Source of the DNA: Micrococcus porci
GTDB lineage: Bacteria > Actinomycetota > Actinomycetes > Actinomycetales > Micrococcaceae
DNA: 64,000 nt
Assembly: GCF_020097155.1 (NCBI RefSeq)
Contig: NZ_CP083691.1
Span: forward strand, 620,001 to 684,000
Direction of reading: 5' to 3'
A model generated the notes under the pieces. The model made no database searches. It had not been told where the DNA came from and saw nothing but the letters and a program-made list of their open reading frames with translations. Position 1 is the first letter of the stretch. Each line of letters begins with the position of its first letter. Shown here one piece after another: positions 1 to 64,000 of the stretch. The position numbers were made by a program, and so were the translations under genes.

Positions 1-2
1 CC

Positions 3-1133
3 GGCCTCGACGACGCCGGGCGCGCCCGAGCCGCCGTGCGGGCCGAGCTGGACCGCGTCTTCGCGGAGACCCCGCTCTGCGCGGACGCCCCGGACTCCTT
101 CCACCTGCTGTGGGCGCGGCTCCGCGAGGCGGTCTCGGGCGGCAAGCTGGTGCGCCCCCGCCTGGTGGACCTGGGCTGGCGGACCGTGCGCCGGGCCCCG
201 GCGTCCTCCGGTGTCCCCCGCGGCGGCACGGGGGAGGAGGAGGCCGCCGACCTGCGCGCGGTGGCGCGTGTGGGCGCCGCGTTCGAGCTGCTGCACGCCG
301 CGCTGATCGTCCACGACGACGTGATCGACCGGGACGACCTGCGCCGCGGCCGGCCCACCGTGGCCGAGCAGTACCGCCGTGACGCGGTGCGCGACGGCGT
401 CCCCGCCGGGGAGGCCGAGCACGTGGGCCGCTCCGCCGGGATCATCGCCGGGGACCTGCTGCTCACCGCAGCCTTCCGCCTGGCGGCGGCCTCCGGGGCC
501 CGCGTCCGCGCCGCCGAGGCGGCCGAGAGCGTGTTCCGCGCCGCCTCCGCGGCGGCCGCCGGGGAGCTGGAGGACGTCCTCCTGGCCCTGCACCGCCACA
601 CCGGGCACCACCCCGAGGCCGGGCGGATCCTCACCATGGAGCGGCTCAAGACCGCCGGCTACTCGTTCGAGGAGCCGCTGCGGGCCGGGGCCCTCCTGGC
701 CGGGGCGGACCCGGCCCACGCCGAGGCCCTCGCCGAGGCCGGGGCCCTGCTCGGCGTCGCCTACCAGGTGGTCGACGACGTCCTCGGCACCGCGGGGGAC
801 CCCGCCGTCACCGGCAAGCCCCACGACGCGGACCTGCGGGAGGGGAAGGCCACCCTGCTCACGGCGCACGGCCGCCGCGACCCCCGGGCGCGCGCCGCCC
901 TGGACCGCGTGGCCCGCGCCGAACGGCACGGTGAGGACCTCGGCGAGCTGGCCGCCGCCGTCGCCGAGGCCCGCGCGGCCCTCGTGGATGCCGGCTCCGT
1001 GGAGCACGCGCTCGGCGTCGCCGAGGAGCTCGTGGACCAGGCGCGCGCCCTGCTGGACGCCCTGCCCATGGCCCCCGCCGAGCGGGCCGAGTTCGCCGCC
1101 ACGTGCGGTCAGATCCTGCAGCGGGAGGCCTGA
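3..1133 (+). CDS. crtE: Geranylgeranyl/polyprenyl diphosphate synthase CrtE (5' end outside window)
   Basis: Trans-isoprenyl diphosphate synthase that would make the C20 precursor (GGPP) for the carotenoid genes immediately downstream. Counting from the in-frame GTG at 36, the first aspartate-rich motif DDVID lies at residues 94-98, followed by an RRGRP segment. The second aspartate region (VVDDVLG, D247-D248) is followed by GKP. The frame is open to the left edge and no ribosome binding site precedes the GTG, so the true start is probably outside the window. The TGA at 1131 is one base before the ATG of crtB, so translation is coupled. The family is clear. The exact chain length of the product is inferred from the operon. 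Confidence 0.9.
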   Translation, partial: GLDDAGRARAAVRAELDRVFAETPLCADAPDSFHLLWARLREAVSGGKLVRPRLVDLGWRTVRRAPASSGVPRGGTGEEEAADLRAVARVGAAFELLHAALIVHDDVIDRDDLRRGRPTVAEQYRRDAVRDGVPAGEAEHVGRSAGIIAGDLLLTAAFRLAAASGARVRAAEAAESVFRAASAAAAGELEDVLLALHRHTGHHPEAGRILTMERLKTAGYSFEEPLRAGALLAGADPAHAEALAEAGALLGVAYQVVDDVLGTAGDPAVTGKPHDADLREGKATLLTAHGRRDPRARAALDRVARAERHGEDLGELAAAVAEARAALVDAGSVEHALGVAEELVDQARALLDALPMAPAERAEFAATCGQILQREA

Positions 1134-1134
1134 G

Positions 1135-2154
1135 ATGACCGGGACGACGACGCCCCCCGCCCCGGCCGGGCCGGAGTGCGGCACGGTCCGCGCCCGCACG
1201 GGGGAGACGGACCTGGAGCTCTACACCGCCACCGCCCTGCGGGTGGCCGGGGAGGTGATCGGGCGGTATTCGACGTCGTTCTCCTGGGCCTGCCGGGTCC
1301 TGCCCCCGGACGCCCGCCGGGACATCGCCGCGATCTACGCCATGGTCCGCGTGGCCGACGAGGTGGTGGACGGCGCCGCCGAGGAGGCGGGGCTCCCCGT
1401 CGCGCGGGTGGCCGCCGGGCTCGACGCCTACGAGCGGGCCTGCGAGGACGCCATGGACACCGGGTTCTCCACGGACCTGGTGCTGCACGCCTTCGCGGAC
1501 GTGTCCCGCCGGCACGGCATCACCGCCGAGCTGACCCGGCCGTTCTTCGTCTCCATGCGCGCGGACCTCACCGTGGCCGAGCACGGGGAGGACTCGCTGG
1601 CCGCGTACATCCACGGCTCCGCCGAGGTGGTGGGCCTGATGTGCCTTCAGGTGTTCCTCTCGATGGACGGCACGCGCGCGGACGGCCCCGCCGACCGGGC
1701 CGCCCTGCGCGCCGCGGCCTCCCGGCTGGGGGCCGCCTTCCAGAAGGTGAACTTCCTGCGGGACCTGGCCGCGGACCACGACGCCCTGGGCCGCACCTAC
1801 TTCTCCGGGGCCGCCCCGGAGGCGCTCACCGAGGAGCGCAAGGCCGAGCTGCTCGCGGACCTCGACGCGGACCTGGACGCCTCCCTGCCCGGCATCCTCG
1901 CCCTCGACCCCCGCGCGGCCCGGGCCGTGCTGCTGGCCCACGGGCTGTTCGCCGAGCTCTCCCGGCGCCTGGCCGCCACCCCCGCCGCCGAGCTGGCCCG
2001 CCGCCGCGTGCGCGTGCCGGACCCGGTGAAGGCCCGGATCGCCGTCCGCGTGCTGGCCGCGTCCCCCGTGGGGATCGGCCGCCGCGGACGCCCCCTTCCG
2101 GCGGGGTGCGCCGAGGACCTCGCCGCTCACCAGGACGGAGACCGCCGACCATGA
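1135..2154 (+). CDS. crtB: Phytoene synthase CrtB
   Basis: Condenses two GGPP molecules to phytoene, the first committed carotenoid step. The protein is 339 aa, a normal length. The two Mg-diphosphate binding motifs are visible: DEVVD at residues 75-79 and DLAAD at residues 210-214 (in the context NFLRDLAADH). The start ATG at 1135 follows the crtE stop by one base, and the 3' end overlaps the crtI start by ATGA (2151-2154). The first 25 or so residues are a low-complexity Thr/Pro/Ala-rich leader not needed by the fold. Another frame across this gene is open for over 900 codons, but that is a GC-skew shadow. Confidence 0.93.
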   Translation: MTGTTTPPAPAGPECGTVRARTGETDLELYTATALRVAGEVIGRYSTSFSWACRVLPPDARRDIAAIYAMVRVADEVVDGAAEEAGLPVARVAAGLDAYERACEDAMDTGFSTDLVLHAFADVSRRHGITAELTRPFFVSMRADLTVAEHGEDSLAAYIHGSAEVVGLMCLQVFLSMDGTRADGPADRAALRAAASRLGAAFQKVNFLRDLAADHDALGRTYFSGAAPEALTEERKAELLADLDADLDASLPGILALDPRAARAVLLAHGLFAELSRRLAATPAAELARRRVRVPDPVKARIAVRVLAASPVGIGRRGRPLPAGCAEDLAAHQDGDRRP

Positions 2155-3911
2155 CCCCCACCACGCCCGCCGCCCGCCCCGCCGCCGCCCCCTCCGGGTC
2201 CAGGCGCGTCGTGGTGATCGGCGGCGGATTCGCCGGCCTGGCCACCGCGGGCCTGCTCGCGCAGGACGGCCACCGGGTCACCCTGCTGGAGAAGAACCCC
2301 GTGCTCGGCGGCCGGTCCGGCCGCTGGTCTGCGGAGGGCTTCACCTTCGACACCGGCCCCTCCTGGTACCTCATGCCGGAGGTGATCGACCGCTGGTTCC
2401 GCCTCATGGGCACCTCCGCGGACGAGGCCCTGGACCTGCGCGCGCTCAGCCCCGCCTACCGCGTGTACTTCCAGGAGCACGCCGCCGACGACGCCGCCGC
2501 GCCCGGTGACGGGTCGACCCCCGGCGCCCGCGCGCCCCTGGACGTGGTGTCCGGGCGGGAGGAGTCCCTGGCCCTGGCCGAGGAGCTCGAGCCCGGCGCC
2601 GGCGGCCGGCTGGCGGCCTACCTGGACTCGGCGGAGCGGATCTACGCGCTGGCCAAGCGCCGGTTCCTCTACACCGACTTCCAGGACCTCACCGAGCTGC
2701 TCCGTCCGGACGTGCTGCGGGCCCTGCCCGCGCTGGCTCCGCAGCTGCTGGGGGACCTGCGCGGCTTCGTGGCCCGCCGGTTCGAGGACGGCCGCCTGCG
2801 CCGCGTGCTCGGCTACCCTGCCGTGTTCCTGGGGACGTCCCCGGGGAAGGCGCCGGCCATGTACCACCTGATGTCCCACCTGGACCTCGCCGACGGCGTC
2901 CAGTACCCGATCGGCGGGTTCGCCGCGCTCGTGGACGCCATGGCGGAGCTCGTGCGGGCCGCGGGCGTGGAGATCGTCACCGCTGCCGAGGTCACCGCCG
3001 TCGACGTGGTCTCCGACCCCCGTCCCCGCGGTCGCCTGCCCCGCCTCCTCGACGGGGCGCCCCGGCCCTGGGAGCCCCGCACCCCCGCCGGCGGCCGGCG
3101 TCGCTCCGGCCACGTGCGCGGGGTGTCCTGGCGCGACGCCGAGGGCGGGTCGCACCGCCTGGACGCGGACGCCGTCGTGGCCGCCGCGGACCTGCACCAC
3201 GTGCAGACCGCGCTGCTCCCCGGGGACCAGCGCGTGGCCGAGCGCACCTGGGACCGCCGCGACCCCGGCCCGTCCGCGGTGCTGGTGTGCGTGGGCGTGC
3301 GCGGGCGGCTGCCCGAGCTGCTGCACCACACGCTCCTGTTCACGGAGGACTGGGACGAGAACTTCCGGCGCATCGACGAGGGCGAGGACCTGCAGGAGGA
3401 GACCTCCCTGTACGTGTCCATGACCTCGGCGACCGACCCCGGCGTGGCCCCGGAGGGGGACGAGTCCCTGTTCCTGCTGGTGCCCGCCCCCGCCGTGCCC
3501 GAGTGGGGCCGCGGCGGCGTGCGCACCCCGGAGGAGGACCGCGCCGGGGACGCGCAGGTGGAGACCGTGGCCGACCGCGCCCTGGCCCAGCTCGCCCGCT
3601 GGGCCGGCGTCCCGGACCTGGGTGAGCGGATCGTGGTGCGCCGCACCTGGGGCCCGGCGGACTTCACCGCGGACGTCCACGCCTGGCGCGGCTCCCTGCT
3701 GGGGCCGGGCCACGTGCTGCGCCAGTCCGCGCTGTTCCGCCCGCCGGTGCGGGATCCGCGCGTGGCAGGGCTCGTCTACGCCGGCTCCTCCGTGCGACCG
3801 GGGATCGGGGTGCCCATGTGCCTCATCTCCGCGGAGCTGGCCCGGGACGCCGTCTCCGGGGTCCGCCCGGGCGGAGCCGCGCCTGGGGCGCCGGCGATGG
3901 CGGGGCGCTGA
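2151..3911 (+). CDS. crtI: Phytoene desaturase CrtI
   Basis: FAD-dependent desaturase that converts phytoene to lycopene. The N-terminal Rossmann motif GGGFAGLA is at about residues 24-31, followed by the LLEKN and GGRSG segments. The C-terminal FAD motif YAGSSVRPGIGVPM lies near residue 545. At 586 aa it is longer than the usual 500-550 aa. The extra length is two Pro/Arg/Gly-rich insertions, one at about residues 115-130 (encoded near 2500) and one at about residues 290-323 (encoded near 3020-3110). It overlaps crtB (ATGA) and the next gene (TGATG at 3909-3913). Confidence 0.93.
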   Translation: MTPTTPAARPAAAPSGSRRVVVIGGGFAGLATAGLLAQDGHRVTLLEKNPVLGGRSGRWSAEGFTFDTGPSWYLMPEVIDRWFRLMGTSADEALDLRALSPAYRVYFQEHAADDAAAPGDGSTPGARAPLDVVSGREESLALAEELEPGAGGRLAAYLDSAERIYALAKRRFLYTDFQDLTELLRPDVLRALPALAPQLLGDLRGFVARRFEDGRLRRVLGYPAVFLGTSPGKAPAMYHLMSHLDLADGVQYPIGGFAALVDAMAELVRAAGVEIVTAAEVTAVDVVSDPRPRGRLPRLLDGAPRPWEPRTPAGGRRRSGHVRGVSWRDAEGGSHRLDADAVVAAADLHHVQTALLPGDQRVAERTWDRRDPGPSAVLVCVGVRGRLPELLHHTLLFTEDWDENFRRIDEGEDLQEETSLYVSMTSATDPGVAPEGDESLFLLVPAPAVPEWGRGGVRTPEEDRAGDAQVETVADRALAQLARWAGVPDLGERIVVRRTWGPADFTADVHAWRGSLLGPGHVLRQSALFRPPVRDPRVAGLVYAGSSVRPGIGVPMCLISAELARDAVSGVRPGGAAPGAPAMAGR

Positions 3912-4261
3912 TGTACCTCGCCGCGCTGCTGCTGCTCTGCGGCTGCTACCTGGCCATCGACGCCCGCTGGCGGCTCGCGCTGTTCTCCGCGACCCCGGGG
4001 CGGGCGCTGGCCGTGCTGGCCGCCGGCCTGGCGTTCTTCCTGGCCTGGGACCTGACCGGGATCGCCGCGGACGTGTTCTGGCACGGCGCCGACGACGTCT
4101 CCGTGGGGCTGTTCCTGGCCCCCGAGCTGCCGGTGGAGGAGCTCGTGTTCCTGTGGTTCCTCTGCCACCAGACGCTCGTCTATGTGGAGGGCCTGCCGCG
4201 GCTGACGGCGTGGGCGCGCGCCCGCCGCGCGGGACGGGGCGAGGGGGCGACGGCGTCGTGA
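3911..4261 (+). CDS. crtYe: C50 carotenoid cyclase subunit, CrtYe/CrtYg type
   Basis: Small membrane subunit (116 aa) of a heterodimeric lycopene-type cyclase. It has three predicted transmembrane helices (about residues 2-18, 31-50 and 75-95). The family motif LPVEELVF is at about residues 73-80, where the acidic pair is thought to be catalytic. In the corynebacterial and micrococcal pathways the two subunits together cyclise C50 flavuxanthin or related intermediates. Sequence alone cannot tell an epsilon cyclase (Ye/Yf, decaprenoxanthin) from a gamma cyclase (Yg/Yh, sarcinaxanthin). The ATG overlaps the crtI stop, and the stop overlaps the GTG of the partner subunit, which fits obligate heterodimer partners. 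Confidence 0.85.
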   Translation: MYLAALLLLCGCYLAIDARWRLALFSATPGRALAVLAAGLAFFLAWDLTGIAADVFWHGADDVSVGLFLAPELPVEELVFLWFLCHQTLVYVEGLPRLTAWARARRAGRGEGATAS

Positions 4262-4563
4262 CCTACCTGACCATCAGCCTGCCCTTCCTCGCGGTCGCCG
4301 CGGCGGTGCTGCTCGCCTCCGCGCTCACCGGTCGCCTGGACCGCCGCCGTCGCCTCGGCCTGGTCCTGGCCGTGGCCCTGCTCGTGGTGCTCACCGCGGT
4401 GTTCGACTCGGTGATCATCGGCCTCGGGATCGTGGACTACACGCAGGCCAACATCAACGGGGCCCGGATCGGCCTGGCCCCCGTGGAGGACTTCCTGTAC
4501 CCGCTGGCGGGCGTCGCCCTGCTCGGGGGGCTCTGGACCCTGGTGCGAGGAGGCACCCGATGA
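4258..4563 (+). CDS. crtYf: C50 carotenoid cyclase subunit, CrtYf/CrtYh type
   Basis: Second half of the heterodimeric cyclase, 101 aa with three hydrophobic helices. The conserved PVEDFLYPLAG segment near the C terminus matches the PxE(E/D) motif of this family. I chose GTG at 4258 because it gives a GTGA overlap with the preceding stop and a protein of family size. The gene ends in an ATGA overlap with the prenyltransferase gene. It should work only with the product of 3911-4261. Confidence 0.85.
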   Translation: MTYLTISLPFLAVAAAVLLASALTGRLDRRRRLGLVLAVALLVVLTAVFDSVIIGLGIVDYTQANINGARIGLAPVEDFLYPLAGVALLGGLWTLVRGGTR

Positions 4564-5432
4564 TCCGCACGCTCTTCTGGGCCTCGCGCCCCGTCAGCTG
4601 GGTGAACACCGCCTACCCGTTCCTGGCGGCCGTGCTGCTGACCGGCGGGCTGCCCTGGTGGCTCGTGGCCCTCGGCGGGTTCTTCTTCCTGGTGCCCTAC
4701 AACCTGGCGATGTACGGCATCAACGACGTCTTCGACTTCGAGTCCGACCTGCGCAACCCGCGCAAGGGCGGCGTCGAGGGCTCGGTGCTCGCGGATCCGG
4801 CCGTCCGCCGCCGGGTGCTCGCCTGGTCCGCGCTGACGCCGGCGCCGTTTGCGGCCGTGCTCGCCGGCCGGTCCGTGCTGCGGGGGGAGTGGGCCGCCGT
4901 CGCCGTGCTGGCGGTGAGCCTGTTCGCCGTGGTGGCGTACTCCTGGGCGGGGCTGCGCTTCAAGGAGCGGCCCTTCCTGGACGCGGTGACCTCGTCCACG
5001 CACTTCGTCTCCCCGGCCGTGTACGGGCTGGTGCTCGCCGGGGCCGAGTTCACCCCGGCCCTGTGGTCCCTGCTGGGCGGGTTCTTCCTCTGGGGGATGG
5101 CCTCGCAGATGTTCGGCGCCGTGCAGGACGTGGTCCCGGACCGCGAGGGCGGGCTGGCCTCCGTGGCCACCGTGCTCGGCGCCCGGCCCACCGTCCTGGC
5201 CGCCGCCGCCCTCTACGCCGCGGCCGGGCTGCTCATGCTCCCCACCGACTGGCCCGGGCCCCTCGCCGCGCTGCTGGCTGCGCCCTACCTGCTGAGCACC
5301 CTGCGCTTCCGGCACGTCACGGACGCCACCTCCGGCGAGGCGCACCGCGGCTGGCGCACCTTCCTCTGGCTGAACTACCTCACCGGGTTCCTCGTCACCC
5401 TCCTGCTGATCTGGTGGGCGCTGGTCCGCTGA
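4560..5432 (+). CDS. crtEb: UbiA-family lycopene elongase (CrtEb/CrtE2 type)
   Basis: Integral membrane prenyltransferase of 290 aa that adds two C5 units from DMAPP to lycopene, giving the C50 skeleton. The first aspartate-rich motif NDVFDFESD is at residues 55-63. The second, DVVPD at residues 190-194, lies in a cytosolic loop. About eight hydrophobic helices are visible. It closes the operon, with the ATG overlapping the crtYf stop. The order B-I-Ye-Yf-Eb is that known from Corynebacterium glutamicum. The Micrococcus luteus sarcinaxanthin cluster is usually written with the elongase before the cyclase genes. No crtX-type glycosyltransferase follows. The convergent SDR gene ends one base away. 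Confidence 0.88.
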   Translation: MIRTLFWASRPVSWVNTAYPFLAAVLLTGGLPWWLVALGGFFFLVPYNLAMYGINDVFDFESDLRNPRKGGVEGSVLADPAVRRRVLAWSALTPAPFAAVLAGRSVLRGEWAAVAVLAVSLFAVVAYSWAGLRFKERPFLDAVTSSTHFVSPAVYGLVLAGAEFTPALWSLLGGFFLWGMASQMFGAVQDVVPDREGGLASVATVLGARPTVLAAAALYAAAGLLMLPTDWPGPLAALLAAPYLLSTLRFRHVTDATSGEAHRGWRTFLWLNYLTGFLVTLLLIWWALVR

Positions 5433-5433
5433 G

Positions 5434-7131
5434 TCAGCCGGCCCGGCGGTCCAGGGGGCTGCGGCGCAGGGGCAGGCGGTCGGCCAGCGCACGGACCAGC
5501 CCGCGGGTGCGGCGTCGCGCGCCGCCGGTGCGCCGGCGCTCCGCCTCGGCCAGGATGTTCGCGGCCATCTCCGGGAACACCACCGCGTGGAACGGGAGGA
5601 TCGCCGTCCAGTAGGCGCGGCCCAGGAGGCCGTCGGGCATGAAGATCGCGCGCTGCCGGTACACGGAGCCGCCCTGCTCGCGGGGCTCCGTGGTCAGCTG
5701 CAGCCAGGCCCGGCCGCCGGCCTTCATCTCCGCGCGCAGGGTGAGCCGGTGCCCCGGATCCACCTCCTCCACGCGCCACCAGTCCACGGCGTCGCCGCGG
5801 CGCAGGTGGTCCTGGTCACGGCGACCGCGCATCAGGCCCGGGCCGCCGACCACCTTGTCCATGTACCCGCGGACCTTCCACAGCAGCGGCGTGGAGTACC
5901 AGCCGTTGCGCCCGCCGATCGACTCGATCACCGGCCACACGTCCTCCGGGGCCAGGTCCGACTCGCGCTCGCGGTCGTCCGTGTACACCGTGTGCCCGGC
6001 CCACTCGGGGTCGGAGGGCAGGGGGGCGGCGGGGTCGGAGGAGTCGTAGACGTCGGCCTCGAAGGTGACGTCCAGGGGCCCGTTCTTCTCCGCGGCCAGG
6101 GCGCGGCGCACGGCCTCCTTGTAGGAGGTGAGGCCGCCCTCCGGGGCGGGGATGACGTCGCGGATCGCATGGTCCTCGACGACGGCGTCCTCGGCGAGGG
6201 AGGCCGCCAGCGGCAGGGCCACCTTCACGGGGATGGGGGTGACGACGCCGACCCACAGCCCCGCCAGCCGGGACAGGGGCAGCGGCGTGGGGATCACGAT
6301 GCGCTTCGAGAGCCCCGCGACCTCCGCATAGTCCACGAGCACGCTGGCGAAGGACTGCGGGCGGCCGTTGCCGATCTGCGCGTGCAGCTGCACCGGCTCC
6401 TCCAGGGCGCACGCCTGGACGAGGTAGTGGAGGACGTCGCGGACGGCGATCGGCTCCACGCGGTTCTTCAGCAGGGACGGGCCGGGCATGATCGGCAGGC
6501 GCTCGGAGAGGTGGCGGATCATCTCGAAGGACGCCGATCCGGAGCCGATCACGACGCCGGCCTCGAACGTGAGCGCGGGTGTGGCGGCCGCCTCGAGGCG
6601 CTCGGCCACGAGGGCGCGGGAGCGCATGTGGTCGGACAGCTCCTCCACGGGCTTGCCCGCCGGGTGGAGGCCGGAGAGGTACACGAGCTGGGTGATCCCG
6701 GCCTCGTCCGCGGCGGTGGCCACGATGTCCGCGATCTTCTGCTCCTGCTCCACGAAGTCGCCGCCGGCGCCCATGGAGTGCACCAGATAGAGGGCGGTGT
6801 GCACGTCCTGCATGGCGGCCTTCACGAGGTCCGGCTTCTCCAGGTCCAGCTCCACGACCTCCACGCGGTCCGACCACGGGCGGTCCTCGAGGTCGCGGGG
6901 GGTCCGTGCGCCCGCGCGGACGCGGAAGCCGGCGGCGAGCAGCTCGGGGATGAGGCGGCCGCCGACGTATCCGGTGGCGCCGGTGACGAGGACGCGGCGG
7001 TCGTGGCCGTCGGGGAGGGCGAGGCCGAGGGGGGAGAGGCTCGCGGTGGTGGCGCCGGTCCCGGCAGGGGTGTCACCGGAGGCGGCGGCGCTGGTCAGGC
7101 CGCTGCCCCGGGAGGTCGAGGGAGTGCTCAT
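5434..7131 (-). CDS. SDR-family NAD(P)-binding protein with C-terminal DUF2867 domain
   Basis: Protein of 565 aa when started at the ATG at 7131. A GTG nine codons upstream is possible, and neither start has a clear ribosome binding site. The N-terminal half is an extended-SDR Rossmann domain with RRVLVTGATGYVG near residue 45 and the LYLVHSMG region. The C-terminal third (from about residue 400) resembles the SRPBCC-like DUF2867 domain, ending with a hydrophobic stretch YWTAILPFHAVVFPEM. Proteins of this architecture are common in Actinobacteria. The substrate is unknown. It is convergent with the carotenoid operon and divergent from the helicase, with about 70 bp between the start codons. 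Confidence 0.8.
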   Translation of the reverse strand: MSTPSTSRGSGLTSAAASGDTPAGTGATTASLSPLGLALPDGHDRRVLVTGATGYVGGRLIPELLAAGFRVRAGARTPRDLEDRPWSDRVEVVELDLEKPDLVKAAMQDVHTALYLVHSMGAGGDFVEQEQKIADIVATAADEAGITQLVYLSGLHPAGKPVEELSDHMRSRALVAERLEAAATPALTFEAGVVIGSGSASFEMIRHLSERLPIMPGPSLLKNRVEPIAVRDVLHYLVQACALEEPVQLHAQIGNGRPQSFASVLVDYAEVAGLSKRIVIPTPLPLSRLAGLWVGVVTPIPVKVALPLAASLAEDAVVEDHAIRDVIPAPEGGLTSYKEAVRRALAAEKNGPLDVTFEADVYDSSDPAAPLPSDPEWAGHTVYTDDRERESDLAPEDVWPVIESIGGRNGWYSTPLLWKVRGYMDKVVGGPGLMRGRRDQDHLRRGDAVDWWRVEEVDPGHRLTLRAEMKAGGRAWLQLTTEPREQGGSVYRQRAIFMPDGLLGRAYWTAILPFHAVVFPEMAANILAEAERRRTGGARRRTRGLVRALADRLPLRRSPLDRRAG

Positions 7132-7199
7132 GCGCCCAGGGTAGGGACGGAGGGGCACGGCGCGGCAGGTCCTGGCGACGCCGTGAAAGACTGACCCCT

Positions 7200-10100
7200 A
7201 TGGCACCTGGCGTCTCCGGCGATCCCCTCCCGCACCTGCGGACCGAGGCGATCCGCGCCCTCGTGGGCCCCACGAGCGCGGACCGCGGCTTCGACATCGC
7301 GGCCGAGGGCGGCGTGCTCCGGGTGACCTACGACGCCTCCCGCCTGCGCCTGACCTCCGCCGTGCGGGGGACCGCGCCGCAGCCGTACCGGCAGGCCGTG
7401 CGCCTGCAGCCCTCGGGGGAGACCGGCCCGGACGGCGAGCCCCTGCTGGAGCCCACCGCCGGCCGCTGCCAGTGTCCCGTGGGCGAGGACTGCAAGCACG
7501 TGGCCGCCGCCCTCTACGAGATCACCCGCCGCCACGCCGACGCCGCCCGCCACGCCGCCCGGGAGGAGCTCGCCTCCCGCGTCACCACGGCGGACCGCCT
7601 GCCCTCCCCGGAGCGGGCGGGCGCCGCCCCCGCCCGCCCGGACGCGCCGGCCCCGGAGGCCGGCCTGCCCTGGCGCGGGGTGCTGGAGTCCCTCGCCGGG
7701 CTCGACGGCGGCCCCCGCCGCCTGGCCCCGCCGCCGGACCTGGCGATCGGCGTCGAGCTGGTGGCGGAGTCCTCCCGGAACGCGTTCGCCCAGTGGGGCC
7801 CGGCTCCGGCCGGCGAGGAGCACCTGCGGGAGGCCCGCCTGCTGTACGTGATCGTCCGCCCGCTCAAGCGCGGGGCCAAGGGCACGTGGATCAAGGGCGG
7901 GCTCACCTGGAAGGCGTTCCAGTTCCCGCGCGCCGAGTACGACCCCGCCCAGGAGCGCGCCCTGCGCCTGATCTGGCGGCAGCTGCAGGCGGAGGACTCC
8001 TACCCCACGGAGGGCTGGTTCGGCCTGCACGCCTTCGACTCGCCGCGGATCTGGCAGCTGCTCGCGGAGGCGCAGGAGGCCGGCGTCGAGCTGGTGCCGC
8101 AGGGGATCCTCGCGGACGTGGTCCTGGACGCGCCGGTGGAGGTGGGCCTGGACGTCGCCTCGGCCCCGGACGGCGGCCTGGAGGTCGCCCCGTCCCTCGC
8201 CCCGGCCGGCGGCGCCGGGGAGGGCGCCCCCGCGGACGACGCCGCCGCGCGCCCGGACGCGGAGCGGCTGCGGGACACCCACGCGATCGGGTCGATCGGG
8301 TTCTACCGGGCGGACGAGGAGGAGGACGGGACCTGGACCCTGCACCTGCTGCCGGCCGTGCGTCGGGTGCCGGAGCCGGTCCAGGAGATGGTGCTGGCCG
8401 GGCGGCCCGTGCACGTGCCCACCGCGGACCGGGAGGAGTTCCTGGGCCGGATCTACCCGCGGCTGCGCGCCGCCCTGGACGTGGGCAGCGCGGACGCCTC
8501 CGTGGAGCTGCCCGAGTTCGAGCCACCCGTGCTGCGTCTGCAGGCGGACTTCCGCCCGGGCCACCGGCTGGTGCTGCGCTGGTCCTGGCTGTACTTCGAC
8601 CCGCCCCGCGAGCTCGGCCTCGGCCACGACGGTCTGCGGGACCCTCGCCACGAGGAGGCCGTGCTGCGCGCGGCCGCCCAGGTGTGGCCGCGCGTCGGGC
8701 GGGCGGAGGAGCAGGAGCTCGAGGGCGTGGGCGCAGCCCGGTTCTCCGAGTCCGTCCTGCCGCAGCTGCAGCGGCTGGACCACGTCCGCGTGGACGTCAC
8801 GGGCGAGCGCCCGGACTACCGGGAGCTGAAGGCCGCCCCGCGGATCGAGGTGTCCACGAAGGCCGCGCAGAACGACTGGTTCGACCTCGGCGTGCAGGTC
8901 TCCGTGGACGGGCACGTGCTGCCGTTCGTGGAGCTGTTCACGGCGCTCGTGCACGGCAAGACCACGCTCATGCTCCAGGACGGCACCTGGCTGGGTCTGG
9001 ACCACCCGGCGTTCGACCGGCTGCGCGCCCTGCTCTCCGAGGCGGCCGCCCTGCAGGAGTGGACGCCCGAGCACACCACGCTCTCCCGCCACCAGGTGGG
9101 CTTCTGGGAGGACCTCAAGGAGCTCGCCGACGAGGCCGAGGAGGACCCCGAGTGGACGGCCGCCGTCGGGCGGCTGGCCGCCGTGGAGCGCCTGCCCGAG
9201 GCCCCCGCGGTGCCCGGGCTCAAGGCCGAGCTGCGGCCCTATCAGGAGGACGGCCTGCGATGGCTGCGCTTCCTCCACGACCAGGACCTCGGCGGGATCC
9301 TGGCCGACGACATGGGCCTCGGCAAGACCGTCCAGACCCTCGCGCTCATGGCCTACGCCCGGGCCGAGCACCCGGACCGGCCGCCCTTCCTGGTGGTGGC
9401 GCCGTCGTCGGTGCTGTCCGTGTGGGCGTCCGAGGCCGCGAAGTTCACCCCCGGCCTGGACGTGCGCGTCCTGGACACCACCACCCGCAAGCGGGGCACT
9501 TCGGTGACGGAGGCGGCGGAGGGCGCCGACGTCGTCGTCACCTCCTACACGCTGCTGCGGATCGACGCCGCCCAGCACGCGGACGCGTCCTGGGCCGGGA
9601 TCGTCCTGGACGAGGCGCAGTTCCTGAAGAACCGCGCGTCCAAGGTGCACCAGGTGGCCCGGGACCTGCGGGCGCCGTTCCGACTGGCCATCACGGGCAC
9701 CCCCATGGAGAACTCGCTCAGCGACCTGTGGGCGCTGCTGGAGGTCGTGGTCCCGGGCCTGTTCCCGAGCCACCGCCGGTTCCGCGAGACCTACGTGACC
9801 CCCATCGAGACCGGGGAGCACCCCGAGCGCATGGCCTCCCTGCGCCGACGGGTGCGCCCGTTCATGCTGCGCCGCTCCAAAGAGCTCGTGGCCAAGGACC
9901 TGCCGCCCAAGCAGGAGCAGGTGCTCCGCGTGGAGCTCGACGCCGCCCACCGCAAGGTCTACGACCGGGTGCTGGCCCGCGAGCGCCGCAAGGTCCTCGG
10001 CCTGCTCGGGGACATGGACGGCAACCGGTTCACGATCTTCAAGTCCCTGACGCTGCTGCGCATGCTGGCGCTGGCCCCGCAGATCGTGGACCGCGAGTAC

Positions 10101-10640
10101 GCGGCCGTGCCCTCCTCCAAGCTGGAGCGGTTCCTGGACGACCTCGAGGAGGTGCTGGCCGAGGGGCACCGGGTGATCGTGTTCAGCCAGTTCACGTCCT
10201 TCCTGCGGGTGGTCGCCGAGGAGCTGGACGCGATGGAGGTGGAGCACGCCTACCTGGACGGCTCCACCCGGAACCGCGCCGAGGTGATCCAGGACTTCCG
10301 CGAGGGCGACGCCCCCGTGTTCCTGATCTCCCTGAAGGCGGGCGGGTTCGGCCTGACGCTGACGGAGGCGGACTACGTGTTCCTCATGGACCCGTGGTGG
10401 AACCCGGCGGCGGAGAACCAGGCCGTGGACCGGGCGCACCGCATCGGCCAGGAGCGGACCGTGATGGTCTACCGGATGGTCTCCGAGGGGACCATCGAGG
10501 AGAAGGTGCTGGAGCTGCAGCAGCGCAAGGCCGAGCTGTTCGGGGCGCTCATGGACGAGTCCGACGACTCCGGCGCCGGCGCCTTCACCGACTCCCTCAC
10601 GGCGGACGACATCCGGGAGCTGCTCGGCGCCGAGGAGTGA
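7200..10640 (+). CDS. SWIM zinc-finger SNF2-family DEAD/DEAH helicase
   Basis: Large ATPase of 1146 aa. The N terminus carries a SWIM zinc finger (CQC at residues 90-92, then C98 and H100). A long middle region typical of bacterial SNF2 proteins follows. The helicase core has Walker A MGLGKT (705-710), DEAQ box (804-807), TGTPMEN motif III, an FSQF helicase-C motif and the final QAVDRAHRIGQ motif VI. Such proteins translocate on double-stranded DNA and are linked to repair or transcription recycling. The exact role here is not determinable. The ATG at 7200 has no strong ribosome binding site and sits about 8 nt behind an AAGACT -10-like hexamer, so the message may be leaderless. Confidence 0.9.
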   Translation: MAPGVSGDPLPHLRTEAIRALVGPTSADRGFDIAAEGGVLRVTYDASRLRLTSAVRGTAPQPYRQAVRLQPSGETGPDGEPLLEPTAGRCQCPVGEDCKHVAAALYEITRRHADAARHAAREELASRVTTADRLPSPERAGAAPARPDAPAPEAGLPWRGVLESLAGLDGGPRRLAPPPDLAIGVELVAESSRNAFAQWGPAPAGEEHLREARLLYVIVRPLKRGAKGTWIKGGLTWKAFQFPRAEYDPAQERALRLIWRQLQAEDSYPTEGWFGLHAFDSPRIWQLLAEAQEAGVELVPQGILADVVLDAPVEVGLDVASAPDGGLEVAPSLAPAGGAGEGAPADDAAARPDAERLRDTHAIGSIGFYRADEEEDGTWTLHLLPAVRRVPEPVQEMVLAGRPVHVPTADREEFLGRIYPRLRAALDVGSADASVELPEFEPPVLRLQADFRPGHRLVLRWSWLYFDPPRELGLGHDGLRDPRHEEAVLRAAAQVWPRVGRAEEQELEGVGAARFSESVLPQLQRLDHVRVDVTGERPDYRELKAAPRIEVSTKAAQNDWFDLGVQVSVDGHVLPFVELFTALVHGKTTLMLQDGTWLGLDHPAFDRLRALLSEAAALQEWTPEHTTLSRHQVGFWEDLKELADEAEEDPEWTAAVGRLAAVERLPEAPAVPGLKAELRPYQEDGLRWLRFLHDQDLGGILADDMGLGKTVQTLALMAYARAEHPDRPPFLVVAPSSVLSVWASEAAKFTPGLDVRVLDTTTRKRGTSVTEAAEGADVVVTSYTLLRIDAAQHADASWAGIVLDEAQFLKNRASKVHQVARDLRAPFRLAITGTPMENSLSDLWALLEVVVPGLFPSHRRFRETYVTPIETGEHPERMASLRRRVRPFMLRRSKELVAKDLPPKQEQVLRVELDAAHRKVYDRVLARERRKVLGLLGDMDGNRFTIFKSLTLLRMLALAPQIVDREYAAVPSSKLERFLDDLEEVLAEGHRVIVFSQFTSFLRVVAEELDAMEVEHAYLDGSTRNRAEVIQDFREGDAPVFLISLKAGGFGLTLTEADYVFLMDPWWNPAAENQAVDRAHRIGQERTVMVYRMVSEGTIEEKVLELQQRKAELFGALMDESDDSGAGAFTDSLTADDIRELLGAEE

Positions 10641-10661
10641 GGGCCGCGGCGGGGCGGGCCG

Positions 10662-10781
10662 GACGTTTTCGTTCGGGGAACGGCCGCGTGTCGAGACGTT
10701 TTCGTTGATGAGACGGCGGCCCTCCCGCCCGTTTCGTCGACGAAAGTGGTCCCCGGGGCGCCGTTTCCCGAACGAAAGCGG
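10662..10781. repeat. Four copies of a TTTC-N6-GAAA intergenic repeat
   Basis: Four related 20-bp units occur between the helicase stop and the small ORF at 10798. Two are on the + strand (10730-10749 and 10762-10781) and two on the - strand (10662-10682 and 10696-10716). The core reads CGTTTC, five variable bases, then ACGAAA or CGAAA and RCG. The copy at 10732-10745 is a perfect 14-bp palindrome TTTCGTCGACGAAA. Two more copies lie at 29285-29338 beside lsr2. No coding function is evident. They may be binding sites or members of a genome-wide repeat. Confidence 0.7.
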
Positions 10782-10797
10782 GGGGTAGCCTCGGGCC

Positions 10798-10884
10798 ATG
10801 CGTCGCCCGTCCCGTTCCAGCACCGCCGTCCACGAGGCGCTCGAGCGGATCGCCGCCTGGCATGCGGCGCGTGGCCTGGCCTGA
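10798..10884 (+). CDS. Possible 28-aa small protein
   Basis: Short ORF starting ATG at 10798 and ending TGA at 10884. Its product is basic at the N terminus with a predicted amphipathic helix (VHEALERIAAWHAARGLA). The hexamer TAGCCT (10786-10791) is six bases before the ATG, the spacing seen at other apparently leaderless starts in this window, for example at 23957. A G-rich tract also lies just upstream. I do not recognise the peptide. It may be a leader or chance ORF. Confidence 0.3.
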   Translation: MRRPSRSSTAVHEALERIAAWHAARGLA

Positions 10885-10917
10885 CAGGCTGCGCCGCGCG
10901 CCGCACTGGCCGGTGAC

Positions 10918-12213
10918 TCAGCCGCCCAGCCGGTAGTGGCGCTCGAGCGGCGTGCCGTTGACGGCCCGGTCGCCGAGCAGTCGGGCGCGGTAGATCAGCG
11001 GGTTGTGGCTGGCGAGCACCCGCGCATTGCGCCAATGCCGGTCCAGCCCGCGCGTGCGCAGCGTCGCGGAGGCCCCGCCCACCTCGAACAGGCGGGTCGC
11101 CGCGTCGAGGGCAGCCCGGGCGATCACCTGCTGGGCGGCGTAGACGGCGGTGTACACCGCGTCCACCTCGGCCTCGGCCAGGGGCGCGCCCGCCGCCTCG
11201 GCCCGCAGCGCCCGGTCCAGGGGCCCGACGACGGCGTCGAGCGCCGCCTGCGCCCCGAACGCGGCGGCCTCCAGCTCGCCCACCACCTGCAGCACCTGCG
11301 GATCGTCACCGGGCCGCGGGGCCGCACCGTGGGAGAAGCCGCGCGTACGGCCGGCCACATAGGCCGCCGCGTCGCGCACGACGGCCCGGGCGATGCCCGT
11401 CAGGCCCACCAGGTGGACGAACTGGAAGATCGCCTGCGAGGCGAAGATCGACGAGCCGTCGTCCAGGGACTGGCCCACCGGCGTGAGCTCCTCCGGATCC
11501 ACCACCACGTCCGTGAACTCCGTGGTCCCCGAGGCGGACAGCCGCTGACCGAATCCGTCCCAGTCGTCATGCAGGGTCACCCCCGGGGCGTCCGAGCGCA
11601 CGGTCGCCGCGCGCTCGGCACCGTCCTCGTCCTCGACGACGACGATCGTCCAGTCCGCGTACAGCGTCCCGGTGGAATAGGCCTTGCGACCGTTGACCAC
11701 CGCCGAGCCGTCCGGACGCGTCGTCAGGCGGGTCTCGTAGTGGCCGGTGCGGTTGCCGATCTCCGTGGTCGCGTTCGCGACCGTCTCACCCGTGGCGAAG
11801 CGGTGCAGCCACCGCTCGCGGCGCGGCCCGTCCGGCGAGCCGAGCACCGTCTCCACGTTCACCACGTGCACCCGCAGGGCCTGCAGCACGTTCGAGTCGG
11901 CCTCGGCGAGCTCCACGTACAGGCGCGCGGCCTCCGGGAACGTCAGGCCGGCCCCGCCCGCGTCCTCGGGCACGCGCAGCCCCGGGAAGCCGGCGGCGGC
12001 GAGGCGGTCCGTGGCCTCACGATCGGTCACGCGTTCACGGTCCCGCTCGGCGGCGGTCTCGGCGAGCCAGGCGAACACGGGGGCCAGCCGTGCGCGGGCG
12101 GCGAGGAACTGGGGCCGGTCGGCCGGGTGCGCGGTGGTCGGCACCCCCGAGTCGGCGGTCCCGACGTCGGCGGGACGGGAGATCGTGTCGGTGCGGTCGG
12201 TGGTCGTCGTCAT
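10918..12213 (-). CDS. SfnB/DszC-like acyl-CoA dehydrogenase-fold oxidoreductase (copy 2)
   Basis: Flavin enzyme of the acyl-CoA dehydrogenase fold, 431 aa. The RKAYSTGTLYADW and DDWDGFGQRLSASGTT segments are characteristic of the SfnB and DszC branch. That branch acts as flavin-dependent monooxygenases or dehydrogenases in sulfur acquisition rather than fatty acid oxidation. The ATG at 12213 follows the stop of the paralogous gene by one base (TGAGATG), with AAGGAG seven bases upstream. The two genes therefore form a bicistronic unit. The substrate is unknown. An organosulfur substrate would fit the methionine genes about 5 kb away, but that link is inference. Confidence 0.75.
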   Translation of the reverse strand: MTTTTDRTDTISRPADVGTADSGVPTTAHPADRPQFLAARARLAPVFAWLAETAAERDRERVTDREATDRLAAAGFPGLRVPEDAGGAGLTFPEAARLYVELAEADSNVLQALRVHVVNVETVLGSPDGPRRERWLHRFATGETVANATTEIGNRTGHYETRLTTRPDGSAVVNGRKAYSTGTLYADWTIVVVEDEDGAERAATVRSDAPGVTLHDDWDGFGQRLSASGTTEFTDVVVDPEELTPVGQSLDDGSSIFASQAIFQFVHLVGLTGIARAVVRDAAAYVAGRTRGFSHGAAPRPGDDPQVLQVVGELEAAAFGAQAALDAVVGPLDRALRAEAAGAPLAEAEVDAVYTAVYAAQQVIARAALDAATRLFEVGGASATLRTRGLDRHWRNARVLASHNPLIYRARLLGDRAVNGTPLERHYRLGG

Positions 12214-12214
12214 C

Positions 12215-13582
12215 TCACTGCTCCTTCGTGGCGGCGGGGGTCGAGGGGGACGGGGAGACGCTGTCGCGGGACGGATCGGCGTCGGTGGACGATGCGGTCT
12301 CGACCGCGTCCGCGCTGTGCGGGGCGGGGGTGCCGTGCAGCAGGCACTCCCCGATCTGGCGGCGGCGGTGCGGCAGGGGCGTGTGACTGGCCAGCACCCG
12401 CGCGTTGCGCCAGTGCCGGTCCAGTCCCGGGCCCGCGACGACCGCCGACGCCCCGGCCGTCTCGAACAGGTCGGAGGTCAGCCGCAGCGTCAGGTCGGCC
12501 GCCACGGAGGACGCCGAGGCCGCGGCGACCCAGGCCTCCGTGTGGGCGGCCTCGAAGGCCTCCGCGGCGCCGTCGTCCGGGGACTCGGTCGCGGCCGCGC
12601 CGATCGCGGGAGCCGCACCGGCCGCGGCGGTGTACGCCGCCTCGAGGGCGGGGACCGCGCCGAGGACCACGGAGCGCAGCGCCCGGACCTGCGCCGCGGC
12701 GGCGCCGAGCTGGTGCTGCAGGACCGGGTCGTGGGCGGGGCTGGCGCTCGCGGCGTGCTGGTAGGAGCGGGAGCGGCGGCGGAGGATCTCGGCGAAGTCG
12801 TCGAGCGCGCGCTGGGCGATGCCCGCCTGGGTGGCCGCGAGGATGAGCCACAGGAACGGGTAGCCGGGGGCGGCGGCGGGGCGCTCCAGGTCGACGCGGC
12901 GCCAGGCGGGGGCGGGCGCGTCGGTGTAGACGGTGGTGCCGGAGGCCGTGCCGCGCTGGCCGATGCCGTCCCAGTCGTCGCGGGCCTCGACGCCCGGCCC
13001 GGCCACCTCGACGACGAGGGGCTGCAGGGCCCCGGCGTCGTCGTGGGCGGCGACCAGGGTCCAGTCCGCCAGCAGGGTGCCGGTGGAGTACTGCTTCGTG
13101 CCGGTCAGCAGGAACGCCTCCGGGTCGCGCGGGTCTCGGCGGGCCGTGACGCCCGGCAGGCCGGTCGCGGCCGGCGGGTCCACGAGTGCGTTGGCGAAGA
13201 CCTTCCCGGCGGCCACCTCGTCCAACCACCAGTCGGTCAGACGCGGGTGGACGTCGCGGGCGACCTGCTCCGTGAACATGAAGTGCCCGTGGAGGGCCTG
13301 GGGGAGGTTCGCGTCGGCCGCGGCGAGGTCCACGAGCAGGTCGAGGAGCTGCGTGAGGGTCGCGTCGGAGCCGCCGCGCTCCCGCGGCAGCCGGAGGGCG
13401 GTGAAGCCGGTCTCGGCGAGGAGGCGCACGGCCGCATGGGGCGGGACGGCCGCGTCCCGCCGCCGGGCCTCGTTCGCGGCGATCCGGGCGAAGACGGGGG
13501 CGAAGCGGGCGCGGAGTTCTGCGGTGTCGGGGGCGTCGGCGGCGGAGGTCGGTGCGGGACGGTCGAGGACGGGAGTGGTCAT
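12215..13582 (-). CDS. SfnB/DszC-like acyl-CoA dehydrogenase-fold oxidoreductase (copy 1)
   Basis: Paralogue of the downstream gene, 455 aa from the ATG at 13582. I chose that start because GGAAGGA precedes it at the right distance. A longer frame to 13720 has no such site and reads through low-complexity sequence. It shares the KQYSTGTLLADW and DDWDGIGQRGTASGTT segments and the final DRHWRNARVLASHTPL block with its neighbour. The C-terminal region is lengthened by an Ala/Thr-rich tail. It is the first gene of a two-gene operon of likely flavin-dependent oxidoreductases. The two products may form a heteromer or use related substrates. Confidence 0.75.
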   Translation of the reverse strand: MTTPVLDRPAPTSAADAPDTAELRARFAPVFARIAANEARRRDAAVPPHAAVRLLAETGFTALRLPRERGGSDATLTQLLDLLVDLAAADANLPQALHGHFMFTEQVARDVHPRLTDWWLDEVAAGKVFANALVDPPAATGLPGVTARRDPRDPEAFLLTGTKQYSTGTLLADWTLVAAHDDAGALQPLVVEVAGPGVEARDDWDGIGQRGTASGTTVYTDAPAPAWRRVDLERPAAAPGYPFLWLILAATQAGIAQRALDDFAEILRRRSRSYQHAASASPAHDPVLQHQLGAAAAQVRALRSVVLGAVPALEAAYTAAAGAAPAIGAAATESPDDGAAEAFEAAHTEAWVAAASASSVAADLTLRLTSDLFETAGASAVVAGPGLDRHWRNARVLASHTPLPHRRRQIGECLLHGTPAPHSADAVETASSTDADPSRDSVSPSPSTPAATKEQ

Positions 13583-13706
13583 GGGAGGTCCTTCCGTGGG
13601 CAGGTGGGCCGACCGTAGGCATCCGTGCCGGGCTCGCCCCAGCCCGCCGACGGGTGGCGTCACGCGCCGGTTCCCGCGACGGGGGCGCGCCGTCGGCGCC
13701 GCAGGG

Positions 13707-15120
13707 ATGACGAGCCGCATCCGCCGCCTTCTCCGCCACCCTCGCCGCCGCGGCCATCGCCCTCACGGCGTGCGGCGGGGACGCCGTCCCGTCCGGCCCG
13801 ACGTCGGCACCCGCCGCCGCCTCGGACGGCGCCGAGTCGCCGTCGGGTGAGGCGACGGCGGCCTCCTCCGTCTCCGAGGAGGACCGCGTCGACCCGACCC
13901 GGACCACCGAGGTCTCCGCGGTGACCCCGCGCATCCTGCTCTCGCACGAGGACGGGCTCACGCTGCTCGACGCCGAGTCCGGTGAGGTGGTGAAGGAGCA
14001 GGACGTCGCGGGCTTCACGCGGCTGAGCAACGCCGGCAACGGCAAGGACGTCCTGGTGACCACCGGGAACGGCTGGGAGGTGTTCTCCACCGGCATCCAG
14101 GCCAAGGCCCACGGCGATCACTTCCACAACTACGAGTCCGCGCCCGGCATGACCGGCGTGACGTTCCCGGGTGAGCACCCCGGCCACGTCGTCACCCACA
14201 ACGGCAGGACCACCCTCTTCGCGGACGGCACGGGCGCGATCCGCACCTTCGACTCGGCCCACCTGGACAAGGCGACCCCGGACCTCATGCCCGTCATGAC
14301 GGAGGCCGAGACCGAGGACCCGCACCACGGCGTGGCGCTCGAGCTCTCCGACGGCACCCTCTTCACCACGCAGGGCACCGAGGACTCCCGGAACACGCTC
14401 CAGGTGATCGACCCGACGGCCGGCGAGGTCAAGGCCGAGACCGACGACTGCCCCGGCAGCCATGGCGAGGCCGCGGCCCAGCCGACGGAGGCGGGCGACG
14501 TCGTCGTGATGGGCTGTGAGAACGGGCCCGTCGTGTACCGGGACGGCGAGTTCCACAAGGTGGACGTCGAGACCGAGTACCAGCGCTCCGGGAACCTGTT
14601 CGGGCTGCATGACTCGCCCATCGTCCTGGGGGACTACAAGGTCGAGGAGGAGCCGAAGGAGGCCGTCGAGCGGCCCACGGAGATCGCCCTCATCGACACC
14701 CGCACCGATGAGCTCACCACCGTGGACCTCGGCTCCTCCTACTGGTTCCGCTCGCTCGGCCGCGCCGAGGACGGCTCCGCGGTCGTGCTGACCTACGACG
14801 GCGAGGTCAACGTGATCGACGAGGAGACCGGTGAGGTCACCGCCGAGTACCCGGTGATCGAGCCGTGGAAGGAGAAGGACGAGTGGCAGGAGCCCGGCCC
14901 GATCCTGAAGGTGGCCGGGAACACCGCTCACGTCACCGACGCAGAAGCCCAGAAGCTCGTGGCCGTCGACCTGGAGACCGGTGAGACCGTCCTGGAGAAG
15001 GACCTGGAGTTCGCCCCGGTCGAGATGGCCGTGGTCACCGGCCAGCGGGAGTCCGTGAAGCCCGAGGAGGCCGCGGACGCCGAGTCCGGCCACGACGAGC
15101 ACACCGACCACGATCACTGA
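13707..15120 (+). CDS. AztD-like zinc metallochaperone lipoprotein, signal peptide out of frame
   Basis: Secreted beta-propeller-like protein. The frame ending at 15120 has repeated D-x-ETGE loop motifs, the His-rich motif HGDHFH (about 14112) and a His/Asp tail HDEHTDHDH. These fit AztD-type periplasmic zinc chaperones, though the assignment is by resemblance only. Read upstream in the same frame, codons 13711-13785 give a lipoprotein signal (SATLAAAAIALTAC with lipobox LTAC). That frame starts after a TGA at 13708 and has no start codon. The plausible ATG at 13707 (MTSRIRR) is in another frame. One base too many (or two too few) between about 13710 and 13735 would explain this. The first in-frame GTG, at 13921, would give a 399-aa protein without a signal peptide. 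Confidence 0.65.
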
Positions 15121-15557
15121 TCGGGCCGGACATGGCGGCGGGGGTCAGCGCCGCGCGGCCGTGGCCCCGCCGGAACCGGGTCCGACGCATCGGTGGGGTG
15201 TCCGAAGCGCGGGGCGGTCGGCTGGAGCGCGAACACGAGGAGTGTGAGCGGCCCGACCAACGGCACCAGCCCGACGAACAGCCACGCGTGGCTGAAGCCG
15301 GCGTCGTGGAGGCGCCGGGCGAGCAGGGCGAGCGATGGGAGTGCGTGCGTGATCCCCACCAGGAGGACGGCCACGTCCCGGAGGGACAGGTCCGGGGAGC
15401 CGAGGATGAACACGTCCAGGGCGGTGGACACGAAGTGAACGGCGGTCTGCAGGAGTCACACGCAGAGCGCCGCGAGCCAGAAGTCGGCGCGGGAGGCGCG
15501 CCCGCTGAACTGCGCGTAGCCGGCGTAGTAGCGGCGGATGGCCTGACGCATGGTCAT
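15114..15557 (-). pseudogene. DUF805 membrane protein gene with in-frame TGA
   Basis: From the ATG at 15557 the frame reads a normal DUF805 N terminus (RYYAGYAQFSGRASRADFW). It meets TGA at 15456-15458, then continues in the same frame with the rest of the family (ARRLHDAGFSHAWLF and further helices) to 15114. DUF805 proteins are small membrane proteins of unknown role. The single stop separates a 33-residue N-terminal piece from 114 downstream residues, so the gene is broken unless the TGA is read through or is a sequencing error. A restart at the GTG at 15431 would lack the first helix. Its 3' end overlaps the AztD-like gene by 7 bases on the opposite strand. Confidence 0.7.
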
Positions 15558-15567
15558 GGTCCGGCCC

Positions 15568-15729
15568 TCAGTCTTGCCGAGGGGACGCCAGCAGCCCCTG
15601 TGCCGCCATTGCCCCGTCGATCAGCCCGCCCGACACCACCGGGTGCCGGAGGTGGCCGACCCCGCGGACGGGCGGGTCGTCGTCGTGGTGGGTCGGCCGC
15701 ATGGGGCGGGCCGTGGTCGTGGCCGTCAT
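15568..15729 (-). CDS. Possible 53-aa protein of unknown function
   Basis: Short ORF from ATG at 15729, preceded by a good Shine-Dalgarno run (GAGGGGGA, about 6 bases before the ATG). It ends 10 bases before the start of the DUF805 gene on the same strand. The product has a DDDPP stretch and a Gly/Ala-rich C terminus, with no recognisable domain. The ribosome binding site and placement favour a real gene. The sequence is too short to name. Confidence 0.35.
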   Translation of the reverse strand: MTATTTARPMRPTHHDDDPPVRGVGHLRHPVVSGGLIDGAMAAQGLLASPRQD

Positions 15730-15785
15730 GGTTCCCCCTCGCATCACGTGTGACATGCGTCATCCTGCCATGGCGGGTGGACGGG

Positions 15786-16547
15786 TCAGGCCCCCTGTGG
15801 ACAGGCCTCGATGATCATCAACGGGTGCTCCGCCGCGTCGAACGGGCGGCCGCGCCAGTCGCTCCAGACGCGGTCCACCGCCAGCCCCGCCGCCGCAAGG
15901 TCCTGGGTCACCTGCTCCACGGAGCGGAACTGCAGGTGCTCCTCACCCTCGCTGACCACGCCCTCGTCCGGATACTCGGTGCGCCAGCGGTGCACGACGA
16001 CACCGTCCGCGTCCGGCGCGCTCGTCGCCTCGGACTCGACGAGGCGACCGGCCGCCGTCGTCCGTTCCGTGGGCTCCTGCTGCCAGTCCTCCCAGGCGCG
16101 ACGGACGGGGTTGCGGGTCTCGAACAGCAGCCGACCGCCGGGGACCAGGCCGGCGGCGATGCGCCGCAGGGCGCCGTGCCAGTCCTGGCCGATCAGGTGC
16201 ATCGCCACGTTCCCGCTCATGATCACCAGGTCCGCCGACCCCGGCTCGATCAGCTCCGCGGTGCCCCGCCGCCACTCGACGCGGTCCCCGCCGGGGCGCG
16301 CCCGGGCGACGCGCAGCATGGCCTCGGCCGGGTCGATCCCGACGACGGCGCGGTCATCGCCGGTCAGCGTCACCGTGAGCGATCCGGTGCCGCAGCCGAG
16401 ATCGACGATCCGCCGGGCGCCGGACTCCTCGGCCGCCCGGCGGACGTACGCGTGGTCCTCTCCGGGCGGGTTGTCGAGGTCATAGAGGGCGACGACGCGG
16501 TCGTCGTCGTAGGCGCGGCGGTTCGTCTCGGCCGGGTCCAGATGCAT
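15786..16547 (-). CDS. Class I SAM-dependent methyltransferase
   Basis: Protein of 253 aa from the ATG at 16547. Motif I IVDLGCGTGSLT is near residues 47-58, followed by the acidic GIDPAEAML loop and a post-motif LVIMSGNVAMHL. These identify a class I Rossmann methyltransferase; the substrate is unknown. A longer frame to 16814 exists, but the ATG at 16547 aligns with the family start and has a TACGGT -10-like hexamer 7 bases upstream, which suggests a leaderless message. Confidence 0.8.
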   Translation of the reverse strand: MHLDPAETNRRAYDDDRVVALYDLDNPPGEDHAYVRRAAEESGARRIVDLGCGTGSLTVTLTGDDRAVVGIDPAEAMLRVARARPGGDRVEWRRGTAELIEPGSADLVIMSGNVAMHLIGQDWHGALRRIAAGLVPGGRLLFETRNPVRRAWEDWQQEPTERTTAAGRLVESEATSAPDADGVVVHRWRTEYPDEGVVSEGEEHLQFRSVEQVTQDLAAAGLAVDRVWSDWRGRPFDAAEHPLMIIEACPQGA

Positions 16548-16576
16548 GGACGGCACCGTATCTTGAAGATGACTGC

Positions 16577-16745
16577 ATGCACCGCCAGCTGGACCACGAG
16601 GAGTTCGACCAGCGGCTCGAGCGCTGAGCCGCCGCCGTCGCCGCTGAGCCGCGCCGCGGTCCGGCCGCCCACGCCACGAAGACGCAGAAGCGCCTGGCCG
16701 GCTGGGCGCAGGGCGTGTCTCCTCGATGGGCACGCACCCATGGCG
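16577..16745. other. Remnant sequence: DUF1707-like start and VOC-tail fragment
   Basis: On the + strand a 16-codon ORF at 16577-16627 (LDHEEFDQRLER) resembles the N-terminal SHOCT/DUF1707 motif, then stops. On the - strand around 16672-16700 the sequence repeats the 3' end of the VOC gene at 17354 (the FCVFV codons) with changes, and no complete gene is present. I read this as debris of two older genes between the methyltransferase and GNAT genes. Confidence 0.4.
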
Positions 16746-16758
16746 GCAGTTCAGTGCG

Positions 16759-17271
16759 TCATGCCTCTTGGCCGTGGCTGCTGTAGACCACGATCGGCGC
16801 CCCACTGGGATCACGCGTGCTCTTCCACACGGTCATGCCGATTCGTTCGGCCACGCGACGGGAAGCCATGTTGTCGGGGTTGATGATCGCGGTGACCATC
16901 GTTGCGCAGAGGGTCTCGAACCCGTATCGCAGGCAGGCAGAGGCCCCCTCGGTTGCCAGTCCTTGTCCCTGGCGTTCTGGCAGGACGTGGTAGCCGACCT
17001 CGAGGACCTCCTGGCCGTCGACGTTCTGCCAGGTCAGGCCGCAGTCACCGATGAAGTCGCCGGTGGCCCGGTGTTCGATGACCCACAGGCCGAACCCATG
17101 CTCGGCGTAGTTGTCCTTCGACCAGTTGATCCACCGCTGCACCTCGTTGCGCGACTTGGCCCGCGGGTAGTAGCGCATGACCTCCGCGTCTCCGAGGAGC
17201 CTGCACATGTCGTCGAGGTCAGCGTCGGTCATGCACCGGAACGTGAGTCGATCTGTGGGTTGCGGGATCAC
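16759..17271 (-). CDS. RimJ/RimL-type GNAT acetyltransferase
   Basis: Protein of 170 aa with a GTG start at 17271 and AAGG about 11 bases upstream. It opens with the typical TDRLTFRCMTDADLDDM segment. The acetyl-CoA binding loop ERQGQGLATEG is in the middle, followed by NPDNMASRRVAERIGM, the usual C-terminal signature of RimJ/RimL acetyltransferases. The acceptor is unknown; it could be a protein N terminus or a small amine. Codon use is less GC-biased than in neighbouring genes, which hints at later acquisition. Confidence 0.8.
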   Translation of the reverse strand: MIPQPTDRLTFRCMTDADLDDMCRLLGDAEVMRYYPRAKSRNEVQRWINWSKDNYAEHGFGLWVIEHRATGDFIGDCGLTWQNVDGQEVLEVGYHVLPERQGQGLATEGASACLRYGFETLCATMVTAIINPDNMASRRVAERIGMTVWKSTRDPSGAPIVVYSSHGQEA

Positions 17272-17327
17272 CCGACGACCTTACCGACGGCACTGAACCG
17301 GCTTCTTGTCTTCGGCACGTGCGTGAA

Positions 17328-17339
17328 CCCCCCCCCCCC
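17328..17339. repeat. Homopolymer of 12 C residues
   Basis: A run of 12 C residues lies between the GNAT start (17271) and the VOC stop (17354), about 57 bp upstream of the GNAT start codon on that gene's strand. Tracts of this length can vary by slippage and would change promoter spacing. It could also be an assembly artefact. Confidence 0.8.
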
Positions 17340-17353
17340 GCGGTCCGCCGCGC

Positions 17354-17767
17354 TCACCCCACGAAGACGCAGAAGGGGTGGCCGGCCGGGTCCGCGAACA
17401 CGTACAGGGGTTCCTCCTCGTCGTCGGAGCGGTCCAGGACGAGGCGCCCGCCCAGGCGCAGGGCGTGGTCGTGGGCCGCGTCGAGGGAATCGCGGTCCGG
17501 CACGGTGAAATCCAGGTGCAGCTGCATCGGCACCTCGGGTGACGGCCACGTGCTGGGCTTCAGTTCCTCGGTGCGCTGGAATGTCAGGACGCGGCGGCCG
17601 TCGTCGTCCAGCAGCACGAGCCAGTCCGCGCTGTCCGGCTCGCGACCGTCCGCGAGCTCGTCGCCCGTGCGGTAGTGGAGACCGAGGAGCTCGCGGTAGA
17701 AGTCCGCGACGGAACGGATGTCGACGGCGTCGATCACAGGCTGCTGGAGCACGGGGCGGCTGACCAT
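17354..17767 (-). CDS. VOC (glyoxalase/bleomycin-resistance fold) family protein
   Basis: Single VOC domain protein of 137 aa. It starts PVIDAVDIRSVADFYRELLGL, has a central MQLHLDFTVPD strand and ends with the classic YVFADPAGHPFCVF segment. These are the beta-alpha-beta-beta-beta modules of the fold. Metal-binding histidine and glutamate positions are not all evident, so a binding or resistance role is as likely as catalysis. The ATG at 17767 was preferred over a GTG two codons upstream. Confidence 0.8.
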   Translation of the reverse strand: MVSRPVLQQPVIDAVDIRSVADFYRELLGLHYRTGDELADGREPDSADWLVLLDDDGRRVLTFQRTEELKPSTWPSPEVPMQLHLDFTVPDRDSLDAAHDHALRLGGRLVLDRSDDEEEPLYVFADPAGHPFCVFVG

Positions 17768-17812
17768 GGCCACACCTTAAGCAACCTCGGTGTCCGCGTC
17801 AGCGTCTCGGCC

Positions 17813-18317
17813 TCAGTCGACGTCGTCGAGCCCCGCATCCACCCACCGCGAGGCCGGCACGACGGCGGCCAGCGAGACCACCGCCAGGACCTGCCACCCC
17901 GCGAGCGCCCAGCCGACCCCGAGCATCGCCCCGAGCGCACCTCCCGCGAGGGTCGCCAGCGGCACGGAGCCCCGGGTGAGGGTGCGGCGCATCGCGGTGA
18001 CCCGCCCGAGCGTGCCCTCGGGGCAGGCACGGGCGGTCACGGCGGCCTGGGTGATGTTCCCGAGCAGGACCATGAACCCCCAGAGGGCGGCGCCGGCCAG
18101 CAGCCACGGCCCGGCATGAGCGAGGTCGGCGTAGGCCAGCAGGTGCAGCCCCACGGCCACGGCGCAGCCGACCGAGCCGAGGAGGATGCACCGGCAGGAC
18201 ATCCAGGGCGACGTCCGTGGCGGACCGGCCACCCGCGTCGAGGGCGTTGGAGGCGACCAGCCACCGCGCCCGTCCTTCCGGCGGCGGGGCCGGTCCGCCC
18301 GGTGTGCTCTGCGTCAT
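17813..18317 (-). pseudogene. MFS transporter gene with internal deletion
   Basis: From the ATG at 18317 the frame gives an MFS-like N terminus (RARWLVASNALDAGG), then loses similarity. From about 18232 a different frame encodes only the last four transmembrane helices of an MFS exporter (ITQAAVTARACPEGTLGRV and GGALGAMLGVGWALAGW), ending at 17813. Roughly 200-250 residues of the middle are missing. This looks like the result of a large deletion that also shifted the frame. It should not encode a working transporter. Confidence 0.65.
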
Positions 18318-18480
18318 GCCCGGGAGTCTGACACACCCCCCCTCCACGCCAGTCCGTCACACGGGTCTGCCTCGGCCCGCCGCGCGCCGGAGAGGCTCCG
18401 GCCGGTCCCGGATGGCGCGGCGGCGGCTCATATGACGCGCGAGCCGGCCGTCCGCTGGACTCGCGGCGGCCCGCCGCGTG

Positions 18481-18501
18481 GGATGGGTGCACCACCCATC
18501 C
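18481..18501 (+). promoter_or_regulatory. metY: Hairpin that competes with riboswitch P1
   Basis: GGATGGGTG (18481-18489) is a perfect inverted complement of CACCCATCC (18493-18501) with a 3-base loop. The second arm contains the 5' strand of the SAM riboswitch P1 helix (18496-18500). The two helices are mutually exclusive, so this is a likely anti-P1 element that holds the gene ON when SAM is absent. Confidence 0.6.
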
Positions 18502-18602
18502 AGAGCGGCCGAGAGATCTGGCTCGACGACGCCGCAGCAACCCGCCCGCCGCACCCGGACCCCCGGGAACGGCAGGTCCGGTGCTACCGCCAGGACCGAT
18601 GG
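18496..18602 (+). promoter_or_regulatory. metY: SAM-I (S-box type) riboswitch
   Basis: The aptamer is recognisable from its order of elements. The P1 5' strand CCATC (18496-18500) is followed by AGAGCGGC and a kink-turn-like CGAGAGATCTGGCTCG. Then come GACGCCGCAGCAACC, a P3 hairpin (CCCGGAC with GTCCGG), the GGTGCTA core and P4. The P1 3' strand GATGG is at 18598-18602. P1 runs directly into the Shine-Dalgarno GGAGGAG (18601-18607), and the metY ATG is at 18613. SAM binding would therefore hide the ribosome binding site, giving translational repression. It controls the methionine operon downstream. Confidence 0.88.
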
Positions 18603-18612
18603 AGGAGAGCAG

Positions 18613-19962
18613 ATGCCCCGTCACGCCACACAACAAGTCCACGCCGGCTACGAGCCCGCCGCACCCCACCGGCCGGTCGTCCCGCCCATCCACCAGACCA
18701 CGGCGTTCCGTTTCCCGGACCACGCCACGGCGGCATCGATGTTCCGGCTCGAGACCCCCGGCTTCACCTACAGCCGCACGGGCAACCCGACCGTCGCGGT
18801 GTTCGAGAACCGCCTCGCCGCACTGGAGGGCGGCATCGGCGCGATCGCCACGGCCACCGGCCAGGCCGCCGTCGCGCTGTCCCTGCTGGCGCTGCTGCAG
18901 GGCGGCAAGCACCTGGTCGCCTCCAGCCAGCTCTACGGGGGCACCGTCGACCTGCTGACGGACACGTTCGCGGACTTCGGCATCGAGGTCACCTTCGCGG
19001 ACCCGGCGGACCCGCCCGCGTGGGCCGCCGCGGTCCGGCCCGACACCCGCGCGTTCTTCCTCGAGGCCATCACCAACCCGCTCGCCACCCTCCCGGACCT
19101 GCCCGCGCTCGCGGGCCTCGCCCACGCGGCCGGTGTGCCCGTGGTGGTGGACAGCACCCTCGCGACGCCGGCCCTCTACCGGCCACTGGAGCACGGCGCC
19201 GACGTCGTCGTGCACTCGGCTACCAAGTTCCTCGGCGGGCACGGCGCGGTGCTCGGCGGCGCGATCGTGGACGGCGGCACGTTCGACTACGGCGCGGCGC
19301 CGGACCGGTGGCCGCAGCTGGCCCGGCCCAAGGCCCGCTACGGCGGGCAGACGCTGGTCGAGCGGCACGGCCGCGGCGCCTACCTGACGCTGGCCCGCAG
19401 CAAGTTCCTGCACGACCTCGGCCCCACCCTCGCCCCCGCGAGCGCGGCGCAGTTCATCCAGGGGCTCGAGACGCTCGACCTGCGCGTGGCCCGCCACACC
19501 GCCACCGCCCTGGCCGTGGCCGAACACCTGGCCGGTCACCCCGCGGTCGCGCGGGTGCACCACCCCGGCGTGGCCGGGCATCCCAGCGCGGCGCTGGCCG
19601 CCCGCGACTTCCCGGACGGCGTCGGCTCGGTGTTCTCCTTCGACCTGGCCTGCGGCCCCGAGACCGTGGCCCCGTTCCTCGACGCGCTCGAGCTGTTCCA
19701 GCTGGTGGTCAACGTCGGCGACGCCCGGTCCCTCGTCTCCCACCCCGCGACCATGACGCACTGTCGCCTGACGCGGCAGCAGCGCGAGGCCGCCGGGATC
19801 GCCGAGACCACCGTCCGGCTCTCCATCGGGCTGGAGTGTCCCGACGACCTGATCGCGGACCTGGACCGTGCCTTGGCCGTGGTGTCCGCCGCCGGGCCGG
19901 CCGTCCCCGCCGCCACGCCCGCCGTCCCCGAGACCGCCGCCGTCACCCAGGAGGTGCGCTGA
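18613..19962 (+). CDS. metY: O-acetylhomoserine sulfhydrylase-type PLP enzyme MetY
   Basis: PLP-dependent Cys/Met metabolism enzyme of 449 aa. The PLP lysine is in HSATKFLGGHG. The long RYGGQTLVERHGRGAYLTLARSK type region and the overall length favour O-acetylhomoserine aminocarboxypropyltransferase (sulfide to homocysteine) over cystathionine enzymes. A methionine gamma-lyase cannot be fully excluded. The ATG at 18613 follows the riboswitch and GGAGGAG. The stop is one base before the metB ATG (TGAGATG). It is the first gene of the riboswitch-controlled operon and supplies homocysteine to mesD. Confidence 0.85.
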   Translation: MPRHATQQVHAGYEPAAPHRPVVPPIHQTTAFRFPDHATAASMFRLETPGFTYSRTGNPTVAVFENRLAALEGGIGAIATATGQAAVALSLLALLQGGKHLVASSQLYGGTVDLLTDTFADFGIEVTFADPADPPAWAAAVRPDTRAFFLEAITNPLATLPDLPALAGLAHAAGVPVVVDSTLATPALYRPLEHGADVVVHSATKFLGGHGAVLGGAIVDGGTFDYGAAPDRWPQLARPKARYGGQTLVERHGRGAYLTLARSKFLHDLGPTLAPASAAQFIQGLETLDLRVARHTATALAVAEHLAGHPAVARVHHPGVAGHPSAALAARDFPDGVGSVFSFDLACGPETVAPFLDALELFQLVVNVGDARSLVSHPATMTHCRLTRQQREAAGIAETTVRLSIGLECPDDLIADLDRALAVVSAAGPAVPAATPAVPETAAVTQEVR

Positions 19963-19963
19963 G

Positions 19964-21274
19964 ATGACCGCCGTCCACCACCCCACCCGCTCCGTCTCCC
20001 GTCCCGCCGTCCGCGGCTTCACCACCACCGCCGTGCACGCCGGCCAGGAGCCCGACCCGCTGACCGGCGCCGTGGTGCCGCCGATCTACCAGACCAGCAC
20101 CTTCGTGCAGGACGGCATCAACGTGCTGCGAGCCGGGCACGAGTACAGCCGCGGCTCCAACCCGACCCGGAACGGCTTCGAGACCCAGCTCGCCGCCCTC
20201 GAGCACGGCGACCGGGCGTTCGCGTTCGCCTCCGGGCTCGCCGCCGAGGACGCCCTCCTGCGGGCCGTGCTGCGCCCCGGCGACCACATCGTGCTGGGCG
20301 GCGACGGCTACGGCGGCACCCACCGCCTCATCACCACCGTCCTCGAGCCGTGGGGCGTGTCCAACACCCCCGTGGACATCACCGACACGACGGCGGTCGC
20401 CGCGGCCGTCCGCCCCGGCCGCACCGCGCTGCTGTGGGTGGAGACGCCGTCCAACCCGCTGCTCGGCATCGCGGACCTGGCCGCCTGGGCGCAGATCGCC
20501 CACGACGCCGGCGCACTGCTGGTCGTGGACAACACGTTCGCCTCGCCCTACCTCCAGCGGCCCCTCGACCTCGGCGCGGACGTCGTGGTGCACTCCACCA
20601 CCAAGTACATCGGCGGGCACTCGGACGTGCTCGGCGGCGCCGTGGTGGTGGCCGACCGCGAGTTCCGCGGCCGGGCGCTGGCCGAGGCGGTGGCCTACCA
20701 GCAGTTCGCCGCCGGTGCGGTCGCCGGCCCGCAGGACTCCTACCTCGCCGCCCGCGGCCTCAAGACGCTCGGCCTGCGCATGGACCGGCACGGCGCCAAC
20801 GCCGCCGCGCTCGCGGGCTGGCTGCAGGGCCGCCCTGAGGTCGCCCAGGTCTTCTACCCCGGGCTGCCCGACCACCCGGGCCATGACCTCGCCACGCGGC
20901 AGATGGACGGCTTCGGCGGCATCGTCTCCGTGCGGCTGGCCGGGGGAGAGGCCGCGGCCCGCGCGTTCGCCGAGGCCACCGAGCTGTTCGCGCTCTCGGT
21001 CAGCCTCGGCGGGGTCGAATCGCTGCTCTGCTACTCCTCCGAGATGACGCACGCCTCCGTGCGGGGCACGCCCCTGGCCGTCCCCACGGACCTGGTCCGG
21101 CTCTCCGTCGGCATCGAGGACGTGGCCGACCTGCAGGCGGACCTCGAGGCCGGCCTCGAGTGCGCCGCACGCGTCGCCGCCGGCCGCGGGACGCCGTCGT
21201 CGTCCGCAGTGCCCCGTCCCGCCCCCGCCCACCACCGCACCACCCGCGTCCGCACCCCGGAGAGGACCCGATGA
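19964..21274 (+). CDS. metB: Cystathionine gamma-synthase/lyase-type PLP enzyme MetB
   Basis: PLP enzyme of 436 aa from the same fold family. The N terminus reads GFTTTAVHAGQEPDPLTGAV. The substrate region EYSRGSNPTRNGFE and the PLP lysine in HSTTKYIGGHSDVLGG follow, with a C-terminal SLGGVESLLCYSSEMTH block. The HSTTKYIGGHSD signature fits cystathionine gamma-synthase or gamma-lyase. Next to metY, synthase (transsulfuration from cysteine) is the likelier role. The 3' end carries a Pro/Thr-rich tail that overlaps the mesX start by ATGA. Confidence 0.83.
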   Translation: MTAVHHPTRSVSRPAVRGFTTTAVHAGQEPDPLTGAVVPPIYQTSTFVQDGINVLRAGHEYSRGSNPTRNGFETQLAALEHGDRAFAFASGLAAEDALLRAVLRPGDHIVLGGDGYGGTHRLITTVLEPWGVSNTPVDITDTTAVAAAVRPGRTALLWVETPSNPLLGIADLAAWAQIAHDAGALLVVDNTFASPYLQRPLDLGADVVVHSTTKYIGGHSDVLGGAVVVADREFRGRALAEAVAYQQFAAGAVAGPQDSYLAARGLKTLGLRMDRHGANAAALAGWLQGRPEVAQVFYPGLPDHPGHDLATRQMDGFGGIVSVRLAGGEAAARAFAEATELFALSVSLGGVESLLCYSSEMTHASVRGTPLAVPTDLVRLSVGIEDVADLQADLEAGLECAARVAAGRGTPSSSAVPRPAPAHHRTTRVRTPERTR

Positions 21275-22317
21275 GCCACGCCACCCTTGTCCCGAGCACC
21301 GTGCCCACCCGCGTGGACGACCTGACGTTCAGCATCCACACCACGCCGTTCGACGAGGACTACACGCCCGCCGCCAGCACGCGCGCCACCACGAACTTCG
21401 CCAACCTCGCCCGCGGCGCGGACCGGCGGGAGAACCTGCGCGCCGCCCTGGCCATGATCGACGGGCGCCTCAACGACCTCGCCCCCTGGGACAACCCGGA
21501 GCGGGACCGCTACACGGCGCGGATCGAGATCGTCTCGATCGACGTGCACTTCACCGCCGACGACGGCGCGGACGTCGACTTCCCGCTCATGGAGATGCTC
21601 GACGTGCGGGTGGTCGAGCGTGAGACGGGCGCCGTGCTCGGCCGCAGTGTGGGGAACAACTTCTCCTCCTACGTCCGTGACCACGACTTCTCCGTGGTGC
21701 TGCCCGCGCACGCGGCGACGTCGCCGGGGACCGAGGAGCCCGACGGCTTCGGCGACCTGCACGGGCGGCTGTTCCGGCACCTGCTCGACTCGCAGGCGTA
21801 CCGGGAGCGGTTCCCGCAGCCGCCCGTGATCTGCATCAGCGTGTCCACGAGCCGCACCTACCGGCGGCTGACGAACGAGCACCCGGTGCTCGGGGTCGAG
21901 TACCGCCAGGACGAACCCTCCCGCACGGACCGTTACTTCGGCCGGATGGGCCTGGGGATCCGGTGCTTCCTGCCGCGCGGGGCCGTGGCGCCGCTGGCGT
22001 TCTACTCGCGGGGCGACCTGCTCAACGACCACGCGAACCTCTCCCTGGCCGGGCTGATCGCCACCATGGAGACCTTCCAGCGGATATACCGGCCGGAGAT
22101 CTACAACGCGAACGCCGGGGCCGGCGAGGTCTACCGGCCGCGCCTGGACCACGGTGACTTCTCGCAGACCCGGATCGCCTACGACCGCGAGGAGCGGGCC
22201 CGCCTCGGCCGGGAGCAGGGGGAGTACACGCAGGAGCACTTCGTGGGCCCGCACCGCGACCTGCTGGAGCGCTGGGCCGCCGCCCACGCCGCACGAGACA
22301 CCGAGGAGACCCGATGA
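21271..22317 (+). CDS. mesX: MesX (DUF1852), putative oxygenase partner of MesD
   Basis: Protein of 348 aa matching the DUF1852 family, with FSIHTTPFDEDYTPA near the N terminus, then TNFANLARG, EIVSIDVHF and NDHANLSLAGLIATMETFQRIYRPEIYNAN. DUF1852 proteins sit beside the short MetE-like enzyme MesD and are reported to be needed for its folate-independent methionine synthesis, probably in an oxygen-dependent step. The gene overlaps metB (ATGA at 21271) and mesD (ATGA at 22314), so the pair is translationally coupled. The name rests on family resemblance and gene context. Confidence 0.82.
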   Translation: MSHATLVPSTVPTRVDDLTFSIHTTPFDEDYTPAASTRATTNFANLARGADRRENLRAALAMIDGRLNDLAPWDNPERDRYTARIEIVSIDVHFTADDGADVDFPLMEMLDVRVVERETGAVLGRSVGNNFSSYVRDHDFSVVLPAHAATSPGTEEPDGFGDLHGRLFRHLLDSQAYRERFPQPPVICISVSTSRTYRRLTNEHPVLGVEYRQDEPSRTDRYFGRMGLGIRCFLPRGAVAPLAFYSRGDLLNDHANLSLAGLIATMETFQRIYRPEIYNANAGAGEVYRPRLDHGDFSQTRIAYDREERARLGREQGEYTQEHFVGPHRDLLERWAAAHAARDTEETR

Positions 22318-23345
22318 CCACCCTGATCCCCACCACCCTCGTCGGCAGCCTGCCGAAGCCCGGCTGGCTCGCTGAGGAGGAGACGCTCTGGTCGCCCTGG
22401 AAGCTCGAGGGGGAGCGGCTGCGCGAGGGAAAGCTCGACGCGCTCGCCCTCGCCGTGGCCGACCAGGAGCGCGCGGGCATCGACATCGTCTGCGACGGCG
22501 AGCAGACCCGCCAGCACTTCGTCACCACGTTCATCGAGCACCTCGGCGGCGTGGACTTCGACCGGCGTGAGACGGTGCGGATCCGTGACCGGTACGACGC
22601 GAGCGTGCCGACCGTCGTCGGGGAGGTGGGCCGGCCGGCGCCGGTGTTCGTGGACGACGCGAAGGCCCTGCGCGCGCGGACGGACCGGCCCATCAAGTGG
22701 ACCCTGCCCGGGCCGATGACCATGATCGACACCCTCGCCGACCGCCACTACGGCAGCCGCGAGAAGCTCGCGTGGGAGTTCGCGCGCATCCTCAACGAGG
22801 AGGCGCGGGAGCTGGCGGCGGTGGGCGTCGACGTCGTGCAGTTCGACGAGCCCGCGTTCAACGTGTTCTTCGACGACGTCCGCGACTGGGGTGTGGCGAC
22901 GCTCGAGCGTGCGGCCGAGGGCCTGACGTGTGAGACGGCCGTGCACATCTGTTACGGCTACGGGGTCAAGGCGAACAACGACTGGAAGGCCACGCTGGGC
23001 GAGGAGTGGCGCCAGTACGAGACGTCGTTCCCGCTGCTGCGCGAGTCCACGATCGACACGATCGCCCTGGAGCGGCATCACTCCCGGGTGCCGGCGGAGC
23101 TCATCGGCCTGCTGCGCGGCAAGAAGGTGATGGTCGGCGCGATCGACGTGGCGAGCGACGAGATCGAGACGCCCGAGGAGGTCGCGGCGACCCTCCGGGA
23201 GACCCTCGAGTTCGTGGACGCGGACAAGCTGATCGCGAGCACCAACTGCGGCATGGCGCCGCTGGCTCGCTCGGTGGCGCGGGACAAGACGGCGGCGCTC
23301 GTGGCCGGCGCGCGGATCCTCCGGGAGGAGCTGGGCGGAGAGTGA
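22314..23345 (+). CDS. mesD: Core methionine synthase MesD (folate-independent MetE-like)
   Basis: MetE C-terminal-domain barrel of 343 aa without the N-terminal folate-binding half of full-length MetE. The zinc ligands of MetE can be placed: H211 and C213 in VHICYGYG, E253 in TIALERHHS and C312 in STNCGMAPL. GSLPKPGWL at residues 11-19 and the VQFDEPAF acidic motif are typical. Short enzymes adjacent to DUF1852 belong to the MesD family, which methylates homocysteine from an unknown, non-folate donor. It is the last gene of the riboswitch operon. Confidence 0.85.
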   Translation: MTTLIPTTLVGSLPKPGWLAEEETLWSPWKLEGERLREGKLDALALAVADQERAGIDIVCDGEQTRQHFVTTFIEHLGGVDFDRRETVRIRDRYDASVPTVVGEVGRPAPVFVDDAKALRARTDRPIKWTLPGPMTMIDTLADRHYGSREKLAWEFARILNEEARELAAVGVDVVQFDEPAFNVFFDDVRDWGVATLERAAEGLTCETAVHICYGYGVKANNDWKATLGEEWRQYETSFPLLRESTIDTIALERHHSRVPAELIGLLRGKKVMVGAIDVASDEIETPEEVAATLRETLEFVDADKLIASTNCGMAPLARSVARDKTAALVAGARILREELGGE

Positions 23346-23395
23346 GGGGGCCGGTGGCCTTGCCCGGCCGGCGGGGCCCCGTCAGGATCGCCTGC

Positions 23396-23881
23396 ATGGA
23401 TCCTGATGCGAGCCCCCGTGCCCGGCTCACCGCTGATGATCCCCGGCCGGGCGGTCGGCCCGCGACGTCGACCGAGGGGCCCCACCGACAGCTTGATCAG
23501 CGATCATCGCCGGAGCTGTGGGGCCGTCTGGTCGCTGCGGTGTTCGCCCTCGACGGCGTCGAGGAGGGCCACAGCACCGTCTCGCCAGCAACGTCTCGCG
23601 CCGTCCACCTGACAGGCCGGCCGAAGGAGCGCACCCCGGAGGTCAACCTCTCACCAGGCCGGCGCTGGGAGCCGGTGCACCTGCATGGGGTGGACGACAC
23701 GTCAGTGCACCTCGTCCTGCCGCCCGAGCGCGGCGTCCGTCTGGCCGAGCTCGGATGGCTCGAACCGCATGGCTACGCGGACTTCGGCACGGAGTGGATG
23801 CTCTACGGCCCGCGGGACGAGGCAGAGCTGGCCGTCGTCGTCGGGATCATCGAGGAGTCGCTCGCCTACGCGCGCGGCTGA
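23396..23881 (+). CDS. DUF5519 (luciferase-domain) family protein
   Basis: Small soluble protein of 161 aa. The pattern VEEGHSTVS, HLHGVDDTSVHLVLPPE, WLEPHGYAD and the YGPRDEAELAVVVGIIEESL ending is that of DUF5519, a family distantly named after a luciferase domain and of unknown function. The ATG at 23396 has AGGA nine bases upstream. It lies 50 bp after mesD on the same strand and could be co-transcribed, but no functional link to methionine is evident. Confidence 0.7.
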   Translation: MDPDASPRARLTADDPRPGGRPATSTEGPHRQLDQRSSPELWGRLVAAVFALDGVEEGHSTVSPATSRAVHLTGRPKERTPEVNLSPGRRWEPVHLHGVDDTSVHLVLPPERGVRLAELGWLEPHGYADFGTEWMLYGPRDEAELAVVVGIIEESLAYARG

Positions 23882-23956
23882 CGCAGCGCCCCGGAGCGGG
23901 GAAGCGGAGGTGGGAGGGGGCTGCGAATTTTTCGTTTTCGCGGGTAGTCTTGCTCC

Positions 23957-24469
23957 ATGACTGCGACGGTGAATGACAAGCACACGGTGCTGCCGCCGAC
24001 GGATCTCGAGGAGATGCTCGACGTCGGCAGGTTCCTCGACGGCCTGACGCAGCCGGCCGCCCTGGTCGGCCCTGATGGGCAGAAGGTTCCCCTGCCGCCA
24101 GAGGCTTTCAACGTCCTGCGGGACGTCGTCGAGGCGATGCGGGTGGGCAAGGCCATCACGGTGGCGCCCGTCGACCAGCTGCTCACGACGCAGGAGGCGG
24201 CGAACTTCCTCGGCATCAGTCGTCCCACGCTGGTGAGGCTGCTCGAGGAGGGCGCGTTGCCGTACGAGAGGACGACCGGTGGTCGGCACCGACGCATCCG
24301 GCTCCAAGACGTCGTGTCCTATCAGCAGCGGAAGCGCGGGGAGCGGCGTGCCGCGCTGAGCGACCTCGTAGCGGAGGCCTCGTCTGCGGAGCTCTACGAC
24401 CAGAAGGCGGAGTCCTACCGCGAGGCGTTGCGTCAGGCTCGCGCCGACCTCCGGGGTGAGCGCGGGTAG
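23957..24469 (+). CDS. Excisionase-type HTH antitoxin
   Basis: Protein of 170 aa. The centre holds a MerR/excisionase-like winged helix (LLTTQEAANFLGISRPTLVRLLEEG, about residues 75-98, then YERTTGGRHRRIRLQDVVSY). The C-terminal helical tail, rich in Ala, Glu and Arg, is the usual toxin-binding part. A TAGTCT hexamer (23945-23950) ends six bases before the ATG, so the transcript is probably leaderless. It overlaps the PIN toxin gene (TAGTG, stop 24467-24469). This layout is standard for HTH/PIN toxin-antitoxin modules in Actinobacteria. Confidence 0.8.
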   Translation: MTATVNDKHTVLPPTDLEEMLDVGRFLDGLTQPAALVGPDGQKVPLPPEAFNVLRDVVEAMRVGKAITVAPVDQLLTTQEAANFLGISRPTLVRLLEEGALPYERTTGGRHRRIRLQDVVSYQQRKRGERRAALSDLVAEASSAELYDQKAESYREALRQARADLRGERG

Positions 24470-25056
24470 TGGCTCGCTTCAGCGCGGTGCTCGACGCGTG
24501 CGTCCTCGTGCCCATCGCCCAAGCGGACACCTTGCTGCATCTGGCCGAGGCGGGCCTCTATCGGCCGGTATGGAGTGGGCGGATCCTCGACGAGACGGTG
24601 CGCACACTGGAGACGATGCATCCAGACATGCGTGCATCGGGGGCGGCGCGTCACCGTGCCGAGGTCATGGACGCCGCCTTCGACGACGCGCGGGTCGAGG
24701 GGTGGGAACAGCTCGTGCTCGGGATTGATCTTCCGGACCCCGATGATCGGCATGTGGTCGCCGCCGCGATCCAGGGTCGTGCTGACCTGATCGTCACGGC
24801 GAATCTGAAGGACTTCCCGCGTGAGGTCGTTGAGTCCTTCGACATCGAAGTGCAAAGTCCGGACGAGTTTTTCATGAACCAGCTCGACCTGGACCCGGCT
24901 CGAGTGATGACGGCTCTCGCAGCCCAAGCGGGAGCGACACGGAATCCTCCGTTGACCGTCAGTGACGTCCTGGAACGGCTGGTGCCGTGCGGTGCACCCC
25001 TGTTCGCGGAGGCCGCACGAGCCCAGCTCTGGCGGGTCGACGCTGAGCGACCTTGA
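24469..25056 (+). CDS. PIN-domain ribonuclease toxin
   Basis: Toxin of 195 aa with a GTG start overlapping the antitoxin stop. PIN acidic residues are visible: the N-terminal D in AVLDACVLVP, E in ILDETVRT, and the DPDDRHVVAAA and DLIVTANLKDFP blocks that close the active site. These metal-dependent RNases (VapC-like) cleave RNA when free of antitoxin. The C-terminal 60 residues extend beyond a minimal PIN domain, as in the COG1569-like group. Confidence 0.8.
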   Translation: MARFSAVLDACVLVPIAQADTLLHLAEAGLYRPVWSGRILDETVRTLETMHPDMRASGAARHRAEVMDAAFDDARVEGWEQLVLGIDLPDPDDRHVVAAAIQGRADLIVTANLKDFPREVVESFDIEVQSPDEFFMNQLDLDPARVMTALAAQAGATRNPPLTVSDVLERLVPCGAPLFAEAARAQLWRVDAERP

Positions 25057-25089
25057 TTCAGCCCGACGCCAGAACCGGCGTCTGCCTGC

Positions 25090-25704
25090 TCACCCCCACA
25101 CGCCGGAACCGGCGATGAGCCGGACCGCGAGCACCGCCATGACCACCGCGATCACCAGGTCCACCACGCGCCACGCCTTCGGGTCGGCGAGTACCCGGGC
25201 CAGCAGGCGCGCGCCGTAGCCGAGCGCGGTGAACCACAGGATCGAGGCGGCGACGGCGCCGGCGGCGAAGACCCACCGCGCGTCGGGACCGTGCTGGTTG
25301 GCGAGGCTGCCCAGCAGCACCACGGTGTCCAGGTAGACGTGCGGGTTGAGCCAGGTCAGCGCGAGTGTGGTGGCGATGACCGAACCCGCGGTGCGCGGCG
25401 CCTGCTCGGCCACGAGCCCCTGCGGGCGCAGCGCGGCACGCAGGGAGGAGACCGCGAACCAGAGCAGGTACAGGGCGCCGCCCCAGCGCAGCACCTCGAG
25501 CAGCCACGGCACGGCCTGCACGAGCGCGCCCACCCCGGCGGTGCCGGCCAGGATCAGCACGGCGTCCGAGGCCATGCACACCAGCACGACGGCGCCCACA
25601 TGCTCCCGGCGCACGCCCTGGCGGAGCACGAAGGCGTTCTGCGCGCCGATGGCGACGATGAGCGCGAGTCCGGTGAGCAGGCCGGTGCCGGCGAGGGTCC
25701 ACAT
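25090..25704 (-). CDS. lysE: LysE/ArgO-family amino acid exporter
   Basis: Membrane protein of 204 aa with about six transmembrane helices. The family signature GAQNAFVLRQGV is near residue 20 and TWLNPHVYLDTVVLLG near residue 115. It exports basic amino acids (lysine or arginine). It is divergent from the LysG/ArgP regulator, the usual arrangement in which the regulator senses the amino acid and induces export. A TAGCGT hexamer 8 bases before the ATG suggests a leaderless start. Confidence 0.88.
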   Translation of the reverse strand: MWTLAGTGLLTGLALIVAIGAQNAFVLRQGVRREHVGAVVLVCMASDAVLILAGTAGVGALVQAVPWLLEVLRWGGALYLLWFAVSSLRAALRPQGLVAEQAPRTAGSVIATTLALTWLNPHVYLDTVVLLGSLANQHGPDARWVFAAGAVAASILWFTALGYGARLLARVLADPKAWRVVDLVIAVVMAVLAVRLIAGSGVWG

Positions 25705-25775
25705 GGATCAGGACGCTAGAGCCCGGCCGGGCCTGAGCCAAACGAAGAGAACTGCAGACGCCTAAGCTCTGCTTC
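25705..25775. promoter_or_regulatory. Divergent lysE/lysG promoter region
   Basis: This 71-bp gap holds both promoters. On the + strand TAAGCT (25763-25768) lies 7 bases before the regulator ATG. On the - strand TAGCGT (25718-25713) lies 8 bases before the lysE ATG. Neither gene has a Shine-Dalgarno, so both appear leaderless. The regulator's operator must lie between them. Confidence 0.55.
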
Positions 25776-26651
25776 ATGAACCTGGATCAGCTGCAGGCGC
25801 TGCGCGCGATCGCGGACGAGGGCTCGTTCGAGGCGGCCGCGTACGAGCTCGGCGTCAGCGCCTCCGCGGTCAGCCAGCGCATCCGCGCCCTGGAGCGCGA
25901 GGTGGGCCAGGTGCTGCTCCGGCGCGGCACACCCTGCGAACCGACCGAGGCCGGCGTCGGCCTGGTGCGCGTGGCCCGGCACATGCGGGTGCTCGAACAG
26001 GAGGCGTGGGCCGGGCTGGGCCGCATGGCGGCCGGGCGCAGCGTCACCTCCCTGGCCGTGCCCGCCGACGTGCTGGGCACGTGGTTCGGGCCCGTCCTGG
26101 CGGAGGCCGCAGACTGGGACGACACGGTCCTCGACCTGCGCGTCGAGGACCAGGACCACAGCGCCCGGCTGCTGCGCCGCGGCGAGGTGCTGGCTGCCGT
26201 CACCACGGAGCCGCAGCCGGTGCAGGGGTGCGCGGCGGAGCCGCTGGGGAGCATGCGCTACGTCCCGCTCGCCTCGCCCGCCCTGCTCGCGCGGCACGCG
26301 GCGGGCGACGTCGTCGACCTCGGCGCGATGCCCATGATGCGCTACAACGCGAAGGACGACCTGCAGCGCCTCGCGCTGAGCGGCGCCGGGCTGGACGTCG
26401 CCCCGCCCACGCACCTGGCGCCGTCGTTCGACGGGTTCCACCGGTCCGTCCGGGCCGGCCTGGGGTGGGGGATGCTCGTGGACGCCCAGGCCGTCGAGGA
26501 CGTGCGCGCCGGTCGGCTGGTCCGCGTGCCCGGGCTCGACGACGTCCTCGTGCCCCTGTACTGGCAGGCGACCACCCTGCCCGTGACGCGCCTGGCGCGG
26601 CTCACGCAGGCGGTGCGGGAGGCGGCCCAGCGGACGCTCGAACGGGGGTGA
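25776..26651 (+). CDS. lysG: LysG/ArgP-type LysR transcriptional regulator
   Basis: LysR regulator of 291 aa. The N-terminal winged helix (LDQLQALRAIADEGSFEAAA, then GVSASAVSQRIRALEREVGQ) is of the ArgP/LysG/IciA subgroup. The rest is a periplasmic-binding-protein-like effector domain. It is divergent from the lysE-type exporter and should activate it when lysine or arginine accumulates. Which amino acid is sensed cannot be told from sequence. Confidence 0.88.
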   Translation: MNLDQLQALRAIADEGSFEAAAYELGVSASAVSQRIRALEREVGQVLLRRGTPCEPTEAGVGLVRVARHMRVLEQEAWAGLGRMAAGRSVTSLAVPADVLGTWFGPVLAEAADWDDTVLDLRVEDQDHSARLLRRGEVLAAVTTEPQPVQGCAAEPLGSMRYVPLASPALLARHAAGDVVDLGAMPMMRYNAKDDLQRLALSGAGLDVAPPTHLAPSFDGFHRSVRAGLGWGMLVDAQAVEDVRAGRLVRVPGLDDVLVPLYWQATTLPVTRLARLTQAVREAAQRTLERG

Positions 26652-26674
26652 GGCGGCACCGAGGTCGCGGACCG

Positions 26675-27745
26675 TCAGCGACGTCGCAGGGGTGCCGGCG
26701 CCTCCATGGACGCCTCGACCAGCACGGGCCGGAAGCCCAGCGCCTCGTTGACGTCGAGCATGTGCCGGTTCTCCTCGGCGTTCCACGTGATGATCGCGCG
26801 GGCCTCGGGCAGTGCGTCGCGCACAGCGATGAGGTTCGCCGCCTTCACGCGCATGCCGAGGCGGTGGCCGCGGTGCTCGGGCAGCACGATGGTGTCCCAC
26901 TGGTCGATGAGCCCGTCCGGGCGCGAGCGGGGCGCCACCAGCTCGCTCAGGGCGACGATCCGGCCGGTGGCACGGTGTCGCGCCACCGCGCGGAAGAGCC
27001 GGCCGGTCGTGAGGATCTGCTCGTCCATGCGACGCACGCGGGCCGCATCCCAGACCTGCTCCACCACGGTGCGTTCCCCGGAGGGCACGTCCGTGGCCAT
27101 GCGGGCCTTGAGGACGGCGAGGTCGTCCTGCAGGGCCGCGTCGGCCGCGCCCTCCCAGGCATGGAGCTCGTAGTCCGACGAGACGCGTTCGGCCTCGGCC
27201 AGGGCGACGGCGGGGTCGATCCCCGGATCGGCGAAGTCGTACCGGCTCACCCGCTCGATCTGGACGAGCGCGAAGCCGTAGGACTGGGCGAGACGCACAC
27301 CCGGATGCTCGGCGGGCACCACGCCGGCGCCGTTGGGCGGGGTGAGCGCCCGTTGCCCGGCCACCGGTCGCGGCGTCAGCGGCCAGGTCTCGAAACGGGT
27401 GAGGCCGGCGGTGTCCTGGACGAGCCGCTCGGCCAGTGCGCGGCCGTGGCCGCGTCCGCGGTGCCGCGGGTGGACGTAGACGTTGAGGGAGGCCGCGTCA
27501 GGGTCGTCGACGTGGTTGATCAGGACGCGGGCGTAGCCGACCGCCTCGCCGTCGACGTACGCCAGGTAGCGGCGCTGCGTGTAGTCGGTCTCGGCGGCGG
27601 CCTGGATGAGGGCGTCCGTGGGGGTCTCGTCCCACTCGGTCGTGCCGATCAGCTCGTGGTTGTACTCGTCTCCGAGCTGGCAGTAGGCCCGCCAGTGGGG
27701 GTCGTCCGACGAGGCGGGCAGGGGGAATTCGATGATGTCAGGCAT
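26675..27745 (-). CDS. Double-domain GNAT acetyltransferase (paralogue 1)
   Basis: Protein of 356 aa with two tandem GNAT folds. The N-terminal domain has HPRHRGRGHGRALAERL (about residues 95-111) and the C-terminal domain has LPEHRGHRLGMRVKAANL (about residues 290-307). The final block AIITWNAEENRHMLDVNEALGF is shared with the paralogue at 30411-31487. The fold resembles mycothiol-synthase-like double GNATs, but MshD itself is not implied. The ATG at 27745 aligns exactly with the paralogue's MPDI(I/L)EFPLPA start. The substrate is unknown. Confidence 0.8.
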   Translation of the reverse strand: MPDIIEFPLPASSDDPHWRAYCQLGDEYNHELIGTTEWDETPTDALIQAAAETDYTQRRYLAYVDGEAVGYARVLINHVDDPDAASLNVYVHPRHRGRGHGRALAERLVQDTAGLTRFETWPLTPRPVAGQRALTPPNGAGVVPAEHPGVRLAQSYGFALVQIERVSRYDFADPGIDPAVALAEAERVSSDYELHAWEGAADAALQDDLAVLKARMATDVPSGERTVVEQVWDAARVRRMDEQILTTGRLFRAVARHRATGRIVALSELVAPRSRPDGLIDQWDTIVLPEHRGHRLGMRVKAANLIAVRDALPEARAIITWNAEENRHMLDVNEALGFRPVLVEASMEAPAPLRRR

Positions 27746-27908
27746 GCGGTGACTGCTTTCTGCAGATAGGGGTGGGCGCAGAGGCACCCGTCGAGCCGTG
27801 CTCGAGACGGGCGCGCGGCGAGTGCGCGCCAGTGGGCGCGGTAGGCGGCGTCGCGGACGGCGTGGCTGGCGCGTCGGGGAAGCGGCGGCGGAGGTCCGGG
27901 ATGTCCAT
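27738..27908 (-). CDS. Doubtful 56-aa ORF between GNAT genes
   Basis: The ORF starts ATG at 27908, 12 bp after the DUF952-GNAT stop, and its stop overlaps the start of the next gene. The first 15 residues (MDIPDLRRRFPDAPA) look plausible, but the remainder is Thr/Ser/Pro-rich. The other reading frame from about 27850 gives a more protein-like sequence (AAYRAHWRALAARPSRARL). It may be a frameshifted small gene. Confidence 0.2.
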   Translation of the reverse strand: MDIPDLRRRFPDAPATPSATPPTAPTGAHSPRARLEHGSTGASAPTPICRKQSPHA

Positions 27909-27919
27909 GGGGGGCGAGC

Positions 27920-28756
27920 CTAGGACCACAGGCCGGGAGGTGCGGGGGAGCCCGCGGAGCCCGCCAGGTCCGCGTGCATGCGGGTGTTCGGCACGACGAC
28001 GCCGCGCACCGTGTTCCCCGGGTCCTCCCCGTCCACGGTGAACCCGAGGGCCTCGAGCACGGGCCGCGCCGAGCGGCTGGCGCGGACGTCCACGCGGAGC
28101 AGGCCCCGGCGTCGGGCCTCCGCGAGGACGGCGCCGACCAGCAGGTGGGAGGCGCCGCGCCCGCCGGCCTCCGGGTGGACGAAGAGCATGTCCAGGACGC
28201 CGTCCGCGGTGAGGTCCGCGAACCCGAGCACCCGTCCGGCCCCGTCCACGGCGACCACGGTCCAGGCGGCGGCGCGCCGGGCGGCCCACGCGTCGGCGTC
28301 GACGTCCGCGGGGCACCAGGCGCGGATCTGCTCCGGCGTGTAGTGCGCGGCCGCGGTGCCCGTGACAGCGGCGCGGAATACGTCCAGGGTGGCGGCGGCG
28401 TCGTCGGGGGCGTAGGGGCGCAGGGTGAGCGAGGGGCGGAGCGGGCGCATCAGCGCGACCGGGATCGGCCCGCCGTAGACGTGCGGGAACAGCTCCGACT
28501 GCGGGTCGGCGGGATTCCCCGGCTCGCGGCGCACCTCGAGTCCGGCCGCGGCCAGGGCGTCCTCGTCCAGGGCGACCAGGAACGCGTCCGGGCGGTCCGC
28601 GTAGAACGCCGCGGCCACCGCGCCGGCCTGCCGCTCATCCTCCGAGGCGTGCAGGAATCCGACCTCGGCGATGCCCGCCCCGCGCGTCGACGCCGTGTAG
28701 ACGCCGGCGGCGCGGGCCGCGGCCCAGTCCTCGGGAAGGGTGAGGTGGAGGATCAT
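27920..28756 (-). CDS. DUF952-GNAT fusion protein
   Basis: Protein of 278 aa combining two families. Residues 1 to about 105 match DUF952 (ILHLTLPEDWAAARAAGVY, GFLHASEDE, FPHVYGGPIP). Residues about 109-262 form a GNAT acetyltransferase (LTLRPYAPDDAAATLDVF, acetyl-CoA loop EAGGRGASHLLV, and NTR at the end). DUF952 proteins are usually stand-alone and of unknown function. The fusion implies both parts act on the same molecule or pathway. No substrate can be named. Confidence 0.78.
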   Translation of the reverse strand: MILHLTLPEDWAAARAAGVYTASTRGAGIAEVGFLHASEDERQAGAVAAAFYADRPDAFLVALDEDALAAAGLEVRREPGNPADPQSELFPHVYGGPIPVALMRPLRPSLTLRPYAPDDAAATLDVFRAAVTGTAAAHYTPEQIRAWCPADVDADAWAARRAAAWTVVAVDGAGRVLGFADLTADGVLDMLFVHPEAGGRGASHLLVGAVLAEARRRGLLRVDVRASRSARPVLEALGFTVDGEDPGNTVRGVVVPNTRMHADLAGSAGSPAPPGLWS

Positions 28757-28807
28757 GCGTCCGACCTGGGGAATCGGGGCGGAAAGGGTTGTTCCGCCCT
28801 TTTTCGA

Positions 28808-29170
28808 TCAGCCCTTCTTGGAGGCGTTGTAGGCCTCGAGGACGTCGGCGGAGATGCGGCCGCGGTCGGCCACCTTGTAGCCGTTCTCCTCGGCCCAGGA
28901 GCGCACGGCGCCGGCGTCGTAGGAGGCGCCGGAACGGGAGGAGGGGGACTTGGAGGACTTGCGGGCCGGGGCGGAGGACTTGCCCAGCGGGCGAGCCACG
29001 GCGGTGTACTTCGAGAGGCGCTCGGCGACCTCCTCCAGGACGTCCTCGAGCTCACGGCGGTGCTCCTCGTTGAGGTCGATCGCGTACTCCTTGCCGTTCA
29101 CCGAGAAGTACGTGGTCTCGGCGGGGGTGGAGTTGTCGAAGTCGTCGGCGATGGTGGTGATGGTGGCCAT
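28808..29170 (-). CDS. lsr2: Lsr2-family nucleoid-associated protein
   Basis: Small DNA-bridging protein of 120 aa, the actinobacterial H-NS analogue that silences AT-rich and acquired DNA. The N-terminal dimerisation part has YFSVNGKEYAIDLNEEH. A Lys/Ser-rich linker (about 60-82) follows, then the C-terminal DNA-binding domain with WAEENGYKVADRGRIS (RGR AT-hook-like residues about 103-105). The ATG at 29170 is preceded by GGAAGGA. It may be relevant to the accessory island that starts 2.6 kb further on. Confidence 0.92.
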   Translation of the reverse strand: MATITTIADDFDNSTPAETTYFSVNGKEYAIDLNEEHRRELEDVLEEVAERLSKYTAVARPLGKSSAPARKSSKSPSSRSGASYDAGAVRSWAEENGYKVADRGRISADVLEAYNASKKG

Positions 29171-29225
29171 GAGAGAAGTCCTTCCAGAGCGGTTCACCGG
29201 CGGATTCACTGGTGTGATTTCACAA

Positions 29226-29338
29226 TGACGACTATACAGGCGTGAATTCGTTGCCGAGAAACCGCGGCGGATGTTTCATAGTGTCCGTTTCCCGACCGAA
29301 AGCGCGTGAAGCGCCGTGTGTTTCCTGGACGAAAGCGG
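29226..29338. promoter_or_regulatory. lsr2: lsr2 upstream region with promoter hexamer and two repeat units
   Basis: On the lsr2 strand a TATAGT hexamer is present near 29236, about 60 bp before the start codon. Two units of the same TTTC/GAAA repeat found at 10662-10781 lie at 29285-29304 and 29319-29338. Their position upstream of lsr2 would suit an operator, but the copies after the helicase argue for a general repeat. Confidence 0.5.
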
Positions 29339-29349
29339 GAGTGTCGGGG

Positions 29350-30414
29350 TCATGTCCCGGGCAGGCGCAGCTCCGCCGCATAGGCCAGGTGGTCGGACGC
29401 GCCGACCCGCAGAGTGGTGCAGGAGAGCACCTCCACATCGCCCGTCACCAGGACGTGGTCGATGGGCGACCGCAGCCGGCCGGGCGCGTCCGAGGGCCAG
29501 GTGCCTCCGACGTCGTCCGGGCAGCGGAGGGCCGTGTCCGCCAGGTGCACGCGGTCCGCGAGCGGACCGTGGCGCAGGGTCGCGTTGAGGTCCCCGGCCA
29601 CGACCATCGGCCCCTGCGCAGCGGCATGGTCCACCGCGCTCAGGCGGTCCAGGTCGCCGCGCCAGTCGTCCATCAAGCGCGGCAGCGGCGGCCCCGTGTG
29701 GACGCCGACGACGACCGGGCCGTCCGCCCCGTCCGCAGGCTCCAGGCGTATGGCGCCGAACGTCGTCGGCGTGGGTGCGGTCTGGTGGTAGGCGCCCAGG
29801 CGGGGATGCATCGCGATCGTGGTTGGGGCGACACCGGCGGGACGGCCGCGGCTGAACCCGGAATCGGCGCCCTCATGGACCCCGCCTGCGAGGCCGGTCC
29901 CGGCCAGGGCCTCGCGCACCCGCGACGGAGCCGCCTCGGGAAGCACCAGCACGTCGGGGTCGGTCTCGTCGATGAGGCGCCGCGCGTCGGCCGCAGTGAG
30001 GGTGTCCAGGCTGTTGAACACCGTCACCCGCACGTGCCGCCCGGTGTTCCCCGTGGCGGTGGCGGGCCCGGCCGCCCAGGGCGGCGCATCGGGCCAGGCC
30101 AGCAGTCCCACGCCCAGGCCCAGGAGCATCGCCGCGACGCCGCCGACCGCCGTCCTCCGCCGGGTGCCCGCCCCTCGGTGGAGCGCCAGCACGCCGAGGC
30201 CGAGCAGGGTGAGACCGGCCCCCGCCGGCTCCGCGAACGCGAGGGCCTGAGCGAGGAACAGTCGGGTGGTCAGCCGCTGCCCGAGCTCGCTGTGCGGTGT
30301 GAACACCGCCACCGCGAGCACCGCGAGTGCCAGGAGGAGGGCGGCGGTCAGGATCCTGGCGAGGATGCGGAGCACCGGTGAGCGGGCGGACGTCGGGCGC
30401 CGCGCCTCCGTCAC
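29350..30414 (-). CDS. Membrane-anchored endonuclease/exonuclease/phosphatase (EEP) family protein
   Basis: Protein of 354 aa. Three hydrophobic helices at about residues 15-35, 45-70 and 75-95 anchor the N terminus, and the EEP domain follows. Catalytic motifs are visible: VTVFNSL, the glutamate in PDVLVLPEAAPSR, GDLNAT with Asp and Asn, and the final SDHLAYAAEL with Asp-His. The membrane anchor places the active site probably outside the cell, and the target (nucleic acid or phospholipid) is unknown. The GTG at 30414 overlaps the upstream GNAT stop (GTGA), so the two genes are translationally coupled. Confidence 0.8.
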   Translation of the reverse strand: MTEARRPTSARSPVLRILARILTAALLLALAVLAVAVFTPHSELGQRLTTRLFLAQALAFAEPAGAGLTLLGLGVLALHRGAGTRRRTAVGGVAAMLLGLGVGLLAWPDAPPWAAGPATATGNTGRHVRVTVFNSLDTLTAADARRLIDETDPDVLVLPEAAPSRVREALAGTGLAGGVHEGADSGFSRGRPAGVAPTTIAMHPRLGAYHQTAPTPTTFGAIRLEPADGADGPVVVGVHTGPPLPRLMDDWRGDLDRLSAVDHAAAQGPMVVAGDLNATLRHGPLADRVHLADTALRCPDDVGGTWPSDAPGRLRSPIDHVLVTGDVEVLSCTTLRVGASDHLAYAAELRLPGT

Positions 30415-31487
30415 GGCACGACCCGGCGCAGCGGCCCGTGGGCCTGCATCTCCGCCTCCACGAGGATCGGCTGGAAGCCCAGGGCCTCGTTGACGTCGAG
30501 CATCGGCCGGTTCTCCTCGGCGTTCCAGGTGATGATCGCGCGGGCCTCGGTCAGGGCCCGGCGCAGGGCGACCAGGTTCGCCGCCTTCACCCGCATGCCC
30601 AGCCGGTGCCCGCGATGCTCGGGCGAGACGATGGTGTCCCACTGGTCGACCAGACCGCTCGTGCGGGAGCGCGGCGCCACCAGCTCGTTCACGCCGACGA
30701 TCCGCCCGGTGTCGCGGTGGCGCACCGCGGCCCGGAAGAGCCGACCGGTGAGGAGGATCTGCTCCTCCTGGCGCCGCACCCGCCCCGCGTCCCAGGTCTG
30801 CTCGGCCACGGTCAGGTCGCCGGAGGGCACGTCCGTGGCCATGCGCTCCTTGAGGACGGCGAGGTCAGCCCGCACGGCCTCGTCGGCCGGACCCTCCCAC
30901 GTCAGCACCTCATAGTCCGCGCCAGGGCGCTCCGCCTCGGCGAGGGCGTCCGCGGGGTCGACGGCGGGGGTCAGGACGTCATACCGGCTCACCCGTTCGA
31001 CCTGCCCGAGGGCGAAGCCGTAGGAGAGGGCGAGCCGCACTCCGGGGTGATCGGCCGGGACGGCGCCGGCCCCGCTCGACGGGCGGAGCGCCCGCTCACC
31101 TTCGGCGGGGAGCGGCGTCATGGGCCACGTCTCGAACCGGGTGAAGCCGTCGGCCTCCCGGGCGATGCGCTCGGCCAGGGCCCGGCCGTGGCCGCGGCGC
31201 CGGTGGTCGGGGTGGATGAACACGCTGAGGGACGCGGCGTCCGGCTCGTCCACGTGGTTCACCAGGATGCGGCCGTTGCCGACGGGCGTGCCGTCGTCGA
31301 GGGCGAGGAAGCGGCGCAGCGTGTAGTCCGACTCGGCGGCGGCGTCGAGGAGGGCGTCGTCGGGGGACTCATCCCACTCGGTGGTGCCGAGGAGTTCGTG
31401 GTTGTGGTCGCGGTTGAGGCGGCAGTAGGCCTGCCAGTGCGCCTCGTCGGCGGTGGCGGGCAGGGGGAATTCGAGGATGTCCGGCAT
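30411..31487 (-). CDS. Double-domain GNAT acetyltransferase (paralogue 2)
   Basis: Protein of 358 aa, close to the paralogue at 26675-27745 along its whole length, including HPDHRRRGHGRALAERI and SPEHRGHRLGMRVKAANL acetyl-CoA loops and the TWNAEENRPMLDVNEALGF ending. The ATG at 31487 gives MPDILEFPLPA and has GAGAGG upstream. A longer frame to 31598 is low-complexity and rejected. The two copies are separated by the fusion gene, lsr2 and EEP, so they are a dispersed duplication rather than a direct tandem. Confidence 0.8.
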   Translation of the reverse strand: MPDILEFPLPATADEAHWQAYCRLNRDHNHELLGTTEWDESPDDALLDAAAESDYTLRRFLALDDGTPVGNGRILVNHVDEPDAASLSVFIHPDHRRRGHGRALAERIAREADGFTRFETWPMTPLPAEGERALRPSSGAGAVPADHPGVRLALSYGFALGQVERVSRYDVLTPAVDPADALAEAERPGADYEVLTWEGPADEAVRADLAVLKERMATDVPSGDLTVAEQTWDAGRVRRQEEQILLTGRLFRAAVRHRDTGRIVGVNELVAPRSRTSGLVDQWDTIVSPEHRGHRLGMRVKAANLVALRRALTEARAIITWNAEENRPMLDVNEALGFQPILVEAEMQAHGPLRRVVP

Positions 31488-31833
31488 GGGGGTGCCTCTC
31501 GTCAGCGGGGTCGGGGGAGGGCCGCACGACGTCGGGCGTGGCTCACGACGGGCGTCGGCGGGGAGGGCTCGCGCGCGGGCGCGAGGCGTGGGGGTCACCG
31601 CTGGGACATCATGGTGTGAACCATGTCACGGATCGGGCAGAGGGGCAAGGCCGTCGGCCGGCGGCGACGACGGGCCGCCGGGTCTCGCACGACACCGGGG
31701 GACACGTGTCGAGACGTAGCGAAGATTTCGCACGACACGCGGCGAAGTTTTCACCGAGCGGGTCAGATCGAGCGGGCGCGAAAAGTACCGGACCTGCTGC
31801 CAAGCACTCAACCAACACCTCCGGTCGCTATAC
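31488..31833. other. 346-bp intergenic region at the left edge of the island
   Basis: No convincing gene. It contains an inverted repeat CATGGT-GTGA-ACCATG (31610-31625), a possible operator for the GNAT gene. Further on is a hairpin-prone stretch TCTCG...CGAGA (31683-31713). Then comes one copy of an element with arms TTTCGC/GCGAAA (31725-31790) whose second copy lies at 38272-38345. Confidence 0.6.
31725..31790. repeat. Inverted-arm intergenic element, copy 1
   Basis: Starts AGATTTCGCACGACACGCGG and ends GCGAAAAGTA about 36 bases later. The arms TTTCGC and GCGAAA are complementary. Copy 2 at 38272-38345 has TTTCACAC and GTGTGAAA instead, so the arm bases changed together. The two copies bracket the left group of mobile modules. 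Confidence 0.6.
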
Positions 31834-31837
31834 CTAG

Positions 31838-32774
31838 GGCATGTCTGACAATCGTTTTGACCATGCGAGCACAGCATTCAGGACCACAGCGGCCCTGTAG
31901 ATGATCGCGTACTTGTCATACCGGGTCGCCAGACCCCGCCACTGCTTCAGGTGAGCGTACTGACGCTCGATGACGTTGCGGCCCTTGTAGGCGTCCGCGT
32001 CGAGGCCAACGGGGCGCCCGCCGCGGGCACCGCGCCGTCTGCGGTGGCCCTACTGGTCGGCCGGTTCGGAGATGACCGCTTTGATCCCACGGGCGCGTAG
32101 GTGGGTGCGGATCGCCCGGGAGGAGTACGCCTTGTCGCCCAGCACGGCCTCGGGGCGGGTCCGGGGCCGCCCTACTGGCCGGGTCACGCGCAGCTGCTCC
32201 AGAAGAGGAAGCAGCATCGGGGAGTCCCCTGCCTGGCCGGGGGTGATCAGGCTGACCAGCGGCAGCCCGGTCCCATCGACGAGCTGATGGATCTTCGTGC
32301 TCAGCCCGCCACGGGAGCGCCCGATGCCGTGATCGGCCGGCTCCTCACGCGGATTCTTGTAGTTCGATCCACCCCCCTGTGAGGCGGGTGATGTTCGTCG
32401 CGTGCTGGTGGGCGCGGGCGATCGTGGAGTCCACCGAGACCGACCAATCGATCAGGCCTTCGGCGTCAGCGGCGGCGGTCAGCGTGGCCAGCACCGTGTC
32501 CCAGGTGCCTTTTTCGGCCATGCGCCGATGCCAGGTCCATACGGTCTGCCAGGGCCCGTAGACCTCGGGCAGATCCCTCCAAGCGATTCCGCACCGGTAC
32601 CGGTAGATGATCGCCTCCACCATGGCGCGGGCGTCGGCGAACGGCCTGCCGGCGCGGCCGGTCCGGGTCGGGAGCATCGGGGCGATCAACTCCCATTGGG
32701 CGTCGGAGAGCATCTGGAACCGGGACATGTCCCCAGGGTCTCAGCTGACTCGTGCATCTATTCTCAGACACGCC
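31838..32774 (-). mobile_element. IS5-family element (IS427-like group), copy 1, with broken transposase
   Basis: A 937-bp element with terminal inverted repeats (GGCATGTCTGA left, TCAGACACGCC right) and CTAG on both sides (31834-31837, 32775-32778). On the - strand orfA runs 32728-32345 (127 aa, IS5 N-terminal domain). The second half in the next frame carries a TAG at 32052-32050, where copy 2 (35030-35966) has CAG. This copy should therefore not make a full transposase. It can still be moved in trans by copy 2. Confidence 0.85.
32345..32728 (-). CDS. IS5-family transposase orfA (copy 1)
   Basis: Gives 127 aa with SDAQWELIAPMLP, RYRCGIAWRDLPEVYGPW and SVSVDSTIARAHQHA, the N-terminal half of an IS5/IS427 DDE transposase including the first catalytic Asp region. 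It ends soon after a GGGGGG tract, where a +1 shift would enter orfB. The downstream orfB of this copy is interrupted by a stop codon. Confidence 0.8.
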   Translation of the reverse strand: MSRFQMLSDAQWELIAPMLPTRTGRAGRPFADARAMVEAIIYRYRCGIAWRDLPEVYGPWQTVWTWHRRMAEKGTWDTVLATLTAAADAEGLIDWSVSVDSTIARAHQHATNITRLTGGWIELQESA

Positions 32775-33455
32775 CTAGGAAGCCAACGTGGCGTCTGCTT
32801 CTGCGAGTACGGCTGCGATGTCGCTTTCGCTCAGTGTGTCCATGAAGAAGATTTTTCGCCCGATCTTGTACAGCGACGTGCCCATGATCACGCCGCGGCA
32901 TCGGTCGGCGATCCAGAACCGATCGTGGAAGTCCTTGGACTCCACCACGCGGATGTCAGTGACGTCGCGTGCGGCAGCGAGCCGATCCAGCACTGCGTCG
33001 CGGACTTCGCGGTGCGACGCGTCCTTGTCCACGATGGCGATGAGCTTCGCGCTGTTGGCGAGGAGCGGTGCGATCAGGTCGGCCACGGACTGCGAGTAGG
33101 CCTCGATGTCTTTCCGCGCGCTGCTCGAGAAGAGGTACGGGTCAGTGATGAGGAGCTCGTCCTGCGGGGCTAAGCGATCCAGACGCTCGGCGACGTACTG
33201 GATAGCCTGCTTGGCTGGAGCCTTAGGGGAGACGTCCTCCTGTATTCGCTTGAGTCGGAGGAAGGCGCTCGGGCCGTCCTCTCGCAGTCGCTTCTGGACC
33301 TCCTCGAGGGTGTAGCCGAGGTCCCGGATCTTCGTGTCGTATCCAAGCGTCTTAGCGAAGCTCGCGATTCGCATCAAGTCGGAATACGTAAGGTTCGGTA
33401 CGAATCCGTAGGCGTTGTGATCGTCCCGCACGTAAACCTCGTCGCCCGCATCCAT
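32775..33455 (-). CDS. PLD-like domain protein of putative defence module
   Basis: Protein of 226 aa from the ATG at 33455 (GGAG just upstream). The C-terminal half has ELLITDPYLF, a KLIAIVDKDASH strand and HDRFWIADRCRGVIMGTS. That stretch fits the phospholipase D pattern HxKx4D...GS with Arg replacing Lys and only one such motif, so activity would need a dimer or is lost. The N-terminal 90 residues are unassigned (possible wHTH or helical sensor). The stop TAG lies inside the CTAG at the IS5 junction. The gene is divergent from the SLATT-nucleotidyltransferase pair and is likely part of the same system. Confidence 0.6.
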   Translation of the reverse strand: MDAGDEVYVRDDHNAYGFVPNLTYSDLMRIASFAKTLGYDTKIRDLGYTLEEVQKRLREDGPSAFLRLKRIQEDVSPKAPAKQAIQYVAERLDRLAPQDELLITDPYLFSSSARKDIEAYSQSVADLIAPLLANSAKLIAIVDKDASHREVRDAVLDRLAAARDVTDIRVVESKDFHDRFWIADRCRGVIMGTSLYKIGRKIFFMDTLSESDIAAVLAEADATLAS

Positions 33456-33536
33456 GACTCCATCGTGCCCGGTCGGTCTGTCGCCAGGGGTGACCGACCC
33501 GGCCTTTGCATGACATAGCCGGCACGGCTTCGTGTG

Positions 33537-33562
33537 GTGCCTCATTGTTAGCATTGAGGCAC
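33537..33562. promoter_or_regulatory. Inverted repeat overlapping a -10 in the divergent defence promoter
   Basis: GTGCCTCA (33537-33544) and TGAGGCAC (33555-33562) form a perfect 8-bp inverted repeat. The 10-base spacer contains TTAGCAT, a good -10 for the SLATT operon. A repressor bound here would block the promoter between the PLD-like and SLATT genes. Confidence 0.5.
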
Positions 33563-33617
33563 GCGAGAGCGCCCTGTTGCCGGTGGCGCGCACCGGACCA
33601 ACACCCAGGGGGTACAG

Positions 33618-34136
33618 ATGGGCGACGGCGTGGAAGATCCTGAATCGCAGCGCGAGGCGATCCGCGCCGAAGCATCTCGCATCCACGAGAGCGCCGTCTT
33701 CTCGGCACAGGGACAGTTCGAGGCGGCGAAGCGGTGGCGTCTGGTCCATTGGGGCCTCGCGGTGCTCGCGGCCGGGCTCAGCTCGGGGACGGCCGTGTTC
33801 ACGTTCGCCGACGGCGCGCAGGCATGGTCGGCCGTCCTCGCCGTGCTCGCGGCGATCTCTACGACGGTGCTGGCATCCGCCCGTCCCGACCGGCTGGCCG
33901 AGCGGGCGCAGGTCGCGGGGACCGGGTACACGACGCTGCGCAATGATGTGCGCCGGTTCCACGGCATCACTGTTCCGCAGGGTGATCCGCAGGACCTCGC
34001 CGGGGAGCTCGACGCGCTGGCCGATCGCGCCGCCGCGCTTGACCAGTCCGCGGACCCGGTCCCGCGGTGGGCTTACGAGCGCGCGAGGAAGAACATCGAG
34101 CACGATGGCGGGCAGGCCTTCGAGGCGGACGTATGA
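33618..34136 (+). CDS. SLATT-type two-helix membrane effector
   Basis: Protein of 172 aa. A charged N-terminal helix (SRIHESAVFSAQGQFEAAKRW) is followed by two adjacent transmembrane helices (about residues 41-63 and 69-88). A cytosolic helical tail follows. This is the SLATT layout, a predicted pore-forming effector often encoded next to nucleotidyltransferases. The ATG at 33618 has AGGGGG at -10. Its stop overlaps the next ATG (ATGA at 34133), so the two products are made together. Family assignment is by architecture and context. Confidence 0.7.
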   Translation: MGDGVEDPESQREAIRAEASRIHESAVFSAQGQFEAAKRWRLVHWGLAVLAAGLSSGTAVFTFADGAQAWSAVLAVLAAISTTVLASARPDRLAERAQVAGTGYTTLRNDVRRFHGITVPQGDPQDLAGELDALADRAAALDQSADPVPRWAYERARKNIEHDGGQAFEADV

Positions 34137-34978
34137 ACACCGATCGCGATGCGTGTGCCTATCTGGAAGAGATCCTCCGTGAGGTGACGCCTGACGAGGA
34201 GGCACGGAAGAAGGCGGCGTCTCACCGCGCATCTCTCGAGGACTGGCTGAAGAAGGATCTGGACATCATCCGGATGCGCGAGACGGGATCGTGGCACCAC
34301 GGGACCGCCATCAGCAGGCACAGCGACGTCGACTACTTCGTCACCATGCGCGGGTCGCGCCCCAGTGCCTCGTGGTCTGCTCTGGAAGAGCTCCGGTCGT
34401 CCTTGGCCCTCGGCGTGTCCAGCGCGATCGTGCGCACCGACCGGCCGGCCGTGAACCTCATGTACTTCGACTCCGGACCTTCCGTTGAGATCACCCCGGC
34501 CTACTTCCGCGATACGGATGACTACGACATCCCTGACCCGGGTGGCACCGGCTGGATCCAGAGCAACCCAGCCGTCCACCTCGACTACGTCAACGACGCA
34601 CAGAAGAAGACGAGCAGCAGGGCGAAGAGTCTGATCCGCTTGGTTAAGACGTGGAAGGCTCGGAACTCCGTGCCGCTCTCGTCCTTCTATCTCGAGATGC
34701 GCGTGGCGAAGTATGCGCTTAGCAACCCGACAATCATTTACGACTGGGACCTTCGTTCCTTCTTCAAGAGCCTGGAGGGTGATGGGCTGCGAGAAATGAA
34801 CGACCCGACCAATTACGGCCGCCGCATCTCGACCGGGGCGAGCAGCCTCGTGGACACCATTGCCGCGAAGTACGACATCGAGCAGGCCGTCCGGAGCTCA
34901 TCGCTCGCGCTCAAGGCTGCCCAAGACGGCAATCCAAGTCTCGGCGTCGCGCACTGGCGGAGGCTGTTCGGAGGTTGA
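34133..34978 (+). CDS. CD-NTase-like nucleotidyltransferase (CBASS-type)
   Basis: Protein of 281 aa of the polymerase-beta nucleotidyltransferase superfamily. The P-loop-like motif TGSWHHGTAI spans residues 51-60 and the metal-binding pair SDVDYF has D65 and D67. The third acidic residue is probably E119 in VEITPAY, where Asp is commoner. A C-terminal PAP/OAS1-like helical region follows (SRAKSLIRLVKTWK). Such enzymes make cyclic oligonucleotide signals in CBASS, with the SLATT protein upstream as membrane effector. That the pair acts against phage is inferred from these families. The PLD-like third gene is unusual. Confidence 0.75.
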   Translation: MNTDRDACAYLEEILREVTPDEEARKKAASHRASLEDWLKKDLDIIRMRETGSWHHGTAISRHSDVDYFVTMRGSRPSASWSALEELRSSLALGVSSAIVRTDRPAVNLMYFDSGPSVEITPAYFRDTDDYDIPDPGGTGWIQSNPAVHLDYVNDAQKKTSSRAKSLIRLVKTWKARNSVPLSSFYLEMRVAKYALSNPTIIYDWDLRSFFKSLEGDGLREMNDPTNYGRRISTGASSLVDTIAAKYDIEQAVRSSSLALKAAQDGNPSLGVAHWRRLFGG

Positions 34979-35025
34979 ACGGCTACGTGTCTAGTCGCAC
35001 GGGGTCAGCAGTCATCACGCCACGA

Positions 35026-35920
35026 CTAGGGCATGTCTGACAATCGTTTTGACCATGCGAGCACAGCATTCAGGACCACAGCGGCCCTGTAGATGATCGC
35101 GTACTTGTCATACCGGGTCGCCAGACCCCGCCACTGCTTCAGGTGAGCGTACTGACGCTCGATGACGTTGCGGCCCTTGTAGGCGTCCGCGTCGAGGCCA
35201 ACGGGGCGCCCGCCGCGGGCACCGCGCCGTCTGCGGTGGCCCTGCTGGTCGGCCGGTTCGGAGATGACCGCTTTGATCCCACGGGCGCGTAGGTGGGTGC
35301 GGATCGCCCGGGAGGAGTACGCCTTGTCGCCCAGCACGGCCTCGGGGCGGGTCCGGGGCCGCCCTACTGGCCGGGTCACGCGCAGCTGCTCCAGAAGAGG
35401 AAGCAGCATCGGGGAGTCCCCTGCCTGGCCGGGGGTGATCAGGCTGACCAGCGGCAGCCCGGTCCCATCGACGAGCTGATGGATCTTCGTGCTCAGCCCG
35501 CCACGGGAGCGCCCGATGCCGTGATCGGCCGGCTCCTCACGCGGATTCTTGTAGTTCGATCCACCCCCCTGTGAGGCGGGTGATGTTCGTCGCGTGCTGG
35601 TGGGCGCGGGCGATCGTGGAGTCCACCGAGACCGACCAATCGATCAGGCCTTCGGCGTCAGCGGCGGCGGTCAGCGTGGCCAGCACCGTGTCCCAGGTGC
35701 CTTTTTCGGCCATGCGCCGATGCCAGGTCCATACGGTCTGCCAGGGCCCGTAGACCTCGGGCAGATCCCTCCAAGCGATTCCGCACCGGTACCGGTAGAT
35801 GATCGCCTCCACCATGGCGCGGGCGTCGGCGAACGGCCTGCCGGCGCGGCCGGTCCGGGTCGGGAGCATCGGGGCGATCAACTCCCATTGGGCGTCGGAG
35901 AGCATCTGGAACCGGGACAT
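35026..35920 (-). CDS. IS5-family transposase, orfA and orfB joined by +1 frameshift
   Basis: orfA occupies 35920-35537. At a GGGGGG tract (35569-35564) a +1 shift enters the frame of orfB (SNYKNPREEPADHGIGRSRG, then GDKAYSSRAIR and AYKGRNVIERQYAHLKQWR with the final catalytic Glu). orfB ends at TAG 35028-35026, which belongs to the CTAG target, not the IS. The reading frame is free of stops in this copy, so it is the likely source of transposase for both copies. Confidence 0.8.
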
Positions 35921-35966
35921 GTCCCCAGGGTCTCAGCTGACTCGTGCATCTATTCTCAGACACGCC
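35030..35966 (-). mobile_element. IS5-family element (IS427-like group), copy 2, apparently intact
   Basis: A 937-bp copy of the element at 31838-32774, in the same orientation, flanked by CTAG (35026-35029, 35967-35970). Inverted repeats GGCATGTCTGA and TCAGACACGCC are at the ends. Together the two copies flank the PLD/SLATT/nucleotidyltransferase module and could move it as a composite transposon. Confidence 0.88.
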
Positions 35967-36962
35967 CTAGGTGTGATGTCCAGGGAGGTTGTTGAGCCTG
36001 CTGGCAGGTGCGGCTCCGATCGCGGAGTGGACTCGGTGATGATTGTAGAAGTGCACCCACCCAGGCAACGCGGCCCTGCGTTCGGTCTCTGAGCCGTAGA
36101 ACTTGGCGTAGGCCCACCCGTCAGCGAGCGTGCGATGGAACCGCTCGATCTTCCCGTTCGTCTGCGGTCGGTAGGGCCGAGTCCGCTTGGGCTTGATCCC
36201 GAGCTCGGTGCAAGCATCCCGCCAGGCATGCGAGCGGTAGGCCGAACCGTTGTCCGAGAGCACCCGCTCCACCTCCACGCCCAGCTGCGCGAAGTGAGCG
36301 ACCGCGCGGCGCAGCACCGCGATGGCGGTCTGGCTGCGTTCGTCGGAGTGCATCTCGACATACGCGAAGCGGGAGTGGTCATCGATCACGGTGTGCAGGA
36401 AGCCCACCCCGAGCCGGGGCTGGTATCGGGCATCACGGGTTCCTTCTCGGTCCGAAGTCGCCGCGCGGTGCTTCATGCCCTGCTGACGCCCGACGAATCG
36501 GTGCCCGCCCCCGTCGGGGATGCGTCCGAACTTCGTGACGTCAACGTGGATCAGCGAGCCGGGGTGGGGGTGCTCATAGCGGCGGATCGGCTCGGCGGTG
36601 ACCCGGTCCAGACGGGCGAGGCGGTTGATCCGGCAACGCACGAGCACGGCATGGACGGTGGATGCCGGCATCCCGAGTTCTGAGGCGATCTGCACGGGCC
36701 CCAGGCGCCGGCGCCATCGGGCGGCCACGATCTGTTTCACCACCGCAGGCGGTGTTCTGGTCGGCATCGTGGCCGGCCGGCTGGACCGGTCGACCATGCC
36801 TGCAGGTCCCTCGGCCCGGAAGCGTGTGGCCCATTTGCGGGCGGTGGGTGGGGAGACCATGAACATCTTGGCCGCGGTGGCGACCGGCCAGTGCTCCTCG
36901 ACGATGAGCTTGGCCAGGCGTAGACGGGCGCGAGGGGTCAGGGCGGCGTTAGCGTGGGACAT
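35967..36962 (-). CDS. IS481-family DDE transposase (copy 1)
   Basis: Protein of 331 aa from ATG at 36962 (MSHANAALTPRARL, with AGGCCT upstream). An N-terminal HTH (PVATAAKMFMVSPPTARKW) precedes an rve integrase core with HVDVTKFG, VLSDNGSAYRS and PQTNGKIERFH carrying the D, D and E. The last sense codon is ACC and the stop is TAG. Both use bases of the target duplication CCTAGG (ACA + CCTAG). Confidence 0.9.
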   Translation of the reverse strand: MSHANAALTPRARLRLAKLIVEEHWPVATAAKMFMVSPPTARKWATRFRAEGPAGMVDRSSRPATMPTRTPPAVVKQIVAARWRRRLGPVQIASELGMPASTVHAVLVRCRINRLARLDRVTAEPIRRYEHPHPGSLIHVDVTKFGRIPDGGGHRFVGRQQGMKHRAATSDREGTRDARYQPRLGVGFLHTVIDDHSRFAYVEMHSDERSQTAIAVLRRAVAHFAQLGVEVERVLSDNGSAYRSHAWRDACTELGIKPKRTRPYRPQTNGKIERFHRTLADGWAYAKFYGSETERRAALPGWVHFYNHHRVHSAIGAAPASRLNNLPGHHT

Positions 36963-37065
36963 GAAGGCCTTCTGTTCGCGTGAGCGGTTTCTTGACAACT
37001 CCACTCTCGCAACAGGAGGCCTTCGCCTGTCAGCTGCTCACGCAACAACGTCCCTGGACATCACA
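35972..37065 (-). mobile_element. IS481-family element, copy 1
   Basis: A 1094-bp element with ends TGTGATGTCCAGGGA on both sides (inverted) and the 6-bp duplication CCTAGG (35966-35971 and 37066-37071), the NCTAGN target known for IS481. Its left target overlaps the CTAG of IS5 copy 2 and its right target abuts the Abi cassette. Copies 2 and 3 are at 43029-44122 and from 63032. Confidence 0.9.
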
Positions 37066-37071
37066 CCTAGG

Positions 37072-38095
37072 TGTACTGCCCGGAGACATTGGTCGAGCCA
37101 GCGGAGCGTGAGGGGGTGTCACCAGCGGCGCTATGCCGAGGGGCCATCCGGGCAATGAGCGTACTTCACCCTCGAGAGTGCTGGCTACGCTAGTCAGCCA
37201 TGGCGATCAACTGGCGGCGCGCCCAATACCTCCTGGCTGAGGACCTCACTGATATTCCGGTGCGTTACATCGACGAATTGTTCGGTAGCAACGGCATCGC
37301 CTTGGGACCGGAGAACCCGCAGGACGTTGACACCTCGGTGAGACGCGCGCGGATGCGCCGCTACCTGACCACTCTCGACCTGGATACCAACCGGGCTGAC
37401 CAGCAACGCTTCGCGGATGTCATGGCCGAGCGCTACCGGAAGATCGCGCTCGTGCATCAGCATGGGAACACCGACGAGACCCAGTGGAAGCTCGAGCGCT
37501 GGACGACCCTTCTGCGGGCCGCCGGATTTCAGGTGGATACCACGGCCCTCTCCGTGACGTGGCCTCCAGGCCCGCAAATGGGGACGCTCGCGCCTGACGT
37601 GCTGGCCCACCTGAACGACCCCTCCGCGATTGAGGATCACCTCGAACGGATCCACACCACCATCGACTCCGACCCCCGGTTGGCCGTCGCCACCGCCCGC
37701 TCCCTGATGGAGTCCACCGCCAAGATCGTACTGACAAGCAGGGACAAGACCTACACGGCTACCGAGTCACTCACCAAGCTCGTCTCGCGCGCCCAGGCCA
37801 GTCTGGGCATGTCACCGAAAGACCTCGGCGGTGAGCAGCCCGAGGTCCGCCGGCTCCTGCAGTCGCTGCAGGGCATCGCCGCCCCGATCAGTACCCTGCG
37901 CAATGACACCAACGTGCATCACGGCGCCGAGGTGGTGCCACAGTGGGTGCGTCCTCGTCACGCCCGCTTGGTCCTAGGCGCAGCGCAGCTATGGTGCCAA
38001 ACGGTTCTCGAGACCCTGTCCGACCCCACCGCCCCGTGGCGTGTTACCGATGCCGCAGCACAGCGCTGACACTAACAACGTCCCCGACCAGTACA
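37072..38095. mobile_element. Transposase-less IS481-type cassette carrying an Abi gene
   Basis: A 1024-bp segment bounded by inverted ends TGTACTGCCCGGAGACATTG (left) and, read inward from the right, TGTACTGGTCGGGGACGTTG. CTAG sits outside both ends (CCTAGG left, TCTAGA right). The same terminal sequence bounds the 6-kb transposon at 57032-63025. There is no transposase inside, only the Abi gene, so it fits a mobile insertion cassette moved in trans. The unequal flanks may reflect the later IS481 insertion on the left. Confidence 0.7.
37200..38069 (+). CDS. Abortive-infection family protein (Abi C-terminal domain)
   Basis: Protein of 289 aa. The C-terminal part (about residues 150-280) matches the Abi_C pattern: DPRLAVATARSLMESTAKIV, a TESLTKLVSRAQASLGM helix, LLQSLQGIAAPISTLRNDTN and VHHGAE, then a final helical HARLVLGAAQLW segment. 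The N-terminal 140 residues are unassigned. Proteins of this group are linked to phage exclusion by gene neighbourhood; the mechanism is unknown. No strong ribosome binding site precedes the ATG at 37200. It is the only gene in the cassette. Confidence 0.75.
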   Translation: MAINWRRAQYLLAEDLTDIPVRYIDELFGSNGIALGPENPQDVDTSVRRARMRRYLTTLDLDTNRADQQRFADVMAERYRKIALVHQHGNTDETQWKLERWTTLLRAAGFQVDTTALSVTWPPGPQMGTLAPDVLAHLNDPSAIEDHLERIHTTIDSDPRLAVATARSLMESTAKIVLTSRDKTYTATESLTKLVSRAQASLGMSPKDLGGEQPEVRRLLQSLQGIAAPISTLRNDTNVHHGAEVVPQWVRPRHARLVLGAAQLWCQTVLETLSDPTAPWRVTDAAAQR

Positions 38096-38139
38096 TCTAG
38101 ACCCGTCAGTGGGTGGGGCCAACGCTCGGGAAGCGCGGT

Positions 38140-38168
38140 GTCAGAGACCCCAGGCAGGGGTCTCTGAC
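38140..38168. terminator. Strong 12-bp hairpin downstream of the Abi cassette
   Basis: GTCAGAGACCCC (38140-38151) and GGGGTCTCTGAC (38157-38168) form a perfect stem with a 5-base loop. No T-tract follows on either strand. It could act as a bidirectional terminator between the Abi gene and the convergent zinc-ribbon gene, or as a protein site. Confidence 0.5.
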
Positions 38169-38271
38169 GGTGACCCTGGTGAAGGCGCGCGGGCGCAGCA
38201 GCACGTGGACAGTCAGTGGCCGGAGTTGATCCCGTGGAGGGCGTCGTCACCCTCGGGGTTGTAGAGATGCA

Positions 38272-38345
38272 GTCAAGATTTCACACGACACGCGGTGGAC
38301 ACTTCCGACATCCGGTGAGGAACCCTGAGGTGTGAAAAGTAAGTG
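38272..38345. repeat. Inverted-arm intergenic element, copy 2
   Basis: Partner of 31725-31790. It begins AAGATTTCACACGACACGCGG and ends GTGTGAAAAGTA. The arms TTTCACAC (about 38277-38284) and GTGTGAAA (about 38332-38339) are perfectly complementary, and differ from copy 1 by paired changes. Confidence 0.6.
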
Positions 38346-38392
38346 CGCCCGTCTCCACCTCCAGAGTTTCCAAGGGTGGGCGGGCCGAGGTG

Positions 38393-40486
38393 TCACGCGG
38401 AGTCGGGGGAGTCCGGGCCTGCGTCGCCGTGAACCTCGGACGATGGGCGTTTGGATGTGCGGTTATAGACAGATGACTCCCACTCCTGCCCACCGGGACT
38501 TCTCCACCACACCCGCTTATGCGAACCGGGTCTGACGTCATGGGGCGTCAACGGCGCGTTTCGGGTCGGGTGCCACTGCGCGGCCAGGTCCGGGCGGAGG
38601 TCTGCCAATGACAGCCCAGGCTGGGGGCGGGATCGTGCTGCTCCGGCGCGCGCTTTCCCGCAGTCCGGGCAGCCAAGGGTCTGACGTCGAGTTCGCTGCC
38701 CGACGACAGCCTCCCATTCGGCACCGCAGAGACTGCAGAGCCACCACGCGGATGCGTTCCGCGCATTCGCCACGTCCGCCGGTGTCAGGCCGCCATTCTT
38801 TGATGGATGCCACTCAGCTGCGATGGCGGGGTTCAGCTCCGCCAGTGAGCGTCCGGGCTTCGGACGAGGCGGTGGGGCGAACGGATCCCTCTTCGGTCGA
38901 TCCACGTGGTGGGCGCGGGTCTCCCGTTCTGCCTCCTCGACGGCTCGGGCGGTGCCGCCGTCGACGTAGGTCTCCAGACGCAATCTGAGTTCGTCGAGGT
39001 GGGCGTGAATCGGGTGATCGGTGGGAGCAGCTGCTGCTTCCTCGAGAAGGCTGGTCATCAAACGGACGGTCATGGGGTAGACGGCGGGGTCGCCGTTCTC
39101 GCAGGGGACATCGTGACGGCCGGTCAGCGGCAGCGGGTTCTGTCTGACGCGGACGGTGACCCATCCCGCTTCTACCAGCGCCTGCGTCTTGGCTAGGTCT
39201 CGCTCGAAGGTGTCCATGTGCCAGTGGTTGCCGTCGTACTCGACGGCGATCTTCAATTCGGGGCACAGCACATCGACCCGAAAGTCCTTGTCCGCAGTCT
39301 GCACGTGCCCGTCTCCGACCACGGCGGCGGGGAGCAAATGCGCGAGCTCGAACTGCAGGGCGATCTCCGGGCGGGAGCGTCGCCAGCCGGCCCCGCACTC
39401 CGGGCAGCCCGTGCCCAGTGCGACGCGGGATGCGACAGTTGTTCGCCATGAGTGGCCCTGGGTGCAGCTCCACCAGAAGCGACGCTGCACGCCCGTCGTC
39501 ACATCGGCTGGTGTCAGGGATCCGTTGCGTTCGTGATCCCATTCGGCGGCCACCAGGGGTGCCTTCGTTGCGAGGTCGTTGCCGTAGCCGATCTTCTGAC
39601 CTGAGCAATAGGGACACCCTCTGCCCAAGTAGGCGCGGTTGGCGATGCGGCTTTCGTACTCATGTCCAGCGGAGCAGATCCACCAGACAGTCGCTGATGT
39701 CCCGGGCTTCACATCTCTCGGGGTTCGCGGGGCGTTCTTGGTGGGGTGCCACTCTAATGTGAGGTCGGGGCGTTGGACTTCCAAAGAGGTCTCTGCAGTT
39801 GCCAGTCGACCGGAGCAGTAGGGGCAGCCGGCGCCGCCCTTGCTCAGCCGCCCGGCAGGGGAGATCTCCCATTCGTGGCCGGCAGGACATTGCCACCACC
39901 TCGGGACGTTGGAGAAGGCAGCGACCTCATCCGGTTGCAGAGTGCCGTTGCGTGTGGGGTGCCACGAGGCCGCGACATCTGGGGCGACCGCTGTCAGTTC
40001 ACGGCCGGGCAGGGGGACAGACCGGGTCTTGGAAGACTTCTCTGCTGCGCACCGGGGGCACCCAGCCCGGAGAACCGTCCGGTTGCGGATGTTGGCCTGC
40101 CACGCGTGATCGGCCGCCCGACACCGCCACCAGACCTTCTTCTCCGAACCTGCCACGACGGCCGGCGGTCCCTCGTTGAGCTCCTGATCCCACTCTGCGG
40201 CCAGATCGGGAAACAGAACATCGAGACGGTTGGTTACGGAGGGCCGCTTGCCCGCACAGAAGGGGCAGCCGCCACGCTTGGACATGCGGATGCTGTTGGC
40301 CTGCGCCTCCCAGGTGTGGTCCGGGCCGGCCTTGCACGACCAGGTGAACTTCTTGTTCGAGCCAGCGGCGACTTCCTCCGGAGGCAGCGGGTTGCTCGCC
40401 GCGTAGCGCTCGCGCATATGAGGGACGTCCGCGATGGTCAGCCGCTTGCCGCCCCTGGGGGATGGAGGTGTCGTCGTGTGGGCCAC
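38393..40486 (-). CDS. Seven-repeat zinc-ribbon (DUF4379) protein with embedded PD-(D/E)XK nuclease domain
   Basis: Protein of 697 aa with a GTG start at 40486. Five zinc-ribbon repeats (each with EWxxxxN, a WWxC..GHxW strand and GCPxC) fill about residues 15-370. A nuclease-like insert follows (about 375-500: DKDFRVDVLCP, then VEYDGNHWH, then WVTVRVRQ), resembling Vsr/DUF559-type endonucleases with D...ExD. A Pro/Arg linker leads to repeats 6 and 7. Repeat 7 has lost its cysteines (WWRSPGGQEW). DUF4379 arrays with a Vsr-like nuclease are widespread, uncharacterised and often in defence islands. A role in cutting foreign or damaged DNA is inference. Confidence 0.72.
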   Translation of the reverse strand: MAHTTTPPSPRGGKRLTIADVPHMRERYAASNPLPPEEVAAGSNKKFTWSCKAGPDHTWEAQANSIRMSKRGGCPFCAGKRPSVTNRLDVLFPDLAAEWDQELNEGPPAVVAGSEKKVWWRCRAADHAWQANIRNRTVLRAGCPRCAAEKSSKTRSVPLPGRELTAVAPDVAASWHPTRNGTLQPDEVAAFSNVPRWWQCPAGHEWEISPAGRLSKGGAGCPYCSGRLATAETSLEVQRPDLTLEWHPTKNAPRTPRDVKPGTSATVWWICSAGHEYESRIANRAYLGRGCPYCSGQKIGYGNDLATKAPLVAAEWDHERNGSLTPADVTTGVQRRFWWSCTQGHSWRTTVASRVALGTGCPECGAGWRRSRPEIALQFELAHLLPAAVVGDGHVQTADKDFRVDVLCPELKIAVEYDGNHWHMDTFERDLAKTQALVEAGWVTVRVRQNPLPLTGRHDVPCENGDPAVYPMTVRLMTSLLEEAAAAPTDHPIHAHLDELRLRLETYVDGGTARAVEEAERETRAHHVDRPKRDPFAPPPRPKPGRSLAELNPAIAAEWHPSKNGGLTPADVANARNASAWWLCSLCGAEWEAVVGQRTRRQTLGCPDCGKARAGAARSRPQPGLSLADLRPDLAAQWHPTRNAPLTPHDVRPGSHKRVWWRSPGGQEWESSVYNRTSKRPSSEVHGDAGPDSPDSA

Positions 40487-41242
40487 GACTCAAAACCTAC
40501 TTGCCGTCGGATCCGCGTTCTCGGCGGTCGAGTATCAGCTGGATGCGGTCCGGTGCTACTCGTACACAGCGGGGGGGCAGAAGGTTCGTTGCAGGAGGAC
40601 AAGTCCGAAAAAATTCCGATCGCTGTTCATCGACGCTGAGAGTTTAGGATACTCTCGACGAATTTAGAGTGCTTTGTCGAGTAAAACATCAATTCCAGCT
40701 GCCTTAAGCTCTCGGGCTAGCTCGATCTGCCACCCCTCGCCCTCTATTGAAATATAGGCAACACTGGAGAAGTCGGTGGGGATCTCCACTGAAGGATGGT
40801 TGAGAGCGGCAACCCGGTCCCGTCCGAGAATTCCAATGAATAGCCCAAGTTCGAACACAACATTTTGCCGATCTCTGGCTCGATTATCCTCAGATTCTCG
40901 AGGTTTCCCCTCGTCATCGGGCGTCAGGAGCACAACGGCAAATGCTGCCTGTTGTGCGTGGGAAAGGAGTTTGCCGAGCAGGTCTTGGCCTCGGTTTGGC
41001 TGGTTTGCCAGAACTATGATGTCGCGGTCGGTGACGGTTGCCAGGAAGTGGCGAACGGTCTCACGCCGAGCGAGGTCATGGCCGTGCACCAAAAAGATGG
41101 GCGCATCTGCTGCCGGCTGCGACGGCGACGGGGTCATCGGGGTGTATTGATACACGTCTAGCCGATCTTCAATAGAGTCGAGAACTCGAATCTTCTCTTT
41201 GATGTCAGTTACTACTTCAGGTAGCCGATCCCAGGGAATGGT

Positions 41243-42718
41243 GGCTCTTCACCGTTGAGTGTGGTGTGTCATGTCTAACCCGCCGCCGATGAGGAGCATC
41301 CGGAGGCGGTAGTTGTCCCGGTTGCGGAAGCCTCGGGCGATGCGTCGGTGGAGTTCGATGAGTCCATTGATGGCTTCAGTGCCGCCGTTGCTGGCGCCGT
41401 TGGTGTCGAAGTAGCCGAGGAACTCGCGGCGCCATCTGTTCAGGGTCTTGCCCAGCCGTGCGACCTCGGGGATCGGACACGAGGTGAAGGTGGCGAGGAT
41501 CTTCTCGGCGACTGCTCGCCCGGCGGCATGAGTGCCCTGACGGTAGGCGGAGCGAACCTTCTGGGCGCACAACCACGCGATTTCGACCTCGATGTGTTGC
41601 TCGTGAGCGGCCCAGGCCGTCTCGAGCCGATCGCGTTGCCGATCGGTGAGATTCTCCGCGCCGGCGCGCAGGACGTTGCGGACCCGGTACAGCGGATCGC
41701 TCTTGCGGCCGCGGTGGCCGTGGATCTGCTGCTGAACCCGCCGGCGGACATCATCGACGACAGTGGTGGCCAGCTTGACCACATGGAAGGCGTCCAGGAC
41801 CGAGCGGGCGTCCTCGAGCTGGTCATCGATGGCGTTCTTGTACCCATGGAACGGGTCCAGGGTCGCCACCTCGATCCGGGCTCGGAAGGCGTCGCCGCGC
41901 TGGTCGAGCCAGTCCTTGTACACCCTGCCGGAACGGCCCGGCACCAGATCGAGCAACCGCGCCCTCGTGCGCCCGCCCTCGTCCCGGGTCAGGTCGACCA
42001 TCCCGGTCAGCTCTTTGGGGCCGCGCCCGCCGTGATGGATGGGTTTGGTCGAGACGTGATGCCAGACATGCTCGTCAACCCCGAGGATCGCGACGCCCTC
42101 GAAGCGGGATGGGTCCTCGTCAGCGGCCTGCAGCAGGGGTTGGATCGAGTCCCACACCGTGCGCCATCCTGTCCCGAGCTGACGGCGGATCCCGTTGACG
42201 GAGGCGTGCTCTCGGCGGATCTGCTCGATCGCCCACCGGCACGCCCGGGTCGTCAGCACCGCTCGCGGTGCAGCGACCTTCTCGTCCTGCTCGATGAACG
42301 AGCCGACCTCGCAGGCTGGATCTGGGCACAGCCACCGGCGCTTGCGCCAGATGATCCGCACCGGTCGCCCGAACGCTGGCGCGTCGACCAGGCTGACCTC
42401 GATCCGACCGTGACCACGGGCGATCACCCCGCAGGAGCGGCATCCCATCGGCTCCGGCGCGGACTCGACCGTCACCACCAGCCGGTCGTGGTCATCCCGT
42501 TCGGCGGTGAGCACATGCAGCCCGGGCAATCCGACCAGCAGATCGCAACACGTGCAGTAGTCGCCGCGCGCACGGCAGTACAACGTAGGCTCAGGCATGG
42601 TCGAGGTCCTTGTGATCAGGAGAGGTCAGAGTCCTCTGATCATCGAGGGCCTCGGCGCTTTCGAGCCCTCACCCCAGGCCCCGGCGCGTCACACCCCCAC
42701 ACTCAACGGCGAAGAGCC
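41243..42718 (-). mobile_element. ISL3-family element, copy 1
   Basis: A 1476-bp element with ends GGCTCTTCACCGTTGAG and CTCAACGGCGAAGAGCC (imperfect inverted repeats) and an 8-bp target duplication GGAATGGT (41235-41242, 42719-42726). The size, 8-bp duplication and transposase fit the ISL3 family. It interrupts the TIR-like gene. Confidence 0.92.
41249..42598 (-). CDS. ISL3-family transposase (copy 1)
   Basis: Protein of 449 aa. An N-terminal zinc-finger region (CTCCDLLVGLPG, CRSCGVIARGHGR) leads into an HTH and the DDE core with ILGVDEHVWHH, EVATLDPFHGYKNAI and GGTEAINGLIELHRRIARGF. It is identical to the product of copy 2 at 53318-54667 as far as I compared them. It appears intact and functional. 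Confidence 0.93.
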   Translation of the reverse strand: MPEPTLYCRARGDYCTCCDLLVGLPGLHVLTAERDDHDRLVVTVESAPEPMGCRSCGVIARGHGRIEVSLVDAPAFGRPVRIIWRKRRWLCPDPACEVGSFIEQDEKVAAPRAVLTTRACRWAIEQIRREHASVNGIRRQLGTGWRTVWDSIQPLLQAADEDPSRFEGVAILGVDEHVWHHVSTKPIHHGGRGPKELTGMVDLTRDEGGRTRARLLDLVPGRSGRVYKDWLDQRGDAFRARIEVATLDPFHGYKNAIDDQLEDARSVLDAFHVVKLATTVVDDVRRRVQQQIHGHRGRKSDPLYRVRNVLRAGAENLTDRQRDRLETAWAAHEQHIEVEIAWLCAQKVRSAYRQGTHAAGRAVAEKILATFTSCPIPEVARLGKTLNRWRREFLGYFDTNGASNGGTEAINGLIELHRRIARGFRNRDNYRLRMLLIGGGLDMTHHTQR

Positions 42719-43028
42719 GGAATGGTAGTAGATGCTACTTTGAGGTCCAGGAGTGCGGCAGCGGTGGCCGTGAACTCTCCCTTAGGGCTAGAGGTGAGAA
42801 TGCCGGAGACTTTGAAGCCATTCTCGAGAACTGCAGATGTCTTGCTCTCCCAAGACAGATATCTGCTTCGAAACACCGCAAGCCCGCCACTTTCCTTGGG
42901 CGTGGCGTTCAATACTGCCTCACCGTCAGCCTTGGCGGCGGCAAGTTGAATGCGAAGCTCGCTAGCGGGGCGGGAGAGTTCTACGGATCCCATGGGTGAT
43001 TCAACCCTCCTCAATTACCGCATCTAGC

Positions 43029-44122
43029 TGTGATGTCCAGGGACGTTGTTGCGTGAGCAGCTGACAGGCGAAGGCCTCCTGTTGCGAGAGTGGAGTTGTC
43101 AAGAAACCGCTCACGCGAACAGAAGGCCTTCATGTCCCACGCTAACGCCGCCCTGACCCCTCGCGCCCGCCTACGCCTGGCCAAGCTCATCGTCGAGGAG
43201 CACTGGCCGGTCGCCACCGCGGCCAAGATGTTCATGGTCTCCCCACCCACCGCCCGCAAATGGGCCACACGCTTCCGGGCCGAGGGACCTGCAGGCATGG
43301 TCGACCGGTCCAGCCGGCCGTCCACGATGCCGACCAGAACACCGCCTGCGGTGGTGAAACAGATCGTGGCCGCCCGATGGCGCCGGCGCCTGGGGCCCGT
43401 GCAGATCGCCTCAGAACTCGGGATGCCGGCATCCACCGTCCATGCCGTGCTCGTGCGTTGCCGGATCAACCGCCTCGCCCGTCTGGACCGGGTCACCGCC
43501 GAGCCGATCCGCCGCTATGAGCACCCCCACCCCGGCTCGCTGATCCACGTTGACGTCACGAAGTTCGGACGCATCCCCGACGGGGGCGGGCACCGATTCG
43601 TCGGGCGTCAGCAGGGCATGAAGCACCGCGCGGCGACTTCGGACCGAGAAGGAACCCGTGATGCCCGATACCAGCCCCGGCTCGGGGTGGGCTTCCTGCA
43701 CACCGTGATCGATGACCACTCCCGCTTCGCGTATGTCGAGATGCACTCCGACGAACGCAGCCAGACCGCCATCGCGGTGCTGCGCCGCGCGGTCGCTCAC
43801 TTCGCGCAGCTGGGCGTGGAGGTGGAGCGGGTGCTCTCGGACAACGGTTCGGCCTACCGCTCGCATGCCTGGCGGGATGCTTGCACCGAGCTCGGGATCA
43901 AGCCCAAGCGGACTCGGCCCTACCGACCGCAGACGAACGGGAAGATCGAGCGGTTCCATCGCACGCTCGCTGACGGGTGGGCCTACGCCAAGTTCTACGG
44001 CTCAGAGACCGAACGCAGGGCCGCGTTGCCTGGGTGGGTGCACTTCTACAATCATCACCGAGTCCACTCCGCGATCGGAGCCGCACCTGCCAGCAGGCTC
44101 AACAACCTCCCTGGACATCACA
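43029..44122 (+). mobile_element. IS481-family element, copy 2
   Basis: A 1094-bp copy, opposite in orientation to copy 1, with TGTGATGTCCAGGGA ends and the 6-bp duplication TCTAGC on both sides (43023-43028, 44123-44128). The clean duplication shows simple insertion into the small gene of the TIR operon. Confidence 0.93.
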
Positions 44123-44127
44123 TCTAG
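43132..44127 (+). CDS. IS481-family DDE transposase (copy 2)
   Basis: Protein of 331 aa, nearly identical to copy 1 (I noted Ser for Ala in RPSTMPTRTPP). The last residue is Ile instead of Thr because the final codon is ATC, formed from the IS end and the first bases of TCTAGC. The stop TAG is also from that target. HTH and DDE motifs are as in copy 1. Confidence 0.92.
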   Translation: MSHANAALTPRARLRLAKLIVEEHWPVATAAKMFMVSPPTARKWATRFRAEGPAGMVDRSSRPSTMPTRTPPAVVKQIVAARWRRRLGPVQIASELGMPASTVHAVLVRCRINRLARLDRVTAEPIRRYEHPHPGSLIHVDVTKFGRIPDGGGHRFVGRQQGMKHRAATSDREGTRDARYQPRLGVGFLHTVIDDHSRFAYVEMHSDERSQTAIAVLRRAVAHFAQLGVEVERVLSDNGSAYRSHAWRDACTELGIKPKRTRPYRPQTNGKIERFHRTLADGWAYAKFYGSETERRAALPGWVHFYNHHRVHSAIGAAPASRLNNLPGHHI

Positions 44128-44430
44128 CCAGCCCTTGAAGGCGGCAAGATGAGCGTAGGCTTTGGCCCCGTCTCTGGCCGCCTCGATGACCGCATAAGCG
44201 CCAACGCCAGAGGCTTTTACCGGGGGTGCCAGGCGCTCCAACTCCGCCTTAAGACCCTCAGGGACGGAAGACGCAACCTCGTCCCGAAGCGCGTTGTAGG
44301 TGAGGGGCAATCCGTGCGCGGACTCCTCGGGGACTGCCGAGAGGGCACTGGATACGGCGCTTCTGAGGCGCTTCAACTTGGCGACGTCAACTTCAGTCAT
44401 GACCACAGTCTCTACCAGATTTCGGGGCAT

Positions 44431-44596
44431 GCGTCCTGCGGAGGGCGAGCCAGGTAAGGGGATGTCTTGCCCAGGAGTCTGTGCAGGGCCTGTTGTGTGT
44501 GCACAGACGACGAGGAGAACGCTCCGTCTGACGAAGTCCGCGTCGCGGACGTTGCTTCCACATTGGTAACCCCGCCTATCGTCTAGGTTTCGTTTC
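44431..44596. other. Intergenic region between the TIR operon and the Tn7-like genes
   Basis: It contains a 15-base palindrome GTCCGCG-T-CGCGGAC (44536-44550), a TGTGTGCACAGACGACG stretch near 44496 and CTAG at 44583-44586. The left end of the Tn7-like transposon may lie here, but I could not match it to a convincing right end. Confidence 0.4.
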
Positions 44597-45157
44597 TCAC
44601 GAGCCGCTGCCGGGACCTTCGAGGCTTGGGATGGTGGTGGCTCCTCGAACCGTTTTCAGGCTGCGGGGGGCGAAGCTGAATGTCACCAGCCCCCGCGCAG
44701 CCAGGTAGTGGATGAGCCGGTTCTGCTGGGTGCGGGACCAGTGGAAGTTCTCGGCGAGCTCCGACCACAGCGGTCCTTCACCGTGCTGGGCCCAGAAGTT
44801 GTCCACCCACTGGAGGATCTCTGTCTCTTGTTCAGGGGTGATGAAAGGGTCCCGGCCGGTACGGGATTCCAGTGCCTTGATCGAGTAGATGATCTGCTCG
44901 AGCTGCCCCCAAAGCAGCTTCAACACTGCTTCCTCGGTCGGTAGCTTGCCCTTCTTGAGCAACCGGCCTGCATAGAAGCCGAGGACGGACTTCTTTGGGT
45001 AGAGCGAGACGAGCGGAATCAGGCCCTCGACCAGCTCCGGATTCGGGGAGACGTTCAATGTCTTGAGCCACTGCCTCGCTCGCTTACGATCCGCCGTCTG
45101 GTCATGGGTGGTGTCTGAGGGGATGATTGCCGGTTCAGCAGGGGGCTGGTGGGTCAT
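44597..45157 (-). CDS. Accessory protein of the Tn7-like transposon with C-terminal winged-helix
   Basis: Protein of 186 aa from ATG 45157 (TGGAG at -9). The N-terminal half is helical (ARQWLKTLNVSPNPELVEGL). The C-terminal 70 residues look like a winged helix (GEGPLWSELAENFHWSRTQQNRLIHYLAARGLVTFS). It is the last gene after the two tniQ genes, 93 bp downstream, on the same strand. I do not recognise the family. Its place suggests a regulator or target-selection factor of the transposon, or the first cargo gene. Confidence 0.5.
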   Translation of the reverse strand: MTHQPPAEPAIIPSDTTHDQTADRKRARQWLKTLNVSPNPELVEGLIPLVSLYPKKSVLGFYAGRLLKKGKLPTEEAVLKLLWGQLEQIIYSIKALESRTGRDPFITPEQETEILQWVDNFWAQHGEGPLWSELAENFHWSRTQQNRLIHYLAARGLVTFSFAPRSLKTVRGATTIPSLEGPGSGS

Positions 45158-45249
45158 ATCGCACTCCATTGCGTGGTGGATGTCGTGGTGGTCGTGTGGA
45201 GAGATGGATCAGTGAGGGGATCACTCGAAGAGATGGCGTGGGGTCTGTG

Positions 45250-46122
45250 TCATGGGGGAGCAAAGATCGTCCGGTCCCTTCGGACGTAAGCGGCGGCACG
45301 GATGTCTGCGGGGCGTGGAGCTGGCCGCGCCCGGCCCGACAAGGTCGAGATCTCAGCCGGGACTCCCTCTGAGTATTCAGGCTGTACCGCTGTGGTGGGT
45401 GCAGACAGACCCATTGCCGCCGAGGTGAGTGCTTGGAGCTGTCTGAGGTAGGTGGTGCCCTCGAGAGCGATGGCAGCCACCTCGACCTCAGCGCCGCGGA
45501 GGGCGCGCTCGACGCGTCGTTGCTGTTGCAATACCGGCGGGGGCGCGGAGAGCGGGGAGATCCGGCTCAGGTCGAAGGGGCACCGTTTGCCCTGTCCTTG
45601 GGGGCGGGGGTTGCCGCAGCGTGCCCCGGGGCCGGCGGGCCGGAGCGCGCCGTGATGTGTCGTACGCAGGGGCTTCTGGCAGCCGGGGCAGTCGGTCGCG
45701 AGGAGACGATCGTGGTCTAGGCACGCGGTGACCCAGGCCAGACGCCACGTGATCTTCCAGACTCCGGTCTCGGCCAGGCACCAGGGGCAGGCCTGGGAGC
45801 GGTTGAGCAGCACCCATCCGTGGGCTACCACGGACCGGGTTCCGTGACGGTTCTGGCTGTCGATGAACGGGATGACCGGGTATCGCGTCAACAGGCAGTC
45901 CTGCAGGAGTCCCCGGTCGGTGCCGGTCCAGGAGGCCAGCACGTCCAGGATCGGGGGCGGTGGGGCGATGTTCGTGAAGCGCAGGGGCGCCCGGGCTTCG
46001 GTGGTCAGCTGTCGAACGAAGCCGCTGGTGGTGACCCCGTTGGCAGTGGCCACGCGTTCGAGATAGGAGTCCAGAGCTTCCTCGGGGGCGGGTCTGGGGC
46101 GGATGGGCAGCAGCGTCGACAT
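45250..46122 (-). CDS. tniQ: TniQ-family target-selection protein 2 (short)
   Basis: Protein of 290 aa from ATG at 46122, overlapping the stop of the longer tniQ (ATGA). The N terminus has the TniQ signature LPIRPRPAPEEALDSYLERV. A zinc-finger block follows (ACPWCLAETGVW...TACLDHDRLLATDCPGC). TniQ proteins link the TnsC ATPase to the target site. A second, shorter TniQ suggests two targeting modes. A longer frame starting at 46194 was rejected because it lacks family sequence. Confidence 0.82.
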   Translation of the reverse strand: MSTLLPIRPRPAPEEALDSYLERVATANGVTTSGFVRQLTTEARAPLRFTNIAPPPPILDVLASWTGTDRGLLQDCLLTRYPVIPFIDSQNRHGTRSVVAHGWVLLNRSQACPWCLAETGVWKITWRLAWVTACLDHDRLLATDCPGCQKPLRTTHHGALRPAGPGARCGNPRPQGQGKRCPFDLSRISPLSAPPPVLQQQRRVERALRGAEVEVAAIALEGTTYLRQLQALTSAAMGLSAPTTAVQPEYSEGVPAEISTLSGRARPAPRPADIRAAAYVRRDRTIFAPP

Positions 46123-47606
46123 CAGGCGCTCCTCTGATGGGCGGAAGCAAAAGTGGGAAAGGAGCTGCCGGCCGCGGAGGCGATCGCGGCCCAATCCTCA
46201 CCGCGGACATGGGTGTCGAAGGCCTCGAGCAGTCGCAGACGAGCTTCGGGGTCGAGGTCGGCGTGGAAGCGGTCCACGGACTCGAGGGAGAGATCGGGAG
46301 CGGGGCCGGAGTCTGGCAGGCCGCGGGCGTACTCCACCCATGCCCATGCCGGGACGAGGGTGCGGGCCGGCCAGAACGGGTGCCGGGGCAGATGTACGGC
46401 GGGGATGCGGGGCAGGGAGGGGACAGCCAGGAGGGTCCCGCGTCGGTAGGCGTAATCGACGAGCCCGTCGTCCACGAGAGCCTGCGCGCGGGCGAGCAGC
46501 CGGTCGCACTCGCCCGGGGTCAGGGTGCCCCGGGTGCGGACCCGGGTGAGCAGGTCGTGCTGGTTCACGACGGCCGGGATGCCGTGCGCGACGAACACGG
46601 CGCTGCCGGTGGCGTCCTCGCCCAGTGCCTCCAGGAGCAGGGTGTGCAGGGCGAGGGCTTCGAACGCCTGGTCTTCCAGGTCACGGAGCCGCGACCAGCG
46701 GGTTGACCGCCAGGGATCGACCACGGTGGGGATGTGCTGGGGCCGCAGACCGGTGGCTGCGCAGAGGTCCGTGAGCTGGCGCAGAAGGGCGCGTCGCCGG
46801 GCCCGGGCCAGGGCCAGGGCGGTCGGGCTTTCGGGCTGGAACGGTGCTGGGGCGACGACGAAGCTCGAGGGCAGCGAGTCCTGGTGCTGCAGCTGCTGCA
46901 GGTGCGCTCGGGCGCGGGATTCGTTCAGCAGCGCGGGGTCCAGCGTGGCCAGCTGCTTCATCACGATGCCTGGTTCGCCGGGCGGATGGGTTCCCCGCTG
47001 ATTCCCTGCTGGCCTGGAAGTGCCCCCGAGGGGCGGTCGGGGCAGGACGTCGCCGTCAGGCTCGTGGGCATCACCGGCGGCACAGATGCGGCGCAAGACC
47101 GACAGGTGGGACCTGGAGGCCTTCGACCCCTGCAGGGCCCTCGTCGTCAGCTCGTCCAGGCGTCGGAGACGGGCCAGCTCCTCTGTGGTGGCGGCGCGGG
47201 TCGGCGTGAAGGTCCGCTCGTGGGTCAAGAGGGTGTGGCAGCGCAGGCAGACCGGGGCCAGGGCCAGGCGCCAGCGCAGTGCCCGGTAGCCGGTCAAGGG
47301 GGTGCAGCTTGGGCAGAGCCAGACGTCGTGCCGGTGCAGGGCCCATCCGCGGCGGTGGTGGAGGCCGCGTCCGCGGAGGATCAAGGGCCAGCCGGCCATG
47401 GTCATCCTCCTGATCTGGCCGGCGTCCAACCCGGTGCTCCGGTGGACCGCGTCCGTCAGGCCCGGAGGCAGATCGGCGTCGGCATAGCGGGGCGGCAGGG
47501 CCAGGGGAGGGGTCAGGCCGGTGGCGTTGAACCGGCGCACGTATCCGCTCAGAGACTCGCCGACGATCGGGGCGAGAGCGGACGGTGGATGCTCTTGGTC
47601 GGTCAC
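46122..47606 (-). CDS. tniQ: TniQ-family target-selection protein 1 (long)
   Basis: Protein of 494 aa with a GTG start overlapping the tnsC stop (GTGA at 47606-47603). The N terminus LAPIVGESLSGYVRRFNATG and the zinc-binding pair WLCPSCTPLTGYRALRW and LAPVCLRCHTLLTH define TniQ. The C-terminal 250 residues (Arg/Ala-rich, with several HTH-like helices) may be the DNA-recognition part, as in TnsD. The target site cannot be read from the protein. Confidence 0.82.
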   Translation of the reverse strand: MTDQEHPPSALAPIVGESLSGYVRRFNATGLTPPLALPPRYADADLPPGLTDAVHRSTGLDAGQIRRMTMAGWPLILRGRGLHHRRGWALHRHDVWLCPSCTPLTGYRALRWRLALAPVCLRCHTLLTHERTFTPTRAATTEELARLRRLDELTTRALQGSKASRSHLSVLRRICAAGDAHEPDGDVLPRPPLGGTSRPAGNQRGTHPPGEPGIVMKQLATLDPALLNESRARAHLQQLQHQDSLPSSFVVAPAPFQPESPTALALARARRRALLRQLTDLCAATGLRPQHIPTVVDPWRSTRWSRLRDLEDQAFEALALHTLLLEALGEDATGSAVFVAHGIPAVVNQHDLLTRVRTRGTLTPGECDRLLARAQALVDDGLVDYAYRRGTLLAVPSLPRIPAVHLPRHPFWPARTLVPAWAWVEYARGLPDSGPAPDLSLESVDRFHADLDPEARLRLLEAFDTHVRGEDWAAIASAAGSSFPTFASAHQRSA

Positions 47607-48676
47607 CTCTTGGCCTTGCGGTTCTGCTCCCGGCGGGAGGTCAGGGTGGCTTCGCGGGCCAGGTCCGCTTCGGCGGCTTCGGCCCGCGCGGACAGGCGCA
47701 CGCCCTGCAAGTGCTCACTGACCAGCGTGGTGTCGCCCTGGTCAAAAGCGTCGAGTAGGGCTGTGGTGATCAGCTGGTGAGTGTCCCCGAGGTGGCCCTG
47801 GGTACGGGCCCATATCTGTCCTGCCAGTTCTCGGGTGAGGGTTCCCTCGGTCGCCGAGTCCAGGTAGGGCATGAACTTCTTCTCGGCCCCGGCCAGCAGT
47901 TGCTGCCATGCCACGCGCTCGGTGGTGTCCTGCTGGACGGTGTAGGGCTGCAGAGCGAAGGCGTGCAACCGGGCGGCCACCTGGGGGTCCTGGTAGACGG
48001 GGCCGCCTTCCATGTTGGCGCCGACGAGCACGAGCGTGCCGTCGCGTTCGCCCATCATCGTGTTCAGGAACTTCACGTAGTCGAGGACGTCGCGGGCGCG
48101 TGCCTGTTTGGCTCGGAGCATGTGGGCATCGTCGAGGATGAGCAGCTTGACTCCGTGCCGGGCGACGGCGTGGACCAGCAGGGTGGTGTCCTTCGTGGTG
48201 CGCCCCATGATCGGGTAGCCCAGGTAGCTGAGGATCGCGGCATTGACATCGGGGACCTCGGAGGCAGCGCGCAGGGTGATGTACACCTGGGGGATCCAGT
48301 GTGAGGGGGAGCCGCCACTGTCGGTGCGGGAGGGGAGCTTGTCGACAGGCTGGTCGTGCATCATGCGCTGATAGCGGTCTTGCGCGTAAGACTTGATGAA
48401 CGTGGACTTGCCCACCCCGTTGGGCGCGGACAGACCGATGATGGTCTTGGCCCCGGACCGGGCGTACTCGTTGCGTTGCAGGACCCGGTCCATGCCGCGC
48501 CGGATAGCCGCTGTGCGGTCGCAGTCGAGGGTGGAGGCGCACATCCACCGATGCATCCGCGTCCAGTACTCGTCCTGGTCTTGGGTGGAGAGCGTGGAGA
48601 ACTCTCGCAGCAGCACGGGTTCAGGCGGGGCGGGTGCCGGGGTCAGGGCCTGGGTGTGCCAGAGCAGGGCGTCCAT
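47603..48676 (-). CDS. tnsC: TnsC/TniB-type AAA+ ATPase
   Basis: Protein of 357 aa. Walker A is in SAPNGVGKSTFIKSYA (about residues 84-99) and Walker B in LLILDDAHMLRAKQARARD (about residues 170-188). A sensor-type GTLVLVGANMEG strand follows. It forms the regulatory filament between TniQ and the TnsB transposase. The start ATG overlaps the tnsB stop (ATGA at 48676). Confidence 0.85.
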   Translation of the reverse strand: MDALLWHTQALTPAPAPPEPVLLREFSTLSTQDQDEYWTRMHRWMCASTLDCDRTAAIRRGMDRVLQRNEYARSGAKTIIGLSAPNGVGKSTFIKSYAQDRYQRMMHDQPVDKLPSRTDSGGSPSHWIPQVYITLRAASEVPDVNAAILSYLGYPIMGRTTKDTTLLVHAVARHGVKLLILDDAHMLRAKQARARDVLDYVKFLNTMMGERDGTLVLVGANMEGGPVYQDPQVAARLHAFALQPYTVQQDTTERVAWQQLLAGAEKKFMPYLDSATEGTLTRELAGQIWARTQGHLGDTHQLITTALLDAFDQGDTTLVSEHLQGVRLSARAEAAEADLAREATLTSRREQNRKAKR

Positions 48677-50865
48677 CAGATCTCCTGGGCATAGTCGGGC
48701 CAGGGTTCGAAGAGTCCGGCGAGCCCGTTGGTGGCGGTACGGTCCGGCATCGCATCCGGCGGGACGAGACGGAGGTGCCGTCCGCCGTGTTCAAGGTCGG
48801 TGGGGGCCTCCGGGGTGGTGAGGCGGTGGGCGAGGGCGGCTTCGTCGTGGTCGCGTCGGGCTTGGTCGAAGCGCATGCGGGAGGCGGCCATCGTGGTGGT
48901 CCACGTCTCGTCGGCTCGGGTGTGGGCCAGGTGCCCGATCTCTTCGATGAGCTGGCGGTCGATGAGCGCGCCGGTCAGAGCCTTGGGCCCGCCGCGGGCC
49001 CGGATGCGCCGGCGGGCCTCGTCTCGGACGACGTCGGTCAGGGGTGCGTGCAAGAGGTGACGGTTGCGCCAGGGGATCTCGTGGATACGGTCAGTGTCCG
49101 GGTGGCGGAACCAGAGCCGGGTGGCGTCCCTGGGGTCGTAGTGGAACGGGACCTTGGCGTCCTCGTCGCGGAACCGACCGGGGATCTTGCTTCGGAACTC
49201 ATCCAGGACGGCCGCGTCGTAGGTCATGTTCTTGTACTCGACGCCGGCATGGCCGGGGGTGAGCCACCGGGTGGGCAGGAACTGGTAGATCAGATCCGGG
49301 TGCTGGGGGACGTGGATCCGGCCGGTGGTGGCCAGGATCCAGTCGAACATCTCCAGCGGGGAGATATTCACCTCGGGTGCCCCGGGCAGGGTCAGTCCGG
49401 TGTGGGGGCGGCGGTGGTAGTCCAGGGCGATGAACTGCCGCAGCCGCCGCTCGAGGTCGGCTGCGGTGAGCAGGGGTGCCTCGGCCACGACGCCGGTCCA
49501 GCTGCCACGTTCGGAGACGTTCCGGCCCTTGTAGCCGGGCAGCTGCTGGTAGAAGCGCTGCAGGGTCTCGTGGAAGCGTTCGATGTGCGGATTGTCCGTA
49601 GGGCGGGTGCCGCGAGAGTGGCTCAACGTGATCGACCAGTGCAGGGCGAGCCGGCGCAGCTGTTCGCTGCGGAAGATCGATCCGTTGTCCATGCGAAGGT
49701 GGGTGGGCGTCATCGCGGGGATCGCATGTTCACCCAACCCACTGGCGGGGTCATTGGCCAGTGGGGAAGCCTGCTCGGGCAGTTGGAGCGAGGTCGGGAC
49801 CCCGCACCATCGCCAGTCACTGGCGCCGTCCTGATCGATGAGCATCGACTGCGGCCGCATCGCGTCGTAGAGCAGCAGGGCGACCTCGGTGGCGCTGACC
49901 GACTTGGGGAACACCCGGACGGCGACGATGACTCGTGCCGGGACGCTCATGATGGTGGCGATCTCCACGCTCATGGGCTTGCCGGTGAACTCGTCGTAGA
50001 CGAGGTTGTCGGCGCGGGTGACGTCCGTGGCGCAGTGGCCCAGGTGGTGGAGGGCGGCACTGGCAGTGGAGGAGATCTTCCGGTGCCGGCGCGAGCGGTG
50101 CGCCCGGGTGGTCTTGCCCAGCTGCGCGAACCGGTGACTGAGGTAGTCGCTGACCAGCCGCTGGGGCAGGTGGGCGTCGGTGATGCCCTCCGCATGCATG
50201 CGGACCTGGATGCGCCGGTGGATCTCCTGCCGGTTGGTCGCGGAAGCGGACCCGTCGAACCGGGCGAACTCCTGCTCCGCGATCTTTAAGAACCTCGGGT
50301 CCAGGGCGCCGAAGCCTTGGGCGCTGCGCAGGGCGCGTCCGTCCACCAGGCCACGCAGCCCGGAAGCCTGCCACCGCCTTACCCAATGGTGCACGGCACG
50401 GGGCGTGACGCCGGGACTGTCGAGCTCACCGTCCTGGACCCGGCGCATCAACTCCCGGTCCGCGGACTTCTCGAAGCTGACCAGCCGAGCCATCGCCTCG
50501 CACTGAGCGCTCACACTGGCCTGGGAGAACGGGCCGAACGGTACGACTGGCTCATGGGGCTGCGCGAGCGAGGCCAGCCCGCTGCGGAACCCAGTGAGAA
50601 TCTCCAGGACGCACTCCATCTTGAAAATGGCGTCCTGCTGCACCTTCTCCGGCAGCTGGTCCCACCACGGGTGCAGGGCCGCATCCACGGCCTGAGCCTG
50701 CCCGTCGATCGTGGGCCGGATGATCAGGTCGGTCCAGGGGACGAGCTTGGCCGGCTCGTTGATCGTCTCCAGCTCCACGCCCAGGGCCCACATCGATTTC
50801 ACCCGGGCCGGGCCGGCGTCGGTGAGGACGCGGTCGCCGATGTTCAAGTCCACGGAGAAGTTCAT
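48676..50865 (-). CDS. tnsB: TnsB/TniA-type DDE transposase
   Basis: Protein of 729 aa from ATG at 50865, which overlaps the tnsA stop. A long N-terminal HTH-rich region (VTPRAVHHWVRRWQASGLRGL) binds ends. The rve core has the acidic region around DNLVYDEFTGKPM, then HLRMDNGSIF and HIERFHETLQRFYQQLPG. A Mu-type C-terminal beta domain follows. It performs the 3' strand cleavage and joining of transposition. Confidence 0.87.
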   Translation of the reverse strand: MNFSVDLNIGDRVLTDAGPARVKSMWALGVELETINEPAKLVPWTDLIIRPTIDGQAQAVDAALHPWWDQLPEKVQQDAIFKMECVLEILTGFRSGLASLAQPHEPVVPFGPFSQASVSAQCEAMARLVSFEKSADRELMRRVQDGELDSPGVTPRAVHHWVRRWQASGLRGLVDGRALRSAQGFGALDPRFLKIAEQEFARFDGSASATNRQEIHRRIQVRMHAEGITDAHLPQRLVSDYLSHRFAQLGKTTRAHRSRRHRKISSTASAALHHLGHCATDVTRADNLVYDEFTGKPMSVEIATIMSVPARVIVAVRVFPKSVSATEVALLLYDAMRPQSMLIDQDGASDWRWCGVPTSLQLPEQASPLANDPASGLGEHAIPAMTPTHLRMDNGSIFRSEQLRRLALHWSITLSHSRGTRPTDNPHIERFHETLQRFYQQLPGYKGRNVSERGSWTGVVAEAPLLTAADLERRLRQFIALDYHRRPHTGLTLPGAPEVNISPLEMFDWILATTGRIHVPQHPDLIYQFLPTRWLTPGHAGVEYKNMTYDAAVLDEFRSKIPGRFRDEDAKVPFHYDPRDATRLWFRHPDTDRIHEIPWRNRHLLHAPLTDVVRDEARRRIRARGGPKALTGALIDRQLIEEIGHLAHTRADETWTTTMAASRMRFDQARRDHDEAALAHRLTTPEAPTDLEHGGRHLRLVPPDAMPDRTATNGLAGLFEPWPDYAQEI

Positions 50866-51608
50866 CTCGGCTCCCATCGCACCGGCGTGCTGGTTTTCAG
50901 GGGCCGGGTGAGATCCAGCTGCAGACGTCCGTCCCACGCCCAGTGCCACATCGCTGAGATCAGCTCCCCGGAACCGTCATCGGCGCCGAGCAAGGTCCCG
51001 ATGGTGGCGGAATTGGTGCAGGCGAGCCTCTCGAGCGTGTCCCGGAGGTCCGCATACCAGGGCATCGAGTGCCGGTAGCTGGAGAGCCAGCGCAGGTTGA
51101 TGGCGTGTACCTCGGGCAGGCCGCCGAAGAGCTCGTAAGTCCACCCGTTGTGCTCGCACACCGCGCGGGTGCACCGCGCGGCCTCCCAGAACTTGGGGTC
51201 CCGACGACCTTCCGGGCGGACGTCCCAGACCGTGACGGCCCCCTCGTGAGTGAGAGTCAGCAGGTCAGGGGTGTGCCGCCGGGTCCCGCCGCTTTGTCTG
51301 GCCCACGTCACGGTCAGCGGCTGCCCAACCAGCCTGTCCTGGGCGGGATCTCGGTCCAGGACGAGGACGAGCTCCTGCTCCAGCCCGGACTCCACTGCGA
51401 CGACGTCCGTGTTCGTGGCGCTGAATGTCTGCACGGGAACGTGTCGGCTCAGCGCGTGTGACCGCGGGGTCCGCACGGACATGATGGTGCCAAGGTCGGG
51501 CAGGGGGTCGGTGGGGTGGCAGAGGACAGGGCCCTCCGGAGTGGAGAACTCCAGATGGCTCCAGGGTGTGGCTGGTCCTCCGCCGGCGTCACCCATAAGC
51601 TGGGACAC
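50862..51608 (-). CDS. tnsA: TnsA-like endonuclease
   Basis: Protein of 248 aa with a GTG start at 51608. The central region reads VESGLEQELVLVLDRDP, RRHTPDLLTLTHEG and VTVWDVRPEGRRD. This is the E...D...(D/Q)xK-type core of TnsA nucleases that cut the 5' strand in cut-and-paste transposition, with the usual Lys replaced by Arg here. The C-terminal NLRWLSSYRH part contacts TnsC in Tn7. It is the first gene of the transposition operon, and its promoter should lie in the 420 bp upstream. Confidence 0.75.
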   Translation of the reverse strand: MSQLMGDAGGGPATPWSHLEFSTPEGPVLCHPTDPLPDLGTIMSVRTPRSHALSRHVPVQTFSATNTDVVAVESGLEQELVLVLDRDPAQDRLVGQPLTVTWARQSGGTRRHTPDLLTLTHEGAVTVWDVRPEGRRDPKFWEAARCTRAVCEHNGWTYELFGGLPEVHAINLRWLSSYRHSMPWYADLRDTLERLACTNSATIGTLLGADDGSGELISAMWHWAWDGRLQLDLTRPLKTSTPVRWEPR

Positions 51609-52034
51609 GGCGGTTCCTTCGATTCAGTTCGCGTTGTATCAGGGCCGCTACTTGGAGGGCGTGGCGGTTGCAGCCGTCGCGCCCTCCCGCGCATCTGTGA
51701 TCAGAGTCAGCTCACGCAGGCGGCCTACGCAGACGGTAACCTGCACGAGCGCGAGGCGCAACAGGATAGGTCTCATGACGCTCCGTCGCCCGGGGCTGAA
51801 CCCGGGTCAGCATTAGAGCTACATCTCTCGACCCGCCTGCCGACCATGTAGATCTCATCATCTCGCGCCCATCGACGAAGGTGACCCATGTGTATGGTTA
51901 GACACCCGAGGAACCGCTAAATTTCCCCTCGCCTTTGGGGGACTTGCGCGGATTTTTCATGAGTCATAACATGATTGCAGGTGTGCGATCACTTCCCCCG
52001 CGGATGAAACCAACTCGAAGGTGATGTAGTGCAT
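51609..52034. other. 426-bp non-coding region upstream of tnsA
   Basis: No supported gene. It includes a GC-rich hairpin CCCGGGGCTGAACCCGGG (51790-51807) and AT-richer sequence from about 51910 to 51990. The latter probably contains promoters for tnsA (leftward) or the gene at 52035 (rightward). The right end of the Tn7-like element is expected here but was not identified. Confidence 0.5.
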
Positions 52035-52478
52035 ATGTCTCATGAATGTGGTGGCGTGGGCGGGGCGAGGACCCCTTCGATCGTCCGGACTCTCGCTCGG
52101 GTGAAGCGGGGCAGCTGGGCCGAGATCGACGACGCGTTGGTGCGCGGGCTGCGACCCGCTGAACAGATGCGGTGTCTGCATCCGGACTGCACGAACATGT
52201 GCGCATGGCCGACCGACTCCAGTGCTGGCCGGCCGCAGACCTTCTGCAGCCGCAACTGCCGCCAGAACTTCGAACGCACGCGAATGCGCTTGCGGGATGA
52301 GATTGGTGTGCTCACCGAGTTGTGTAACCGAGGAGGCGCCCCGGTGGAGACGCGTCGGGCCATCGAGGTCGGTATAGCCCAACGTTCGTGGATGTTGCGT
52401 CGCTACCCCGACCTCAATCCAGAGCAGCGGCTAGGACCGGCACCCGACACGTCAGCAACGCGGCCGGGACAGCGCTGA
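52035..52478 (+). CDS. Hypothetical protein with zinc-binding Cys/His cluster
   Basis: Protein of 147 aa from ATG 52035 (an alternative ATG is 52029). The centre has CLHPDCTNMCAWP and TFCSRNCRQNFERTRMRLRDE, a Cys-rich pattern resembling short FCS-type or MYM-like zinc fingers that recognise nucleic acid. The C terminus is a helical Arg-rich tail (IAQRSWMLRRYPDLNPEQRL). It lies 30 bp before the HNH-like gene on the same strand and is probably its operon partner. The function is not recognised. Confidence 0.5.
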   Translation: MSHECGGVGGARTPSIVRTLARVKRGSWAEIDDALVRGLRPAEQMRCLHPDCTNMCAWPTDSSAGRPQTFCSRNCRQNFERTRMRLRDEIGVLTELCNRGGAPVETRRAIEVGIAQRSWMLRRYPDLNPEQRLGPAPDTSATRPGQR

Positions 52479-53197
52479 GTAGCGAAGATGAGAAAGACGC
52501 GGTGAACATGAATGCATCCGGTCTGGTGGCCGACATGGGGGCATCCAAGGCGGTCCGGGCATGTGGGCTCTGCGGTGCCCAGGGAAAGATGAGCCGCACG
52601 CACGTGCCGCCGAGAGCGGCTGGCAACGACGATCGCGTGGAGCGTGCGCCAGACCGGTTTGTCGGGCAGCTCCGTGAGCCCGGCCGCTGGAACAGGGGTG
52701 GCATGTGGGTCCGCGGCCTCTGTAAGGCGTGCAACAGTCGTTGCGGTGGCGAATACGACAGGGCCTACGCCGACTTCTCCACGCAGGTGCAGCGGTTGAC
52801 GACCTTGGGTGCGCGGCGTTTGGCCATCCATCCGGGGGCCGTGCCGGACGTGAGGTTCGCCCCGGGTGCCGTGATCCGTTGTGTGCTCTATGGCATGTTC
52901 GCTCTGAACAGCGGGCTGAGCACCCGGTACCCGAGCCTTGCGCAACAGTTGGCAACGGAGGACTACCACCGTGGTTCCAGCGTGGACTGGCCTGCTGATC
53001 TCAGTTTGAGGCTGGGCCTCTCAGACCCCCGTTTCCCACGAAGTGGGTTGTTGGCCAGCAGGGTCTGGGCCGTCCGGGTGCTCGAGCGCTCTCAGGCTCA
53101 CACGTCGCTGGCTGACATCGTCTGGCCACCACTGGCATGGTCGCTGGTTTGGGCTGCCAACCCTCTGGGAGCCGTAACGGGAGAGCCGCAGATTACC

Positions 53198-54673
53198 GGC
53201 TCTTCGCCGTTGAGTGTGGGGGTGTGACGCGCCGGGGCCTGGGGTGAGGGCTCGAAAGCGCCGAGGCCCTCGATGATCAGAGGACTCTGACCTCTCCTGA
53301 TCACAAGGACCTCGACCATGCCTGAGCCTACGTTGTACTGCCGTGCGCGCGGCGACTACTGCACGTGTTGCGATCTGCTGGTCGGATTGCCCGGGCTGCA
53401 TGTGCTCACCGCCGAACGGGATGACCACGACCGGCTGGTGGTGACGGTCGAGTCCGCGCCGGAGCCGATGGGATGCCGCTCCTGCGGGGTGATCGCCCGT
53501 GGTCACGGTCGGATCGAGGTCAGCCTGGTCGACGCGCCAGCGTTCGGGCGACCGGTGCGGATCATCTGGCGCAAGCGCCGGTGGCTGTGCCCAGATCCAG
53601 CCTGCGAGGTCGGCTCGTTCATCGAGCAGGACGAGAAGGTCGCTGCACCGCGAGCGGTGCTGACGACCCGGGCGTGCCGGTGGGCGATCGAGCAGATCCG
53701 CCGAGAGCACGCCTCCGTCAACGGGATCCGCCGTCAGCTCGGGACAGGATGGCGCACGGTGTGGGACTCGATCCAACCCCTGCTGCAGGCCGCTGACGAG
53801 GACCCATCCCGCTTCGAGGGCGTCGCGATCCTCGGGGTTGACGAGCATGTCTGGCATCACGTCTCGACCAAACCCATCCATCACGGCGGGCGCGGCCCCA
53901 AAGAGCTGACCGGGATGGTCGACCTGACCCGGGACGAGGGCGGGCGCACGAGGGCGCGGTTGCTCGATCTGGTGCCGGGCCGTTCCGGCAGGGTGTACAA
54001 GGACTGGCTCGACCAGCGCGGCGACGCCTTCCGAGCCCGGATCGAGGTGGCGACCCTGGACCCGTTCCATGGGTACAAGAACGCCATCGATGACCAGCTC
54101 GAGGACGCCCGCTCGGTCCTGGACGCCTTCCATGTGGTCAAGCTGGCCACCACTGTCGTCGATGATGTCCGCCGGCGGGTTCAGCAGCAGATCCACGGCC
54201 ACCGCGGCCGCAAGAGCGATCCGCTGTACCGGGTCCGCAACGTCCTGCGCGCCGGCGCGGAGAATCTCACCGATCGGCAACGCGATCGGCTCGAGACGGC
54301 CTGGGCCGCTCACGAGCAACACATCGAGGTCGAAATCGCGTGGTTGTGCGCCCAGAAGGTTCGCTCCGCCTACCGTCAGGGCACTCATGCCGCCGGGCGA
54401 GCAGTCGCCGAGAAGATCCTCGCCACCTTCACCTCGTGTCCGATCCCCGAGGTCGCACGGCTGGGCAAGACCCTGAACAGATGGCGCCGCGAGTTCCTCG
54501 GCTACTTCGACACCAACGGCGCCAGCAACGGCGGCACTGAAGCCATCAATGGACTCATCGAACTCCACCGACGCATCGCCCGAGGCTTCCGCAACCGGGA
54601 CAACTACCGCCTCCGGATGCTCCTCATCGGCGGCGGGTTAGACATGACACACCACACTCAACGGTGAAGAGCC
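53198..54673 (+). mobile_element. ISL3-family element, copy 2
   Basis: A 1476-bp element, same length and ends as copy 1 but in opposite orientation, with 8-bp duplication AGATTACC (53190-53197, 54674-54681). It interrupts the HNH-like gene. The transposase product appears identical to that of copy 1, so at least one of the two transpositions was recent. Confidence 0.93.
53318..54667 (+). CDS. ISL3-family transposase (copy 2)
   Basis: Protein of 449 aa, same sequence and motifs as the product of 41249-42598 (zinc-finger N terminus, VDEHVWHH, TLDPFHGYKNAI, GGTEAINGLIE). Intact. It ends 6 bases before the end of the IS. Confidence 0.93.
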   Translation: MPEPTLYCRARGDYCTCCDLLVGLPGLHVLTAERDDHDRLVVTVESAPEPMGCRSCGVIARGHGRIEVSLVDAPAFGRPVRIIWRKRRWLCPDPACEVGSFIEQDEKVAAPRAVLTTRACRWAIEQIRREHASVNGIRRQLGTGWRTVWDSIQPLLQAADEDPSRFEGVAILGVDEHVWHHVSTKPIHHGGRGPKELTGMVDLTRDEGGRTRARLLDLVPGRSGRVYKDWLDQRGDAFRARIEVATLDPFHGYKNAIDDQLEDARSVLDAFHVVKLATTVVDDVRRRVQQQIHGHRGRKSDPLYRVRNVLRAGAENLTDRQRDRLETAWAAHEQHIEVEIAWLCAQKVRSAYRQGTHAAGRAVAEKILATFTSCPIPEVARLGKTLNRWRREFLGYFDTNGASNGGTEAINGLIELHRRIARGFRNRDNYRLRMLLIGGGLDMTHHTQR

Positions 54674-54988
54674 AGATTACCGAGCACCTCCCTGACGTGA
54701 GTGAGTGGCTCACCTATGGGCCTCACCGAGACTCCGTTGACCTTCGGAACCTGGTCACTCACCTTCCGTACGCGACACACCCACTTCTCACGGGCGACGA
54801 CACCTGGATCGAGATGTACCCGGATAGGGAAAGCGAAGACCGGGCGATCACGGTCTTTGGTCGGAAAGCCTTTTAGCGATTGTGGCCTGAGGTGGTGAAC
54901 GAGGCGGTGTAGCTAGGTTCTGCCTGCCGTCGCTACAGGTGCGTCAAGGTCGAGGGCGTATCTCTAAAGGCGCTCCAAACGAGGGGTG

Positions 54989-55110
54989 TCAGTCGATCAC
55001 GGTGGCTGCCGCTTCGACTTCCACGAGCTGGCGGTCGTACCCAAGTGCGGCAACTCCGATCAGCGTTCCCAGGGGCGTGAGCACCCGACCGTGCCGATGG
55101 GCGCGCGTTC
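54989..55110 (-). pseudogene. RidA-family C-terminal fragment
   Basis: On the - strand the frame ending TGA at 54989 encodes VLTPLGTLIGVAALGYDRQL followed by VEVEAAATVID. This is the typical last 30 residues of RidA/YjgF imine deaminases. No matching N-terminal part is present upstream, so it is a remnant of an older gene. Confidence 0.6.
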
Positions 55111-55142
55111 GCAGACAGGTGGACTTCTACCCGTTCAGCTCA

Positions 55143-55988
55143 TCACTCGGGGTACAGACGCCCGAGGTGGGCATGTCCGAGTGCTTCGAAGTCCTCGTCG
55201 CGCACTTTGAATGCCCAGGCGGCCGTTCCGACCGCCTCCGCGACATTCGTGCGTCGCCACATGTCGGGATCTCGCGGATCACGTCCGTAACCGGCAACGA
55301 CGGCCGCCTCGAGTTCGGGATTGCGCAGGAAGTCCTGGCGACCGAGCCGTACGAAGTCCTCCTCGGGCGTCCTCAGATCGGCGCGGCCCAGGTCGATGAC
55401 CCGCAGGACACCGTGATCGTCGAGCCAGTTGCGCGGCTGCCAGTCCCCATGAGTGGGGACGACCGTTGCACCCCCAACTGGCCAGCCAGCGACCTCCTGA
55501 CGCACCTGCTCTGCAATCCGGGGATGGATGCGGTGCGGCATGGAGAGGAAACGCAAGGTTCGGTCGCGCAGGCGAGCATTCCACGTGGGGTCAGCCGTGG
55601 CGTACTGGTCGTGGAAAACGGCGCTCAACCGACCAGCCTGTTCGTAGATGCCGGGGTCGTCCTGGGCGGGCGTTCCCTCGACGAGTTGCCCTTCCAGATA
55701 GGTGGTGATGAGTACGCGGGCTCGTTCGTCAGCGGCGATCATGCGGGCTGCGCTTCCTGTCGCACGCCATGGGGCGGCCCATTCCCGGTGGCCGCGAATC
55801 TCGCGAGCGATGTGGCCATTCGACGGGCCGCCTGCCTTCACGATCACGCGGCACGGCCCAGCCACCACTTCCAAGACCACGGTATCAGTTTGTCCCCAGG
55901 AGTGATCGGCGACCACACGGCCGCCCTTCACGTGCGCCTCGACAAATTGCCGCTGATCAGCATCCAGCGCGTCCAGCCCTACAGCCAT
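55143..55988 (-). CDS. Aminoglycoside-phosphotransferase-fold (APH) kinase
   Basis: Protein of 281 aa from ATG 55988, with GGGAGGGG as ribosome binding site. A longer frame to 56027 lacks one. The kinase motifs are VVPTHGDWQPRNWL (catalytic HGD...N, about residues 175-188) and VIDLGRADLRTPEEDF (metal-binding Asp, about 196-211). The N-lobe has VIVKAGG with the ATP-binding lysine. The family includes antibiotic kinases, choline kinases and others. The substrate is unknown, and a resistance role is possible given the adjacent mobile elements. Confidence 0.75.
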   Translation of the reverse strand: MAVGLDALDADQRQFVEAHVKGGRVVADHSWGQTDTVVLEVVAGPCRVIVKAGGPSNGHIAREIRGHREWAAPWRATGSAARMIAADERARVLITTYLEGQLVEGTPAQDDPGIYEQAGRLSAVFHDQYATADPTWNARLRDRTLRFLSMPHRIHPRIAEQVRQEVAGWPVGGATVVPTHGDWQPRNWLDDHGVLRVIDLGRADLRTPEEDFVRLGRQDFLRNPELEAAVVAGYGRDPRDPDMWRRTNVAEAVGTAAWAFKVRDEDFEALGHAHLGRLYPE

Positions 55989-56100
55989 GTGCCCCTCCCA
56001 TTCACCAGGTTGAGTCTGCCCGAACATGCCGGGGTCGCATCTCCCCGACTCACCCTCATGCCGCCTTTCTGGCGACCCATGGGAAGCCAGTGGCGCCTAG

Positions 56101-57026
56101 GCCGTGTTGCTAAAGGGTGCTCGTGGGCACGCGGGTGATCCTTGTGTTCGTGGCGCGTGTGGAGATCTCTGATGATGCTTGGGCTGTGATCGGCCCATTG
56201 TTTCCGGCCGTGGGCACGACTGGCCGTCCGCCGGTCGACCGTCGCGCGGTGGCCGAGGCGACGGCGTGGCGGTTCCGGACGGGATCGCCGTGGCGGGAGG
56301 TGCCCGAGCGGTTCGGGAACTGGAACACGATCTACAAGAACTTCAACCGGTGGGCCGAGCAGGGCGTCTGGACTCGGGTGCTGGAGGCGGTGCAGTCCTT
56401 CACGCATCAGCGTGGAGAGTTGGACTGGGTGACTTCGATCGACTCCACGATCGTGCGCGTGCATCAGCACGGCGCGACCCTTCCCCGAACCACAGGGGGA
56501 TCCGCCGAACTACAAGAAGTACGGCGAGGAACCGCCTGATCACTCGATCGGTCGCTCTCGAGGCGGGTTGACGACCAAGATCCACCTCGTCTGCGACGGA
56601 AAGGGGAGAACCCTGGCGTTCGTCCTCACGGGAGGACAGGTCGCCGACACGAGCATGTTCCCCGACACGATCGACGAGATCCGTGTCGTCGGCGTGAAAG
56701 GACGCCCCAGGACCCGTCCGGAACGGGTTATCGCCGACAAGGGCTACCCGTCGAAGAAGAACCGAGCCTGGCTACGCCAGCGAGGAATCGCCACGACCAT
56801 TCCTGAACGCGACGACCAGATCGCGCACCGTCGCAAGAAGCCCGGCCGGCCGATCGACTTCGGGCGCGATCAGAAACGACGCTACAAAGGCCGTAACGCC
56901 GTCGAGCGCTGCTTCAACAAGCTCAAGCAGTGGCGCGGAATCGCGGCCCGATCAGACAAGACCCCCCGGAACTTCCACGCCGGGCTCAGCCTCGCAGCCA
57001 CCCTCCAATGGGTTTAGCAACACGGC
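56101..57026 (+). mobile_element. IS5-family element of a second type
   Basis: A 926-bp element with 14-bp perfect inverted ends GCCGTGTTGCTAAA and TTTAGCAACACGGC, flanked by CTAG (56097-56100 and 57027-57030). Its right CTAG is also the left target of the 6-kb transposon that follows. The transposase differs clearly from the copies at 31838 and 35030. Confidence 0.9.
56117..57017 (+). CDS. IS5-family transposase, two frames joined by +1 frameshift
   Basis: orfA 56117-56539 (GTG start, SDDAWAVIGPLFP, FRTGSPWREVPERFGNW, SIDSTIVRVHQHGA). orfB continues in the +1 frame after a GGGGG tract near 56497 (NYKKYGEEPPDHSIGRSRGG, then VCDGKGRTLAFVLTGGQ, IADKGYPSKKNR, RYKGRNAVERCFNKLKQWRG) to TAG at 57015-57017. 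Both halves are free of stops, so the element could be active through programmed frameshifting. Confidence 0.83.
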
Positions 57027-58013
57027 CTAGGTGTACTGCTCGGGGACGTTGATCAATCGTGAGAACGGCGGCTGGTTGCTGCAGGCCGTGTGGGGGCGAT
57101 GCTGGTTGTACTGGTGGAGCCAGCCGGAGAGGGCGCCTCGGCGTTCGGCCTCGCTGGTGTAGCAGCGGGCGTAGGCCCACCCGTCGGCCATTGTCCGGTG
57201 GAACCGCTCGACCTTCCCGTTGGTCTGCGGCCGGTACGGGCGAGTCCGCTTCGGGGTGATCGACAGGGCCTCGCAGGTGTCCCGCCACAGGTGTGAGCGG
57301 TAGGCGCCGCCGTTGTCCGACAACACACGCTCGATCGTGACACCGAGGTCGGCGAACCACTCCACAGCGCGGTGCAGGACGGCGACAGCCGTGATGGCGG
57401 TCTCGTCATCGTGGACCTCCGTGTATGCCACGCGGGAGTGGTCGTCGATGACGGTGTGGACGAACGCGTACCCGAGCTTCGGCCCGCCGTACTGATTGCG
57501 TGGCTTGTCGGGGGTGGCGGCGCGGTTGCGTCCGCCTTGGAGTCGTCCGACGTACCGCCACCCGCCACCGTCGGGGATGTTCCCGAGCTTCTTCACGTCC
57601 ACGTGCACCAGCGACCCAGGGTGTGGATGTTCGTACCGTCGGATCGGTTCGCCCGTGGCCCGGTCGACGTACGACAGCCGGTTCATGCGCGCCGTCGTGA
57701 GGATGCGGTGAACCGTCGACGGGGCGATGCCGAGCCGGGCGGCGAGCTGCACTGGCCCTTCCCGCAGCCGCATTCGCAGGCTCACGCACCGCTTCGCCAC
57801 CACTCGCGGGGTTCTGTTGGGGGACGACTTCGGGCGCGAAGAGCGGTCGGACATGGGCTCGCCGGATAGATAACGGTCGACCCAGCGCTTCACCGTGGGC
57901 CAGGAGACCTGGAAGCGGGCGGCGGCCTCGCTGATCGGCCACCCGTCGTCGACGACGAGGCGGGCGACCTTGAGGCGATGGCGGGGTGTCAGTGCCGCAT
58001 CCGCGTGTGACAT
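57027..58013 (-). CDS. IS481-family transposase of the 6-kb transposon
   Basis: Protein of 328 aa from ATG 58013 (MSHADAALTPRHRLKVARL). The HTH segment is PISEAAARFQVSWPTVKRW. The rve core has HVDVKKLGNIPDGGG, VLSDNGGAYRSH and PQTNGKVERFHRT. It is clearly related to, but distinct from, the transposases of copies 1-3. The TAG stop (57029-57027) comes from the CCTAGG target, as in those copies. It is the likely source of transposase for the Abi cassette. Confidence 0.88.
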   Translation of the reverse strand: MSHADAALTPRHRLKVARLVVDDGWPISEAAARFQVSWPTVKRWVDRYLSGEPMSDRSSRPKSSPNRTPRVVAKRCVSLRMRLREGPVQLAARLGIAPSTVHRILTTARMNRLSYVDRATGEPIRRYEHPHPGSLVHVDVKKLGNIPDGGGWRYVGRLQGGRNRAATPDKPRNQYGGPKLGYAFVHTVIDDHSRVAYTEVHDDETAITAVAVLHRAVEWFADLGVTIERVLSDNGGAYRSHLWRDTCEALSITPKRTRPYRPQTNGKVERFHRTMADGWAYARCYTSEAERRGALSGWLHQYNQHRPHTACSNQPPFSRLINVPEQYT

Positions 58014-58083
58014 TGGATTCCTTGCTGGGGTAGGCATCGTTCGGGTGAGGGCGTCAAGCGTGAGGAGCAGTCCCCTCGGCGGG

Positions 58084-60375
58084 TCACAGGGCGAGTCGCG
58101 CGGCGAGGGCTCGGCCGGTGTGGGTGTCGGTCGTGGCCAAGTCGGCGGCTGGTCCTTGGTAGGTGATGTGGCCGCCACCGGGTCCTGCGTCGGGGCCGAG
58201 GTCGATGACGTGGTCGGCGGTGGCGATCAGGTTCAGGTGGTGGTCGGCGACGACGACGGTCGCGCCGGTATCGACAAGGCGGTGAAGCAGCCGGGTCAGG
58301 GTGTCGACATCGCTCATGTGCAGCCCTGTGGTGGGCTCGTCCAGGGCGTAGACGGTGGCGGACTGCGCGATGCGGGTGGCAAGACGTAGGCGTTGGCGTT
58401 CTCCTCCGGAGAGGGTGGATAGGGGTTGTCCGAGGGTGAGGTAGCCCAGGCCGACATCGACCAGTCCGGCCAGCGGCGGGCCTGCGGGAGTGTTGGTGTA
58501 GCGGGTGGCGGCGTCGGCGACCGGCAGGCCGAGGACGTCGGCGATCGTCAGGCCGTCCAGGGTGTGGGTGAGCACGTCTGCGGTGTAGCGGGCGCCGTTG
58601 CAGGTGGTGCAGGTGACGGGGACGGGGCCGCTTCCGGGGGCGTCGAGGTAGGTGACGCCCAGGCCGGTGCAGTCGGGGCATGCGCCGGCGCTGTTGGCGC
58701 TGAACATGGCGGGCTTGAGCTTGTGTCCGGGGGTGCTGCCTGCTTTGGCGAAGGCGTCTCGCAGCCAGTCCATGACGCCGGTGTATGTGGCGGGGGTCGA
58801 GCGTCGTGATCCGCGGATGGGGCGTTGGTCGATGACTGCGAGGTCGTCGCGTCGGGGCAGGTTCGTTAGCAGAGATGTCTTCCCGGCGCCGGCGACGCCG
58901 GTGATGCAGGTCAGGACGCCCAGGGGGATGTCGACGTCGAGGTGGTGCAGGTTGTGGGTGGTGGCGTCGCGGATGCGCAGGGTGCCGGTGGGGGTGCGGG
59001 GCGTGAGGTTGAGGGTGGGTCGGGCTGCGAGGGCTGCGGCGGTGGGCGTGTGCGTGTGGGTGAGTTGTGCGGGGGTGCCCTGGAAGGTGATGGTGCCACC
59101 GTCGGTGCCTGCACCCGGGCCCAGGTCGATGACGTGGTCGGCGGCGGTGATGACGTCGGGGTGGTGCTCAACGACCAGGACGGTGTTGCCCTTGTCGCGC
59201 AGTGCGTGCAGAAGCGTGACGACCTGGGCGGTGTCGTGGGCGTGGAGCCCGGCGGCGGGTTCGTCGAAGACGTAGGTCAGGTCGGTGAGGGCGGAGTCGA
59301 GATGAAGGACGGTGCGGATGCGTTGTCCCTCGCCGCCGGACAGGGTGGAGGTGGGGCGGTCCAGGGCGAGGTAGCCCAGGCCGACGCGGGTGAGGTTGGC
59401 CAGCAGGGACTGCAGCTGGGCGATGAGCGGTGCTGCGGCTGGTAGGTCGAGGTCCGCGAGCCAGCGGTGCAGGTCCGTGGCGGGCATGGTGTGGCAGGTG
59501 GTGATGGGGGTGTTGTCGATGGTGCAGGCGCGGGCGGCTGAGTTCAGGCGGGTGCCGGCACAGCCGGGGCAGGGCCCGGTGGTGGCGGCGAGCTCGAGGG
59601 CCTCGCGCAGGCGTGGTTTGAGCGCGGCGGGGTCCTTGGACAGGTACAGGCGGGTGATCTTGGTCAGCACTCCTTCGTAGGCCATGGGGTAGGTGCCGGT
59701 GTCGACGTTGGGTCCGGTGCCGGTCAGGAGGTGCTCGAGCTCGGCCGGGGTGTACGACTGCACCGGCTTGTCGTTGTCGAACGCCCCGCTGCGGGCGTAC
59801 ACCTTCCAGAACAGGGACCCGACGGTGAAGTTGGGGAAGGTGATCGCGCCGTCGTTCAACGACAGGGATCGGTCCAGGACGAGATCGACGTCGAGGGTGG
59901 CGGTGCGCCCGGTGCCTTCGCAGGCCGGGCACATCCCGGTGGCAGCGTTGAAGGAAAGCGCGTGGGGACCGGGCACCGGCGGGGTGCCGTGCCCGGCGTA
60001 GAGCTGGCGCAGCAGGGACCAGGCATCGGTCGCGGTCCCGACGGTGGAGCGGGGGTTGGCGCCCAGGGGGGCCTGGTCAACGACGATCGACGCGCTGAGA
60101 CCTTCGAGGGTGTCGACGTCGGGGCGGGGCAGGTGGGGCATGAGGTTCTGGACGAAGGCCGGGTAGGTCGCGGCGAGGAGCCGCTGGGACTCAGCTGCGA
60201 TGGTGTCGAAGGCCAGGGAGGACTTGCCTGACCCCGAGACCCCGGTCACCACGGTGAGCTGCTTCTTCGGGATGTCGACGTCGACGTCGCGCAGATTGTT
60301 CGTGCGGGCGCCGCGCACCCTGATGACGTCGCGGTTCGACACGGGCTGCTCCTGGTGGTGGGTCGTGGAGGTCAT
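58084..60375 (-). CDS. UvrA-like ABC ATPase (drug-resistance type)
   Basis: Protein of 763 aa, shorter than housekeeping UvrA (about 950). There are two ABC modules: Walker A TGVSGSGKSSLAF (about residues 42-54) with signature LSGGEGQRIR, and Walker A TGVAGAGKTSLL with signature LSGGERQRLRLA. Zinc CPxC pairs are present (MCPACEGTGR, CPDCTGLG, CTTCNGARY). Short UvrA paralogues like this (DrrC-like) are found with drug exporters and are thought to remove DNA-binding drugs. It starts 4 bases after the MFS stop, so the two are one operon. Confidence 0.85.
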   Translation of the reverse strand: MTSTTHHQEQPVSNRDVIRVRGARTNNLRDVDVDIPKKQLTVVTGVSGSGKSSLAFDTIAAESQRLLAATYPAFVQNLMPHLPRPDVDTLEGLSASIVVDQAPLGANPRSTVGTATDAWSLLRQLYAGHGTPPVPGPHALSFNAATGMCPACEGTGRTATLDVDLVLDRSLSLNDGAITFPNFTVGSLFWKVYARSGAFDNDKPVQSYTPAELEHLLTGTGPNVDTGTYPMAYEGVLTKITRLYLSKDPAALKPRLREALELAATTGPCPGCAGTRLNSAARACTIDNTPITTCHTMPATDLHRWLADLDLPAAAPLIAQLQSLLANLTRVGLGYLALDRPTSTLSGGEGQRIRTVLHLDSALTDLTYVFDEPAAGLHAHDTAQVVTLLHALRDKGNTVLVVEHHPDVITAADHVIDLGPGAGTDGGTITFQGTPAQLTHTHTPTAAALAARPTLNLTPRTPTGTLRIRDATTHNLHHLDVDIPLGVLTCITGVAGAGKTSLLTNLPRRDDLAVIDQRPIRGSRRSTPATYTGVMDWLRDAFAKAGSTPGHKLKPAMFSANSAGACPDCTGLGVTYLDAPGSGPVPVTCTTCNGARYTADVLTHTLDGLTIADVLGLPVADAATRYTNTPAGPPLAGLVDVGLGYLTLGQPLSTLSGGERQRLRLATRIAQSATVYALDEPTTGLHMSDVDTLTRLLHRLVDTGATVVVADHHLNLIATADHVIDLGPDAGPGGGHITYQGPAADLATTDTHTGRALAARLAL

Positions 60376-60379
60376 CGGT

Positions 60380-61837
60380 TCAGTCCTGGTGGGGCGCTGC
60401 GGTCTTGGGCAGGGCGAGCATCGCGACAGCCGCAAGCAGGTAGGTGGCGACCTGCCAGGGCATCACCTGGGCCAATGCGTCGCCGAACAGCTCGGCCGGC
60501 GCGGTCGCGGGGCCGGCGCTCGAGGCGGCGTTGAAGAAGACGGTGCCCAGGACGGCGACGCCGACTGCACCGCCGATCTGGTTGACGGTGGACAGCACGC
60601 CGCCGGCGGCGCCGGCGCGGCGGCCGGGAACCCCGGCCAGGACGACGTTGACCAGGATCGGGGCGCCAAGTCCTAGGCCGAGGCCGCCGAGGAACATAGC
60701 GCCGGCCAGGGGCCAGTAGTCGGGGGTGGTGGAACCGTCGCGGACGAGCCACCACAGCAGCGCCTGCGACGCGGCCAGGGTCAGGGACCCGGTCAAGAGC
60801 AGGGCCCGCCCGGCCCTCGCGGCCAGGGCGACACCCGCACCGGAGGTGAGCATCGACCCGATGGCGTACGGCAGGATCACCAGGCCCGTGTCCCAGGCCG
60901 AGCGACCGGTGCCGGCCTGCAGGTAGATCGACACGACGAGGAAGAACGAGGCCAGGCCACCGAAGAACAGCACCGACGCGGCCAGGCCCGCGACGAACGG
61001 GCGGACCCTGAGCAGGTCGGGGTCGAGCACCGGCTCCCCGCCGCGGCGCGCGAGGGCGTTCTCGTAGCGCAGGAACCCGGCCAGCACGAGCACCCCGGCG
61101 GCGAGCAGAGCCCATCCCCACGTGGGCCAGCCCCAGTCGCGGCCCTGGACGAGGGGCAGCAGCACCAGCAACACCCCGACGGCGGCAAGGAGCGCACCGA
61201 CTCCGTCCAGGCGAGAGCGAGCGGCAGCGCGGGAGTCGGGTAGGACCCGCCAACCCAGGACCAGAGCGACCAAGGCGATGGGGATGTTGATCCAGAAGAT
61301 CGTGCGCCAGCCCAGGCCCCACAGGTCGGCGTCAGCCAGCGCTCCGCCGATCAGGGGTCCGGCGACCGAGGCCAGCCCCTGGACGGCGCCGTAGGCCCCG
61401 AAGGCCTTGGCCATGGCCGCCGGCTCAAAGGAGGAGCGGATGATCCCGAAGACCTGCGGGACCATGAATCCGCCCGCGAGTCCCTGGACCGCCCGAACGG
61501 CGATGAGCGCGCCTGCGGTCGGGGCCAGGGCGCACGCTGCGGACGCGATGGCGAAGGCCGCCAAGGCGGCCAGGAACACCCGGCGTCGTCCGTAGTCGTC
61601 GCCGATGCGGCCACCGGTGATCAGGCCCGAGCCCAGCGCCAGGGTGTACGCGGCGAGCATCCACTGCAGCTGCGCTGGCGAGGCGTTCAGGTCTGCCGCG
61701 ATGTGCGGGGCCGCGACCGTGACGATGGTGACGTCGAGCAGGTCCATGAACGAGGCGAACAGCACGACCAGCAGCGCGAGCGATGCCGCCCGGCCGCCGA
61801 CCCGAGCATCCGCTGAGGTGTCTTGAGGAGAAGTCAT
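60380..61837 (-). CDS. DHA2-family MFS drug exporter
   Basis: Protein of 485 aa with about 14 transmembrane helices. The motif A-like GRIGDDYGRRRVF is near residue 85, preceded by ASFMDLLDVTIVTVAAP, and the drug-antiporter motif C region (GLASVAGPLIGGAL) follows. The ATG at 61837 has GAGGAGAA upstream. It faces the WYL regulator divergently and is followed directly by the UvrA-like gene. Export of a DNA-active compound is the simplest common role. Confidence 0.87.
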   Translation of the reverse strand: MTSPQDTSADARVGGRAASLALLVVLFASFMDLLDVTIVTVAAPHIAADLNASPAQLQWMLAAYTLALGSGLITGGRIGDDYGRRRVFLAALAAFAIASAACALAPTAGALIAVRAVQGLAGGFMVPQVFGIIRSSFEPAAMAKAFGAYGAVQGLASVAGPLIGGALADADLWGLGWRTIFWINIPIALVALVLGWRVLPDSRAAARSRLDGVGALLAAVGVLLVLLPLVQGRDWGWPTWGWALLAAGVLVLAGFLRYENALARRGGEPVLDPDLLRVRPFVAGLAASVLFFGGLASFFLVVSIYLQAGTGRSAWDTGLVILPYAIGSMLTSGAGVALAARAGRALLLTGSLTLAASQALLWWLVRDGSTTPDYWPLAGAMFLGGLGLGLGAPILVNVVLAGVPGRRAGAAGGVLSTVNQIGGAVGVAVLGTVFFNAASSAGPATAPAELFGDALAQVMPWQVATYLLAAVAMLALPKTAAPHQD

Positions 61838-61898
61838 GGCCTCACCGTGCCGTCGGTTCAGGACACCGAATGTCCGCAACCCGCGCCATGCTGGTGTA
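61838..61898. promoter_or_regulatory. Divergent promoter/operator between MFS and WYL genes
   Basis: This 61-bp gap carries a perfect inverted repeat GGACA-CCGAA-TGTCC (61861-61875), a good candidate operator for the WYL regulator. TGTAAT lies directly before the regulator start, which has no clear Shine-Dalgarno. Confidence 0.55.
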
Positions 61899-62918
61899 AT
61901 GGCCGATACCTCCGCCCGCATCCTGCGGCTGCTGTCCCTGCTCGAGGCGCGCGTCGAGTGGCCCGGTGGCGACCTCGCCGAGCGGCTCGGGGTGTCGGCG
62001 AGGACGGTGCGCCGGGACATCGACACACTGCGCGAGCTCGGCTACCCCGTCGAGGCCGTGCCCGGTCCCGGTGGTGGCTACCGGCTCGGCGCCGCCGGGA
62101 AGCTCCCGCCCCTGGTGCTGGACGACGACCAGGCCATCGCCATCGCGCTGGCCCTGCAGACCGCACCAGCGACCGTGACCGGAATCGACGACGCCGTCGC
62201 CCGAGCGCTGACGACCCTGCGCCAGGTCATGCCCGCACGCCTTCGCGCCGCCAGCGAAGCCTTCGAGGTCACCGCACTGCGCAACTACTGGGAATTCTCG
62301 GCGCCACCCATCGACGTCGCGACGCTGCAGGTCGTTGGGTCCGCGATCCGCACGAGCTCGTGCCTGAGGTTCGACTACGCAGACCCCGACGGGCGCGTCC
62401 CCGGGCCGGGCGACGCCGACTTCCGCCCGCCACACGACGTCGAGCCCCACCACCTCGTCGTGTGGGCTGGCCGCTGGTACCTCGTCGCCCGCGACCGCAA
62501 CCACGGCACCTGGGGCACCTACCGGGTCGATCGCATCCGCCCCAAGACCCCCGCCGGCCGCCCCTTCACCCCCACCCCCCTCGACCCCGACGACCTGAAC
62601 CGGCTCGTCGTGCAGAACCCCGACCGAGGCGACACCCCCGGCCAGTGGCAGTGCGTCGGCACCGCAACCCTCCCGCTGCCCGCAGACGTCGTCGCCCGCT
62701 GGGCCCCCGGCGGATCCGCCGTCGCCCCCATCGACCGGCAGTCCTGCCGCCTGACGATCGGGGGGTGGTCCTGGGCTGGAGTCGCCGGCCTCTTTATCAC
62801 CTTCGACACGGACCTCACGAATGTCGAACCGTCCGGCCTACGCGACGCCCTCGCCACCATCCGGCGACGCCTAGAACCCGCCCCGCTGGGGGGTCTACGC
62901 CCAACACTCCAACAGTAA
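61899..62918 (+). CDS. WYL-domain transcriptional regulator (HTH type 11)
   Basis: Protein of 339 aa from ATG 61899. The N-terminal DeoR-like winged helix (ARILRLLSLLEARVEWPGGD and LAERLGVSARTVRRDIDTL) is followed by a WYL domain with WAGRWYLVARDRNHGTWGTYRVDRI (about residues 190-215) and the WYL C-terminal extension. It is divergent from the MFS-UvrA operon and should control it, perhaps in response to DNA damage products or the drug. It is the last gene before the right end of the transposon. Confidence 0.87.
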   Translation: MADTSARILRLLSLLEARVEWPGGDLAERLGVSARTVRRDIDTLRELGYPVEAVPGPGGGYRLGAAGKLPPLVLDDDQAIAIALALQTAPATVTGIDDAVARALTTLRQVMPARLRAASEAFEVTALRNYWEFSAPPIDVATLQVVGSAIRTSSCLRFDYADPDGRVPGPGDADFRPPHDVEPHHLVVWAGRWYLVARDRNHGTWGTYRVDRIRPKTPAGRPFTPTPLDPDDLNRLVVQNPDRGDTPGQWQCVGTATLPLPADVVARWAPGGSAVAPIDRQSCRLTIGGWSWAGVAGLFITFDTDLTNVEPSGLRDALATIRRRLEPAPLGGLRPTLQQ

Positions 62919-63031
62919 TGACCGGCACATGCTCGGCCCGCAGGGGCAGGATTCTCCACCTCCTCCCGCACGATGACCTTGCTGGCTGGCGCACAGCCGG
63001 TCGATCAACGTGTCCGGTCAGTACACCTAGG

Positions 63032-64000
63032 TGTGATGTCCAGGGACGTTGTTGTGTGAACAGCTGACAGGCGAAGGCCTCCTGTTGCGAGAGTGGAGTT
63101 GTCAAGAAACCGCTCACGCGAACAGAAGGCCTTCATGTCCCACGCTAACGCCGCCCTGACCCCTCGCGCCCGCCTACGCCTGGCCAAGCTCATCGTCGAG
63201 GAGCACTGGCCGGTCGCCACCGCGGCCAAGATGTTCATGGTCTCCCCACCCACCGCCCGCAAATGGGCCACACGCTTCCGGGCCGAGGGACCTGCAGGCA
63301 TGGTCGACCGGTCCAGCCGGCCGTCCACGATGCCGACCAGAACACCGCCGGCGGTGGTGAAACAGATCGTGGCCGCCCGATGGCGCCGACGCCTGGGGCC
63401 GGCACAGATCGCCTCAGAACTCGGGATACCGGCCTCCACCGTCCATGCCGTGCTCGTGCGCTGCCGGATCAACCGCCTCGCCCGTCTGGACCGGGTCACC
63501 GCCGAGCCGATCCGCCGCTATGAGCACCCCCACCCCGGCTCGCTGATCCACGTCGACGTCACCAAGTTCGGACGCATCCCCGACGGGGGCGGACACCGAT
63601 TCGTCGGGCGCCAGCAGGGCATGAAGCACCGCGCGGCGACCTCGGACCGCGAAGGAACCCGTGATGCCCGATACCAGCCCCGGCTCGGGGTGGGCTTTCT
63701 GCACACCGTGATCGATGATCACTCCCGCTTCGCCTATGTCGAGATGCACTCCGATGAACGCAGCCAGACCGCCATCGCGGTGTTGCGCCGCGCGGTCGCC
63801 CACTTCGCGCGCCTGGGCGTGGAGGTGGAGCGGGTGCTCTCGGACAACGGCTCGGCCTACCGCTCGCATGCCTGGCGTGATGCCTGCACCGAGCTCGGGA
63901 TCAAGCCCAAGCGGACTCGGCCCTACCGGCCGCAGACGAACGGGAAGATTGAGCGCTTCCACCGCACGCTCGCCGACGGCTGGGCATACGCCCGCTTCTA
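63032..64000 (+). mobile_element. IS481-family element, copy 3 (cut by window end)
   Basis: Begins TGTGATGTCCAGGGACGTTG immediately after the CCTAGG shared with the right end of the 6-kb transposon. Sequence follows copies 1 and 2 with scattered differences. The right end lies outside the window. Confidence 0.88.
63135..64000 (+). CDS. IS481-family DDE transposase (copy 3, 3' end outside window)
   Basis: Starts at the ATG 63135 (MSHANAALTPRARLRL). The frame is open to the edge, covering the HTH, HVDVTKFG and VLSDNGSAYRS motifs and PQTNGKIERFH. It differs from copies 1 and 2 by several silent changes and a few residues (for example FARLGVEVERV instead of FAQLGVEVERV). It is therefore an older or separately acquired copy. 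Confidence 0.88.
   Translation, partial: MSHANAALTPRARLRLAKLIVEEHWPVATAAKMFMVSPPTARKWATRFRAEGPAGMVDRSSRPSTMPTRTPPAVVKQIVAARWRRRLGPAQIASELGIPASTVHAVLVRCRINRLARLDRVTAEPIRRYEHPHPGSLIHVDVTKFGRIPDGGGHRFVGRQQGMKHRAATSDREGTRDARYQPRLGVGFLHTVIDDHSRFAYVEMHSDERSQTAIAVLRRAVAHFARLGVEVERVLSDNGSAYRSHAWRDACTELGIKPKRTRPYRPQTNGKIERFHRTLADGWAYARF

Follow-up and report, generated by a model that had tools for sequence, protein, structure and literature searches.

Is a single Abi_C-type gene between IS481-type ends in Micrococcus porci the cargo of a mobile cassette, or does the segment around it descend from a transposon that no longer moves? The segment lies in a stretch of 64,000 nucleotides (hereafter the window; C1:620001-684000 of a 2.65-Mb genome in a single contig), for which an earlier interpretation from the letters alone (the sequence-only reading) had proposed a transposase-less cassette moved by another element's enzyme. 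Mobile insertion cassettes (MICs) lack a transposase and are moved in trans, as is MIC231A1 by the IS231A transposase (PMC3913671). We put the probability at roughly two in three that the cassette is a MIC-like IS481 derivative carrying an Abi_C gene and moved, we infer, in trans by a related transposase into CTAG sites.

Ends, edges and content of the cassette

The cassette (37072-38095) spans 1,024 bp and is framed by 20-bp inverted ends of the type that also bounds a 6-kb transposon in the window (Table 1). Both cassette ends match the consensus TGTACTGNYCGGRGACRTTG over these 20 bp with no mismatch, and those of the transposon do so with zero (57032) and one (63025), which bears out the earlier proposal that the two have their ends in common. 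CTAG stands directly outside both cassette ends, again as proposed. Across the genome, 16 ends of the cassette type were found with up to 2 mismatches and none with the reversed control; three of the seven matches in the window at ≤3 mismatches belong to another IS481 type (TGTGATGTCC...).

That the ends have nothing to do with the gene and only happen to surround it, through chance or convergence, is strongly disfavoured and in our view very improbable. In a 25-bp version the two ends do differ from each other at 7 positions, but at ≤3 mismatches only 0.08 chance matches to the consensus are expected per window, the genome contains two copies of the 1,024-bp unit, each with both ends, and CTAG is present at all four outer edges of the two copies. 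A larger outer IS481 unit in the window was also considered and rejected, no inward-facing partner end being found between 38095 and 57032 (≤3 mismatches).

Table 1 Features of the cassette and its surroundings (window coordinates).
Feature	Position	Strand	Evidence or remark
IS5-like element at neighbouring CTAG, ends GGC[A/G]TGTCTGA	35030..35966		Boundaries and family by eye
IS481-family element, other end type, transposase ORF 35967-37004, CCTAGG both sides, directly abuts cassette	35972..37065	-	NCBIfam
CCTAGG hexamer, cassette left edge; doubles as right duplication of adjoining IS481	37066..37071
Left inverted end TGTACTGCCCGGAGACATTG	37072..37091	+	0 mismatches to consensus
Abi_C-family gene, 289 aa, predicted HEPN domain residues 133-279, invariant R234-N235-x5-H241	37200..38069	+	Pfam, alignment, structure model and fold comparison
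Right inverted end TGTACTGGTCGGGGACGTTG	38076..38095	-	6 bp past Abi stop codon
TCTAGA hexamer, cassette right edge	38096..38101
Right flank common to second copy (162 bp including hexamer, 94.4%) and, from 38099, to cassette-free locus C1:748283	38102..38257
IS481 transposase, 328 aa, candidate trans-acting enzyme	57027..58013	-	NCBIfam transpos_IS481, E 2.3e-100
6-kb IS481-type transposon, same end type as cassette, CCTAGG both sides	57032..63025

A single gene occupies the cassette, starting 108 bp from the left end; it matches Pfam Abi_C, so the claim that this is the only gene between the ends stands. The claim that the IS481-type ends enclose no transposase was likewise upheld, since a tblastn search with the 6-kb element's transposase as query found no transposase residue between them. 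No antitoxin-like partner gene is apparent within the cassette in the list of open reading frames, and Rfam gave 0 matches within the 64-kb window. The inverted ends are those of an IS481-family element (ISArsp12-like) and a DDE transposase is absent; the cassette is therefore an IS481 derivative and not itself an IS481 element.

Cargo-bearing elements of this family are already in print. ISArsp12, an IS481-family element of the Arthrobacter plasmid pA2H1 and a relative of ISPfr21, is described with passenger genes and a CCTAGA duplication (PMC6305408). ISArsp12 resembles the cassette in its end, TGTACTGACCGGACACGTTG, from which the two cassette ends depart at 3 and 4 of their 20 positions, in its 6-bp CCTAGA duplication and in having passenger genes between the ends; it differs in carrying a transposase with an ArsR regulator and a permease, whereas the cassette has one Abi_C gene and no transposase (PMC6305408). 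TnRErm46 is an IS481-type resistance transposon that targets CTAG and makes NCTAGN duplications, the TAG of the target supplying the stop codon of its transposase; unlike the cassette, it has the end TGTTGCGGGTCATGACGTTG, a multi-gene cargo and a transposase (PMC6794481). MIC231 and mic-qnrD resemble the cassette in placing a cargo gene between inverted repeats with no transposase, but their ends and cargo are different, and a target duplication, which is inexact in the cassette, is usual among MICs (PMC3913671). By its layout, with IS inverted repeats around a cargo gene and no transposase, the cassette thus resembles a MIC; because its target duplication is not exact, we call it MIC-like and do not file it as a proven MIC.

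Target sites and the second copy

Most IS481 elements make 6-bp duplications (PMC10045372). The exact 6-bp NCTAGN duplication of such an element is present at neither copy of the cassette: the flanking hexamers are CCTAGG and TCTAGA in the window, where their difference means that there is no target-site duplication, and CCTAGA and TCTAGA at the second copy, where five of six positions agree. The sequence-only reading had proposed a search for identical cassettes at different loci with 6-bp NCTAGN duplications, and such duplications were not borne out, both on the hexamers and because the two copies share a right flank of 162 bp. The missing duplication at both copies is the main evidence against its mobile-cassette interpretation. 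The IS481 element that abuts the cassette on the left adjoins the IS5-like element, whose insertion came first; before these two insertions, the left hexamer of the cassette would probably have read ACTAGG.

The second 1,024-bp copy lies outside the window at C1:728237-729260, 71 kb away, which rules out that the cassette is unique to this place. The copies have 50 differences (95.1% identity). Homology between the two loci starts at the left CTAG and, past the right end, extends to about 38297. With 9 differing positions, the 162-bp right flank is 94.4% identical, against 95.1% for the cassette; flank and cassette have diverged about equally and were therefore probably duplicated together. 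The left flanks differ, and it is precisely at the end of the cassette that the left junctions part; on the right, homology stops in a repeat at 38260 that resembles the end of an IS3-family element (family assigned by eye from an ORF beside the repeat in genome G044). These two limits of homology point to a single insertion beside the 162-bp flank, probably followed by a rearrangement that would have produced the two present copies. Independent insertions at the same target were considered and rejected, since the copies have unlike left flanks and a right flank as diverged as the cassette.

The same features bear on an explanation without mobility, in which a full IS481-type transposon lost its transposase and became immobile, its copies arising by segmental duplication and recombination at flanking repeats. 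We regard this as possible though on balance unlikely. It would account for the lack of an exact duplication at either copy, for a common right flank with the divergence of the cassette, for a right homology that ends in an IS3-like terminal repeat, which is a plausible crossover point, and for the decay of the second copy's right end (2 further mismatches). It fits less well with a left limit of homology placed exactly at the cassette end between differing left flanks, with a reading frame that is open in both copies (dN/dS 0.48), and with a gap of only 6 bp between stop codon and right end, without the transposase remnant seen in three other elements (L099, L100 and L123). Trans-mobilisation of the Abi cassette, which we prefer, has against it that there is no exact duplication, that 162 bp are shared beyond the right end and that none of the other genomes searched carries it. 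On the preferred reading, the enzyme moving the cassette in trans would come from a related element of the same genome; four open transposases of the cassette end type are present there, including that of the 6-kb element. The cargo of this element (58084-62918) consists of a UvrA-like ABC protein, an MFS transporter and a WYL-type regulator, all named by eye.

The right flank also occurs without the cassette at C1:748283 (L091), where homology starts inside the CTAG-derived hexamer (CCAGA there). This locus is half of a putative empty site. As a full empty site it was rejected, since only the right half is present and its left flank matches neither copy. A search for the empty left site of the window copy found its CBASS-side flank only in its own genome, one of 11 genomes of the genus.

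The left flank of the second copy, which is the end of an HNH-like gene (named by eye), has counterparts of 92-98% identity in three further species of the genus. In genome G090 an IS481 of the 35972-37065 type begins at the same base after CCTAGA past this gene, and in G154 an end resembling the printed TnRErm46 end does so; in G014 homology stops in CTAG and no such end is found there. At the CTAG just past the HNH-like gene (L022 1177-1243, L151, L152, L153), three genomes (that of the window, G154 and G090) each have a different IS481-type end starting at one and the same base, and this CTAG is a repeatedly used insertion point.

As a separate observation, IS3-like terminal repeats (TGTNGAGATGCAGCGAAGATT) bracket a sulfatase-modifying-like gene (named by eye) at L022 2426-3818 and L091 3444-4836, with no IS3 transposase seen by eye. 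In the window only the left-type IS3-like repeat was found (38260-38300), before a DUF4379 plus nuclease-like gene. Such repeat pairs are perhaps a second set of transposase-less cassettes.

Elements with the same ends across the family

A pattern of CTAGN followed by the end (≤2 mismatches), which also picks up other IS481 end variants, matched in 97 of 395 genomes of the family; the reversed-pattern control gave two matches over these genomes, one each in G125 and G130. From the matches listed we picked 37 end pairs in 29 genomes, the window cassette and its second copy among them. The selection excluded one pair spanning 13 kb (G083) and the majority of plain 1.1-kb IS copies whose ends are of other variants, located in G337, G388, G382, G359, G127, G355, G211 and G038. 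For L108, L116, L118, L119 and L125 we used the pair from the search listings and not the alternative pair from a looser script.

Exactly identical flanking hexamers were found at 23 of the 37 pairs, although these counts are not independent, related copies being included (L106/L107; L103/L120; L122/L124; window/L022). Among the pairs with NCTAGN on both flanks, the hexamers are identical in 22 of 29; 2,000 shuffles gave 2.9 such pairs on average and never more than 9. Most pairs enclose a nearly full transposase, and other cargo, where present, is largely regulators plus enzymes or transporters, as judged by eye. Ten of the cargo proteins were compared with Pfam: the matches were to HEPN_AbiV (two), NmrA-like, alpha/beta hydrolase, FAD-binding, mycothiol-dependent isomerase, DUF2268 and, below its cut-off, DoxX-like families, and two proteins had no match. 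Several elements supply a cargo regulator's last residues (NVSGQYx) and stop from the inverted end and CTAG target, as for the transposase (L021 15950-16981; L104 2010-2990; L101 2531-3307).

Six pairs out of the 37 retain no more than 67 of 328 transposase residues (both copies of the Abi cassette, L092, L099, L100 and L123), and a seventh reduced pair, L109, keeps 138. Two of the transposase-deleted elements have exact duplications, GCTAGC in L100 and TCTAGG in L123. The sequence-only reading depended on the existence of other cassettes with these ends, and such cassettes are found here, L100 and L123 having the 6-bp duplications as well. These duplications would fit movement in trans; alternatively, they could reflect deletion after insertion. 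With exact duplications at 23 of 37 pairs, two of them transposase-deleted, trans-mobilisation of such cassettes is plausible.

No further full carrier of the Abi_C cassette was found in any other genome searched. Distant relatives of the Abi_C protein occur in 14 other genomes of the family (15 of 395 including its own), and paired cassette-type ends around them were absent from the 18 stretches scanned, some overlapping; one stretch (L148) has a weak single end match. A protein 93% identical to that of the window (P0001) has 114 member sequences behind it and comes from a 1,049-bp metagenomic contig, about the size of the cassette.

HEPN cargo and its possible role

The cargo protein matches Abi_C (PF14355) over residues 193-267 with an E value of 1.9e-11 and 44.4 bits against a curated cut-off of 24. 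Its match to AbiJ is partial, covering only profile positions 169-270 of 281, and the N-terminal half (about 130 residues) lies outside this match and belongs to no family in Pfam or NCBIfam. The HEPN superfamily is characterised by the motif R-x4-6-H. In the window protein we find R-N-x5-H together with a HEPN-like fold in the model; a search by sequence among solved structures returned nothing meaningful. AbiV and AbiJ/Abi_C abortive-infection proteins likewise have a HEPN-type C-terminal domain, and the window protein is unlike these proteins in its unassigned N-terminal half. From the invariant motif and the HEPN-like structure model, we consider it a predicted HEPN ribonuclease with putative activity and trigger: the N-terminal part would sense infection, and the HEPN domain (residues about 133-279) would cut RNA, arresting the infected cell.

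The gene might instead have no anti-phage role, serving the element itself (e.g., as a toxin-like stabiliser) or riding as neutral cargo like the regulators and enzymes of sister elements. Other surveyed elements do carry regulators and enzymes, and no antitoxin-like partner accompanies the gene. We consider such a role unlikely, however, given that the Abi_C and AbiV families are named for abortive infection (an argument from names only), that ends of this type carry HEPN genes from two distinct families, and that CBASS-like and TIR genes lie in the neighbourhood.

The second HEPN family is carried by elements with cassette-type ends in G014, G005 and G149, where a 246-aa gene lies between transposase and terminal repeat. 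Pfam assigns the proteins of G014 (E 1e-30) and G149 (E 1.6e-31) to HEPN_AbiV, and that of G005 is 97% identical. The transposase match stops at residue 318-320 of 328, the last residues being replaced. G149 has two copies of a 2,854-bp element, with the exact duplications CCTAGA and GCTAGC. Together with the two Abi_C copies, four AbiV pairs bring the number of surveyed pairs with a HEPN gene to 6 of 37.

A scan of species genomes returned 15 AbiV relatives. Six are 96-100% identical (Brevibacterium senegalense, Microbacterium esteraromaticum, Kytococcus aerolatus, Kocuria sp. cx-455, Dermacoccus abyssi and Gordonia sputi), and in all six an IS481-type end immediately precedes the matched sequence, compared with none of the nine at 65-70%, four of whose stretches are short on one side (L166, L168, L171, L174); past the gene, L167 and L173, both among these nine, each show a single weak end match (3 mismatches) that has no partner. 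At its full 2,854 bp, the element of G149 recurs with 99.72% identity in Brevibacterium and Microbacterium, and so spans Brevibacteriaceae, Microbacteriaceae and the window's family. Some flanks of these AbiV elements are untidy: TCTAGT/TCGTCG in L160, ACTAGA/GCTAGA in L162, and TCTAGT/CCTAGA in L161, where a second IS481 element adjoins. No right end was found in L164 or L165, and the left end of L165 has GTTAGG. It appears that this transposon family has repeatedly taken up HEPN cargo consisting of a single gene.

The sequence-only reading had called IS481-type cassettes with defence genes little described. For the vehicle this does not hold, cargo-bearing IS481 elements being in print (ISArsp12, PMC6305408; TnRErm46, PMC6794481); for the cargo it does, within the open-access papers searched (preprints and most subscription papers fall outside this scope), which yielded none on IS481 with abortive-infection or other defence cargo, or on AbiV with a transposase. 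Relative to these sources, the new elements are the defence genes as cargo, a form with one gene and no transposase, and an AbiV element that occurs across families.

Discussion of how defence genes are carried centres mostly on large islands, prophages, plasmids and Tn7-like elements. We tentatively suggest, at somewhat less than even odds, that IS481-type elements serve in Actinomycetota as small, dedicated carriers of abortive-infection defences made up of a single HEPN gene, with AbiV moving between families alongside its transposase and Abi_C as a 1-kb transposase-free phage-defence MIC that borrows a relative's enzyme. If IS-sized elements do move single-gene defences between families, ordinary insertion-sequence transposition could drive part of defence-island turnover. 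With its 99.7% identity across three genera, the AbiV-IS481 element lends itself to a direct test of this idea in harmless laboratory strains.

Other defence and transposition genes lie near the cassette. PADLOC identified a CBASS-like pair at 33618-34978 (2TM effector and CD-NTase) and a TIR-domain protein at 40664-41155 (candidate PDC-S35). At 48676-51608, a TnsB-like transposase (weak Mu-transpos_C match) stands beside a 248-aa protein that looks, by eye, like TnsA.
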